A stretch of DNA of 44,192 nucleotides from an uncultured Saprospiraceae bacterium (GTDB lineage: Bacteria; Bacteroidota; Bacteroidia; Chitinophagales; Saprospiraceae), in NCBI GenBank assembly GCA_937981555.1, contig CALJOK010000034.1:1-44192 (forward strand), in the 5' to 3' direction. The translations under genes and the position numbers were made by a program. Positions within the stretch are counted from its first letter, which is position 1. Every line of letters begins with the position of its first letter. The notes beneath the pieces are model-generated. The model did no database searches. It was not told the origin of the DNA and saw only the letters and a program-made list of their open reading frames with translations. Of this stretch, positions 1 to 44,192 are shown in pieces.

Positions 1-882
1 AATGGACTTTTTCGTTTCAGCATCGGACTTGCAAAAAAAATGCTTATCGCCAATCAGATGAGCGAACTCGCAGATACCATTTTTAGTATTCCCGCAGAAT
101 CACTCACGATGGGTCAAGCTTGGTTGGGGTCACTCGCCTATTCATTCCAAATTTATTTTGATTTTTCAGGTTATTCAGATATGGCGATTGGATTGGGTTT
201 GATGATGGGATTTCGATTTCCAGAAAATTTTAATGCACCATATATTTCGCAAAGCATCACAGAATTTTGGCGACGATGGCATATTACTTTGAGTAATTGG
301 ATGCGCGATTATTTGTACATTCCTTTGGGCGGTAATCGAGTAAAAAGTAAAACCAGATTATATTTTAATTTGTGGATGGTGTTTTTGATTTCAGGATTTT
401 GGCATGGAGCAGCTTGGACCTTTATTGCTTGGGGAATATTTCATGGCGCGTTTTTGATTTTAGACAGATTATTTTTATTGCGTTTTAATAAAATGATTGG
501 GAAACCAATTAGCATTTTAATCACCTTTATAATTACGTTAGTTGGTTGGGTGATCTTTCGAGCAGAAACATTTCCGCAAGCGTTGAGTTACATTACAACG
601 ATGTTTGATTTTAGTAAAATTGATTTTGTAATTTCGACAACAAGAGGAACTTATGATTGGTTTATTGAACAAAGGTTTTTGATTATTTTAATAGTCGCTT
701 CGTTCTTTAGTTTTTTACCGACTATCAATTTTATAGAAAAAAACATGAACCCATTTTTTGGAACAAATGGCGAAAATGATTTTATTTTCCTTAAATCAAT
801 TCTTGCAATTGTATTGTTATATATATGTATGACTGAAGTAATAGCAACAGGAGTAAATCCATTTATTTATTATAGATTTTAA
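1..882 (+). CDS. MBOAT family O-acyltransferase (AlgI/DltB-like), 5' end outside window
   Basis: The reading frame is open from base 1, so the N-terminus lies upstream of the window and the ATG at 40 is internal; the residues before it (GLFRFSIGLAKK) fit the family. This is a multi-pass inner-membrane enzyme of the AlgI type, which passes acetyl groups across the membrane for O-acetylation of a surface polysaccharide. Visible landmarks are FDFSGYSDMAIG, WRRWHITLSNW with a conserved His near base 280, and SGFWHGAAW with the presumed catalytic His at 403-405, followed by several hydrophobic segments. The next gene, an AlgJ/AlgX-like SGNH protein, is the usual partner and supports a polysaccharide acetylation unit. 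The true acceptor polymer cannot be told from the sequence. Confidence 0.93.
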   Translation, partial: NGLFRFSIGLAKKMLIANQMSELADTIFSIPAESLTMGQAWLGSLAYSFQIYFDFSGYSDMAIGLGLMMGFRFPENFNAPYISQSITEFWRRWHITLSNWMRDYLYIPLGGNRVKSKTRLYFNLWMVFLISGFWHGAAWTFIAWGIFHGAFLILDRLFLLRFNKMIGKPISILITFIITLVGWVIFRAETFPQALSYITTMFDFSKIDFVISTTRGTYDWFIEQRFLIILIVASFFSFLPTINFIEKNMNPFFGTNGENDFIFLKSILAIVLLYICMTEVIATGVNPFIYYRF

Positions 883-931
883 AAAATAAAAATTTATCAA
901 AAACATTTTAAAACATATAATTCTCTTCGCA

Positions 932-2098
932 TTGTTGTTTTTAATATTCATTCCTTTTTTAAAACAACATACCAACATCCTACATAATTATTTAGTAGCA
1001 GATGATCTTCGAGGTTGGTTCCCGCCCTTAGACTCTGCGCATCTTTCCTTAGAAAATTGGATGGACGGAACTTATCAAAATCAACAAGAGAAATTTTTAA
1101 AAAGTGATTTAAAAATCCGTCCCTATGCAGTTCGGGTGAATAACCAATTACATTATGATGCTTTAGATGAAATCAGAAATACTATTGTCGAAGGCAAAGA
1201 CGGTTATTTTTTTGAAGCAATGTACATTAGGTCTTTGCAAGGATTAGATTTTATAGGAACAAAAGAAATAGAAGAACAAGTTGAAAAATTAAAAGCTATT
1301 GCTGATTATTTGAAGAAAGAAAATGAGATAGATATTATCGTAACCATTGCAATGGACAAGGCGATATTTTTTAAAGAAAAATTACCCGAGCAATATAATT
1401 TAGAAAATTTAGATTCAACGAACTACGAAACGTATTTATACTTTTTCGAAAAATTTAATAAAACATCAGATACAAATAAAATTCACCTGATAGATTTTAA
1501 TCAATATTTCTTGGACCAAAAAGAAAAAACAGAGCATGCTTTAGCGACTAAAAATGGAGTGCATTGGAGTTTGTACGGAGGACTGTTGGCAGCTGATTCA
1601 ATTCAAAGTTATATTGGAAAATTGAAAGGAAAAGAAAATGAAATTAATCGGTTAAACAAAAGTGAAATAACTAAAACGACCGAAGTTCGAAAAGAAGATG
1701 ATGACATTGGACGAAGTATTAATTTATATTCTCCATTGGAATCTGAAACTTATTCTTATTTCGAAAATTATTTAGTCGCAGATAAAAAACCTTACAAACC
1801 GAATGTCGCATTAATTGGAGATAGCTTTTGTTGGACGATTTGGGGGCAAGATATTCCCCATCATTATTGGGGGGATAGTAGTTTGTTTTTGTATTACTAT
1901 CGTGATATTTATGATATTTTTTTTGATAAAAGAAGTATAAGTGGTTCGAAATTTAAAGAAAATAAAAAACTTCCTTTTGTACAACGACAAGATGTAATTG
2001 TATTGTTATTTACTCCAATGAATATGAATAGTTTAGGAAGTGGATTTATAGATGACACTTATGATTTGATTTTTAAAAAAGAAAATAATGACAATTAA
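932..2098 (+). CDS. AlgJ/AlgX-like SGNH-hydrolase acetyltransferase, membrane-anchored
   Basis: Likely periplasmic acetyltransferase that works with the upstream MBOAT protein. A hydrophobic N-terminal anchor is followed by a soluble domain with the family's GVHWS motif (His about residue 211) and a GDS nucleophile motif (Ser about residue 298). These fit the SGNH fold of AlgX/AlgJ proteins. The start is uncertain: the annotated start is TTG at 932, but the frame stays open to a stop at 887-889 and residues encoded from about 890 (KFIKNILKHIILFA) complete a typical signal anchor. No in-frame ATG exists there, so a rare codon (ATC 896, ATT 905 or ATA 917) or the TTG must be used. The gap to the MBOAT gene is at most 49 nt, so co-transcription is expected. 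Confidence 0.8.
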   Translation: MLFLIFIPFLKQHTNILHNYLVADDLRGWFPPLDSAHLSLENWMDGTYQNQQEKFLKSDLKIRPYAVRVNNQLHYDALDEIRNTIVEGKDGYFFEAMYIRSLQGLDFIGTKEIEEQVEKLKAIADYLKKENEIDIIVTIAMDKAIFFKEKLPEQYNLENLDSTNYETYLYFFEKFNKTSDTNKIHLIDFNQYFLDQKEKTEHALATKNGVHWSLYGGLLAADSIQSYIGKLKGKENEINRLNKSEITKTTEVRKEDDDIGRSINLYSPLESETYSYFENYLVADKKPYKPNVALIGDSFCWTIWGQDIPHHYWGDSSLFLYYYRDIYDIFFDKRSISGSKFKENKKLPFVQRQDVIVLLFTPMNMNSLGSGFIDDTYDLIFKKENNDN

Positions 2099-2426
2099 GG
2101 AAGCACAATCAACAGTTGATAACTGGATTAAAACAATCGGAATTCGATATTATAATGAATTGACGAACACAGCAGTTTTGATGGAAGAAGTTGGAGAAAT
2201 GTCAAGATTGATGGCTCGGATTTATGGAGAACAATCTTTTAAAAAGAAAGAAGATGAGTTAACAGCAAAAGATGATTTGGCTGGAGAAATGGCTGACGTT
2301 TTATTTGTCTTGATTTGTTTGGCGAATCAAACTGGAGTGGATTTGACGGAAGCATTGCAGAAGAGTTTGGATAAAAAAACGAAGCGAGATAAAGATCGAC
2401 ATGCGAATAATGAGAAGTTGAAGTAA
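2088..2426 (+). CDS. MazG-like nucleotide pyrophosphohydrolase
   Basis: A 112-residue all-alpha NTP-pyrophosphatase of the MazG-like superfamily. The metal-binding pattern is visible: EEVGEMSRLMARIYGE early in the protein and DLAGEMADVLFVLICLAN later, matching the EExxE...ExxD arrangement. Such single-domain proteins hydrolyse nucleoside triphosphates to monophosphate and pyrophosphate and are thought to clean the nucleotide pool; the real substrate is unknown. The ATG overlaps the 3' end of the AlgJ-like gene by 11 bp in another frame, which implies translational coupling, although no functional link with polysaccharide acetylation is obvious. Confidence 0.85.
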   Translation: MTIKEAQSTVDNWIKTIGIRYYNELTNTAVLMEEVGEMSRLMARIYGEQSFKKKEDELTAKDDLAGEMADVLFVLICLANQTGVDLTEALQKSLDKKTKRDKDRHANNEKLK

Positions 2427-2480
2427 GTGATAAAAAAATGTAAGTAATTGATTATCAGTTTTTTATCAAATTAAATTATA

Positions 2481-2508
2481 TTGGAAAGTAAATATTGTAA
2501 TAGATTTG
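2481..2508 (+). promoter_or_regulatory. candidate promoter for the MFS transporter gene
   Basis: A TAGATTTG box at 2501-2508 fits the Bacteroidota -7 consensus TAnnTTTG, and TTGG at 2481 lies 17 nt upstream as a possible -33 element. It would give a leader of roughly 100 nt before the ATG at 2614. The spacing is slightly short, so support is moderate. Confidence 0.4.
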
Positions 2509-2613
2509 TAATAGGAAGCCTCAATTATTTTAAAAAAATAAATAATAGGTTAGAATTAAAAACTATTAATTTAACGCATTACTTTTTTACATCATAATCA
2601 GAACGAATAGACC

Positions 2614-3948
2614 ATGTCAACTATTTCTATCAGCTCCATTAAACCTCGTCTAAATTTCAAACAAATTTGGAATATGAGTTTCGGTTTTTTAGGCATCCAA
2701 TTTGGTTTTGCTTTACAAAACGCGAATGTTAGTCGAATTTTTCAAACCCTTGGAGCATCGATTGATGAGTTGCCAATTTTATGGTTAGCAGCTCCAGTCA
2801 CAGGATTATTAATCCAACCCATCATAGGATATTATAGTGATCGAACATGGCATCACAAATGGGGACGCCGGCGTCCTTTTTTTATAATTGGAGCACTTCT
2901 CGCGACCATCTGTCTTTTTATTATGCCCAATTCTTCTGCCTTGTGGATAGCAGTAATTACGCTATGGATTATGGATGCGGCGATCAATGTGAGCATGGAA
3001 CCATTTCGAGCTTTTGTAGGAGATATGCTACCGAATGAACAACGAACAAGTGGCTTTGCCATGCAAAGTTTTTTTATTGGTATAGGTGCAGTTGTAGCAT
3101 CTTCACTTCCTTATATTTTTACGAATTGGTTTGGGATGAGTAATATTGCTGAAGATGGAGTAATTTCAGATTCTGTTCGATGGTCCTTTTATGTAGGAGG
3201 GGTAGCTTATTTTTCAGCAGTAATGTGGACGGTTTTAAATACCAAAGAATACCCGCCAGATGACCTTGAAAAATTTCGAAAAGAAAATGCAGAGACTGGT
3301 GCATTCGATGGATTGAAAGAATCTTTTGCAGGTATTTTTAAAATGCCAAAAATAATGGTTCAACTTTCATTTGTTCAATTCTTTTCATGGTTCGGACTTT
3401 TTGCGATGTGGATTTATACGACGGCAGGTGTTACGAGTCATATTTATGGAACAGAAGATACCACCTCAGTTTTGTATAATGAAGGTGCCGATTGGGTAGG
3501 AATTTGTTTTGCCATATATAATGGAGTAGCAGCTCTAGTTGCATTTATGCTTCCAGTTTTAGCAAAAAAAATTAGCCGTCGAATGACTCATATGGTTGCA
3601 TTATTTTGTGGAGGGTTTGGATTGTTTTCTATTTATTTTATTTCAGATCCAAATATGTTGTTAATATCAATGATTGGAATTGGAATCGCTTGGGCGAGTA
3701 TTTTGTCCATGCCTTATGCCATGTTATCAAGTCGGTTGCCTTCTGATAAAATGGGATATTTTATGGGGGTATTTAATTTCTTCATTGTAATTCCTCAAAT
3801 TGTTGCGGCAGGACTTTTAGGATTTTTGCTTAAAAATATTTTCGATAACGTTTCTATTTATGCAATGATTATAGGTGGAGTATCTTTTATAATTGCAGGA
3901 TTGCTTTGTTTTATTGTGGATGATAATGAAGATGAAATAATTGCATGA
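2614..3948 (+). CDS. MFS transporter, SLC45/GPH-like sugar:cation symporter
   Basis: A 444-residue membrane protein with about 12 hydrophobic segments. The loop after the second segment carries PIIGYYSDRTWHHKWGRRRP, the charged MFS signature as found in SLC45/SUC sucrose-type and GPH-type sugar symporters. Bacteroidota members of this group move disaccharides or oligosaccharides across the inner membrane with a cation; the actual substrate is not readable. It converges on a sodium/solute symporter gene and is closed by a strong hairpin at 3984-4016, so it is probably monocistronic. A short divergent stretch around residues 210-235 is the cytoplasmic central loop. Confidence 0.82.
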   Translation: MSTISISSIKPRLNFKQIWNMSFGFLGIQFGFALQNANVSRIFQTLGASIDELPILWLAAPVTGLLIQPIIGYYSDRTWHHKWGRRRPFFIIGALLATICLFIMPNSSALWIAVITLWIMDAAINVSMEPFRAFVGDMLPNEQRTSGFAMQSFFIGIGAVVASSLPYIFTNWFGMSNIAEDGVISDSVRWSFYVGGVAYFSAVMWTVLNTKEYPPDDLEKFRKENAETGAFDGLKESFAGIFKMPKIMVQLSFVQFFSWFGLFAMWIYTTAGVTSHIYGTEDTTSVLYNEGADWVGICFAIYNGVAALVAFMLPVLAKKISRRMTHMVALFCGGFGLFSIYFISDPNMLLISMIGIGIAWASILSMPYAMLSSRLPSDKMGYFMGVFNFFIVIPQIVAAGLLGFLLKNIFDNVSIYAMIIGGVSFIIAGLLCFIVDDNEDEIIA

Positions 3949-3983
3949 TGATTGGAGAATATTCAATTTGATTTTGTTCAATG

Positions 3984-4020
3984 AGCGGTGTCAGGGCTTT
4001 AAGCCCTAACACCGCTTTTC
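3984..4020 (+). terminator. hairpin terminator after the MFS gene (REP-like palindrome)
   Basis: AGCGGTGT (3984-3991) pairs with ACACCGCT (4009-4016), and AGGGCTT pairs with AAGCCCT inside it, leaving a single-base loop and one C/A mismatch. Four Ts follow. It lies between two convergent genes. The near-perfect palindrome could also be a REP-type repeat reused as a terminator. Confidence 0.7.
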
Positions 4021-4037
4021 ATTTATCATTGACTTTT

Positions 4038-5615
4038 TTACCAAAAGAAAAACAAAAGTAGAAAAGTGAGTATCATCAAAATTGTTGATAAAAAACGATA
4101 ATCAATATACCAAGCAACTTTAGCTTCAGCAGTTTCTTTCAATCGATATTTCCAAGTGAGATCATCGACAAATTTAAAATCAGGAGGAGCAGTTCGAAGA
4201 CTTATCAAAACATAAATTCCGATACAAATAAAAGTTAAAATTCCAGCGATGATGGTAAAGTGAAGTTGACCAACCAGATCTGAAAAATATAAACCTGCCG
4301 TTATTCCACAAATCAAATGTCCAAAGACTAAAGTATATTTTGCAGCAATCGAATTCCCTCTCGCCCACAAGACTCCCATCAAAAATACGGTAACAATTGG
4401 CGGAACAAGAAACGAAAGTACAATTTGTAAGTAATCAAAAATGCCATCAAAATTAGAAATTATTGGTGCCCATAATCCAGCAAAAGCCATCAAAGACAAA
4501 GTGGTAATTCGACCATATTTTCCAATTTCAGATGGAGTTAATTCAGGTCTACTTGGTTGAATAAAATCCATTACAATTAATGCCGAAGACGCATTTAATG
4601 CAGAGTCAATACTCGACATGATGGCAGCAATCAAACCAGCTAAGACAATTCCGATAACTCCTGGTGGTAATAATTTCACCACCATTTCTGCAAAAACTAA
4701 ATCTGAATTTTCTAATTCAGGTAAAAGTGTTGCTGCAAAAAGTCCAGGAATAACCATCAAAAATAAAACGGGTAATTTAAGAAAACCACCAAGCAAAGCT
4801 CCCCATCGAGCATTATTTAAATCACGAGCACCTAAAATTCTTTGACAAATAAGTTGAGTCGTGGACCAATAATAAAAACCTAAAATCGGAACACCAATCA
4901 AGGTTCCTAACCAAGGTAAAGTTTTATCATCCAAAGGTTGAATCAGAGAAGCATTCGATTCTGGAACGGTTGCCATTGCTGCACTCCAAGAATAATCAAA
5001 TTGACCTAAAACTGCAAACAACAAAATACTTCCTCCTAACAATATAATTACGGCTTGCAAAATATCTGTAAAAACGACTGCTCGCAATCCTCCTGTGGCA
5101 GTATATGTTCCTGCCAAAATTGTCAAAACTAAATAGGTTTGCCAAGCGCCTAGGTTGGGAAAAAACATCTGGAGGACCAAAACTCCTGCAAATAAACTCG
5201 AAGCGGTATCTACAATAACAGTTAAAATAATAGTGAACAAGGAAACATATTTTCGAGCAAAACGACTATACCTTTTTTCCAAAAATTCTGGAATAGTAGA
5301 AATATTAGAACGAATAAAAAAGGGAATAAAAAAGATGGTCATAAAAACTAAGAGCGGAGCCGCCATCCATTCATAATTAGAAACGGAAACCCCTGATCGA
5401 TAGGCTTGACCAGATAATCCAATGATCGTAGAACTTGAAATATTAGAAGCGAAAAGTGAAAAACCAATCGCTACCCACCCCAATGATCGACCCGCCAAAA
5501 AGAAATCTTTCCCCGTATTATTTTTACGAGAAAAAGCAAAACCAATAAAAAGTACAACGAAAAAATATCCGACAATTATTCCAATATCAACGTTGCTGAT
5601 CGCGTAATTTGTCAT
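4038..5615 (-). CDS. sodium:solute symporter (SSS/SGLT family)
   Basis: A 525-residue protein with about 13-14 transmembrane segments. It begins with the SSS-type N-terminus (IGIIVGYFFVVLFIGFAFSRK...DFFLAGRSLGW) and has FASNISSSTIIGLSGQAYRSG, the region that holds sodium ligands in the family, and IAAIMSSIDSALNASSALIVMD further on. In Bacteroidota such SGLT-like symporters mostly import sugars or sugar derivatives with sodium. The ATG overlaps the stop of the upstream regulator gene by 4 nt (ATGA), implying translational coupling. The C-terminal helix extension (residues about 470-525) is common in SGLT-like members. Confidence 0.9.
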   Translation of the reverse strand: MTNYAISNVDIGIIVGYFFVVLFIGFAFSRKNNTGKDFFLAGRSLGWVAIGFSLFASNISSSTIIGLSGQAYRSGVSVSNYEWMAAPLLVFMTIFFIPFFIRSNISTIPEFLEKRYSRFARKYVSLFTIILTVIVDTASSLFAGVLVLQMFFPNLGAWQTYLVLTILAGTYTATGGLRAVVFTDILQAVIILLGGSILLFAVLGQFDYSWSAAMATVPESNASLIQPLDDKTLPWLGTLIGVPILGFYYWSTTQLICQRILGARDLNNARWGALLGGFLKLPVLFLMVIPGLFAATLLPELENSDLVFAEMVVKLLPPGVIGIVLAGLIAAIMSSIDSALNASSALIVMDFIQPSRPELTPSEIGKYGRITTLSLMAFAGLWAPIISNFDGIFDYLQIVLSFLVPPIVTVFLMGVLWARGNSIAAKYTLVFGHLICGITAGLYFSDLVGQLHFTIIAGILTFICIGIYVLISLRTAPPDFKFVDDLTWKYRLKETAEAKVAWYIDYRFLSTILMILTFLLLFFFW

Positions 5616-6292
5616 AGTTTAACGATATAGTTTCTAAGGTCAGTTTCTTTACCTAAAGCCATTTTTTTCTTCAGTCGAACTCTTGCCATTTGTACACTCG
5701 TGGCACTAATCCCCATGAGTCGAGCAATTTCTTTAGTACTTAATTTCATTCGAATATAAGCACAATGTCGAGCGTCTGTTTGAGAAAGATTAGGATGAAT
5801 ATTATCTAAATGAGTGAAAAAATTAGAATGGACATTTTCGAAATGTAACTTAAAGTCATCCCAATCATTTTCAAAATTAGTGCTGGAACGAATCAGTTTT
5901 TTTATTTCTCGGACCGGAGTTTTGGAAGAAGTTGAATTAGTTTTTAGTGCATCAAGTTCTGTACTTATTTTTTTTAGGACGGAATTATGTTGATTGATCA
6001 AAAGTGTGGAAGTAGTGAGTTCTTTATTTTTTAAAAGGATCTTTTGTTCAAGGATTAAGTTCTCTTCATTTCGTTTTCTTCTCTCATTTTCGAGTTGCTC
6101 ATTTTCTAATTTGTTTTTCATCAAATCAATTTCATTCTCCAAAATTTGCTGTTTTGCTTTTTCTCTTTCCAAAGCTGTTTTTCGCAAAGCAATTGAAAAC
6201 CAATAAATATAAATGAAGAAAATCAAAGCAATCGAAAAAGCAAGGATCAAAGTAAACTGATAAATTTCCGCAGAGTTATCTTGAAGTTCCAT
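5612..6292 (-). CDS. membrane-anchored LuxR-type (GerE-like) HTH regulator with coiled coil
   Basis: A 226-residue protein. Residues about 10-35 form one transmembrane helix (FTLILAFSIALIFFIYIYWF), residues about 36-115 are a charged heptad-like coiled coil, and the last 65 residues hold a LuxR/GerE-type helix-turn-helix (LSTKEIARLMGISATSVQMA followed by RVRLKKKM). It resembles the C-terminal half of Bacteroidota TPR-TM-coiled coil-HTH regulators, but the sensory TPR part is absent, so only about 10 residues can face the periplasm. The 4-nt overlap with the symporter gene suggests it controls or senses that transporter. It starts 34 nt after the CotH-like gene, possibly in the same transcript. 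Ligand and targets are unknown. Confidence 0.82.
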   Translation of the reverse strand: MELQDNSAEIYQFTLILAFSIALIFFIYIYWFSIALRKTALEREKAKQQILENEIDLMKNKLENEQLENERRKRNEENLILEQKILLKNKELTTSTLLINQHNSVLKKISTELDALKTNSTSSKTPVREIKKLIRSSTNFENDWDDFKLHFENVHSNFFTHLDNIHPNLSQTDARHCAYIRMKLSTKEIARLMGISATSVQMARVRLKKKMALGKETDLRNYIVKL

Positions 6293-6326
6293 GAATAAAA
6301 AAGTAGCAAAATTATTTTTTACAAAA

Positions 6327-8498
6327 TTACATTTTTATAATTTTGCCACTTTGAATTATATTTTTTTTATTTGAAAAAGTATAAAAATAAATACCAGCAG
6401 GGATCTCTTTTCCATTTTCATTTTTCCCATCCCAATCTAGTTTATTTTGATTAGCAAAATTAAAAATACGAATTTCGTTTCCAAGAGAATCATAAATTTT
6501 TATTATTCCATTTTGGTTTGAATTACTTTTTTCAAAAACAAAATTAGTAGTTTCTGAAAACGGATTTGGCTGAACAGTCAAGGAAATATTTTTTTCTAAA
6601 TTAGTTATTGCAACTGGGTTACAATTTCCAATCATATTTTCGTCCATCCAAATTAATCGTCCAGTCGTCCAATCTTTTAAGTAAGTAATTTCCTCTTCGT
6701 AAGTATCTCCGACAAAAGCATTGGGCCAAAGATAATTTCCTAAAACGGGCCATCGATCAAAATTCCGATCTTGCGCTTCTTCCAAAATTACAGCTTGGTC
6801 ATCAATGAATTGCATGATTGAATCTGTGTGCCAAGGACCAGCTCGCAACTCATCCCAACGGCATTGAACTTGATTGTTAAACATGGTATCTTCTTGTAAT
6901 CGATCCCACCAAAATGGTTGATCATTTCCACAATTTGGATCATCAAAATTCCACCCACTTGTCTCCCATCCATCACAGTAATCAGCATTTCCAAAACCTA
7001 AATTAAAATCCCAAAGTGGCCCAGCATTTAACAATCCACCTTTGCTATCTTTGTCTTTAAACAAAAAAGAACTTAGTCGATAAGCATCAACATCTCGACT
7101 CAATTCTACAACTAACATGTGATCAATAAATGACCCCACATCAATCCAATTTGGGTATCCTATAATTGGATCATCAAAATTTCCTCCTGCCAAAACTTCT
7201 TCAAAATCGGTGAGATGATTCCTAATATAATTCTCTTGAGTCGTAGTCAAATCATCAGAATTTGGATATTGATAAACGAAAAAATGATTTGGATTAAATG
7301 GAGAATTCCAACCATTTCCTAATTCAAATCGATCTACTTGAAGAATGTAACCACCCGTCAAAGAGTCGCCCGCATTATCATCAGAATCTAATTTTGCAAT
7401 GTCGACTCGATCATCATCCCGTTTTATTTTTTCCATCAAAATATAAATTCCAACATATTCATCATTGATGAAAAGTTCGCAATATCGAGTACGAGGTGCC
7501 CAACGATCGGTTAGATTTCCAAGATGAAAAGCCAAGACATTTCGAATCAAACTTTTATCTGAAAATGGCCCATGCAAAATCCAATCATTCTCTTTTGGCA
7601 TGCCGAGCAATTTCACATTATTATTTTCCCCTTGACTATCTTGTGTTTCAAAACCATAATTCTTTTTTGGGAAATTAGAAGAAGATGCGCCACGAGTTTC
7701 GATAGCAATTTGTCCATTGTAATCATTTAGGGAATCTGAAAAAATATAATTCCGATTGCCTGGTCCATTGTCGATGATGCCCATGTGAGCAACAATTTTT
7801 GGGTCGTCAGGAATTGGTTCTCCGAATGTATTGATTTTTATAATGGGCAAATCAGATGATACAAATGGAGAGGTAAACCAAGTTGGAGTAGGCGAATAAT
7901 TCATCACCGTTTGATTTACGCCAACTGAAAAAAAGAAAAGAGAAGAAAGATCAGAAGAGAATAGTCCTCGATTATGAACTTGAATTGCTAGCGTATTATT
8001 TCCATTTTGTAAATGTTGATTGATTTTATCTTTGGACAAAGTGAAAGGAACTGGCAGCCCACCATCATACATTTGAGCTTCTCGATCTACAGGTGTAATG
8101 GCATCAAAAGCTGGGAAATCTCCATTCATATTGGCACGAGCAATTTCCACTCCATTCAAATAGGCAATAAATCCATCGTCGTAATCTGCATGAAATAAAG
8201 CCAATTCTAGCTGCGAAATATCTACGATGTCAAAATCCATTCGCATATAAAGTGATATCGTATTTTGAATAGTAGTATTATCATCACCATCGCTATAACC
8301 AATTCCGCCTTGTCCTTCAGACCAATTAGAATCATCAAAATTAGATTGAAACCAATCGCTTGGAGGTTCAGAATCACCAACGCGATATTTCCAAATATCA
8401 TCAGCAAAAACTACTGTTTCCCAATGATCTATAGTTTGAGATAATAGTTGATTAGAGAAAAAAGAAAGAGAGAGAATACAAAGAGAAAAATATTTCAT
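6327..8498 (-). CDS. secreted CotH-kinase family protein with type IX secretion sorting domain
   Basis: A 723-residue exported protein. Residues 1-20 are a signal peptide (ending NQLLSQ). Residues about 25-200 look like a galactose-binding-type beta domain (FQSNFDDSNWSEGQGGIGY, YLNGVEIARANM). Residues about 215-600 are the CotH domain with KIKRDDDRVDIAKL near residue 360 and PLWDFNLGFGNADY near 500; relatives are atypical protein kinases of spore coats, but secreted Bacteroidota forms are uncharacterised. Residues about 640-723 are a type A C-terminal sorting domain (VQPNPF, GNEIRIF, GIYFYTF, GKIIKM), so the protein should cross the outer membrane by the type IX system and be attached at the surface. 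Calling this one an active kinase would be inference. Confidence 0.88.
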   Translation of the reverse strand: MKYFSLCILSLSFFSNQLLSQTIDHWETVVFADDIWKYRVGDSEPPSDWFQSNFDDSNWSEGQGGIGYSDGDDNTTIQNTISLYMRMDFDIVDISQLELALFHADYDDGFIAYLNGVEIARANMNGDFPAFDAITPVDREAQMYDGGLPVPFTLSKDKINQHLQNGNNTLAIQVHNRGLFSSDLSSLFFFSVGVNQTVMNYSPTPTWFTSPFVSSDLPIIKINTFGEPIPDDPKIVAHMGIIDNGPGNRNYIFSDSLNDYNGQIAIETRGASSSNFPKKNYGFETQDSQGENNNVKLLGMPKENDWILHGPFSDKSLIRNVLAFHLGNLTDRWAPRTRYCELFINDEYVGIYILMEKIKRDDDRVDIAKLDSDDNAGDSLTGGYILQVDRFELGNGWNSPFNPNHFFVYQYPNSDDLTTTQENYIRNHLTDFEEVLAGGNFDDPIIGYPNWIDVGSFIDHMLVVELSRDVDAYRLSSFLFKDKDSKGGLLNAGPLWDFNLGFGNADYCDGWETSGWNFDDPNCGNDQPFWWDRLQEDTMFNNQVQCRWDELRAGPWHTDSIMQFIDDQAVILEEAQDRNFDRWPVLGNYLWPNAFVGDTYEEEITYLKDWTTGRLIWMDENMIGNCNPVAITNLEKNISLTVQPNPFSETTNFVFEKSNSNQNGIIKIYDSLGNEIRIFNFANQNKLDWDGKNENGKEIPAGIYFYTFSNKKNIIQSGKIIKM

Positions 8499-8825
8499 GT
8501 GAGAAGAGTTTATTTTTTTTTCAAAAGTAGAAAAATTAACCTAGCTTTTTTGACCGAAAGTTAGCAAGTACTAAACATAAATAAATGTTCGACGTTTAGC
8601 AAAAAGGAGATAAGAGTGATTTGTACTTTCAATAAGCAAGTAAAATCCTTATCTTGTAATTAGATTTATAAGTTTTGAAAAAAACTAATAATTACCCTCC
8701 CGAAAATTTTCCAAAAACCTTTTTCAAACTAAGTATTTAAAATTAGTATTAATGTAGATTGTCTTCAGTATATAAATACTGTTGATATTTTTTTTTTTTG
8801 TAAAATAGAAAAGGTTCAACATACT
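8499..8825. other. 327-nt divergent intergenic region
   Basis: It separates the divergent CotH-like and gingipain-fold genes and should hold both promoters. Apart from the minus-strand TACTTTTG box it shows an imperfect hairpin (CTAAAC 8571-8576 with GTTTAG 8594-8599) and a 13-nt T run near 8788-8800. I see no coding potential. Confidence 0.5.
8522..8529 (-). promoter_or_regulatory. candidate -7 box for the CotH-like gene
   Basis: On the minus strand this reads TACTTTTG, an exact TAnnTTTG match, about 24 nt before the start codon at 8498. No clear TTG -33 element lies 17-21 nt further upstream, so support is limited. Confidence 0.35.
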
Positions 8826-11591
8826 ATGAAAAAGCTTTCTTTAATAATTGGAATATTATTATTCCTTGTGTCTCAAAACATTTTTTCGCAAATGCCAGGT
8901 GCTGAAGAACGTTCTGTTCAGCTGAGTGCGACTGTGGAAAATAATCCTGCCAAAATTAATTTAACCTGGAAGGCAGATGCTGGAGCATCGAAATATATTG
9001 TTTATCGTAAATCGTTGGAAGAAACAAGTTGGGGAAATCCAATTGCTAATTTATCTGGCTCTGCAACATCATTTGTTGATGAAAATGTAGTGGTTGGTGA
9101 AGGATATGAATATGCTTTTTTCAAAGAAGATTTTGCCCCGCGAGTTGATACAGTTTGTATTCCCAATGGAACACAAGTTAATTTTACGATTAATGATATG
9201 TATGGAATTGGATTGTGTTGCAGTTTTGGTTTAGGATATTATGAAGTGAAAAATTGTGGAATTGTTCAAGCTACAGGAGATGATTTTGGGCTGAATGATT
9301 CAGCCATTTTTACGACTTGTGATGATGGTTCAGGATGTTCAGATGTGATTGTTACTATGAAAACAGATATGTTTGAAAATAGTACTTCTTGGATTTTGAA
9401 AAATAACTTAACGAATGAAGTCTATCTAACATCGGGATCAGTTGGCTCATTTGTAAAACCTCGCCCAGAGTATGGATTTATATATGCTGGAATTGAATTA
9501 CCTGAAATTGAAGATCGAGGAAAAATTTTATTATTAGTTGAAAATAGTTTGACCACTCCATTGGCTGCAGAAATTGAAGAATTAAAAGTAGATTATATCA
9601 AAGATGGTTGGCGAGTGATTCAACGAGAAGTTGACGCGACGGATAATCCAACAGATGTACGTGCAATGATTCAAAATTTGTACGCAACGGAAAGTGAGTT
9701 AAAGTCAGTTTTTATTTTAGGACATGTACCGATTGCTTACTCGGGGGATATATTTCCAGATACCCATTTTGAGTTACGAGGTGCATATCCAGCAGATTGT
9801 TTTTATGGAGAAATGGATGGAACTTGGACCGATCAAACGGTCAATAATACGACTGCGAATTTTGATATTTATTATAATACAGTTGGTGATGGACGGTTTG
9901 ATCAAAGTGTTATTCCGACGGGTGAAGTGGAGTTGGCAGTAGGACGTGTAGACTTTTTTGACATGCCTTCATTCGGTAGTTCGAATCAAGATTTGATTCA
10001 GCAATATTTACAAAAAAATCATTCTTTCAAAATACGAGAATTTCAACCGGTGCGTCGCGCATTGATTGATAATAATTTTAATCAATCATTTGCAGCTCCT
10101 GCAGCAAGTGGATTTAGAAATTTCTCGACGATGTTTGGAGCGGATAGTATTTTTAATTTAGATTACTTTTCAACTTTGGAAAATGAAAGTTATTTGTGGT
10201 CCTACGGTTGTGGAGGAGGAAGCATTGTGAGTTCGATGGGAGTTGGGAATACGAGTGATTTTGTAACGAGTGATTTGCAAAGTGTATTTACCATGTTGTT
10301 TGGAAGTCAATTTGGAAACTGGGCTTACCCTGATGATTTTCTTCGAGCACCTTTGGCTTCAGGCCAGACGTTGACCAATGTTTGGGCAGGAAATCCACCT
10401 TGGACTTTTCACCACATGGCGATGGGATATAACATTGGTTATAGCACATTAAAAACTCAAAATGGAAATGATGGTTTGTATCTCGGCAATGGCGCGCAAC
10501 TTGTTCATGTAGCATTAATGGGGGATCCAACTTTGCGTATGCACATGGTAGAACCTTCTACGGAAATTGTATTTGTGCCTGGATCTAATTCTATTGATTT
10601 GACTTGGGACGAACCGATGGATGAGGATGTTTTTGGATATCATATTTATCGAGCGGATTCTTTGTATGGTAAATTTGAGCGATTGAATAATGATGTTTTG
10701 ACCGATACCTTTTTTACGGATACTGATCCATTGACTGGCGAAAATTGGTATATGGTGCGTACCGTAAAATTGGAAAATACAGCAAGTGGGAGTTATTTTA
10801 ATTTGAGCTTGGGGAGAATTGATTCGATAATTTTTTCACCAGCAATTTTTTTGACTGCAGGTTTTTCTACAAATAACCAAACAGCTTGTGTTGGTGATAC
10901 GATTCAATTTAATGATAATTCAACTGGATCAATTACTAATTATGATTGGACTTTCGCAGGTGGGAATCCTTCCTCTTCTAGTCTGCAAAATCCAGCGATT
11001 ATTTATAATTCTGCAGGAACCTATGATGTGAGTTTGACTATCACAGATGATTTTGGAATGGCAACTGAAATGAAAAATGAATATATAATTGTTGATGATT
11101 TGCCAATAGCAGATTTTAGTTATAGTATAGATAATGGTACGATTCAAATAATAGATAACTCTTCTAATGTGAATTTTTACTTTTGGAATTTTGGTGATGG
11201 AACAAGTTCTCAAGCGGCGGGAAATATTACTCATACTTTTGACACTACTGGCACTTATACTATTACATTGATTGGTTCTAATAATTGCGGGCCGAGTACA
11301 TTCGAAACAACTGTAAATATCATAAGTACAAGTTTGGGAAATCTGAATGAATGGAAAGATGTTTCAATTTTTCCAAATCCAACCAATGATTTTTTAAGAA
11401 TTGATTTTGGAAAAAAACAAAGCGATACAAATACAATTCATTTTATTAATTCTTTGGGACAATTGATTTTTTCTAAAAAAGTAGAAAGTGTAATGGAAGA
11501 AATTAATGTTTCGAATTTTCCGAAGGGAATTTATTTTATAAAAATTATGGATGGAAAATCAGAATTTGTGAAACGAATTGTGGTGAATTAG
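8826..11591 (+). CDS. secreted gingipain-fold (C25-like) protein with FN3, PKD and type IX sorting domains
   Basis: A 921-residue exported protein. Order seen: signal peptide (1-22); fibronectin III-like domain (about 28-100) followed by a Cys-rich beta insert; caspase/gingipain-like domain (about 225-575) with ILLLVENSL, FILGHVPIAYSGD (His300), YLWSYGCGGGS (Cys462) and a closing ALMGDPTLRM; second FN3-like domain (about 580-665); two PKD repeats (about 678-760 and 762-836, FGDGTSS...HTFDTTGTYTI); and a type A sorting domain (about 845-921, SIFPNPTNDFL, GIYFIKI, KRIVVN). In active C25 peptidases the segment here reading YGCGGG is normally YxGHG and the catalytic Cys comes later, where this protein has LFGSQFGNW. 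The dyad may therefore be lost or rearranged. Function is unknown. Confidence 0.85.
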   Translation: MKKLSLIIGILLFLVSQNIFSQMPGAEERSVQLSATVENNPAKINLTWKADAGASKYIVYRKSLEETSWGNPIANLSGSATSFVDENVVVGEGYEYAFFKEDFAPRVDTVCIPNGTQVNFTINDMYGIGLCCSFGLGYYEVKNCGIVQATGDDFGLNDSAIFTTCDDGSGCSDVIVTMKTDMFENSTSWILKNNLTNEVYLTSGSVGSFVKPRPEYGFIYAGIELPEIEDRGKILLLVENSLTTPLAAEIEELKVDYIKDGWRVIQREVDATDNPTDVRAMIQNLYATESELKSVFILGHVPIAYSGDIFPDTHFELRGAYPADCFYGEMDGTWTDQTVNNTTANFDIYYNTVGDGRFDQSVIPTGEVELAVGRVDFFDMPSFGSSNQDLIQQYLQKNHSFKIREFQPVRRALIDNNFNQSFAAPAASGFRNFSTMFGADSIFNLDYFSTLENESYLWSYGCGGGSIVSSMGVGNTSDFVTSDLQSVFTMLFGSQFGNWAYPDDFLRAPLASGQTLTNVWAGNPPWTFHHMAMGYNIGYSTLKTQNGNDGLYLGNGAQLVHVALMGDPTLRMHMVEPSTEIVFVPGSNSIDLTWDEPMDEDVFGYHIYRADSLYGKFERLNNDVLTDTFFTDTDPLTGENWYMVRTVKLENTASGSYFNLSLGRIDSIIFSPAIFLTAGFSTNNQTACVGDTIQFNDNSTGSITNYDWTFAGGNPSSSSLQNPAIIYNSAGTYDVSLTITDDFGMATEMKNEYIIVDDLPIADFSYSIDNGTIQIIDNSSNVNFYFWNFGDGTSSQAAGNITHTFDTTGTYTITLIGSNNCGPSTFETTVNIISTSLGNLNEWKDVSIFPNPTNDFLRIDFGKKQSDTNTIHFINSLGQLIFSKKVESVMEEINVSNFPKGIYFIKIMDGKSEFVKRIVVN

Positions 11592-11654
11592 GTTTTAAAA
11601 AAATGAACATTGCCTAAAGGTTTCTTATTTTTACGAAAATAAAAATTAAAGAAA

Positions 11655-11993
11655 ATGAATTCATCGGAACTCAAAGAAATGCTTCATGAAATGATTGATG
11701 AGATAAATGACTTTGAAACATTGGAAAAAGTAAAGAATTACTTTTTTTATTTGAAGAATAGAAAAAAAGATTGGAGGACTGAGCTTTCAGGTCAAGAAGT
11801 AGAATCAACTGAAAAAGCTATTCAAGAAATTGAAAATGGAGAATTTCAAATACAAGAAAATATTCGAAAAGCAATTAATAGCAAATTGAAGAATAAATTG
11901 AAGCAAGCGGCAGAGAATATTAAAAGTGGAAAAGGAACCAGTCTCGAAGAGTTCAGAAGAGAATCTGAAAAATGGATCAAACCTAAAAAGTAG
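11655..11993 (+). CDS. small antitoxin-like hypothetical protein, no toxin partner seen
   Basis: A 112-residue, highly charged helical protein. The stretch DWRTELSGQEVESTEKAIQE resembles the C-terminal part of small Bacteroidota antitoxins (ELS.xE..SI..gl.qae.Gk), and a second similar segment, AAENIKSGKGTSLEEFRRES, follows, as if the unit were duplicated. No toxin-sized frame lies on either side: a terminator follows at 12013 and aspS comes next. It may be an orphan antitoxin remnant or an unrelated helical protein. The family match is from memory and weak. Confidence 0.55.
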   Translation: MNSSELKEMLHEMIDEINDFETLEKVKNYFFYLKNRKKDWRTELSGQEVESTEKAIQEIENGEFQIQENIRKAINSKLKNKLKQAAENIKSGKGTSLEEFRRESEKWIKPKK

Positions 11994-12012
11994 TTGAATT
12001 AAATAACCTTTT

Positions 12013-12056
12013 TGATCAAACCTATTGTGTTAATTGCTCAATAGGTTTTATCATTT
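12013..12056 (+). terminator. intrinsic terminator after the antitoxin-like gene
   Basis: AAACCTATTG (12018-12027) pairs with CAATAGGTTT (12039-12048). The stem extends with TGAT/ATCA across one mismatch and is followed by a short T-rich stretch. Confidence 0.7.
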
Positions 12057-12110
12057 TAACAGTTATTTGAAAAAACTAAAAATAGGTAAACATTTATTCC
12101 GCAGAAACAT

Positions 12111-12118
12111 TAATTTTG
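12111..12118 (+). promoter_or_regulatory. candidate -7 box for aspS
   Basis: TAATTTTG is an exact TAnnTTTG match and is followed by GCAGCCACG, a locally GC-rich start region as often seen after Bacteroidota -7 boxes. No good TTG -33 element was found. It lies 71 nt before the ATG at 12189. Confidence 0.45.
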
Positions 12119-12188
12119 CAGCCACGTTTTAAGATTGTTTAACCAATTCTTAATATTTCAACTTTTTATAATCTTTAAAAAAAGGAAA

Positions 12189-13964
12189 ATGTATCGAACT
12201 CATAATTGCGGACAATTACGTATTGAAAATGTAGGAAATGATGTTGTACTTAGTGGATGGGTGCAAGGATCAAATGATCTAGGACATATGATGTATACTA
12301 ATCTCCGTGACAGATATGGTATCACTCAATTAATTTTTAGCAAAGAGAAAACGGCTCAAGATTTATTTGATAAAGCAAGAACTTTAGGACGAGAATATGT
12401 GATCAAGGTTACTGGAAAAGTAATCGAACGACATTCTAAAAATCTAAAGATTCCGACGGGTGAGATTGAAATAGAAGTAACGGAGTTAGAAATTTTGAAT
12501 GAATCAAAAACACCTCCATTCACGATTGATAATGAAACAGATGGTGGAGAAGATTTGAGAATGAAATATCGTTACTTGGATTTGAGAAGAAAGCCAGTTC
12601 AGAATAATATGATTTTCCGAAGCAAGTTGTCTTTGGAAACTCGAAAATATATGGACAGTCAAAATTTCGTAGAAGTGGAAACACCATTTTTGATTAAAAG
12701 TACGCCAGAGGGTGCGCGAGATTTTGTAGTGCCAAGTCGAATGAACAAAGGTCAATTTTACGCTTTGCCTCAGTCACCTCAGACCTTCAAACAATTATTG
12801 ATGATTGGTGGTTTGGATCGCTACTTCCAAATTGTAAAATGTTTCCGTGATGAAGATTTGCGAGCAGATCGTCAACCTGAGTTTACTCAAATTGATTGCG
12901 AAATGTCATACGTGACTCAAGAAGATATTTTGAATACCTTCGAAGGATTGACAAAGCATTTGTTTAAAACTACCTTGGATGTAGAGTTAGCAGATTTCCC
13001 TCGAATGACTTATGATGATGCGATGAGATTGTATGGTTCTGACAAACCAGATACTCGTTTCGGAATGGAGTTCGTCGAGTTAAATGATGTAGCGAAAGGG
13101 AAAGGGTTTCCAGTTTTTGATGGAGCAGAAATGGTAGTTGGAATTTGTGCGGAAGGTCAAGCGGCGAATTTCTCAAATAAAGATATTAAGAAATTGACGG
13201 AGTGGATGCAACGTCCACAGATAGGTGCAAAAGGATTAGTGTATGTAAAAGTAGAAGCAGGTGGAACATTTAAATCTCCTGTTGGGAAATTTTTCTCAGA
13301 CGAAGTTTTACAAACATGGGCAGATAAATTTGGCGCAAAAGAAGGTGACATGATGTTGGTCCTTTCGGGCGAAGATGAAAAAACGCGAAAGCAATTAAAT
13401 GAACTTCGATTGGAAATGGGTAATAGAATGGGCTTGCGTGATCCTAAAAAATTCAGCCCACTTTGGGTAATTGATTTTCCATTATTGGAGTGGGACGAAG
13501 ATTCTGAAAGGTTCCATGCGATGCATCACCCGTTTACTTCGCCTAAGAAAGCAGACATGGAACGCATGCTAACCGGAGATCATGAAACGATGAAATCACT
13601 TCGAGCAGATGCTTATGATTTAGTCATCAATGGAGTTGAAATTGGTGGAGGTTCCATTCGAATTCACGATAGAGATTTGCAATCTAAGAATTTTGATTTA
13701 TTAGGATTTACTAAAGAAGAAGCAGAAGAGCAGTTTGGATTTTTGTTGGGAGCTTTTGAATATGGAGCACCTCCACATGGTGGAATCGCTTTTGGTTTTG
13801 ATAGATTATGTGCGGTGTTGAATGGAGTGAATTCTATTCGAGATTTCATTGCATTTCCTAAAAATAACCAAGGTCGAGATATGATGATCGATGCGCCGAG
13901 TCCGATTGATGTGACGCAACTGGATGAGCTGGGAATTGATTTGGCGAAGGAGGAAGTTGGGTAG
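12189..13964 (+). CDS. aspS: aspartyl-tRNA synthetase
   Basis: Class II synthetase that charges tRNA-Asp with aspartate. The 591-residue protein begins [16 protein letters not shown], the standard bacterial AspRS N-terminus with its OB-fold anticodon domain. It continues with KYRYLDLRR, the motif 2 region [19 protein letters not shown], a GAD insertion (about residues 290-420) and motif 3, [16 protein letters not shown]. The frame is open 18 codons further upstream to a TTG at 12135, but that extension ([13 protein letters not shown]...) is hydrophobic and not part of the family, so the ATG at 12189 is used. Length is normal. A strong terminator follows. Confidence 0.97.
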
Positions 13965-13991
13965 AACGATTTTCTAAATCAGTTTAAAGCA

Positions 13992-14036
13992 TAAAAAAAA
14001 ATCCCTGTTCAACTATTGTTGAGCAGGGATTTTTTA
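13992..14036 (+). terminator. strong bidirectional terminator after aspS
   Basis: ATCCCTGTTCAAC (14001-14013) pairs with GTTGAGCAGGGAT (14018-14030) through one G-T wobble and a 4-nt loop. It has A9 before it and T6 after it. Confidence 0.9.
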
Positions 14037-14071
14037 GATAGAGGAAAAACAACTATTTTTGAAAAAAAAGT

Positions 14072-14740
14072 ATGAAGCAAAAGATATTATTTTTGTCCTT
14101 GTTATTAATTTTTGGTTGTGAATCCCTGACAGAAGAAGAAAAGAAAATCAATGAAATTGTTTCAAGTTTTGAGCTTTTTAAAAAAGTAATCAACGAAAGA
14201 AATGGGCATGAAGGTGTTCGATATTTGGATAGGAATACGAAAAGATATTATTCTGAGTTATTAGATTTGATAAAAAACTCTAAGCAAGAGGATTTAGAAA
14301 AACACTTCGAACAATCACCTCAACCGTTCATAGATAAAAAGATTGTTTTTTTTTCAAGACATATGATTGAGCATGATAAATTAAAATCTATGAATCTCAA
14401 AAAGTTTCTAGAATGGTGGATTGACTCAGGAATGTTAATTAATGATGCAATCTTAAAAAGTACTTTTTATCGGATTGATCATTTTGTAAAAGATGGAGCA
14501 GTAACGTATTTAAAATATAAATTTGCTCGAGGGAAATCAGTAATATTATGGACTGAATTTTATAAGGAAGATGAAATATGGAAAATTAATTATGCCTCAT
14601 TATTTAATGATATGGAGAAGGCTTATAAAAAAGTAGTGAAAGATTCTAAAAAAAGTTTAGATGAATATATTTTTACAGAACTAGAAAGAATTTCATCTAG
14701 AAAAATTGATTTAGAAAGACTGTGGCATCCAATAAATTAA
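14072..14740 (+). CDS. hypothetical lipoprotein
   Basis: A 222-residue protein with a lipoprotein signal: MKQKILFLSLLLIFGCES, with the lipidated Cys at residue 16. The mature part is Lys/Glu-rich, mainly helical, with a late beta-like section (AVTYLKYKFARGKSVILWTE, then FYKEDEIWKINYASLF) reminiscent of the strands in NTF2-like or lumazine-binding-like folds, but I do not recognise a family. TATTTTTG at 14054-14061 matches the -7 consensus only 10 nt before the ATG, so a very short leader is possible. Terminators on both sides indicate a single-gene unit. Confidence 0.8.
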   Translation: MKQKILFLSLLLIFGCESLTEEEKKINEIVSSFELFKKVINERNGHEGVRYLDRNTKRYYSELLDLIKNSKQEDLEKHFEQSPQPFIDKKIVFFSRHMIEHDKLKSMNLKKFLEWWIDSGMLINDAILKSTFYRIDHFVKDGAVTYLKYKFARGKSVILWTEFYKEDEIWKINYASLFNDMEKAYKKVVKDSKKSLDEYIFTELERISSRKIDLERLWHPIN

Positions 14741-14743
14741 ATT

Positions 14744-14786
14744 AAAAATCCTCGTTCAAAATGATGTCGAACGGGGATTTTTTTTT
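14744..14786 (+). terminator. intrinsic terminator after the lipoprotein gene
   Basis: AAAAATCCTCGTTC (14744-14757) pairs with GAACGGGGATTTTT (14769-14782) with one wobble, followed by more Ts to 14786. The A-run and T-run make it usable from both sides of this convergent junction. Confidence 0.88.
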
Positions 14787-14812
14787 ATCCATCCAATCTA
14801 GTTTTTCAAAAC

Positions 14813-15679
14813 TTAAAAACTAAATCCTAATGAAAACTGAAACGATAAATTATTATCCTTATCATCTCGAGTATTAAAATCAAAACCAGTAATTTCTGTA
14901 TTTGAAAAATCTAAATCTGAATTAGTCACATCAATCAAACCATAATTTGCAATCGCTGAAAAATATAAACCACCATTCAAAAAGAAAGCAGCACCAGCCG
15001 AAAGACCTGCATCAAAAACTTTGTAAGGTTTCCCTTTTTTCGAATCCAAATCATAAAAGGCACTTAAAGTATTTGGAATCTCAACCATTTCTCCTGCTAC
15101 TTGAAGAGAGATGTTTTCAGCACCATCAATCAACTCGCCAGCATCTTGTTTATTATAATTGTAATCCAATGTCAAATTAAGTGGATCAATAATATTGTTA
15201 TTTCCTTCCACTCTTCCATCAGTATAAACTAATTCTCCCGAAGCAGTAGAACCAACTAAAAATCCAGCGTAACCACCACCAAATACTTCTAATTTTTTTC
15301 CAATTTTTCCATATGCCATGATTGGAATTTCGAGGTAGGCATTCGAAATATTTAAGGAAACACTTTTATTTCCATTCGTCAATATTTTTCCATTGGGTCC
15401 TTTAAAAACAAATGGCCCTTGTCCGTCAAATGTTCGTTTAGTTCCTTTTTGAGTAAAAACTATTTCCGTTCGAATACCAAATAAATCGGTGATTTCGAAA
15501 CGAACGCCACCACCTACATGGAATCCAGTATTGGTGCTATAACTCTCCCCAGGTTCTGTGTCTCCATTCAAAGAAGAAACATTCAAACCAACTCTAAATC
15601 CGTAAGATAATTCTTGCGCATTCATATTTTCAGACCATGTAAAAAACAAAGCCACTACCAAAATAATTACTCGTGTCAT
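14813..15679 (-). CDS. outer-membrane beta-barrel protein (OMP_b-brl_2/PorT-like type)
   Basis: A 288-residue exported protein. A signal peptide (residues 1-21, ending MNAQ) is followed by alternating amphipathic strands typical of the small Bacteroidota outer-membrane barrel family: YGFRVGLNVSSL, FHVGGGVRFEI, GIRTEIVFTQKG, LEIPIMAYGKI, LEVFGGGYAGFLVG. It ends in aromatic Phe (FQFSLGFSF), the usual signal for insertion by the BAM machinery. No specific substrate or partner can be deduced. It has its own promoter candidate at 15771-15801. Confidence 0.87.
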   Translation of the reverse strand: MTRVIILVVALFFTWSENMNAQELSYGFRVGLNVSSLNGDTEPGESYSTNTGFHVGGGVRFEITDLFGIRTEIVFTQKGTKRTFDGQGPFVFKGPNGKILTNGNKSVSLNISNAYLEIPIMAYGKIGKKLEVFGGGYAGFLVGSTASGELVYTDGRVEGNNNIIDPLNLTLDYNYNKQDAGELIDGAENISLQVAGEMVEIPNTLSAFYDLDSKKGKPYKVFDAGLSAGAAFFLNGGLYFSAIANYGLIDVTNSDLDFSNTEITGFDFNTRDDKDNNLSFQFSLGFSF

Positions 15680-15770
15680 ATTATATTTTTTAAATTTTTT
15701 ATTCGTTGAACGTTGAATGACTGATGTTTTACGTTCTTTAAAATAATGAATATTTTCTGTTTAAAAAAAG

Positions 15771-15801
15771 CAAAGATAGTATTCCAACCAAGAACTTACA
15801 A
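15771..15801 (-). promoter_or_regulatory. promoter of the outer-membrane barrel gene
   Basis: On the minus strand TTG (15801-15799) is followed after 20 nt by TATCTTTG (15778-15771). This is an exact match to TTG-N19/20-TAnnTTTG. It implies a leader of about 85 nt. Confidence 0.6.
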
Positions 15802-15853
15802 TAGTATTTATCCTAAAAAGAACTATTGGAAAAAAACGCAAAACGTTCAATGT

Positions 15854-16321
15854 CTACCGTAAAACGTTCAAAGCTTTTTTCAAAAGGATTCGATACTCTT
15901 CAATGTTTTCTCTCGGTTCAATTTCTATGATTTCAAAATCATTTTTGATAGCAAGAATAAGCATGCCTTGATGTTTGTTCCTCGTTTTTAGAATAACGTT
16001 TTGAAAACCATTTTGTGCAATCCAAGTTTCTTGTTTTTTTGCCAAGGCAGCTGCAATTCCTTTTTTTCGAAAAGTAGGAAGGATACCTCCCATCCAAGTG
16101 TAGAAATTTTTGCCATCATCAAATTTGTCATAACCAACTTTAAAACCCACCATTTTTTCTTCCACATAAGCAATCAAAATCAAATGCTTTTTTCCTTTCA
16201 TTCTAGATTCATAGACTTCTTTGGCGTGCGGATTTTCTAATTCTGGAATTTGATTCGAGACGGTAACTGCATCTTCAATGCTTCCTTTTTTTATTTGAAA
16301 AATGAAATGAGTATTTTGCAT
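15854..16321 (-). CDS. GNAT family N-acetyltransferase
   Basis: A 155-residue acetyl-CoA-dependent acetyltransferase. Strand and motif order fits GNAT: FQIKKGSIEDAVTVSNQIPE, AYVEEKMVGFKVGYD, the acetyl-CoA loop GILPTFRKKGIAAALAKKQE (R-x-x-G-I/x-A), and the final NVILKTRNKHQGMLILAIKN. The substrate is unknown. The frame extends 17 codons upstream to 16372, but that part overlaps the divergent hydrolase gene and does not look like the family, so ATG at 16321 is preferred. This leaves only about 31 nt between the two divergent start codons. Its 3' end runs into a repeat containing GTAAAACGTTC words. Confidence 0.85.
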   Translation of the reverse strand: MQNTHFIFQIKKGSIEDAVTVSNQIPELENPHAKEVYESRMKGKKHLILIAYVEEKMVGFKVGYDKFDDGKNFYTWMGGILPTFRKKGIAAALAKKQETWIAQNGFQNVILKTRNKHQGMLILAIKNDFEIIEIEPRENIEEYRILLKKALNVLR

Positions 16322-16352
16322 GATAAAATTGGTTCTTAGACAGATTTTTTCA

Positions 16353-17162
16353 ATGAAAAAAAAGCCCCTCAAAAAAATGATTCTATGGATCGCATCAATT
16401 TATGTATTGATCATAGTTGGAACTTATGCTTTACAAAAGTATATCATTTTCCAACCTGATGGATTGTCTTCGGATTATCAATTTGTTTTTAAAAAAACAT
16501 ATGAAGAGTTTTTTATAAAAACAGCTGATGGTGCGACCTTGAATGCATTATTGTTTCAAACGGATTTGCCCTGCAAGGGGTTGGTTATTTATTTTCATGG
16601 CAATGCCGATAATTTGCAACGCTGGGGAAAATTTCAATCAGACTTTACTTCGAGAGGGTACGATATATTGATGTCAGATTTTCGAGGTTTTGGAAAAAGT
16701 ACAGGACAAGCTGATGAGTTGAAGTTTTATGAAGATGCTCAATTGATTTACGATTGGACGTTTGAGAATTTTGAAAAATATAAAAAAGAGGAAGTGATTA
16801 TTTATGGTCGATCTTTGGGCTGCGCGATTGCTTCGAATTTGGCGATGAAAGTGGAAGCTCAAAAGGTTATCTTGGAAACACCATTTAAGAATATTGGCAA
16901 TGTGATAAAAATGAATAGTAGAATTCTATATTTTCCATTTGATTTCAAATATAATTTTCCAAATGACGAACATTTGTCGAAAATTAAAGAACCAATTTAT
17001 ATTTTTGTGGGAACAAAAGATTGGGTCGTTCCCAACAAGTCTTCGGAACAACTCCAACCACTCCTAAAATCTTCCGATCAATATATCGAAATCGAAGGTG
17101 GAGGACATAAAAATTTAAGTACATTTAAAAAATATCAGCAAACACTAGATGCTATTTTGTAA
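16353..17162 (+). CDS. alpha/beta hydrolase with N-terminal membrane anchor
   Basis: A 269-residue serine hydrolase of the YqkD/Bem46-like (ABHD12/13-type) group. Residues about 8-30 form a transmembrane anchor (MILWIASIYVLIIVGTYAL). The fold signature follows: VIYFHGNADNLQRWG (oxyanion region), SDFRGFGKSTG, the nucleophile elbow IYGRSLGCAIA, an acid in FVGTKDWVVP and the catalytic His in EGGGHKNL. The substrate is unknown; relatives hydrolyse acyl esters or lipids. The ATG at 16353 is chosen over 16320, which would overlap the divergent GNAT gene. Its stop overlaps the trmB start by one base (TAATG), so the two are co-transcribed. Confidence 0.86.
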   Translation: MKKKPLKKMILWIASIYVLIIVGTYALQKYIIFQPDGLSSDYQFVFKKTYEEFFIKTADGATLNALLFQTDLPCKGLVIYFHGNADNLQRWGKFQSDFTSRGYDILMSDFRGFGKSTGQADELKFYEDAQLIYDWTFENFEKYKKEEVIIYGRSLGCAIASNLAMKVEAQKVILETPFKNIGNVIKMNSRILYFPFDFKYNFPNDEHLSKIKEPIYIFVGTKDWVVPNKSSEQLQPLLKSSDQYIEIEGGGHKNLSTFKKYQQTLDAIL

Positions 17163-17851
17163 TGAGTAAGAAAAATAAACTTCAAAAATTCGCCGACCTT
17201 TTAACCTTTCCAAATGTCTATGAAAACATCGATCCGATGAATCCTGAACTCACCGGACTGAATGGAGAAATTGTAGACTTAAAAGGAAAATGGAGCGAAA
17301 AACATTTTAAGAATAATAATCCGATCGTATTAGAATTGGCTTGTGGAAAAGGACATTACACGCTTGGTTTGGCAGAAAGGTTTCCTGACAAAAATTTCAT
17401 TGGCGTGGACATCAAAGGTGCTCGAATTTGGCAAGGCGCAAGATTAGCGATGGATAATAATATCGACAACGCTGCTTTTTTCCGAACTCGAATAGAGCAA
17501 ATCGAATTGTTTTTTGAGAAAGATGAAATAGATGAAATTTGGATTACTTTCCCTGATCCATTTTTAAAAGATAGAAAAGCGAATCGAAGATTAACCGCAC
17601 CTTCTTTCTTACATAGATATCGGACTATTTTAAAAAAAGATGGCATCGTTAATTTAAAAACGGACTCGCCTGAGTTGTATGCATTTACTTTGGGGGTTTT
17701 GAAAAAAGAAACTTCGTTTGAGTTGGTGTACCATGATGATGATATTTATTCGAAGCCACTTCCTGTGGATGTTTTGGAAATTAAGACAGAATATGAAGGG
17801 ATGCACTTGGCGAAGAATTTGACGATTAAGTATGTGCAGATAAAGGTGTAG
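17162..17851 (+). CDS. trmB: tRNA (guanine-N7-)-methyltransferase
   Basis: SAM-dependent enzyme that makes m7G46 in tRNA variable loops. The 229-residue protein has the SAM-binding motif LELACGKGHYTLGLAERFPD, then FIGVDIKGARIWQGARLAMD, and the family signature WITFPDPFLKDRKANRRLTA with the reaction-centre Asp. NLKTDSPELYAFTL and a C-terminal TEYEGMHLAKNLTIKY follow. The length is typical. It is the second gene of a two-gene unit with the hydrolase, with no obvious functional link. Confidence 0.95.
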   Translation: MSKKNKLQKFADLLTFPNVYENIDPMNPELTGLNGEIVDLKGKWSEKHFKNNNPIVLELACGKGHYTLGLAERFPDKNFIGVDIKGARIWQGARLAMDNNIDNAAFFRTRIEQIELFFEKDEIDEIWITFPDPFLKDRKANRRLTAPSFLHRYRTILKKDGIVNLKTDSPELYAFTLGVLKKETSFELVYHDDDIYSKPLPVDVLEIKTEYEGMHLAKNLTIKYVQIKV

Positions 17852-17877
17852 ATTATTTTTCCTGAGATTATATTGAA

Positions 17878-17907
17878 GACGCTTTGTTAACCAGCAAAGC
17901 GTCTTTG
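17878..17907 (+). terminator. hairpin after trmB
   Basis: GACGCTTTG (17878-17886) pairs perfectly with CAAAGCGTC (17895-17903) across an 8-nt loop; the tail TTTG is short, so termination may be partial. It opens the hairpin-rich region that follows. Confidence 0.6.
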
Positions 17908-17913
17908 TTAGTT

Positions 17914-18107
17914 AACAAAGAAGTTTTGAATGTTTCGAAGAGTCATTGTTGATTGACCAAGAAGTTTTGAAGGCGTCGAAGAGTCATTGTTGATTAACAA
18001 AAATGTTTTGTTGATTGACCAAGAAGTTTTGAATGTTTCGAAGAGTTATTGTTGTATAACAAAAATGTTTTGTTGATTGACCAAGAAGTTTTGAAGGCTT
18101 CGAAGAC
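17914..18107 (+). repeat. 62-bp imperfect tandem repeat, about 3.3 copies
   Basis: Each unit begins ACCAAGAAGTTTTGAA, then KGYKTCGAAGA. Copies are 17914-17955 (short, lacks the last 20 or so bases), 17956-18017 (62 bp), 18018-18079 (62 bp) and 18080-18107 (partial). The two full copies also contain ACAAAAATGTTTTGTTGATTG. Every frame is interrupted by stops, so it is not coding. See the finding on this cluster. Confidence 0.9.
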
Positions 18108-18240
18108 CTGCTGTCCCATACAAAGCAGACTGATGATTAAAAAGAAAGCTGCTCGTTAAATGCTGTGCATTTACACAAACTAAAGTAGCGGACTCAGTCC
18201 GACAGTCTACAAGTCGAAGCGGACATCATTTCACAAACAT

Positions 18241-18285
18241 AAAAAAGTTAGGCAAGTGTAAGGCATTCGCTTTACACTTGCTAAC
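18241..18285 (-). terminator. minus-strand hairpin with T-tract
   Basis: GTTAG plus CAAGTGTAA (18247-18261, one bulged G) pairs with TTACACTTG plus CTAAC (18272-18285). On the minus strand the stem is followed by six Ts (complement of 18241-18246). It lies about 50 nt beyond the stop of the weak ORF at 18334-18651 and is the best evidence that this ORF is transcribed. Confidence 0.55.
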
Positions 18286-18333
18286 AAAAAAATCAAATGA
18301 CCTAGTCTCTAAGCCAGAGACAAGGTGCTTTTA

Positions 18334-18651
18334 TCAAAAAATAAAGCTTGTTAAGATTTTTACTAAATTTGAATCACTTACAAAGTCATATACATATGAT
18401 AATATCCTGTATAAATAACGAACATATTGAAACTTCTTAAAAAGTTCAATAAATTTTGCCCTGAATGAGCTTTTTACCTTTTCCTTAGGAATTACTCTAA
18501 TTAATGTAATTCTAATTTTTTTAGTTGACCCAAAGTTTTCAACTGTTCTAACAATAAAAATACTTTTCTCTAAAATAATGGGAGTGTTTTCCACTTCTAC
18601 CTCAAATCTTCTCTTATTTATAGTAATAAGAGTTTTTCCTCTATAACACAT
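18334..18651 (-). CDS. possible small hypothetical protein
   Basis: A 105-residue ORF with a Lys/Arg/Ile/Phe-rich sequence and no signal peptide, transmembrane segment or recognised domain. The N-terminal half could form beta strands (KTLITINKRRFEVEVEN) and the C-terminal half is helical and basic. Support is an ATG start, isolation in a gap on its own, and a terminator-like hairpin downstream on the same strand (18241-18285). It may equally be a chance ORF in AT-rich DNA or a decayed gene. Confidence 0.35.
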   Translation of the reverse strand: MCYRGKTLITINKRRFEVEVENTPIILEKSIFIVRTVENFGSTKKIRITLIRVIPKEKVKSSFRAKFIELFKKFQYVRYLYRILSYVYDFVSDSNLVKILTSFIF

Positions 18652-18823
18652 ATATTTTATTTTTTTTTAAAAAATTATTTCCTTCCATCCTCTTCTCTTT
18701 CAGTCACTATGTTTTTTAAATAAAAAAATAAACATTCCATTATTGAAAATTCTCAAGATCACTAATCTCTTCCTATTCTAATCTTCAATATGAAATATTT
18801 TATACTTCCCTCTAAACCAAAAA

Positions 18824-18869
18824 TGGCAGAAGAACAAAGTCTCTCATCTGAGACTTTGTTCTTCTGCCA
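18824..18869. repeat. perfect 20-bp hairpin with 6-nt loop
   Basis: TGGCAGAAGAACAAAGTCTC (18824-18843) is the exact reverse complement of 18850-18869; the loop is TCATCT. On the minus strand it is followed by TTTTT, as in an intrinsic terminator, but no minus-strand gene lies upstream of it. Confidence 0.9.
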
Positions 18870-19514
18870 ATACTAAAACACAATATTTTTGAACCATTTC
18901 TTCATAACCCTCATTTTCTTTTTCCTCAATTCTTAATACAATATTAAAACAAATAGTTGGTAATTCCAAATTTAAACGCATTTATTTACTAACAATTTGT
19001 GTTAATATTGTGTTAGGAATTTACTATTATTCACATACGTATATAAACACCGAAAAAAAAGATAGTTCATTTATATCCTGTTTTTTTAATGCAAAAACTG
19101 TATCAATATCTTATTCTACCGCTCGGTCGATCCCTTGCTGATATGCGCTCGACCCACCTCTAAAAAACAGAGGTAATTAAAAAACACGGACGCTGAAATT
19201 GTCATTCCGTGGCAGTTCCAAGCATTAAAGAAAGCTCCTACTTTCGTTTGATAAAGTAAAAATAACAAAGGTGTTTTTAGCAAAAAGAAAAAGACTAATC
19301 CTCGACCGTTTTTCTCTTGAAAATACTTAGTGTAAAAAACATATTAACATTTTTTGGCATACCTATTGTGCCTACTGTTAGTATATCTTTTCCTAATATT
19401 ATTTTTCATAACCATCCGATTTAATTATTTTATTTATTAACTGGAAAGAGTTCTCTCTACAGCTTATCCGCTATGGATAAGTAAGACAAATTTTTTCCCA
19501 AAAACCAATAACAA

Positions 19515-20153
19515 ATGATTTTAAAAGCAAAAATACTCCGGTCATTTTATAAAAGAATGAGACAAGGAGACTTACCACCATTCGTCAGATCAGTATTACT
19601 CAAAATGGAAAACAATCCAAAGTATGCCAACCTGAGTGACATCTTGACTACGCTAAAATCTAACTTAGAGGCTTACGAAAATGCTTTGGCAGCTGCCGAG
19701 GATGGAGGAAGAATAAAAAAAGCCGAAAAGGATTTAGCCAAAGAAACGCTCATCAATACCTTAGATGAGTTATCTGATGGAATTGAATTTTTTGGAAAAA
19801 AAGATTTAAACTATTTTATTGAAACAGGTATGCCTTTACAATCTAAACATACCAATCACTCTGGAACTAAATTGTTGATTCCTATTAATTTTACGGCACA
19901 ATCTGACGGTCAGCCAGGTGGTATAGAAGTAAAATATGAAATTCATCCATCTCAAAAAAACCTTTGCAAAATGGTTGGCTTCGAATGGAGTCTTGACCTA
20001 GAGATTTGGCACAATGGAGATTATAGCACGAAGCGAAAATTTTCTGTTACTGATAAACCTTCGAACCAAAAGGTTTATGTAAAAATCCGAGCGATTGCTA
20101 GTGACGGCCGCAAAAGTCAATGGACCGATCCTATTCAAACTTCTGTATTATAA
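19515..20153 (+). CDS. hypothetical protein with C-terminal fibronectin-III-like domain
   Basis: A 212-residue soluble protein without a signal peptide. Residues 1-95 are helical (SFYKRMRQGDLPPFVRSVLL, then KMENNPKYANLSDILTTLKS). Residues about 115-212 look like a beta-sandwich ending in KVYVKIRAIASDGRKSQWTD, the VRVRAVxxxGxSxWS pattern of fibronectin-III domains. Similar two-part proteins occur in Bacteroidota and remain unnamed. It has a long upstream non-coding region with several stems and its own terminator, so it is transcribed alone. Function unknown. Confidence 0.8.
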   Translation: MILKAKILRSFYKRMRQGDLPPFVRSVLLKMENNPKYANLSDILTTLKSNLEAYENALAAAEDGGRIKKAEKDLAKETLINTLDELSDGIEFFGKKDLNYFIETGMPLQSKHTNHSGTKLLIPINFTAQSDGQPGGIEVKYEIHPSQKNLCKMVGFEWSLDLEIWHNGDYSTKRKFSVTDKPSNQKVYVKIRAIASDGRKSQWTDPIQTSVL

Positions 20154-20196
20154 AAAGCAACAAAAATAGATAAGTCAGGAAAGGAACATGAATTAT

Positions 20197-20238
20197 CCCG
20201 AATTTTCAAAATGGAAATTCGGGGTTTTCTTTTTTTTT
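20197..20238 (+). terminator. intrinsic terminator after the FN3-like gene
   Basis: CCCGAATTT (20197-20205) pairs with AAATTCGGG (20215-20223), followed by TTTTC and nine Ts. Confidence 0.88.
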
Positions 20239-20249
20239 AAACTATACTG

Positions 20250-20686
20250 TTATCGCTTCGCTAATTGTTAAACGGTTAGTGTTAGAGGAAAATTAATAAT
20301 AAAATCGTAACTATTCAGCAGGAAGCATCGCTATGCGCTGCGATGGTTTTTATTGTTATTTTTCTACCAAGGGGAATGGCGCTATGCGCCGATTACAATA
20401 GAGCAAGGATTCAAAATAGTTTACGGCGCATAGCGCCATTCCCATTGGTAGCAGCAGGGAGCATCGCTATGCGCTGGGATGGTTTTATTGTTATTTTTTT
20501 CTACGAATGGGAATGACGCTATGCGCCGATTACAATAGAGCAAGGATTCAAAATAGTTTACGGCGCATAGCGCCATTCCCATTGGTAGTAAATATAAAAA
20601 ATACAATCTTGCAGCGCATGGCGATGCACCCTGCTGAATAGTTACATTAGACATAGTGCAACAATTTAACTTTAGCAAAGCGAAAA
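20250..20686. repeat. nested inverted-repeat element 1
   Basis: Three layers. The outer arms, 20250-20272 and 20665-20686, are imperfectly inverted (core TCGCTT.GCTAA...GTTAAA). The middle arms are GTAACTATTCAGCAGG (20307-20322) and its exact complement at 20630-20645; the match continues about 18 bp inward with few mismatches (GCATCGCTATGCGCTG). The core holds two copies of a module of about 136 bp (20318-20453 and 20454-20590), each with a stem of about 27 bp around GGCGCTATGCGCC. No transposase is encoded. Element 2 (22911-23095) shares the middle-arm word. Confidence 0.85.
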
Positions 20687-20834
20687 CCGTTCAAGAATTT
20701 ATAAAACCTCCGCTTTGATTAGGTGAAAAAGAACTATCCTAAAAATTCGAGATGATTCATGTTTTTTTAATTTGTCGCCCTCCCCTTTCTTTTCCAAAAA
20801 AAGCACACATCCAACAACATCTTTCCCTTCTTTC

Positions 20835-20865
20835 TTGTTCCAACAACTTATTAAAATTACCTTTG
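20835..20865 (+). promoter_or_regulatory. promoter of the amidophosphoribosyltransferase-like gene
   Basis: TTG (20835-20837), 20-nt spacer, TACCTTTG (20858-20865): a full match to the Bacteroidota vegetative consensus. The leader would be about 35 nt. Confidence 0.7.
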
Positions 20866-20906
20866 CAAAAAATTAGATTTCTATAACGGTTTTTAAACTG
20901 AATTTG

Positions 20907-22799
20907 ATGAGTGATCAAATAAAACATGAGTGTGGAATCGCAATGATTCGTCTTCTCAAACCTTTAGAATACTATCAAGAAAAATACGGCTCTTCGCTGT
21001 ACGGCATGCAAAAACTGCAACTGCTGATGCAAAAAATGCGAAACCGTGGACAAGACGGAGCAGGTGTGGCAACCATTAAATTAAATCCCAAACCAGGGAA
21101 AAGATATATTAGCCGCCGCCGAAGCAATAGCCCACAATATCTTAAAGATGTGTTTGAAGGAATATTCAAACGCTTTCGAGAACTCCCTCCTGAAAAATTA
21201 CAAAATTCCGCTTGGCTCAAAGAAAACATGCCCTACACGGGTGAGTTGCTCATGGGGCATTTGCGCTATGGAACGCATGGGGTAAATACGATCGAAACTT
21301 GTCATCCATTTTTGAGACAAAATAATTGGATCAGTCGGAACCTTGTGGTGGCTGGGAATTTTAATTTGACGAATGTGGATGAGATGTTTGAAGAGTTGGT
21401 AACCTTGGGACAATATCCAAAAGAGAAATCTGATACTGTAACGGTCATGGAAAAAATCGGACACTTCCTCGATGATGAAGTACAACGATTGCACAATTGG
21501 CACAAGCAAGAAAATATCTCTACAGAAGAATTGAATGATTTGATTATTAGAAATGTGGATGTGCAACGAGTGCTAAAGAGAGCAAGTAAGAAGTTTGATG
21601 GTGGTTATGTGATGGGAGGAATGATTGGTCATGGGGATGCATTTATGATGCGAGATCCGAATGGAATTCGACCGGCTTATTTTTTCCAAAACGAAGAAGT
21701 GGTGGTAGCAGCATCGGAACGTCCTGCGATTCAAACTGCCTTTGATGTTCACTTTAGTAAAATTCAGGAGCTACAACCTGGTCATGCTTTGATTATCAAA
21801 AGAGATGGGGATGTTGCGGAAAAACAATTTATTCAACCTTCGGAAAGAAGGTCTTGTTCGTTTGAGCGAATTTATTTTTCGAGAGGAACGGATAAAGAAA
21901 TTTATGAAGAGCGAAAAAAGTTGGGAGAAATTCTAGCAGACGAAGTATTGGAAGCGGTAGATTATGATTTTAAAAATACGGTGTTCTCCTACATTCCAAA
22001 TACGGCAGAGACTTCATTTTTAGGTTTGGTAGAAGGAGTGGAAAACCGATTGAATGATTTGAAGCGAGAAAAAATCATGAGCCTCAATGGCGAATTGAAA
22101 GATAAAAAATTAGAAAAATTATTAGCGCTTAAGACACGGGTAGAAAAAGTTGTAGTGAAAGATGCGAAGCTCCGAACTTTTATCGCTGCTGATAATGATC
22201 GAAGTGCATTGGTTTCACATATTTACGATGTGACTTATGGTGTAGTGAAAAATGAAAAAGATAATTTGGTTTTGATTGACGATTCGATTGTACGAGGCAC
22301 GACTTTAAAAGATAGTATTATCCAGATGGTGGCGAGATTGCGACCGAAGAAAATTGTTATTGTTTCTTCTGCTCCGCAAATTCGCTTTCCAGATTGCTAT
22401 GGAATTGATATGTCAAAAATGAAAGAGTTTGTGGCATTTCGAGCTTTGGTTGAATTGCTTCATGATAATAATAAGGAGTACCTTTTGGAGGAAGCTTACG
22501 ACCGTTGCAAGGCGCAAGAAGGTTTGCCTGCCGACCAAGTAACGAATGAAGTGAAATCGCTTTATGATACTTTTTCTTACAAAGCTATTTCTAAAAGGAT
22601 TGCAAAAATCATTACACCAAAAGGTATCAAACCAAAAGTGGAAGTGATTTATCAACCAATTGAAGCGTTAAAAATTGCTTGTCCAGGTCATACGGGGGAT
22701 TGGTATTTTTCAGGAAATTATCCAACGCCTGGTGGGAATCGAATTGCTAACCGAGCGTTTATGAATTATATGGAGAAAAGTGATGTGAGGGCATATTAG
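20907..22799 (+). CDS. amidophosphoribosyltransferase-like protein (long PurF homologue)
   Basis: A 630-residue class II glutamine amidotransferase fused to a phosphoribosyltransferase domain. PurF itself converts PRPP and glutamine to phosphoribosylamine, the first step of purine synthesis. HECGIAMIRL places the amidotransferase Cys at residue 9, so a short propeptide must be removed to expose it. NRGQDGAG, MGHLRYGTHG and GGYVMGGMIGHGDAFMMRDP follow the Ntn-hydrolase pattern. LVLIDDSIVRGTT (about residues 455-467) is the PRPP loop. It is well over 100 residues longer than ordinary PurF, through an N-terminal insert (about 55-105) and a C-terminal extension, as in a Bacteroidota-specific form. 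Whether this is the only PurF in the genome cannot be told. Start: ATG 20907; a TTG lies one codon earlier. Confidence 0.88.
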   Translation: MSDQIKHECGIAMIRLLKPLEYYQEKYGSSLYGMQKLQLLMQKMRNRGQDGAGVATIKLNPKPGKRYISRRRSNSPQYLKDVFEGIFKRFRELPPEKLQNSAWLKENMPYTGELLMGHLRYGTHGVNTIETCHPFLRQNNWISRNLVVAGNFNLTNVDEMFEELVTLGQYPKEKSDTVTVMEKIGHFLDDEVQRLHNWHKQENISTEELNDLIIRNVDVQRVLKRASKKFDGGYVMGGMIGHGDAFMMRDPNGIRPAYFFQNEEVVVAASERPAIQTAFDVHFSKIQELQPGHALIIKRDGDVAEKQFIQPSERRSCSFERIYFSRGTDKEIYEERKKLGEILADEVLEAVDYDFKNTVFSYIPNTAETSFLGLVEGVENRLNDLKREKIMSLNGELKDKKLEKLLALKTRVEKVVVKDAKLRTFIAADNDRSALVSHIYDVTYGVVKNEKDNLVLIDDSIVRGTTLKDSIIQMVARLRPKKIVIVSSAPQIRFPDCYGIDMSKMKEFVAFRALVELLHDNNKEYLLEEAYDRCKAQEGLPADQVTNEVKSLYDTFSYKAISKRIAKIITPKGIKPKVEVIYQPIEALKIACPGHTGDWYFSGNYPTPGGNRIANRAFMNYMEKSDVRAY

Positions 22800-22834
22800 A
22801 CTCAAGTATTCAAAAGAAAAAATATCAAATAAAA

Positions 22835-22873
22835 CAGGGAACTATTTTTTATAAATAGTTCCCTGCTTTTTTT
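22835..22873 (+). terminator. intrinsic terminator after the amidophosphoribosyltransferase-like gene
   Basis: CAGGGAACTATTT (22835-22847) pairs perfectly with AAATAGTTCCCTG (22853-22865), followed by seven Ts. Confidence 0.92.
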
Positions 22874-22910
22874 GGAGATAAAAAATAAAGTACGAACCAG
22901 CATTTTCATT

Positions 22911-23095
22911 TTTACTACATTGGCACATAAGAAAAATCGTAACTTTTCAGCATGGGAGAAAAGTATGGGCGAATTTATTCGCCTAATGAATCCTATAGCT
23001 TAAACTAATAGTGATGGGCGAATGAATTCGCCTGTACTATATCCATGCTGAATAGTAACGAAAAATCTATGTTTACTATGTGCCTATGTGGTAAA
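22911..23095. repeat. nested inverted-repeat element 2
   Basis: Outer arms TTTACTACATTGGCACATA (22911-22929) and 23077-23095 match 17 of 19 as inverted repeats. Inner arms at 22939-22955 and 23043-23059 carry GTAACTTTTCAGCATGG and its near complement (15 of 17). The core has two palindromes, GGCGAATTTATTCGCC (22968-22983) and GGCGAATGAATTCGCC (23017-23032). The inner-arm word GTAACTWTTCAGCA is shared with element 1. Confidence 0.85.
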
Positions 23096-23168
23096 AAAGA
23101 CTAGAGGTTTTCTGCCAGAGGATTTGTCTAAGAACCATAAAGTTTCAGTTTCATAAGGAAACGTCTGT

Positions 23169-24323
23169 TTATGGAGTGAGAGTTATCCTATTAAATACTT
23201 CCGCTGCTTCCGCTAAGAGACTTTCTGTTTTGGCAAAACAAACTCGTACAATTTTTTGATTCACTTTTTTGGAATAAAAAGCAGAAACGGGAATGACAGC
23301 TACACCAAATTCGGTGGTCATTTTTTTGGCGAATTCAAATTCATCTTCGTCGCTAATAGCGGAATAATCTACTAACTGAAAATAAGTGCCTGAACTTTTG
23401 AGTGGACGAAATTTGGAATCTTTAATTTTTTCCAAAAAGAAATCACGCTTCTCTTGATAAAAACTATTCAGATTCAAATAAGTATTTTCATCTTCCAAAT
23501 ATGCTGCAATCGCTTGCTGCACAAATGAGTTGACAGAAAAAACATTAAACTGATGCACCCTCCGAAACTCTCGCATCAAGTGTTCAGGTGCGACACAATA
23601 ACCCATTTTCCAACCCGTCGCATGAAAGGTTTTTCCAAAAGAATAAACGGCCAAACTGCGCTGAAATAATTTTGGAAAACGTAAAACACTTTGATGTTGC
23701 TCTCCATCAAAAATTAAATGCTCATAAACCTCATCACTCAAGACAATCAAATCATGTTTCTCCGCAATTCTTTCAATGATTTTTAGATCATCTTCTAACA
23801 ATATACTTCCGGTTGGATTATGAGGTGTATTGAAAATCAACATTCGAGTTTTCGAAGTGATTAATTTTTCTAATTCTTCCCAATCAATTTTAAAGTCAGG
23901 CGCTTTCATTTCGTAAGGTACCACTACCCCTCCACACAGTTCAATCGAAGGACCGTAACAATCATAAGCTGGTTCAATCAAAACAACCTCATCGCCTGAT
24001 TTTATAAAAGCGGTGATGGCTGTAAAAAGTGCTTGGGTTGCTCCTGCAGTAATGGTGATTTCTGTTTTTGGATTGATAGAAGCACCGTAGAGCTTTTCAA
24101 TTTTACCAGCGAGTTTTTCTAACAATGCATTTGCGCCAGCCATAGGAGCATATTGATTGAATCCATTTTGCAAGTATTTATTGACCAAGTTTTTTAGCTC
24201 AGGAGCGCAATCGAAATTGGGAAACCCTTGAGATAAATTGATGGCTTGGTGCTCATTGGCAAGTGAAGACATGACGGTAAAAATGGTGGTACCGACGTTG
24301 GGAAGTTTGGATTGGAAATTCAT
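23169..24323 (-). CDS. PLP-dependent aminotransferase, methionine aminotransferase type
   Basis: A 384-residue fold-type I class I/II aminotransferase, closest in pattern to YbdL/methionine aminotransferases and kynurenine-oxoglutarate transaminases. It has NLSQGFPNFDCAPELKNLV, the cofactor-binding GATQALFTAITAF, FNTPHNPTG, VLSDEVYEHLIFDG and the Lys-bearing motif SFGKTFHATGWKMGYCVAP, with RVCFAK (carboxylate-binding Arg) at the end. It transfers the amino group between methionine or aromatic amino acids and a 2-oxoacid; exact preference cannot be read. It starts 24 nt after the pterin dehydratase gene, so the two form a unit. Confidence 0.88.
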   Translation of the reverse strand: MNFQSKLPNVGTTIFTVMSSLANEHQAINLSQGFPNFDCAPELKNLVNKYLQNGFNQYAPMAGANALLEKLAGKIEKLYGASINPKTEITITAGATQALFTAITAFIKSGDEVVLIEPAYDCYGPSIELCGGVVVPYEMKAPDFKIDWEELEKLITSKTRMLIFNTPHNPTGSILLEDDLKIIERIAEKHDLIVLSDEVYEHLIFDGEQHQSVLRFPKLFQRSLAVYSFGKTFHATGWKMGYCVAPEHLMREFRRVHQFNVFSVNSFVQQAIAAYLEDENTYLNLNSFYQEKRDFFLEKIKDSKFRPLKSSGTYFQLVDYSAISDEDEFEFAKKMTTEFGVAVIPVSAFYSKKVNQKIVRVCFAKTESLLAEAAEVFNRITLTP

Positions 24324-24347
24324 TATTATTGAAGAACTATGAGTTGA

Positions 24348-24590
24348 CTAATTATATTTTTCAAAAACAATAGCGATTGCTTTAGCTAATTTATGATCTT
24401 TTTCTGTTACCGTATTTCCAGCATCGTGAGTAGTTAAGTGAATCTCAACGGTGTTGTATACATTGCTCCAGTTAGGATGATGACCTTGCTTCTCCGCATG
24501 GAACGCAACCTCAGTCATAAAGCCAAAAGCTTCCATGAAATTTTTAAATTTAAATGTTGCTTGGAGTTTATTATTTTCTTCTTTCCACAT
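24348..24590 (-). CDS. 4a-hydroxytetrahydrobiopterin dehydratase (PCD/DCoH)
   Basis: An 80-residue enzyme that regenerates pterin cofactor by dehydrating 4a-carbinolamine tetrahydropterin after aromatic amino acid hydroxylation. The active-site signature is complete: [20 protein letters not shown], then [13 protein letters not shown], with the adjacent His pair and the later His. It is slightly shorter at the N-terminus than many bacterial homologues (about 95-110 residues). Its place before an aminotransferase that may act on aromatic amino acids hints at aromatic amino acid metabolism. Confidence 0.92.
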
Positions 24591-24595
24591 GTTTA

Positions 24596-24755
24596 TTAAT
24601 GGTTAACTGTTAATGGTGAATTCTAGGTTTGTATTAATTGTAAATACATTCATTCTAAAAAAAAAGATGTTATCTCATTACGAAGATAACATCTTTTTTG
24701 AAGGGATTAATCGTCAATCCTATAGAGGTATTAACCATTCACAGTTAACTATTAA
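24596..24755. repeat. inverted repeat pair enclosing a terminator
   Basis: The 22-nt arms 24596-24617 and 24734-24755 are inverted copies with 2 mismatches (core AGTTAACT). Between them lies the perfect hairpin at 24661-24698. A third copy of ATTAACCATTCACAGTTAA (24730-24748) occurs at 27698-27716. Confidence 0.75.
24657..24698 (-). terminator. terminator of the M42 peptidase gene
   Basis: AAAAAGATGTTATCT (24661-24675) pairs perfectly with 24684-24698 across an 8-nt loop. On the minus strand a T run follows (A run at 24657-24665 on plus). Confidence 0.9.
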
Positions 24756-24758
24756 TCA

Positions 24759-25808
24759 TTATTTAAAGCTCCAATCGTATTTGTCCAAATCAGTAATACA
24801 CGAAGTTAAGAGAGCAATACAATCGACAATATCTTTTTTGTTCGCCATTTCGATAGTCTGATGAATGTACCGAGTTGGGATAGAAATCGCACCGGTAATC
24901 GCACCTTTTTTTCCATAACGTTGGATTCCTCCAGAGTCAGTTCCTCCAGCAGGAAGTACTTCAGGTTGCCATTTTATTTTATGATGATCGGCAGTCGTTT
25001 TCATATATTCCACCATTCGGTAATCAGAGATGACAGAACCATCTTTGATTTTGATGGCAGCACCTTCACCCAGTTGAGTCACCATTTCGTGAGGACTCGC
25101 ACCAGGTACATCAAAGGCAATAGTTACATCCAAAGCAAAACCAAAATCAGGATCAATTTGGTGTGCAGAAGAAATTGCTCCACGAATTCCTACTTCTTCT
25201 TGAACAGTAAATACAGCATAAACATCATAAGGAAGGTCTACATCTTTTAACTTTCGTAAACTCTCTAACAATATGTACACGGATACTCGATTGTCCAAAG
25301 ATTTACTATTGACGCACTCACCCATCTCAATCAATTCTCTTTCACGAGTGATCGAATTTCCAACAGAAATATATTTATCTACATCTTCCTTTTTCATTCC
25401 CGTGTCAATAAAATATTCAGTCGTCGGAAGTGGTTTTCCTTTTTCGTCTGCTTTCATTAAGTGAACTGGTTTGCAACCCATCACTCCAATGATATCTTTT
25501 TTTCCATGAATAATTACTCGCTGAGAGGTCAAAGTCTTTGCATCAAAACCACCCAAAGTATCAAAGCGAATAAAACCATTTTTATCAATATGTGTCACCA
25601 TGAAACCAATCTCATCAATATGAGCAGCCACCATAACTCGTTTATCATTTTTGCCTTTTTTTAGTGCAATCACACTTCCCATGGCATCAATAGAAACTTC
25701 ATCGACGAGCGGGGTTACTTCTTGAATGACGAGTTCTCTGATTTTTTGTTCATACCCTGGAGCACCAGGTGTTAGACATATTTTTTTTAATAAACTTACG
25801 TTAATCAT
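24759..25808 (-). CDS. M42 family metallo-aminopeptidase
   Basis: A 349-residue cytosolic zinc or cobalt aminopeptidase of the glutamyl/deblocking aminopeptidase (PepA/FrvX/TET) type, which forms large tetrahedral complexes in known members. The ligand pattern is present: VAAHIDEIGFMVTHI, SLDNRVSVYILLES, FTVQEEVGIRGA (catalytic Glu and ligand), FALDVTIAFDVPG and IPTRYIHQTIEMA. AGGTDSGG is also typical. Length is normal. A minus-strand TAACTTCG at 25930-25923, one base off the TAnnTTTG box, is a possible promoter with a leader of about 100 nt. Confidence 0.93.
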   Translation of the reverse strand: MINVSLLKKICLTPGAPGYEQKIRELVIQEVTPLVDEVSIDAMGSVIALKKGKNDKRVMVAAHIDEIGFMVTHIDKNGFIRFDTLGGFDAKTLTSQRVIIHGKKDIIGVMGCKPVHLMKADEKGKPLPTTEYFIDTGMKKEDVDKYISVGNSITRERELIEMGECVNSKSLDNRVSVYILLESLRKLKDVDLPYDVYAVFTVQEEVGIRGAISSAHQIDPDFGFALDVTIAFDVPGASPHEMVTQLGEGAAIKIKDGSVISDYRMVEYMKTTADHHKIKWQPEVLPAGGTDSGGIQRYGKKGAITGAISIPTRYIHQTIEMANKKDIVDCIALLTSCITDLDKYDWSFK

Positions 25809-26025
25809 TTAGTTGAGTTTTAAATACTAAACCTAATAAAAGGCGTATAATAAAGAGTTGTTTTATTGTTTTAGTAGGTATACGGTTGGTGGATCGGAAA
25901 GCGTTGATTTCCATTCGGGGGGCGAAGTTACCATTTTTTATATTGGAGAATAAAAAGTTTGTAAAATAAAATGTATAAAATTGTGGAATATTTTGAAGCG
26001 AAGATTTGATTAAAAAAAACGTTGA

Positions 26026-27495
26026 ATGTCATTATTGAAAAAATTTGCGGGTGAAACGGTAATTTATGGTTTGGGAAGTATTCTTCCTAGGGTGTTGAAT
26101 TTTTTGTTGACGCCTTATCTCACGAATGTTTTTGATACAAGTGATTATGGAATATATGGTGTGATGTATGCGATTACAGCTTTTTGGTTGGTGTTATTTA
26201 CTTATGGAATGGAGACAGCACTATTTCGTTTTGGAAGTAAAGATGGGCAATTGAATAAAGTTTTCAGTACTGCTGCAATTTCACTTTTGGTAACAACAAT
26301 TATTTTTGTAGGATTATTGTTTTTTTTCTCAGAAGATATTGCCCTATTTTTAAATGAACCAGGAGGAGGGAAATTTATCAGATGGTTTGCTTTGATTACA
26401 GGGTTAGATGCATTAGCTGCATTACCTTTTGCAAGGTTGAGGTTAGAAAATAGGCCTATCCGATTTGCTACGATTAAAATATTGAACGTTGCTATTCTAA
26501 TTGGATTGACGTTTTTCTTTTTGACTATTTGTCCCTTTTTAATTGAAAACGGAGTGAGCTGGGTAGAAAATATTTATTCAAAAGATACTCAACTTGATTT
26601 AGTTTTTATTGCAAATTTAGTGGCAAGTGGATTTGTATTTTTAGTTTTAATGAAAAGCTTTTTCAATTTTAAGTGGGAGTTTGATTTTCAGCTTTGGCAA
26701 AAAATGTTACTCTATGCTTCGCCACTAATTCTAGTCGGAATAGCAGGAGCAATCAACCGGCAATTAGATAGAATCTTTTTAAAAAAATGGTTATTAATTG
26801 ATGTGAATGAACAAGTAGGAATTTATAGTGCCAATGTAAAAATTGCAGTTTTAATGAGCCTTTTTATTACTGCGTTTAATTATGCCGCCGAACCTTTCTT
26901 TTTTAAAAATGCTAATCGTATAGATTCAAAACCTATCTATGCACAAATTGCACATGCGTTTTCAGTTGTTGGAAGTGTGGCTTTTTTGGGAATAATGTTG
27001 TACATGGATTTAGTGAAATTATTAATTGCAGAAGAATACCGAGTGGGATTGGACGTAGTTCCGTTTTTGTTGGTAGCTTATTTTTGTTTAGGGCTTTTTT
27101 ATAATTTTTCGATTTGGTATAAGTTGACTGATCGAACTAGAATAGGAGCATATATTTCAATAGGTGGAGCAATGATTACGATAGCTGTTAATTATATTTT
27201 TATTCCAAAAATAGGAATTATGGCTCCTGCATATGCGGCATTAGCTTGCTATATTTTCATGGCAACGACAAGTTATTTTATTGGAAAAAAATATTATCCC
27301 ATAGATTATCCGATTGGAAAAATGTTGACTTATATCGTCGCAGCCGTAGTTGTATTTGGATTGAGTGAAATTATTCGACCTTATTTGGGAGGAAATATTT
27401 TTGAAATCCTTTTTGTAAATACCTTGTTATTGATTGGATATTTAAGTGGACTTTATCTGTTTGAGAAAAAGACGATCAAGCAAATGATGAAATAA
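26026..27495 (+). CDS. polysaccharide flippase (Wzx/MVF-like, MOP superfamily)
   Basis: A 489-residue inner-membrane protein with about 12-14 hydrophobic helices. The N-terminus (MSLLKKFAGETVIYGLGSIL followed by PRVLNFLLTPYLTNVF) is the usual start of O-antigen and exopolysaccharide flippases, which move lipid-linked oligosaccharides to the periplasmic face. TASAYGIYG-like DTSDYGIYGVMYAI and the mid-protein INRQLDRIFLKKWL also fit. No glycosyltransferases are nearby, so its polymer is unknown. Its stop is one base away from the stop of the minus-strand small gene at 27497. Confidence 0.88.
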   Translation: MSLLKKFAGETVIYGLGSILPRVLNFLLTPYLTNVFDTSDYGIYGVMYAITAFWLVLFTYGMETALFRFGSKDGQLNKVFSTAAISLLVTTIIFVGLLFFFSEDIALFLNEPGGGKFIRWFALITGLDALAALPFARLRLENRPIRFATIKILNVAILIGLTFFFLTICPFLIENGVSWVENIYSKDTQLDLVFIANLVASGFVFLVLMKSFFNFKWEFDFQLWQKMLLYASPLILVGIAGAINRQLDRIFLKKWLLIDVNEQVGIYSANVKIAVLMSLFITAFNYAAEPFFFKNANRIDSKPIYAQIAHAFSVVGSVAFLGIMLYMDLVKLLIAEEYRVGLDVVPFLLVAYFCLGLFYNFSIWYKLTDRTRIGAYISIGGAMITIAVNYIFIPKIGIMAPAYAALACYIFMATTSYFIGKKYYPIDYPIGKMLTYIVAAVVVFGLSEIIRPYLGGNIFEILFVNTLLLIGYLSGLYLFEKKTIKQMMK

Positions 27496-27496
27496 T

Positions 27497-27661
27497 TTAT
27501 CCAACAAAATTAACCAAAAACCAATCAGAAATATCTTGTTTGTTTTTAAAAATAAGAACAGCTAATGCGATCATCGCAAAGATGAAAACGAGTTTAAAGT
27601 TTCGTTTATCCCGATTGTATTTTTCTCTTCTACTTTTATATATTTTTCTATTAACAGCCAT
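27497..27661 (-). CDS. 54-residue single-pass membrane peptide
   Basis: Translation from the ATG at 27661 gives MAVNRKIYKSRREKYNRDKR, then NFKLVFIFAMIALAVLIF, then KNKQDISDWFLVNFVG and a stop. A strongly basic N-terminus precedes one transmembrane helix, predicting N-in orientation. Small proteins of this form recur in Bacteroidota and are unnamed. It sits 73 nt downstream of rsgA on the same strand and ends one base short of the convergent flippase gene. Codon use and the clean basic/hydrophobic layout make a chance ORF unlikely. Confidence 0.7.
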   Translation of the reverse strand: MAVNRKIYKSRREKYNRDKRNFKLVFIFAMIALAVLIFKNKQDISDWFLVNFVG

Positions 27662-27734
27662 TTTCTTTTAGTATTTAAAATTGAGTAGTTGGGAAAAATT
27701 AACCATTCACAGTTAATCGTTCACCATTAATAAT

Positions 27735-28682
27735 CTATCCTTTATGTCTTTCCCAATAATTTTGATCTTCGATTTCATCTAATAATTGAAGATAATTTCC
27801 AAATCGTAATTCACTAATTTCTCCTTTTTCCACCGCTTCTTTTACCGCACAATGTGGTTCATTTCGATGGGTGCAATTACCAAATTTACAATCATGAGAT
27901 ACTGTGAAAATTTCTCTAAAATTATGAACAACATCCATTGGTTTTAGATGATTGAATCCCAAGGTTTTAATTCCAGGAGAATCAATAATTGCTCCACCAA
28001 AATCTAATTGAAACATTTCAGCAAATGTCGTAGTGTGCTGTCCTTTGCCAGAGTAATCAGATAATTCGAAAGCTCGAAGATCTAATTGAGGTTGAATAGC
28101 ATTGACCAAAGTAGATTTTCCTACACCTGATTGACCAGCAACTAAAGTAATTTTATCTTTTAAAACTGCCTTAAAATTTTCGCGACCAATATCGTCAGTT
28201 GCTGAAACTAAAACAACTGTATAACCGATATTTTCATAAATTGCTTTCATGTAATCGAACATTGCCATCTCATCTTCATCGTACAAATCCGCTTTGTTAA
28301 AAACAATAACCGTAGGAATACTATAAGGTTCCGTCATCAATAAAAAACGATCGATAAAACCTTGTTTCAACATCGGTTCAATAATCGTAACGATGACCAT
28401 TGCTTGATCGACATTCGCTGCGAGTAAATGTAAAAAATGTTTTTTTCGAGGAGATTGTCGAATAACATAATTTCGACGAGGTAAGATTTTTCTGATGATG
28501 GCAGTACCTTCTACTTCGCTTTCGATTTCGATTAGCACCTCATCACCAACTGCGACAGGATTGGTTACTTTCATTCCATCCAATCGAAATTTTCCCATGA
28601 TCCGACATTTCCATTCGTTCTCGTTTTCGAGTCTGACTTGATACCAACTTCCTGTTGATTTTATAACTATTCCTTTTTGCAA
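27735..28682 (-). CDS. rsgA: ribosome small subunit-dependent GTPase A
   Basis: Circularly permuted GTPase that acts late in 30S ribosome assembly. The 315-residue protein has an N-terminal OB fold (GIVIKSTGSWYQVRLENENE), then G4 VFNKADLYDE, G1 VAGQSGVGKSTLVNAI, G3 DSPGIKTLGF in permuted order, and a C-terminal zinc knuckle HDCKFGNCTHRNEPHCAVKE. The start is TTG at 28682; an in-frame stop lies two codons upstream and no ATG fits. It starts 31 nt after the GGGP synthase gene, in one unit with it. Confidence 0.95.
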   Translation of the reverse strand: MQKGIVIKSTGSWYQVRLENENEWKCRIMGKFRLDGMKVTNPVAVGDEVLIEIESEVEGTAIIRKILPRRNYVIRQSPRKKHFLHLLAANVDQAMVIVTIIEPMLKQGFIDRFLLMTEPYSIPTVIVFNKADLYDEDEMAMFDYMKAIYENIGYTVVLVSATDDIGRENFKAVLKDKITLVAGQSGVGKSTLVNAIQPQLDLRAFELSDYSGKGQHTTTFAEMFQLDFGGAIIDSPGIKTLGFNHLKPMDVVHNFREIFTVSHDCKFGNCTHRNEPHCAVKEAVEKGEISELRFGNYLQLLDEIEDQNYWERHKG

Positions 28683-28713
28683 ATTTTATTTTTTTTACTT
28701 AATCTACGTATTG

Positions 28714-29472
28714 CTACGTTACATGGTTGAGTTCGTGAATTGCTGCTGCCATTTCTTTAATCAAGCTAGGATCTTTTTCAATTGCATTTCCAACAACAAT
28801 TACATCCGCTCCAGCTTTGACATTTTGATAAGCTTTCTCAGGAGTTCGAATTCCACCTCCAACAATTACTGGAATTTGTACAGCAGAACTGACTGCATGA
28901 ATCATTGATTCCGAAATTGGATTAATCGCACCACTTCCTGCATCCATGTAAATTAATTTCAAACCAAGCATTTCCCCCGCCAATGCCGTACACAATGAAA
29001 TATCATCTTTCATCGCTGGAATCGGATAAGTGTTGCTGATATAAGAAACACTTGTAGGGATGCCTCCATCGACTAACATATAACCGGTGGAAATAATTTC
29101 CAAAGGACTCATTTTTAAATATGGAGCAGAGATGACATGTTTTCCAATCAACAAATCGGCGTTCCGACCTGAGATCAAAGAAAGAAAAAGTAAAGCATCT
29201 GCTCGATAACTGAGTTGTGTAGAATTATTTCCAGGGAATAAAATCAATGGAATATCACACGATTTCTTTATCGTTTGAAGAGTATGATCAAGCATATTAT
29301 TGACCACGAGACTTCCCCCGATAAAAAAGTAATCAACCTTTGCTTCGATAGAAAGGTTCACGGTGGCTTCCAAATTTTTAAGACTACCTTTGTCAGGGTC
29401 AATTAAAACCACGAATTTTTTTTCGCCTTTTTGCTTTGCTTCTGTTAGAGATTGATAAATTTGGTGCTCCAT
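28714..29472 (-). CDS. geranylgeranylglyceryl phosphate synthase (GGGPS/PcrB family)
   Basis: A TIM-barrel prenyltransferase that joins a polyprenyl chain to glycerol-1-phosphate, the archaeal-type ether-lipid step; known homologues occur in many Bacteroidota. The 252-residue protein shows FVVLIDPDKGS at the first strand, FIGGSLVVNN, LILFPGNNSTQLS, YMDAGSGA and the phosphate-binding VIVGGGIRTPEKA with VVGNAIEKDP. The ATG at 29472 is used; an upstream in-frame start at 29553 would add an unrelated leader. TATCTTTA at 29500-29493 on the minus strand is one base from the -7 consensus and supports this start. Confidence 0.92.
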   Translation of the reverse strand: MEHQIYQSLTEAKQKGEKKFVVLIDPDKGSLKNLEATVNLSIEAKVDYFFIGGSLVVNNMLDHTLQTIKKSCDIPLILFPGNNSTQLSYRADALLFLSLISGRNADLLIGKHVISAPYLKMSPLEIISTGYMLVDGGIPTSVSYISNTYPIPAMKDDISLCTALAGEMLGLKLIYMDAGSGAINPISESMIHAVSSAVQIPVIVGGGIRTPEKAYQNVKAGADVIVVGNAIEKDPSLIKEMAAAIHELNHVT

Positions 29473-29492
29473 GTAATCGGTAATTGTTTGCG

Positions 29493-29500
29493 TAAAGATA
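29493..29500 (-). promoter_or_regulatory. candidate -7 box for the GGGPS-rsgA unit
   Basis: It reads TATCTTTA on the minus strand, one mismatch from TAnnTTTG, about 20 nt before the ATG at 29472. No -33 element is clear. Confidence 0.3.
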
Positions 29501-29597
29501 GAGTTATAATTTTGATTTTTGAATGAATGAAATTCAAATGTCAAAAAACACATCGAATTTATTATTATTTAAAAATCACTTAATCAACAATTAAAAC

Positions 29598-29942
29598 TTG
29601 GAAGAGAATAAAGATTTTACTGAAAAAGCAACGGAACTCATCGCCAGAGATTTCGAAATGGTGCTTGGTGATAAAAAGCCAACAGAGCAGGAATTGTTTG
29701 AAATGTTATCGGATCAAGTGGCGTACATGATGCAATATCGCTTAGATTTTTTAATGAGTTTGATGTACCGGTTGGATGTTGACGAAGAAAAAATAAGGAC
29801 GGCGATTTCTCCAAAAGCATTGATTGCGCCGAATATTGGTTTGGCACATTTGATTTTGGAAAGGCAAAAATTGCGAATTAAGATTAAACAGGAATATGGG
29901 AAAACGGAGTTGGAAGATTTGGAGGAAGGATTGGAATTCTAG
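29598..29942 (+). CDS. conserved hypothetical protein, Bacteroidota type
   Basis: A 114-residue acidic, mostly helical cytoplasmic protein with MSDQVAYMMQYRLDFLMSLM-like core (positions about 34-60 read EMLSDQVAYMMQYRLDFL) and a conserved-looking NIGLAHLILERQKLRIKIK. I know of similar unnamed proteins in Bacteroidota but no function. The start must be TTG at 29598: an in-frame TAA lies two codons upstream and the next ATG is residue 20, inside the helical core. It is divergent from the GGGPS gene. Confidence 0.75.
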   Translation: MEENKDFTEKATELIARDFEMVLGDKKPTEQELFEMLSDQVAYMMQYRLDFLMSLMYRLDVDEEKIRTAISPKALIAPNIGLAHLILERQKLRIKIKQEYGKTELEDLEEGLEF

Positions 29943-30004
29943 TTAAAAGGGATGAGTTTTATTGATAAATTACTTTGGGAAAACTCATGACTTATAATTC
30001 ATCG

Positions 30005-30490
30005 TTACTTTACCATTTTCCGAAATTCCATTCGCTCTTCTTCTGTCAATCTATATTTTTCTTTAAACATTTCTTCTGAAGGTCTGATCAGTAAAAGTGC
30101 AGCTAGCCCAATAAAAAACAAAAGCAAAAAAAGATAATTAAACTCCAAGAAATAGAAAATAATACAAATCAAGTTGGCTCCTTCCAACAATGCACTTCGC
30201 AATATAATTGAGCTTCGATAATGTTCTAATTTTTTATAAAGACTTTTTATACTTTTTGCTTCCTCCATTCTTTTCGTAAACAAAAGTGAGCTCATCGAGA
30301 TACAACTCAACATCAAAATCGGAGCAATCAAATGAAATGGGTTACTCATTTCCCAACTAAAAATTTTCTCAGCATCAATGATCAAAAAACTCATAATGAG
30401 TGCAATTAAAACTTGCCCAGCGAGAAGAGCATAGTAAAGAATATAAATTCCTTTAAATTCATTGTTGGAAGAAATTCTTTCAGTTGCCAT
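30005..30490 (-). CDS. hypothetical four-helix membrane protein
   Basis: A 161-residue protein with four predicted transmembrane helices: about residues 15-38, 50-70, 95-118 and 120-137. A Lys/Glu-rich loop (KRMEEAKSIKSLYKKLEHYR) separates the second and third, and a charged C-terminal tail ends in TEEERMEFRKMVK. I recognise no family. A terminator lies between it and the upstream peptide transporter, so it is probably transcribed alone. Confidence 0.75.
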   Translation of the reverse strand: MATERISSNNEFKGIYILYYALLAGQVLIALIMSFLIIDAEKIFSWEMSNPFHLIAPILMLSCISMSSLLFTKRMEEAKSIKSLYKKLEHYRSSIILRSALLEGANLICIIFYFLEFNYLFLLLFFIGLAALLLIRPSEEMFKEKYRLTEEERMEFRKMVK

Positions 30491-30512
30491 GTTTTTTGAT
30501 TTTTAATTTTGG

Positions 30513-30555
30513 AAAAAAGAAACCCCCAACGGGTGGGTTGAGGGTTTCTTTTTTT
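30513..30555 (-). terminator. terminator of the first POT transporter gene
   Basis: GAAACCC-c-CAAC (30519-30530) pairs with GTTG-a-GGGTTTC (30537-30548) with one mismatch. The flanking A6 gives a T run on the minus strand. Confidence 0.85.
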
Positions 30556-30572
30556 ATATAAAAAAGAAAATT

Positions 30573-32306
30573 TTAATCGATGCCATGCATCATCTTCTTC
30601 ATAAATCCTTTCAATAAAATTAGTACTACACCTGCACCAATAGGAATAAGTGTAAAGATCAAAAAGAAGGTTGACATACTGGTAGACTCAACAATTTGAT
30701 CAATATAACTACCTGTCATACCACCTGCCCAGTTAGCAATAAAGTTGGCGATAAACCAAACTCCAAACATCAATCCGATCAATCGAACTGGAGCTAACTT
30801 ACTCACATAAGAAAGTCCAACTGGAGATACACATAACTCACCAGCGGTATGGAAGAAGTAAGCAAGAACTAACCAGATCATACTAACAGAAGCAGTTTTT
30901 GCTCCTTGAGGAATACCGTTAGCTCCCCATGCTAAAATACCAAATCCTAATCCTAGAATGATTAAGCCCATGGCAAATTTGATTGGACCAGAAGTGATAA
31001 TCCCTTTTTCCCAAAACTTAGAAACTGCTGGAGCTAAAGTAATGATAAAGAAAGAATTAAGAATAGAAAACCAGGAAGCAGGAACTTGTGTTTCTGTACC
31101 TTGAAATTGTTGAACTAACATCCAAATTGCTAATCCCCAGATAACGACAAAACTAAATCCAAGGATAATATTGGAGGTACTGATTTGGCTAAAGGTTACA
31201 TTAAATAATTTAAATAAAACCCAAGTAATTACCCCAAGTGATCCTAGCGTCAGTACAGCATTGACAACTTTAAAAATCATAGCGCCACTCCCGACTAAAT
31301 CTCTATTCGTATAATCACCCGCAAAGATTGTCATAGAACCACCTGCTTGCTCAAATGCCCACCAAAAGAAAATAGTAAAGAAAGTTAAAATGATAATCAC
31401 CCAAACTCGATCTTTTTCTACCTTAGTCAAAGATGGATCTGTTACGATGAAACCAACAATTGCAGTTACTGTTCCAAATAGAAAAGGAGGAATATAATTT
31501 TTATTAACAACACTTAGTAATTCAGCTCCAGCTTCTTTTGGAATTAAAAAATAAATAATTGCAGCAATGGCTATTCCTATTCCTGCCCACATTCCAAGTC
31601 TAGAATTTCCAGCCTCTGAAGCAGCTTTTGCCGCAGCAACATCTTCAACATTAGTTTCTTTTTTAGGAGTTAAACCAATATCACCAAAGATGCTTTGAGC
31701 AAACCAGAATTGTAACATACCTAATAACATAAATATACCTGCAAGCCCAAATCCATAACTCCATCCTATGGTCTCACCAATATATCCACATAATAAAATT
31801 CCTAAAAATGCACCTGCGTTAATACCCATATAGAATATAGTATAAGCAGAATCCTTTTTAGATTCATCATCTTTATAAAGTTGACCAACCATAGATGAAA
31901 TATTCGGTTTGAATAAACCATTTCCAATAATCAGGCAAGTTAGACCTGCATAAAAGAAAGCGGGAATAGCTTCAATAGCCATAAATCCATGCCCTAATGC
32001 CATTATAAATGCACCTAATACAACTGCTTTTCGATAGCCAGTTATTTTATCAGCGATGATTCCACCTAATAGTGGCGTTAAATAAACTAGCCCTGTATAG
32101 AGTGCATAAAGTTCTAATGCATTACTTCTTTCCCATCCATATCCTCCCTTCATAAGAGAAGCTGTTAAAAATAATACTAATAAAGCTCTCATTCCATAAT
32201 AGGAAAATCTCTCCCACATTTCTGTGAAAAATAGTACAAATAAACTTGCTGGATGATCAAGGATGAGTTGATCCTTAATTAGCGAGTTTCCAAACTTGTC
32301 TGCCAT
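30573..32306 (-). CDS. POT family peptide:proton symporter (577 aa)
   Basis: An inner-membrane oligopeptide importer of the POT/PTR2 family. FFTEMWERFSYYGMRALLVL is the first-helix ExxERFxYYG proton-coupling motif. GYRKAVVLGAFIMALGHG, FKPNISSMVGQLY, AYTIFYMGINAGAFLG and FHTAGELCVSPVGLSYVSKL follow as the family signatures. At 577 residues it is about 70 longer than the next gene's product, mainly in the central region (ETNVEDVAAAKAASEAG). It is a tandem paralogue of 32497-34011, and the two upstream regions share a conserved leader. Confidence 0.93.
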   Translation of the reverse strand: MADKFGNSLIKDQLILDHPASLFVLFFTEMWERFSYYGMRALLVLFLTASLMKGGYGWERSNALELYALYTGLVYLTPLLGGIIADKITGYRKAVVLGAFIMALGHGFMAIEAIPAFFYAGLTCLIIGNGLFKPNISSMVGQLYKDDESKKDSAYTIFYMGINAGAFLGILLCGYIGETIGWSYGFGLAGIFMLLGMLQFWFAQSIFGDIGLTPKKETNVEDVAAAKAASEAGNSRLGMWAGIGIAIAAIIYFLIPKEAGAELLSVVNKNYIPPFLFGTVTAIVGFIVTDPSLTKVEKDRVWVIIILTFFTIFFWWAFEQAGGSMTIFAGDYTNRDLVGSGAMIFKVVNAVLTLGSLGVITWVLFKLFNVTFSQISTSNIILGFSFVVIWGLAIWMLVQQFQGTETQVPASWFSILNSFFIITLAPAVSKFWEKGIITSGPIKFAMGLIILGLGFGILAWGANGIPQGAKTASVSMIWLVLAYFFHTAGELCVSPVGLSYVSKLAPVRLIGLMFGVWFIANFIANWAGGMTGSYIDQIVESTSMSTFFLIFTLIPIGAGVVLILLKGFMKKMMHGID

Positions 32307-32329
32307 TTTTTTAAATTTTTAATTAAACA

Positions 32330-32378
32330 AAAGTTGATTCGTCGGTCTAAAAATAGATTTTTTAAAAGAAAAATATGT
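32330..32378 (-). promoter_or_regulatory. conserved promoter/leader segment of POT gene 1
   Basis: It is almost identical to 34032-34080 (about 44 of 49 bases), 24 nt before the start at 32306. On the minus strand it contains TATTTTTA (32355-32348), one base from the -7 consensus. Confidence 0.6.
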
Positions 32379-32440
32379 AAGAATTACTAATCTATTTTTT
32401 TTGAAGAAAAATCAACAATTTTGAAAATGAAATTTATATC

Positions 32441-32473
32441 AAAAAAAAACGGAAGAGAATTAATTCTCTTCCG
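32441..32473 (-). terminator. terminator of the second POT transporter gene
   Basis: A perfect 24-nt palindrome, CGGAAGAGAATT plus its complement (32450-32473), preceded on plus by A9, which is T9 on the minus strand. Confidence 0.92.
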
Positions 32474-32496
32474 CTCCATATATTAAATATTTTTAA

Positions 32497-34011
32497 TTAG
32501 TGTCCTACCTCTACTTCAATATCTTCCGCTCCGTGAATTAATCTTTTTAAAGGTTTTAAAATTGCAATAAATAATAATCCAATGATAACAGTAAAGAAAG
32601 TAATACCTAAGAATATAGTATATTCTCCAAACTCACTTGCTGCTTCTCCAACAATACCTGCTACTTTATTTCCTAATCCTGATGCTGCAAAATAAACCCC
32701 CATCATTAATGAAGCATATTTGACCGGAGCTAATTTTGTAATAAATGAGAGAGCTACAGGTGATAAACATAATTCTCCAATCGTATGGAATAAATAAGCC
32801 ATCACTAACCAAATCATACTAGAAGAGCCATTTTTCTCATACTCCATTGCAGCAAAAACCATAAAGACAAATCCAAGTCCCATGATTATAATACCAACTG
32901 CCATTTTAAATATAGAAGAAGCTTCTTTACTTTTTAATTTTCGTTTTGCCCAAATACTTGCAACTCCTGTTGCAAATAAAATAATAAATCCAGCATTCAA
33001 ACTCTGAAACATAACTGTAGGTACAGTCCATCCAAATAGAACTCGATCTGTTTTAGAATCAGTATATAAATTCATCAAACCTCCTGCTTGCTCAAATGCT
33101 CCCCAAAAAATAATTACCATAATAAAAGAAAGAAGTAATACTAAGAATCGATCTTTAAAAATTTGAGATTCGAGATCTCTATAAATCATCATTAACATTG
33201 CGACCACTCCAGTTATAAAAATAAGTAGTAAACCATAGGCCCAATCTAATTTATACCAACCAAAGGCAGAAACTAATAGTAAACCAATTGTAATATATAA
33301 TTGGGTCGTCGTTTTCATCAAATTGCTAAAAAGTTGAGGAATTGAAGCTTCCGTTTTTCTTTCTTCTTCAGGTAACAAGTTACCGACATGAGTCAAATGT
33401 TTTTGACCCCAAACGTATACAACTAAACCTGCTAACATTGCAATACCTGCTAATCCAAATCCTGCATGCCATCCCCATTCTGCAACAACTAATCCTACAG
33501 TCATAGTTGCTAACAATGATCCTAAGTTGATACCTATATAGAAAATATTAAACCCTTTGTCTCTTCGGATATCTCCTGGTTTATAAAGTCCTCCAACCAT
33601 TGTTGAAATGTTTGGTTTCAATAATCCAACACCAGTAATAACCAATCCTAATCCAGTATAGTAAGCCCAAACAGCATCAATGGCGAGTATTCCATGTCCC
33701 ATGCAGAGAATGATTGCTCCATAGAGAACTGCTTTTTTTTGCCCAATTAATTTATCTGCTATAATTCCACCTGGAATTGATGCAACATAAACTAACATGG
33801 TATACCATCCATATAAAGCAATCGCTTCTTTTTCTGTCCACTCCAAGCCTATTCCATTTTCATGAGCAGAGTTTGCAGTCATATATAAAACTAAAAGTGC
33901 TCGCATTCCATAATATGAAAATCGCTCCCACATTTCTGTAAAAAATAAAACATAAAGCCCCACGGGATGTCCCCACAACTGTTGTTGATTATCTAATTCC
34001 TTTGTATTCAT
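32497..34011 (-). CDS. POT family peptide:proton symporter (504 aa)
   Basis: Paralogue of the preceding transporter, with the same landmarks: FFTEMWERFSYYGMRALLVL, LLKPNISTMVGGLYKPGD, GFNIFYIGINLGSLLATMTV and FHTIGELCLSPVALSFITKL. It has a more canonical length. It has its own terminator and its own copy of the leader, so the pair seems to be two independent transcription units made by tandem duplication, perhaps with different peptide ranges. Confidence 0.93.
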   Translation of the reverse strand: MNTKELDNQQQLWGHPVGLYVLFFTEMWERFSYYGMRALLVLYMTANSAHENGIGLEWTEKEAIALYGWYTMLVYVASIPGGIIADKLIGQKKAVLYGAIILCMGHGILAIDAVWAYYTGLGLVITGVGLLKPNISTMVGGLYKPGDIRRDKGFNIFYIGINLGSLLATMTVGLVVAEWGWHAGFGLAGIAMLAGLVVYVWGQKHLTHVGNLLPEEERKTEASIPQLFSNLMKTTTQLYITIGLLLVSAFGWYKLDWAYGLLLIFITGVVAMLMMIYRDLESQIFKDRFLVLLLSFIMVIIFWGAFEQAGGLMNLYTDSKTDRVLFGWTVPTVMFQSLNAGFIILFATGVASIWAKRKLKSKEASSIFKMAVGIIIMGLGFVFMVFAAMEYEKNGSSSMIWLVMAYLFHTIGELCLSPVALSFITKLAPVKYASLMMGVYFAASGLGNKVAGIVGEAASEFGEYTIFLGITFFTVIIGLLFIAILKPLKRLIHGAEDIEVEVGH

Positions 34012-34031
34012 TGTTAATATTTAAATTTATT

Positions 34032-34080
34032 AAAGTTGATTCGTTGGACTAAAAATAGATTTTTTAAAAGAGAAATCTGT
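34032..34080 (-). promoter_or_regulatory. conserved promoter/leader segment of POT gene 2
   Basis: Counterpart of 32330-32378, placed 21 nt before the start at 34011; TATTTTTA lies at 34057-34050. Confidence 0.6.
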
Positions 34081-34142
34081 TAAAATAGGTACGCTATTCT
34101 AGTTATCGGAAAGTTAACTACATTAAAAAGGAAAGGTTAAAA

Positions 34143-34430
34143 CTAGAAAAGATGCATAATCCCTTGAGAAAGATTATAAAAATTGCCTTTTGGAAACCGA
34201 ATAGCCAATCGCTGAATCGCCAATTGACTCCGAATTCCTCGTTTGCAATAAATCACAATTGGTAGGGAAAAATCTAATAAATCAGTTTTTTTAAAGATCG
34301 CTTGGAGTGGAATTAATTGACCACCAATATTGTAGGCTTCATGTTCGTCAGGTTCGCGAACATCGATGAGTTGGAAAGATTTATTTTCAACTTTCCATTT
34401 TTGTAATTCGTCATAAGTCAATTGATTCAT
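34143..34430 (-). CDS. rhodanese-like domain protein
   Basis: A single-domain 95-residue rhodanese-like sulfurtransferase. It has the family's LIDVREPDEHEAYNIGGQLIP and the active-site loop YCKRGIRS with the catalytic Cys, then an NLSQGI end. Such proteins carry persulfide sulfur, but the acceptor is unknown. It starts 13 nt after the DUF4230 gene and is probably translated from the same mRNA. Confidence 0.9.
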   Translation of the reverse strand: MNQLTYDELQKWKVENKSFQLIDVREPDEHEAYNIGGQLIPLQAIFKKTDLLDFSLPIVIYCKRGIRSQLAIQRLAIRFPKGNFYNLSQGIMHLF

Positions 34431-34443
34431 GTCGCAAAAGTAA

Positions 34444-35088
34444 TTAATTGGAAAGAATTGAGCTATCTCTTTTCGTTACATCTTCAAAAAGTTTTTTCTG
34501 AACTTTTGCTTCCCAACCAAATCCTTTAGCCATAAATTGAATCACTCTTAAAACTTCATTTCCTTGCTCCTCTGCTCGATCCAATAATTTTTCTTCGATT
34601 GCTTTTTGTTTTAAAACTGCCTTCGCACTTTTATTTAATTGAGTAAAATCTTTGGGCGTAAATTCATTGAAAAAACTCTCATCTAAACTTCGATATTTGA
34701 CATCATGTTCAATCGAAATAATTTCTGGATTTGGTAAATCTCTGATGTATAAAACTTTATTAATGGAATCTACATCAATCGTTATCTTTTCCAAATCATA
34801 ACCCACTAATACTTTTCCAACTACTTCAATGCTTGCTTTTTTTGAAAAAGTAAAATTGGTCGGAAGTGGCAAATAAACAGTAACATTCCGATTACTTTTT
34901 TCATCATAAATTTCTTGCAATTCAGCTTCGACCGTTACCAGTTTACAAACGTCTTTGATGTTTTGAATCAAAACCGTTGCATCTGTTTCTGTGGTGATTT
35001 CTGGTTCTTGATAATATAATCGAGCGACCCAAACACCAAAAAGGAAAATGCCTAACAATACAATTACATTTATTAATTTCTTGCCCAT
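34444..35088 (-). CDS. DUF4230 domain protein, membrane-anchored
   Basis: A 214-residue protein with one N-terminal transmembrane segment (LINVIVLLGIFLFGVWVARL) and a DUF4230 domain (IQNIKDVCKLVTVEAELQEI, VGKVLVGYDLEKITID, LPNPEIISIEHDV). The function of DUF4230 is not known. The domain should face the periplasm. The ATG at 35088 is preferred over an upstream start at 35118, because the upstream part lies inside the terminator hairpin at 35117-35157. Confidence 0.88.
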   Translation of the reverse strand: MGKKLINVIVLLGIFLFGVWVARLYYQEPEITTETDATVLIQNIKDVCKLVTVEAELQEIYDEKSNRNVTVYLPLPTNFTFSKKASIEVVGKVLVGYDLEKITIDVDSINKVLYIRDLPNPEIISIEHDVKYRSLDESFFNEFTPKDFTQLNKSAKAVLKQKAIEEKLLDRAEEQGNEVLRVIQFMAKGFGWEAKVQKKLFEDVTKRDSSILSN

Positions 35089-35115
35089 CAGTTTTATTTT
35101 TTTATAAATGTTAAA

Positions 35116-35157
35116 CAAAAAGCTGCAAGAAACCTATTTTATTCCTTGCAGCTTTTT
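35116..35157 (-). terminator. terminator of the DUF3108 gene
   Basis: AAAAAGCTGCAAG (35117-35129) pairs perfectly with CTTGCAGCTTTTT (35145-35157) over a 15-nt loop. The minus-strand T run comes from the A run at 35117-35121. Confidence 0.9.
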
Positions 35158-35215
35158 CATTTTTCGACGAACTCATTTTTGTTTTAACGACTTAGAAAGT
35201 CGTTTTACGAAAAAA

Positions 35216-36091
35216 TTAATTCTTGGCAGTCATCTCATATTTCAATCCTTTATAACTTTTTAAAACTGCTTTTACTGAACCGACACTCACCGGTGATTCA
35301 ATCAAGAGTGGAATTCTATTTTTATCATCAGATACATAAACCATCATTTCTTCCCCTTCTTTAAATACTCTTCCTGAGAGAACTTGAGGACTAAACTTGA
35401 TCGTGTTAAAACGACCTTTTCCTTTCACCTTTTTGCGACTTTGCTTGCCTTTATATTTTACATTAAGAGGCCAAATTTCTTTGTCCATAAAAATCTTGAC
35501 AGGGAATTCTTGGCCTTCATTATAACTTTCAAAATCAATATTTCGAGAATAGTAAATTACGGAAAGCATATCATGCATGCATTCTCCTACATTGTAATCT
35601 TTCTTAGTTGCTACTTCGCGTGTCTTGCCTCTTAAGCTACTTGCTTTTTTATTTTCTTGGTCAAAAGTAATTTCATCGTATAGTTTATATTTTCCTTCAC
35701 TAACATCTCGAATCGAAGTTTTTGGCAACAAAGAATTCTTATCAATATAAGTATCATAGTAATCTCTCACTTTGAAAAACCATTCATAAGATTTGTAAGT
35801 TCGGCCTGCTACAGCTACATGGTATTGACCGCCCATATCATTCACTTTGAAAGTGACTTCGCCAGCTGCTAACCACATTACTCCCCAGTTATAATATAAT
35901 TTATAAGTGATTTCTTCGCCTCCTTGAAAGGTCTTGTTTTCCATGAAACAAGGTTCAATAACTTCTGCCTCAGCTTCAATAAGAGGCAAGTTATGTGAAG
36001 TAGAATCTGTTTCAGTTGGTGGAGTAGTAAACGCCATCATGCTGAAAATCAGAAAACTATATATTGTTTTTTTCATCATTGATTTTTTCAT
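35216..36091 (-). CDS. DUF3108 domain protein, exported
   Basis: A 291-residue protein with a signal peptide (KKTIYSFLIFSMMAFTTPP) and a DUF3108 beta-rich domain: GEEITYKLYYNWGVMWLAAG, KSYEWFFKVRDYYDTYIDK, DMLSVIYYSRNIDF and SDDKNRIPLLIESPVSVGS. Members are periplasmic and probably bind lipids or act in the envelope, but the function is unproven. The gene overlaps the 3' end of the upstream membrane-protein gene by 35 bp (20 bp if Met6 is the start), implying coupled translation. Confidence 0.88.
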   Translation of the reverse strand: MKKSMMKKTIYSFLIFSMMAFTTPPTETDSTSHNLPLIEAEAEVIEPCFMENKTFQGGEEITYKLYYNWGVMWLAAGEVTFKVNDMGGQYHVAVAGRTYKSYEWFFKVRDYYDTYIDKNSLLPKTSIRDVSEGKYKLYDEITFDQENKKASSLRGKTREVATKKDYNVGECMHDMLSVIYYSRNIDFESYNEGQEFPVKIFMDKEIWPLNVKYKGKQSRKKVKGKGRFNTIKFSPQVLSGRVFKEGEEMMVYVSDDKNRIPLLIESPVSVGSVKAVLKSYKGLKYEMTAKN

Positions 36092-37073
36092 ATCCTAAAG
36101 ATTGAAGTACGTTAATTCTAACGATAAAGATCGTACCAATTAACGCTGGAATAATTAAATTTAGTACCCAAAGGGTAAAAGTGCTCGCTAGAATTCCGAT
36201 TTCATTGTCGCTTGAAAAACCCCAAATTTCGAGTGCGATTTGTCCTCTTGCAAATAGATCCCAAATTGGAGGAAGAGGAATACTTGTTTGCAATAAATAA
36301 ATGGTGGTGATACCTGCAAGACCTTTAGTTATTGAGACGTCGATTCCAAAGAATTGTAACATGAAGAAATATTGTAAAGTGTAAGTTGAGTATCTCAAAA
36401 GGGAATACATTAATGCGGAGGATAAAATTGAAGAAGAGTAATTTCTCAAAACATTTACATGCTTAACAAATCGTCTTAGTTTGTGCGCGTATGGAATCCG
36501 TTTGACAAGTGGGATCACTAAATCAATATTGTAAAAACAAAATAACATCAAACAAGTAAACAGAATTCCAACAAAAAAAATACTTAACCAAATCCATTGA
36601 TCGATCTCCAAAAACAAATAAATAAAAAATAGCAAACCAAGAATTCCACAACTCAACAAAACTAATAATTGACTAAAACTTCCAACGAGTGTTGCAATGA
36701 CTGCCTTCCAATTATTTTCAGGTTTGACTAATAAAATCCGCCCGCCATATTCTCCAATCCGATTAGGTGTAAAAAGGGAAAAAGTGATGCCAGATAAAAT
36801 TGCTTGATACGATTTTCCAAAAGATAATTTTTCAAAATCCTTGATGAGTACTTGCCATTTTAAAGTTTCAAAAGCCCAGTTGACTGGAATTAAGATGATC
36901 GTAATGATGAGCCAATGGATATTACCAACGGTAAGATTTTGAAGAAAATTTTCCCAAATCTTATCTGCATTTTCTTTTGCAAATACTTGATGATAAATTA
37001 CATAACTCAGCAAAAAGACGATAACGACTTTTATAAAAATGTTGAAAGAATTTTTGCGAGTATTTTTTTTCAA
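36057..37073 (-). CDS. lysylphosphatidylglycerol synthase TM-region-like (UPF0104) membrane protein
   Basis: A 338-residue protein with about 8 transmembrane helices. LIPVNWAFETLKWQVLIKDF and TPNRIGEYGGRILLVKPENN, with SFSQLLVLLSCGILGLLFF, match the flippase-like half of MprF/UPF0104 proteins. Such proteins are thought to move lipids across the membrane; no aminoacyl-transferase domain is present, so this is not a complete MprF. It overlaps the DUF3108 gene and follows the lipoprotein gene by about 50 nt, so the three may form one transcript. Confidence 0.88.
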   Translation of the reverse strand: MKKNTRKNSFNIFIKVVIVFLLSYVIYHQVFAKENADKIWENFLQNLTVGNIHWLIITIILIPVNWAFETLKWQVLIKDFEKLSFGKSYQAILSGITFSLFTPNRIGEYGGRILLVKPENNWKAVIATLVGSFSQLLVLLSCGILGLLFFIYLFLEIDQWIWLSIFFVGILFTCLMLFCFYNIDLVIPLVKRIPYAHKLRRFVKHVNVLRNYSSSILSSALMYSLLRYSTYTLQYFFMLQFFGIDVSITKGLAGITTIYLLQTSIPLPPIWDLFARGQIALEIWGFSSDNEIGILASTFTLWVLNLIIPALIGTIFIVRINVLQSLGYEKINDEKNNI

Positions 37074-37124
37074 ATGAAAAATTTAAGAAAAAATGGTTTT
37101 TGAATGGAAAATATAACAATGTAT

Positions 37125-37826
37125 TTACGGAGTAATTAAAATGTCTTTTTCAAGAGTATAATATTCCGTTTCAGTTAGAATTACCAAGTTTGGTTTTTGC
37201 TCAGCTTTCGATTGTTTTCGAACTAAATAAATTTTAGCAGAACCTAATTCAAGTTGACTTAAATGTTTACTCGCAATATCAATTTTTGATGCATTCGTTT
37301 TTCCTTTTAATTCAAAACTTCTCGATTTGTTTTTTGCATCTTGAATTAAAAAAACAAGTGCTTCATTACCGTTGAGGGGAGATCCCTCCCAAGTTAAAGT
37401 AGCCCCATTGGTTTTGCTCACCTCACCTTCAAATGAGAAATTTAAAATTGGATTCACCTGAACAATGTGATCAATTTTTTCCTTCAAAGGATCTTTAAAT
37501 TGAAACCTATAAGTCGCAGAAAATGGCCCATCATAAAGAGCTTGGTATCTAGTTCCTATTTTAGGAATCGTTCGTTCCACCATATTTCCATTATGAAAAA
37601 ACACCCCCTTTTCGATTTTGAGTGATTGAGCTTGTTGTTGCGTCATTCCATTTTGGAAAGCAGCAGTAGCTTCTGTTTGATTTTCTTTTTGCAAAAAACG
37701 AACATAAAAATTCGCAAAAGTGGATGGTTTGGACTTATCAGATTTCTCTTGTTTAGGAGAATCTGTCTGACAGGAAATCAAAAAAGTGGATATCCCCAAA
37801 AGTAGAATGAATGGTATTTTTTTCAT
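37125..37826 (-). CDS. hypothetical lipoprotein
   Basis: A 233-residue lipoprotein: the lipobox FLISC places the modified Cys at residue 19. The linker is Lys/Ser/Glu-rich. The mature domain (RFQFKDPLKEKIDHIVQVNP, NFSFEGEVSKTNGATLTWEG, KTNASKIDIASKHLSQLEL) looks beta-rich; the GATLTWEGSPLNGNEALVFL stretch is reminiscent of fibronectin-type or immunoglobulin-like folds. No family recognised. It may be the first gene of a unit continuing into the UPF0104 and DUF3108 genes. Confidence 0.8.
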   Translation of the reverse strand: MKKIPFILLLGISTFLISCQTDSPKQEKSDKSKPSTFANFYVRFLQKENQTEATAAFQNGMTQQQAQSLKIEKGVFFHNGNMVERTIPKIGTRYQALYDGPFSATYRFQFKDPLKEKIDHIVQVNPILNFSFEGEVSKTNGATLTWEGSPLNGNEALVFLIQDAKNKSRSFELKGKTNASKIDIASKHLSQLELGSAKIYLVRKQSKAEQKPNLVILTETEYYTLEKDILITP

Positions 37827-37854
37827 GGTAAAAATTCAAGGTTAATAGGAAGGT

Positions 37855-37862
37855 CAAAGATA
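37855..37862 (-). promoter_or_regulatory. -7 box before the lipoprotein gene
   Basis: TATCTTTG on the minus strand, an exact TAnnTTTG match, 29 nt before the ATG at 37826. The -33 region (GTTTAG about 20 nt upstream) is only a partial match. Confidence 0.5.
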
Positions 37863-37956
37863 ATTTTACTTTGATGAAAACTAAACAGTATTATCTTTTT
37901 TAGGAATGTGAATTGACAAACAACAACAATAAATAATTGGGCCTAAAAATCATTTT

Positions 37957-37984
37957 TTGAAATATAATATTCTTGTTACCTTTG
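37957..37984 (+). promoter_or_regulatory. promoter of the 2-hydroxyacid dehydrogenase gene
   Basis: TTG (37957-37959) and TACCTTTG (37977-37984), 17-nt spacer. The -7 box is identical to that at 20858. The leader would be about 25 nt. Confidence 0.6.
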
Positions 37985-38015
37985 AGCGCAAATTTTTTAT
38001 TGACCAAAAAACTTA

Positions 38016-38954
38016 ATGAGGAAAGTACTAGTTACGGATGGTGTACATCCACTTTTATTGGAAGGATTAGAAGCATTGGGTTTTCAATGCGATTATCATC
38101 CTAAAATTGGATTGGAGCAAGTGCGAGGAATGGTGGCTGATTACGAAGGTATCATCATCAATAGTAAAGTTTTAATGGATAAAGCGATGTTGGATGAAGG
38201 CAAAAAGCTTGAATTTGTAGGCAGATTAGGATCGGGGATGGAGATTATTGATTTAGGATATGCTGCGCAAAAAGGAATTGCCATCCATGGAGCACCAGAG
38301 GGAAATTGCAATGCAGTAGCTGAACATGCTTTAGGAATGTTGCTCGCTTTGGCTAATAATTTTCTTCAAGCAGATCGCGAAGTCAGGCAAAAAAATTGGA
38401 AAAGAGAAAAAAATCGAGGTTTTGAGATCATGGGACGCACAGTTGGAGTTATTGGTTTCGGGCATACCGGAAGCCAGTTTGCCCAAAAAATGAGCGGAAT
38501 GGGCGTAGAGATTTTAGCATACGACAAGTACAAAACGGACTATACCAATAATTTTGAACAGGTACGAGAAACAACTTTGGAGGACATTCTAGCCAATGCA
38601 GATATCATTAGTTTGCATTTACCCTTCACACCTGAGACCAAGCATTTGGTAAATTCTGATTTTTTAAAAAAGTGTAAAGACGGAGTCATATTCATTAATA
38701 CCTCGCGAGGCAATGTGGCCAAAACGAAAGATTTAATCGTTGGGTTAAGATCTGGTAAGGTGGGCGGAGCGTGTTTAGATGTTTTTGAAAATGAAAAAAC
38801 AGCTACTTTTTCCCAAGAAGAACATACGATGTACGATGAGTTATACGAATTTGAAAATGTAATCTTGACTCCTCATGTGGCGGGTTGGACAAAGGAATCT
38901 TTGCAAAGACTTGCTGAGGTGCTTTTGAGAAAGATAACTGAGGGGTTGAAATAG
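38016..38954 (+). CDS. D-2-hydroxyacid dehydrogenase (phosphoglycerate dehydrogenase-like)
   Basis: A 312-residue NAD-dependent oxidoreductase of the D-isomer-specific 2-hydroxyacid family. GRLGSGMEIIDLGYAAQKGI and NCNAVAEHALGMLLAL belong to the catalytic domain, GVIGFGHTGSQFAQKM is the nucleotide-binding loop, INTSRGN holds the catalytic Arg, LDVFENEK the Glu and LTPHVAGWT the His. It lacks the ACT regulatory domain of full-length SerA. The closest pattern is phosphoglycerate dehydrogenase (serine synthesis), but other 2-hydroxyacids are possible. Confidence 0.88.
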   Translation: MRKVLVTDGVHPLLLEGLEALGFQCDYHPKIGLEQVRGMVADYEGIIINSKVLMDKAMLDEGKKLEFVGRLGSGMEIIDLGYAAQKGIAIHGAPEGNCNAVAEHALGMLLALANNFLQADREVRQKNWKREKNRGFEIMGRTVGVIGFGHTGSQFAQKMSGMGVEILAYDKYKTDYTNNFEQVRETTLEDILANADIISLHLPFTPETKHLVNSDFLKKCKDGVIFINTSRGNVAKTKDLIVGLRSGKVGGACLDVFENEKTATFSQEEHTMYDELYEFENVILTPHVAGWTKESLQRLAEVLLRKITEGLK

Positions 38955-39450
38955 AAATATTCGCCATAAATATTTTGGATTAGGCGGTAACTTCAAGTTA
39001 CCTCCTAATTTGTATTAGGAAAAAAATTAGGAGATGACTCGAAGTCATCGCCTAATAGCGGAAACCTAGAAACCTGACTTATAAAACAAGTCTGGTGATG
39101 GAAGAAAGAGAAAAGGAAGTAGATTACATTAAAAGGGAGCAAACGCCCTAAAACTGGCGCTTTTTAAAGAAATAAAAAACATAGAAAAAGAAAATCATAC
39201 TTTAAGCTAAATAGAAAAAAAATATATTTTCAAAAGAATATATTTGAAACTACTGCATCGCTTTCAAGTAGAAAGCTGACTTTTAATAGATTCTTTATGT
39301 CATTCCGTTGACATGGGATTTCTATTTTTTTCAGAAATGAGACGTAATTTATTAACATTGTGGATTAATGTAGGAATGGGTACTTCTATTTTTCCATTAA
39401 GCACGAAAAGCCAATTTTTTTCGCCAATAACATTTTAAAAAGAATTACTT
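38955..39450. other. 496-nt gap before the TonB receptor gene
   Basis: It holds the paired-REP element, a weak stem with a T tail (CGCC/GGCG at 39144-39159, possibly a terminator for the dehydrogenase gene), and two stems in the likely leader of the receptor gene: GCTTTC/GAAAGC (39260-39276) and ATGTCA/TGACAT (39297-39314). No convincing promoter or gene was found. Confidence 0.55.
38979..39056. repeat. paired-REP (BIME-like) element
   Basis: Two 31-bp palindromic units, 38979-39009 and 39026-39056, lie in inverted orientation 16 bp apart. Each runs ATTAGG...CCTAAT with an inner stem: GGTAACTT/AAGTTACC in the first and GATGACT/AGTCATC in the second. The reverse complement of the second matches the first at most positions. 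The outermost ATTAGGCG/CGCCTAAT also pair. Confidence 0.88.
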
Positions 39451-42400
39451 ATGGTACGAAATTTTTTACTTACACTTTCATTACTATTCGTAGTTTCGAT
39501 CACCTTCGCACAAACCCAGTTATCAGGTAAAATTACCGATGAGTCAACTGGAGAGGAAATGATTGGAGCTAATATCTTAATTTCAAAGAATGGTAATTTT
39601 ATTCAAGGAGAAACCACAGATATTGATGGAAACTTTAGTGTTAGAGTTGATCCTGGTACATATGATATTGAGGTGTCTTATACAGGATACCCTACTCAAA
39701 AAATCACAGGGGTAGTTGCTAGTGCAGGTCAGAACACTAAAGTTGATGTTCAGATTTCAGTTGGATCAGGAACTATAATGGATGAAATTGTGGTAACTGG
39801 TTACAAAGTTCCCCTTATCAAGCAAGATGAAACTTCGACAGGAGGAACAGTAACAAGTGAACAAATCCGGAATTTACCTACTAGAAACATTAACTCTGTA
39901 GCCGCTGCTACGGCAGGAGCAAGTACCTCTGATGAAGGGGAAGCTGTTCAAATAAAAGGATCTCGTTCGAATGCAACGGATTACTATATTGATGGTATTC
40001 GAGTAAGTGGAAACTTACTTCCAGAATCTGAGATTGAGCAAATGCAAGTAATCACAGGTGGTATTGGAGCAAAATATGGAGATGTTACAGGTGGTATTAT
40101 TTCTATTACAACTAAAGGTCCTTCTGCAAAATTCTCAGGGGGAGTTGAAGCGGAGACATCTCAATATTTAGATGCTTTCGGTCATAGCTTAGTTGGAGCA
40201 AATTTGAGTGGACCGATTTTGAAAAAGAAAAATGCAGATGGATCATCTAGTTCTATTTTAGGTTTTCGTTTTTCAGGAAGATATACTCATCGAGAAGATA
40301 ATAGCCCAACTGCAACAGGTGTATATACTGTAAAACCTGAAGTATTGGCTAGACTTCAAGCTAATCCAATCGCAGATAGATTCGGAACACCGTCAGGTCA
40401 AGGAGTAGCAGCAAACGAGGTTGAATTATTGAAAACTCGTCCTAATGAATCTTTAGAGCAGTTTAATGGAACACTTAAATTAGATGCAAGAATAAGTGAT
40501 GCAATTGATATATCATTTACTGGAACTTATTTTACTGGAAATGATTATTGGACTCCAAATAGAGCAGGAACTACATTTAACACTCAAAATAATCCAAACG
40601 ATAGTTACAATAGATATAGAGGTAACTTGAGATTTAGACATCGACTTGGAGGTTCTGGAGGGGATGCAGCAAAAAGTTCAATTGTATCTAATTTCGAATA
40701 TATTATTCAAGGTGGATATGAGTATAATGATTTCTTGAGACAAGATTCAAGACATGAAGATCGATTATTCAACTATGGGTATATCGGTAGTGTCGAAAAG
40801 GAAACTGTGCCAACAATTGATTTTGCATTTGACGGATCGGGATTAACTTTAACTCATGGTGGATTTAGTGAAAATACCTTAGGCTATACATTAAATAGAG
40901 ATATCAATCCTATTTTGGCTAATTACAATAATGGAATTACAGATTTCCAAACAGAAGATGATTTGTTCGCACAAAATGGACAAATATTTTCTAATTCAAG
41001 TGAAATATTTTCATTCCATACCAATGTAGGAACTGTATATAATAGATATCAAAAAAGTCAAGGAAGTTTGATTACTGCGAATGTATCAAGTTCATTTGAT
41101 TTACACCCTGGAGGAACTGACAAAGGTCGTCACTCTATTGAGATCGGATTATTATATGAGCAAAGAGAGCAAAGAGCTTATACTGTTGCTCCTAATGCTT
41201 TGTGGGTCGTAGCTGACTTTAATGATAATAGACACATTGTTGGTGTAGATACTAATGTTGTTGTTGGAACTCAAATTGAGGATACTCCTTTTGGACCAGT
41301 AGAAGTAGATATATACCAGACATTATTACAAAATGATGATGGATCATTATTCTACCGATCATTAAGAGATATTACAGGAAATTCACTTAACGAATTTGTA
41401 AATGTAGATGCTATCTCTCCAGATCAACTTTCTATAGATATGTTTGCTCCTATTGAGTTAACAGATCAAGGATTAGTTTCCTTTTATGGATATGATCATA
41501 CTGGAGCAGCACTTGGAGCAGGAGTAACATTTGACGATTTTTTCAATTCAACCAAAGTAACAAAATTTGGAAATACGATTCGAGATTTTCCAGTAGCACC
41601 TTTCCGACCAAACTATACTGCAGCATATGTTCAAGATAAGTTTACCTATAAAGATATCATCTTTAGATTAGGTGTACGGGTAGATAGATATGATGCAAAT
41701 ACAAAAGTATTGAAAGATCCACTTTCATTATATGATATCAAAGATGCTAGTCAATTCTTCTCAGAAGATGCAAATGCTAATCAAGTTAGACCACTTGGCG
41801 TTGAAGATGACTACAAAGTATATGTAAGTGGACAAGATGATAATACAGTAAAAGCATTCCGTAATGGAAATGAGTGGTTCTTTGCTGATGGTAGTGCTTC
41901 TAATGGAGGTAATGTAATTTTTGGTACGGCTCCACGATATGTTCAATACAGTAATCCACTTGCCAATGGTAACTGGATTAAAGAAAATACTTATGATCCA
42001 AATGATGGATTTGAAGATTACAAACCGCAAATTAATGTAATGCCTCGTTTGGCATTTTCATTCCCAATTTCAGATGTAGCGAACTTCTTTGCTCACTATG
42101 ATATATTGGTACAACGTCCTCCAGGGAATAATATCGCAACTGCATTGAATTATTTCTACTTTGGAGATGCTGGAAGAACGCCAGAAAGTAATCCGAATTT
42201 GAAGCCAGAAAGAACAATCGATTATGAAGTTGGTTTTCAACAAAAATTGACTAATTCTTCTGCTTTAAAAGTATCTGCTTATTATAAAGAAATGAGAGAT
42301 ATGATTCAGATTAGAGACTTCTTATACTTACCATCTGATTTGAATATTACATCTTACACAGGTTTCGATAATCTTGATTTTGGAACAGTAAAAGGTTTCA

Positions 42401-43092
42401 CACTTCAATATGATTTGAGAAGAACTAAGAATGTTACATTGTTAGCAGCTTATACACTTCAATTTGCAGATGGAACAGGATCAGATTCTGAATCATCAAG
42501 AAACTTAGGAAGTAGAGGAAATATTAGAAACCTTTTCCCATTATCTTTTGATGAAAGACACCGATTCAATATTGCAATGGATTATAGATATGCATCTGGA
42601 AGAAATTACAATGGACCGATTCTTTTCGGAAAAGATATCCTAGCAAATGCGGGTGCTAACTTTCAAGTAATTGCTGTATCAGGAAGACCATATACGGCTA
42701 AATTAGTTCCTGGGCAATTTGGTGGAGACGGAACAGTAGGAGCATTAAATGGCGCAAGACTACCTTGGAATTTCACAGTTAACATGAGAGTAGATAAAAG
42801 TATTAGATTATACACTCCACAAGAAGCAGGTAAGAATCCAATTAACTTGAATGTATATGTAAGAGTTCAAAATTTGTTGGATAGAAGAAACTTATTAGGT
42901 GTTTATTCTGCTTCAGGATCGCCTACCGATGATGGATTCCTTACTTCTCCAATTGGAGAGTCTGTGTTAGATGGTGTAGCTGCAGATGGATTAGACCAAT
43001 TCTATGTTCCATCTTATACTTGGAGAATGTTGAATCCTGGATTCTTTACATTACCAAGAAGAATTTATGTAGGAGCAATTGTAGATTTTTAG
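39451..43092 (+). CDS. TonB-dependent outer-membrane receptor with carboxypeptidase-regulatory N-terminal domain
   Basis: A 1213-residue outer-membrane transporter. Residues 1-20 are a signal peptide (ending TFAQ). Residues about 22-105 form the carboxypeptidase-regulatory-like domain (LSGKITDESTGEEMIGANIL, ETTDIDGNFSVRVDPGTYDI). Residues about 110-235 are the plug (DEIVVTGYKVP, IKGSRSNATDYYIDGIRV, GGIGAKYGDVTGGIISITTK), then a 22-strand-type barrel ends in Phe (RRIYVGAIVDF). It has the Oar/RagA-like arrangement but lacks a clear SusC ALQGKxxG signature. The next gene encodes a large secreted protein 96 nt downstream, so the pair likely works together on a polymeric or peptide ligand; the ligand is unknown. 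Confidence 0.92.
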   Translation: MVRNFLLTLSLLFVVSITFAQTQLSGKITDESTGEEMIGANILISKNGNFIQGETTDIDGNFSVRVDPGTYDIEVSYTGYPTQKITGVVASAGQNTKVDVQISVGSGTIMDEIVVTGYKVPLIKQDETSTGGTVTSEQIRNLPTRNINSVAAATAGASTSDEGEAVQIKGSRSNATDYYIDGIRVSGNLLPESEIEQMQVITGGIGAKYGDVTGGIISITTKGPSAKFSGGVEAETSQYLDAFGHSLVGANLSGPILKKKNADGSSSSILGFRFSGRYTHREDNSPTATGVYTVKPEVLARLQANPIADRFGTPSGQGVAANEVELLKTRPNESLEQFNGTLKLDARISDAIDISFTGTYFTGNDYWTPNRAGTTFNTQNNPNDSYNRYRGNLRFRHRLGGSGGDAAKSSIVSNFEYIIQGGYEYNDFLRQDSRHEDRLFNYGYIGSVEKETVPTIDFAFDGSGLTLTHGGFSENTLGYTLNRDINPILANYNNGITDFQTEDDLFAQNGQIFSNSSEIFSFHTNVGTVYNRYQKSQGSLITANVSSSFDLHPGGTDKGRHSIEIGLLYEQREQRAYTVAPNALWVVADFNDNRHIVGVDTNVVVGTQIEDTPFGPVEVDIYQTLLQNDDGSLFYRSLRDITGNSLNEFVNVDAISPDQLSIDMFAPIELTDQGLVSFYGYDHTGAALGAGVTFDDFFNSTKVTKFGNTIRDFPVAPFRPNYTAAYVQDKFTYKDIIFRLGVRVDRYDANTKVLKDPLSLYDIKDASQFFSEDANANQVRPLGVEDDYKVYVSGQDDNTVKAFRNGNEWFFADGSASNGGNVIFGTAPRYVQYSNPLANGNWIKENTYDPNDGFEDYKPQINVMPRLAFSFPISDVANFFAHYDILVQRPPGNNIATALNYFYFGDAGRTPESNPNLKPERTIDYEVGFQQKLTNSSALKVSAYYKEMRDMIQIRDFLYLPSDLNITSYTGFDNLDFGTVKGFTLQYDLRRTKNVTLLAAYTLQFADGTGSDSESSRNLGSRGNIRNLFPLSFDERHRFNIAMDYRYASGRNYNGPILFGKDILANAGANFQVIAVSGRPYTAKLVPGQFGGDGTVGALNGARLPWNFTVNMRVDKSIRLYTPQEAGKNPINLNVYVRVQNLLDRRNLLGVYSASGSPTDDGFLTSPIGESVLDGVAADGLDQFYVPSYTWRMLNPGFFTLPRRIYVGAIVDF

Positions 43093-43107
43093 AAAAAACT
43101 TATAAAA

Positions 43108-43146
43108 GTTCTGTAGTCAATTAATTTTTTTAATTGACTACAGAAC
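43108..43146. terminator. perfect 17-bp intercistronic hairpin
   Basis: GTTCTGTAGTCAATTAA (43108-43124) pairs exactly with 43130-43146, loop TTTTT. It lies between the receptor gene and the secreted-protein gene. The plus-strand T run afterwards is poor (ATGATTTTAG), so it may be a partial terminator, an mRNA stabiliser or a processing site rather than a full stop. Confidence 0.65.
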
Positions 43147-43188
43147 ATGATTTTAGACAAGAAATTATAAACGTAAAAAAATATAGTC

Positions 43189-44192
43189 ATGCGTAATTTA
43201 AAATATTTACTTTCTGTGGCTCTGTTATTAGGAGTTTGGAGTATTTCTTCCGCACATGTTGGACCAAATCATGGTGGGAAAAATGCAACAACAACTAATA
43301 CTGCAGCAACATTAAGAATGGATTGTGCCCAAGGTACATCCAAGGTTATTCAATCCATCAATAATGTAAGAGCTATGTTATTGAATGGTGGAGATATCTG
43401 GTGGGATTTGACTGATGGACAATATGTAGTTCCAAAAGTAGAACCAGGTTTACCTGAGGTATCTTCTATTTTTGCTGGAGCAGTTTGGATTGGAGGATTT
43501 ACCGGATTACCGGATAATCCAATTCTAAAAATGGCAGCTCAAACATATCGTTCAGGAACCGCAAATGATTTTTATCCTGGTCCACTTACAGATGTAGGTA
43601 CAGTAGGATTTGATACTTGTGCGAATTGGAATAAACACTTTAAGGTATTAGGAGAGAATATTGCTCTCCATATCAAAAACTGGGAAATTGCTAAAGCAGA
43701 AGGAAGAACAGAACTGGAGCAAGGAGAAATTCCTGCGGACGTTTTAGGATGGCCAGCAAAAGGAAATGATTTTTTCTTCCAAGTTCATGGATTTGATTTA
43801 CCAGATGAATCTACCAGTTCTCAAGGGTTTGGATTCTTCTTTGATAATGTTGACCCGGATGGTCTTATTCCAAATCAGATCGATGTATATGAACCACACT
43901 TAGGAGATTTTCCAAGAATCGATATTACTAATTGTGATGTTGAAACACTTAAACAAGCTCAATATGCAGATGAAATGTATTTTTGGATTTATAATGATGC
44001 AGGTGGAAACCATACTCAGTCAGGAGGTGATGTGATTAGAATGGAAATACAAGTTCAGTCTTTCGCATGGAGAACAAGTGATGAAATCAATGATATGACT
44101 TTCCAAAGATATAAATTGATTAATCGTGCTCAAGATCCAATTGATAGTACATTCTTTGCGGTTTGGGTAGATCCAGATTTGGGATGTTATAC
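43189..44192 (+). CDS. large secreted protein, 3' end outside window
   Basis: The frame is open from ATG 43189 to the window end (334 codons). It starts MRNLKYLLSVALLLGVWSIS, a signal peptide ending near Ala22 (SSAHV). The mature start includes NNVRAMLLNGGDIWWDLTDG, YVVPKVEPGLPEVSSIFAGA and VWIGGF. I know this opening from large Bacteroidota secreted proteins that usually end in a type IX sorting domain, but that end is not visible here. A beta-rich sequence follows (FQVHGFDLPDESTSSQGFGF, MYFWIYNDAGGNHTQSGGDV). It follows the TonB receptor gene after a hairpin and is probably co-transcribed. Function unknown. Confidence 0.85.
   Translation, partial: MRNLKYLLSVALLLGVWSISSAHVGPNHGGKNATTTNTAATLRMDCAQGTSKVIQSINNVRAMLLNGGDIWWDLTDGQYVVPKVEPGLPEVSSIFAGAVWIGGFTGLPDNPILKMAAQTYRSGTANDFYPGPLTDVGTVGFDTCANWNKHFKVLGENIALHIKNWEIAKAEGRTELEQGEIPADVLGWPAKGNDFFFQVHGFDLPDESTSSQGFGFFFDNVDPDGLIPNQIDVYEPHLGDFPRIDITNCDVETLKQAQYADEMYFWIYNDAGGNHTQSGGDVIRMEIQVQSFAWRTSDEINDMTFQRYKLINRAQDPIDSTFFAVWVDPDLGCY

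Follow-up and report, generated by a model that had tools for sequence, protein, structure and literature searches.

Two intergenic palindromic elements lie on either side of an amidophosphoribosyltransferase-like gene (20907-22799) in the window, i.e., the whole 44,192-nucleotide stretch of Saprospiraceae DNA analysed here. This raises the question of what these elements are, which enzyme could have moved them and whether the gene between them belongs to a common mobile unit.

Layout of the elements and their surroundings

The original prediction, that both elements have the same build and a middle word in common, holds, and the word is present at all four ends: 20307-20320 (+), 20632-20645 (-), 22939-22952 (+) and, with one mismatch, 23046-23059 (-). 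At up to two mismatches, the window contains six matches versus 0.79 expected, a number reached by 0 of 100 shuffles. The word, GTAACTWTTCAGCA, forms the 14-bp ends (terminal inverted repeats, TIRs) of a mini-element (MITE) with dispersed copies. Element 1 (20307-20645) is a 339-bp MITE with GTAACTATTCAGCA as its left (+) and right (-) TIR and a type B core in which GGAGCATCGCTATGCGCTGC and CTACCAATGGGAATGGCGCTATGCGCC palindromes are nested; its flanks, ATAAAATC and ATTAGACA, show no target duplication that could be recognised. Element 2 (22939-23059) is a 121-bp MITE, identical at 117-119 of 121 bases to four other copies, with a type A core of paired GGCGAATNNATTCGCC palindromes 49 bp apart. 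The sequence GAAAAATC stands on both of its flanks (22931-22938 and 23060-23067) and forms a perfect 8-bp duplication. The inner palindromes were also correctly described as present in both elements and different between them. Neither element (339 and 121 bp) contains a transposase gene; no ORF of at least 80 aa overlaps element 2, and a mechanically called 85-aa minus-strand ORF (20421-20678) overlaps element 1 and extends beyond it.

The outer inverted repeats of three gaps in the window score 21, 20 and 26, all above the maxima (19, 13 and 17.5, respectively) of 300 single-base shuffles per gap. For element 1, the arms (20233-20277 and 20660-20706) form a weak inverted repeat that scores just above the shuffle maximum and has no other match in the window's own genome. 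As a separate observation, its left outer arm resembles the core of an element in a sister genome, G168 (score 21.5, above 300 of 300 shuffles); the right arm has no likeness to that core (score reached by 53 of 300 shuffles). Around element 2, the arms (22906-22937 and 23069-23100) belong to an older host palindrome of the ACCACATAGGCACATAG family. Uninterrupted copies of this second palindromic family were found, and they show that the nested appearance, which had been read as palindromes inserted into one another, results from the insertion of element 2 in the older palindrome, at or in the loop of that copy. A general preference for inserting into palindromes was not seen in a flank complementarity test: z-scores above 4 were obtained for 2 of 11 elements of the own genome (both in the window), 0 of 19 sister elements, 0 of 121 survey elements and 0 of 12 full-length insertion sequences (IS), and z-scores above 3 for three, none, three and none, respectively. 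The third gap (24595-24756) does have the outer inverted repeat (24595-24638 and 24706-24756) around a 16-bp hairpin (24660-24699) that had been noted there, but its arms come from a different dispersed repeat family, and the gap holds neither a GTAACT word at up to two mismatches nor an IS66-type TIR.

Terminal repeats, target duplications and a candidate transposase

Within the window's own genome, word matches fall into two core types (A and B) at many unrelated sites. There, 16 pairs were listed and five were excluded beforehand (an overlapping alternative at window position 22702, one with a decayed left end in L003, two chance pairs, in L011 and L015, and an alternative in L014). Of the 11 counted, seven have a perfect 8-bp target duplication, versus 0.83 expected from shuffled pairs; the remaining four include element 1. 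No duplications of 4-7 or 9-11 bp were found among the paired elements of this genome. Had the word occurred only here, mobility would have been hard to argue; among 150 genomes of the family, 18 contain the exact word, own genome included. At up to one mismatch, the genus genomes G168 and G267 have 81 and 35 matches (5 and 4 with a reversed-pattern control); the low counts in G078 and G226, 3 and 5 versus 1 and 0 with the control, may be due to chance. Two sister genomes have the same TIR shell around other cores: from 40 stretches taken, 12 had no pair and 28 could be given boundaries, 16 of these 28 showing perfect duplications, a count that is biased since the boundaries were chosen partly by duplication. 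Only the 19 sister elements with 7 or 8 matching duplication bases entered the folding and flank complementarity tests. A public scan added 126 elements, not independent of one another, in which 68 perfect 8-bp duplications were found versus 0.68 expected; counted by cluster, a perfect duplication occurs in at least one member of 20 of 38.

The same TIR bounds complete insertion sequences. L082, from another genome of the family, is a single-ORF IS66-family IS of 1518 bp with GTAACTATTCAGCA at both ends, identical to the 14-bp TIR of the window, and AAATATTC on both flanks as an 8-bp duplication. Perfect 8-bp duplications were also found in 9 of the other 13 full-length IS, which carry TIR variants, and 4 of all 14 (L084, L094, L101 and L104) have no direct one. 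Against NF033517 (transpos_IS66) and PF03050, three transposases reach 275-290 and 142-147 bits, respectively, and in a same-genus genome a C-terminal transposase piece adjoins the TIR where a contig ends. A PF03050 search of the window's own genome gave no IS66 transposase, so we infer the helper from relatives; the assembly consists of 117 contigs, and a collapsed IS may be missing from it.

Exact 8-bp target duplications are a signature of DDE transposases, and Y1 elements are not known to make target duplications. Both enzyme types had been suggested as acting in trans. A REPIN/BIME family moved by a Y1 RAYT alone, with GTAACTATTCAGCA as part of a long REP arm, would fit the paired and inverted palindromes and the RAYT-like genes of the own genome, one of which is flanked by the same palindromes. 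It is nevertheless very improbable, given the exact 8-bp duplications (7 of 11 in the own genome and 68 of 126 in the survey) and a TIR that bounds full IS66 elements as well as cores unrelated to the RAYT palindrome; mobility by RAYT only was rejected on these grounds. The DDE suggestion finds support in the IS66 signature of TIR and 8-bp duplication. Mobility of the element family is well supported by the IS66-type ends and 8-bp duplications, and from the TIRs and the duplication we infer that the window elements were mobilised by an IS66 transposase.

The two elements could also be the ends of a composite transposon carrying the gene, as had been proposed. Their TIRs point outward, and the outer flanks, ATAAAATC and GAAAAATC, agree at 6 of 8 positions. 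On the other hand, element 2 owns a perfect 8-bp duplication, the two cores differ, and in G078 and G226 the gene and the downstream aminotransferase gene occur in the same order with neither element present. Moreover, flanks ending in AATC are also found at unrelated full IS insertions (L107 and L109, 2 of 14), which means that target preference may account for some of the likeness. We consider a composite unit extremely improbable, and the prediction does not stand in this part. It is equally improbable that these sites hold fixed, conserved RNA or terminator structures: the hairpins are strong and intergenic, and element 2 lies between convergent genes, but no Rfam family comes near its gathering score (four matches up to E = 1) and copies are found at many unrelated sites. 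In addition, the search for empty sites that had been proposed found both elements absent beside the orthologous gene in all three of the genus genomes that have it (four examined).

Taken together, elements 1 and 2 are very probably IS66 MITEs, i.e., non-autonomous derivatives of a single-ORF IS of the ISBst12-like group, moved in trans, with exchangeable cores, a nested position of element 2 and the gene as a bystander. An IS66 transposase, not found in the own genome at present, would act at the TIRs and place the element in A+T-rich DNA, duplicating 8 bp of the target; the TIR and this duplication are observed, and the enzyme for these copies is the putative part. The core between the TIRs is exchangeable and usually palindromic.

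Origin of the cores

The core of element 1 is unrelated to that of element 2. Its unit is duplicated in tandem with a period of 136-137 bp (20316-20588, copies 20316-20451 and 20452-20588), an observation that the original prediction did not contain; the inner inverted pair of CTACCAAGGGGAATGGCGCTATGCGCCG and its reverse complement is found in each copy (20364-20451 and 20501-20588). The duplication is missing from five other aligned type B copies, and copies without it at L007, L008 and L014 measure 203-204 bp. All 13 exact GGCGCATAGCG matches in the own genome lie in type B elements, two of which (L003 and L031) have decayed TIRs, and no type B core was found there outside such elements. The proposed RAYT link did not stand for this core, for which neither shell-less dispersed copies nor a RAYT association was found in the own genome.

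The link did stand for the inner palindrome of element 2. Its REPs, GGCGAATTTATTCGCC (22968-22983) and GGCGAATGAATTCGCC (23017-23032), are arranged in inverted orientation and each is palindromic by itself. Ten GGCGAAT pairs with a spacing of 25-43 were found outside shells in the own genome, and two of them (L025, 5858-5903 and 6680-6725) flank a RAYT-like Y1 ORF (6010-6675), which scores 70.9 bits, below the NCBIfam cut-off of 80 and above the Pfam cut-off. None of 12 TIR-less GGCGAAT places has TIR-like words (up to three mismatches) on both sides within 90 nt; at two of them (the third place of L025, and L027) such a word stands on one side only. Only one pair, C96 at L034, lacks TIRs and yet has the 49-bp spacing and a related spacer; outside the palindromes, it too has a few bases in common with the MITE, so it may be a decayed MITE and not the ancestor. 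The core of element 2 is thus a palindrome of a RAYT-linked family carried within the ends of another system; the shared sequence is observed, and the direction of capture is putative.

In several bacterial phyla, the same shell was found with other hairpin cores, so that one TIR encloses dozens of unrelated ones, and the cores fold far better than the flanks (strong folding in 33 of 47 clusters). Of 125 queries with survey cores, 25 gave matches that had no TIR nearby, and these matches all fall in three loci (L128, L156 and L213); thus, capture of REPINs as a general source of cores is unsupported beyond the own genome. No RAYT or IS66 gene was found in the survey stretches (phmmer, E 0.01, two queries). 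A possible but rather unlikely origin, compatible with IS66 mobility, is by fold-back: the IS66 end and neighbouring host sequence would have been inversely duplicated by template switching, so that any sequence could become a palindromic core and the cores would not be captured repeats. This would suit the strong folding of most cores whatever their sequence, their rarity outside shells in the surveyed stretches and a case, L258, where the same core meets the TIR at another depth than in L231 and L236, and does so symmetrically in the two arms. It does not suit element 2, whose core is a repeat pair that is dispersed, also next to a RAYT-like gene, and whose REPs are each palindromic.

Intergenic palindromes are abundant in bacteria, and many of them have no known enzyme behind their spread. 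In the present case, dozens of unrelated cores from several phyla, most of them forming hairpins, have the ends of one defined DDE transposase family, and with the RAYT-linked core two separate mobility systems are joined in one small element in one genome. The IS66/ISBst12 transposase is the candidate helper, and GTAACTATTCAGCA with an 8-bp duplication provides a signature for repeat annotation. More speculatively, and with the odds clearly against it, the IS66-type shell might be a cross-phylum palindrome vehicle that needs only ~14-17 bp per end, its interior being repeatedly replaced by unrelated hairpins (RAYT-system repeats included) and the core selected for aiding transposition or replication, e.g., by pairing of the ends in a cruciform or single-stranded state.

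Comparison with known systems

MITEs as a kind are already known; what is new is that the core of a MITE can be exchanged, is palindromic in most cases and in one case belongs to a RAYT-linked family. Within the literature searched, which leaves most subscription papers outside, neither GTAACTATTCAGC or its complement nor ISBst12 and MITE together in one paper was found. A paper on Cardinium MITEs, in the part available, has one IS66 element and relates its MITEs to another IS, ISCca4 (PMC9769881). The main text of a review on prokaryotic MITEs, as far as accessible, has 0 occurrences of IS66; its type II MITEs resemble the window elements in that likeness to the parent IS is limited to the TIRs, stem-loops are stable and positions are mostly intergenic (PMC10969869).

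Closest in their ends are the IS of the ISBst12 group of IS66, e.g., ISDge4, for which the sections available describe TIRs GTGACTACTCAGCA/GTAACTGCTCAGCA, an 8-bp repeat and observed transposition (PMC12898284). The 14-base TIR (GTAACTGCTCAGCA) is of the same type and the duplication has the same length. These IS have a single transposase ORF, whereas the window elements have none and keep the TIRs alone, with cores unrelated to one another. With REPINs and RAYT-associated REPs, as presented in the accessible portion of PMC3116915, element 2 shares a core that is an inverted pair of short palindromes, and pairs of its family flank a RAYT-like gene; in contrast, its pair is enclosed by DDE-type TIRs, its movement leaves an 8-bp duplication, and the tetranucleotide beside the palindrome is GTAC, not GTAG. 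The tags GTAG or CGTC, classes named in the text available of PMC3733652, are common beside REP palindromes and not universal. Finally, QMITE2 of Coxiella burnetii, also a MITE, has TIRs, duplications of 7-11 nt and a REP in its interior, and its truncated copies resemble plain REPs; the available text of that paper has 0 occurrences of IS66 (PMC5896051). QMITE2 is one MITE family with one kind of core, whereas the TIR described here is shared by dozens of unrelated cores from several phyla.

Shared termini, target duplications and orthologous sites

The original prediction had placed one inverted word in two intergenic elements around the amidophosphoribosyltransferase-like gene at 20907-22799. 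The word was confirmed at the positions named and its frequency in the window lies far beyond chance. In the window's genome (7.25 Mb, 117 contigs) this 14-bp terminal inverted repeat (TIR) has 30 matches at ≤1 mismatch, whereas the reversed pattern used as a control has 5. Element 1 (20307-20645) and element 2 (22939-23059) were found, as had been described, to share their ends and to have unrelated interiors, and outer inverted repeats are present in all three gaps for which they had been claimed, weakly so at element 1. The true word pairs of this genome fall into two types. Type A elements (120-124 bp) carry two GGCGAATNNATTCGCC palindromes 49 bp apart, and type B elements (203-204 bp) carry nested CGCTATGCGC palindromes; element 1 belongs to type B and contains an internal duplication (period 136-137 bp). 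Among five type A copies, any two agree at 117-120 of 121 bases, and this near-identity suggests a recent spread.

For the duplication analysis, 16 word pairs were listed and five were excluded as chance, alternative or decayed. Of the remaining 11, seven show a perfect 8-bp direct duplication, versus 0.83 in shuffled pairs, with no perfect duplication among the 11 at 4-7 or 9-11 bp. Element 2 is flanked left and right by GAAAAATC, its 8-bp target duplication; no such duplication was found in the flanks of element 1. Orthologues of the gene are present in three of the four other genomes of the genus (82-92% protein identity), and in none of the three does either element adjoin it. The orthologue contigs contain no word at ≤1 mismatch, and only scattered words with two or three mismatches lie within 1.5 kb of the orthologues (none in G267). 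In G078 and G226, an aminotransferase gene follows the orthologue, as in the window. The gene is a bystander. Its 630-aa product has only weak Pfam matches, to class II glutamine amidotransferases (best 6.9e-06).

Nested palindromes and the core of element 2

The idea of palindromes inserted into one another was examined by removing element 2 with one duplication copy and using the joined flanks as a query. The joined flanks (22906-22937 and 23069-23100) form one copy of a second palindromic repeat (ACCACATAGGCACATAGAAAACATAG, loop, inverse) with a decayed left arm. This family, with a variable loop (stretches L274-L288), has at least 33 other matches in the genome (counted by hand; 62 whole-query matches, 40 of 170 candidates scored), and its uninterrupted copies align across the insertion point of element 2, which falls within the loop or at the loop margin. 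The third gap (24595-24756) holds a third family, whose TTAATGGTTAACTGTTAATGG arms enclose a 16-bp hairpin with T tracts; these arms are also dispersed, with at least about 23 other matches in the genome. The idea thus stands for element 2, but the outer arms of element 1 matched only themselves in the genome among the matches listed, and such nesting is no general feature of these elements.

A link to Y1 (RAYT-like) transposases had also been proposed, and it was substantiated for the inner palindrome of element 2. At ≤1 mismatch, the GGCGAAT palindrome occurs at 44 places in the window's genome (88 rows, both strands), which by manual count comprise 11 pairs spaced 49, 10 pairs spaced 25-43 and two singles. 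Of the 11 spacing-49 pairs, ten lie inside type A shells, in some of which a TIR has decayed, and the eleventh is in stretch L034; no two-sided TIR was found around the L034 pair or around the pairs spaced 25-43. Two GGCGAAT pairs flank a RAYT-like Y1 gene (L025, 6010-6675; PF01797 26.5 bits, above cut-off; NF047646 70.9 bits, below the cut-off of 80), about 106 bp upstream and 4 bp downstream, and demonstrate, at the sequence level, that the core of element 2 is RAYT-linked. The four other genomes of the genus essentially lack the palindrome, apart from one mismatched place in G226, and the type B core has no copies outside type B elements in the window's genome. The L034 spacer is related to that of type A; L034 could be the source of the type A core, or a decayed shell.

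The TIR-less pair of L034 (about 600-770; contig C96 of the window's genome, near 4047) lies between near-identical direct repeats of ~42 bp (CCCGCTGGCGATAC...GTAGTACCAAGCATTTAAG). Several copies of another palindrome, ACGTGGCTGTCTGCTTTAGCAGACC, flank a further RAYT-like gene (L029 1045-2070, gene 1255-1911).

The same shell around other cores

Two sister genomes of the same genus are rich in the TIR at ≤1 mismatch (G168, 81 matches, reversed control 5; G267, 35, reversed control 4), and 28 of 40 stretches from them contain a TIR pair. Their cores are unlike those of the window; several are common to both genomes, and visual inspection shows many to be palindromic. The genome_contigs collection (one genome per species, 84,980 species) was then surveyed for an exact left and a near-exact right TIR 104-164 bp apart. 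This yielded at least 114 stretches with a TIR pair, a part of what exists given the incomplete listing, from at least about 46 assemblies (record prefixes counted by hand among the matches listed). Among the matches listed, assembly titles include Desulfobacterota-type lineages, Gammaproteobacteria, Mariprofundaceae, Bacteroidetes, Spirochaetes, Nitrospirota, Chloroflexi and several Clostridia. Re-reading at ≤1 mismatch per TIR gave at least 126 distinct elements, and among the 126 listed, 68 have a perfect 8-bp duplication (0.68 expected), two have one at 4 bp (1.6 expected) and none at 5-7 or 9-11 bp.

Minimal palindromes of 30-36 bp, consisting of two TIRs with few bases between, were also observed (L047 1501-1536, L043, L062, L249). 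Of these four, L047 alone shows a perfect 8-bp duplication (CAAAAGGT, identified by visual reading), implying either transposition of a 36-bp element or loss of the core from a larger one.

The interiors of 158 own, sister, family and survey elements among the matches listed (those <60 nt or with N left out) were grouped into 47 clusters. One member of each was folded after cutting 20 bp from each end, with z-scores against dinucleotide shuffles. Most cores fold strongly: among the matches listed, z was below -3 in 33 of 47 interiors versus 6 of 89 flanking windows (p = 3e-16). It exceeded -2 in eight of the 47, thus not all cores are strong hairpins. Among the matches listed, only 25 of 125 survey core queries matched without a TIR nearby, confined to three loci. 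Strong folding is thus shown for most cores and a RAYT link for the core of element 2, but these counts do not support, beyond the window's genome, the wider view of cores as captured REPINs (inverted REP pairs). A fold-back origin of the cores is possible, though less likely than not. In the sister genomes, the same core (TAACCGCCAACTTCAGTTGG...) meets the TIR at differing depths in L231 and L236 versus L258, where the junction is symmetrical between both arms, a pattern that hints at arm-to-arm copying.

A probable IS66 partner and known systems

No IS66 match (PF03050) was obtained in the window's genome. In G091, of the same family, contig ends with the word carry the last codons of a transposase, and this 42-residue tail matched in 11 of 298 genomes. 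One stretch (L082) is a complete element of 1518 bp with GTAACTATTCAGCA at each end, an 8-bp duplication and a single ORF of 486 aa. Perfect 8-bp duplications flank 10 of 14 full-length elements checked (TIRs of the L082 type and variants), and all three transposases scanned were assigned to the IS66 family. Within the window's genus, a C-terminal transposase piece adjoins the TIR at a contig end of G267. A small subterminal hairpin (TTCAGC...GCTGA) lies beside the TIR at one or both ends of full-length IS66 elements in L082, L084 and L094.

ISDge4, a member of the single-ORF ISBst12 group within IS66, is reported to transpose and shares with the window elements a nearly identical TIR and an 8-bp repeat (PMC12898284). 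The TIR match and the 8-bp duplications in full IS66 elements and in ISDge4 identify the window elements as MITEs of this group, and we infer the moving enzyme to be of this kind. The original observation is real, the elements are mobile, and known parts, IS66-type MITEs, largely account for them. Their unusual feature is that the core can be exchanged and is mostly palindromic; in one case it is a repeat from a family linked to RAYT. The nearest parallel found is the Coxiella element QMITE2, a MITE that contains a REP (PMC5896051).
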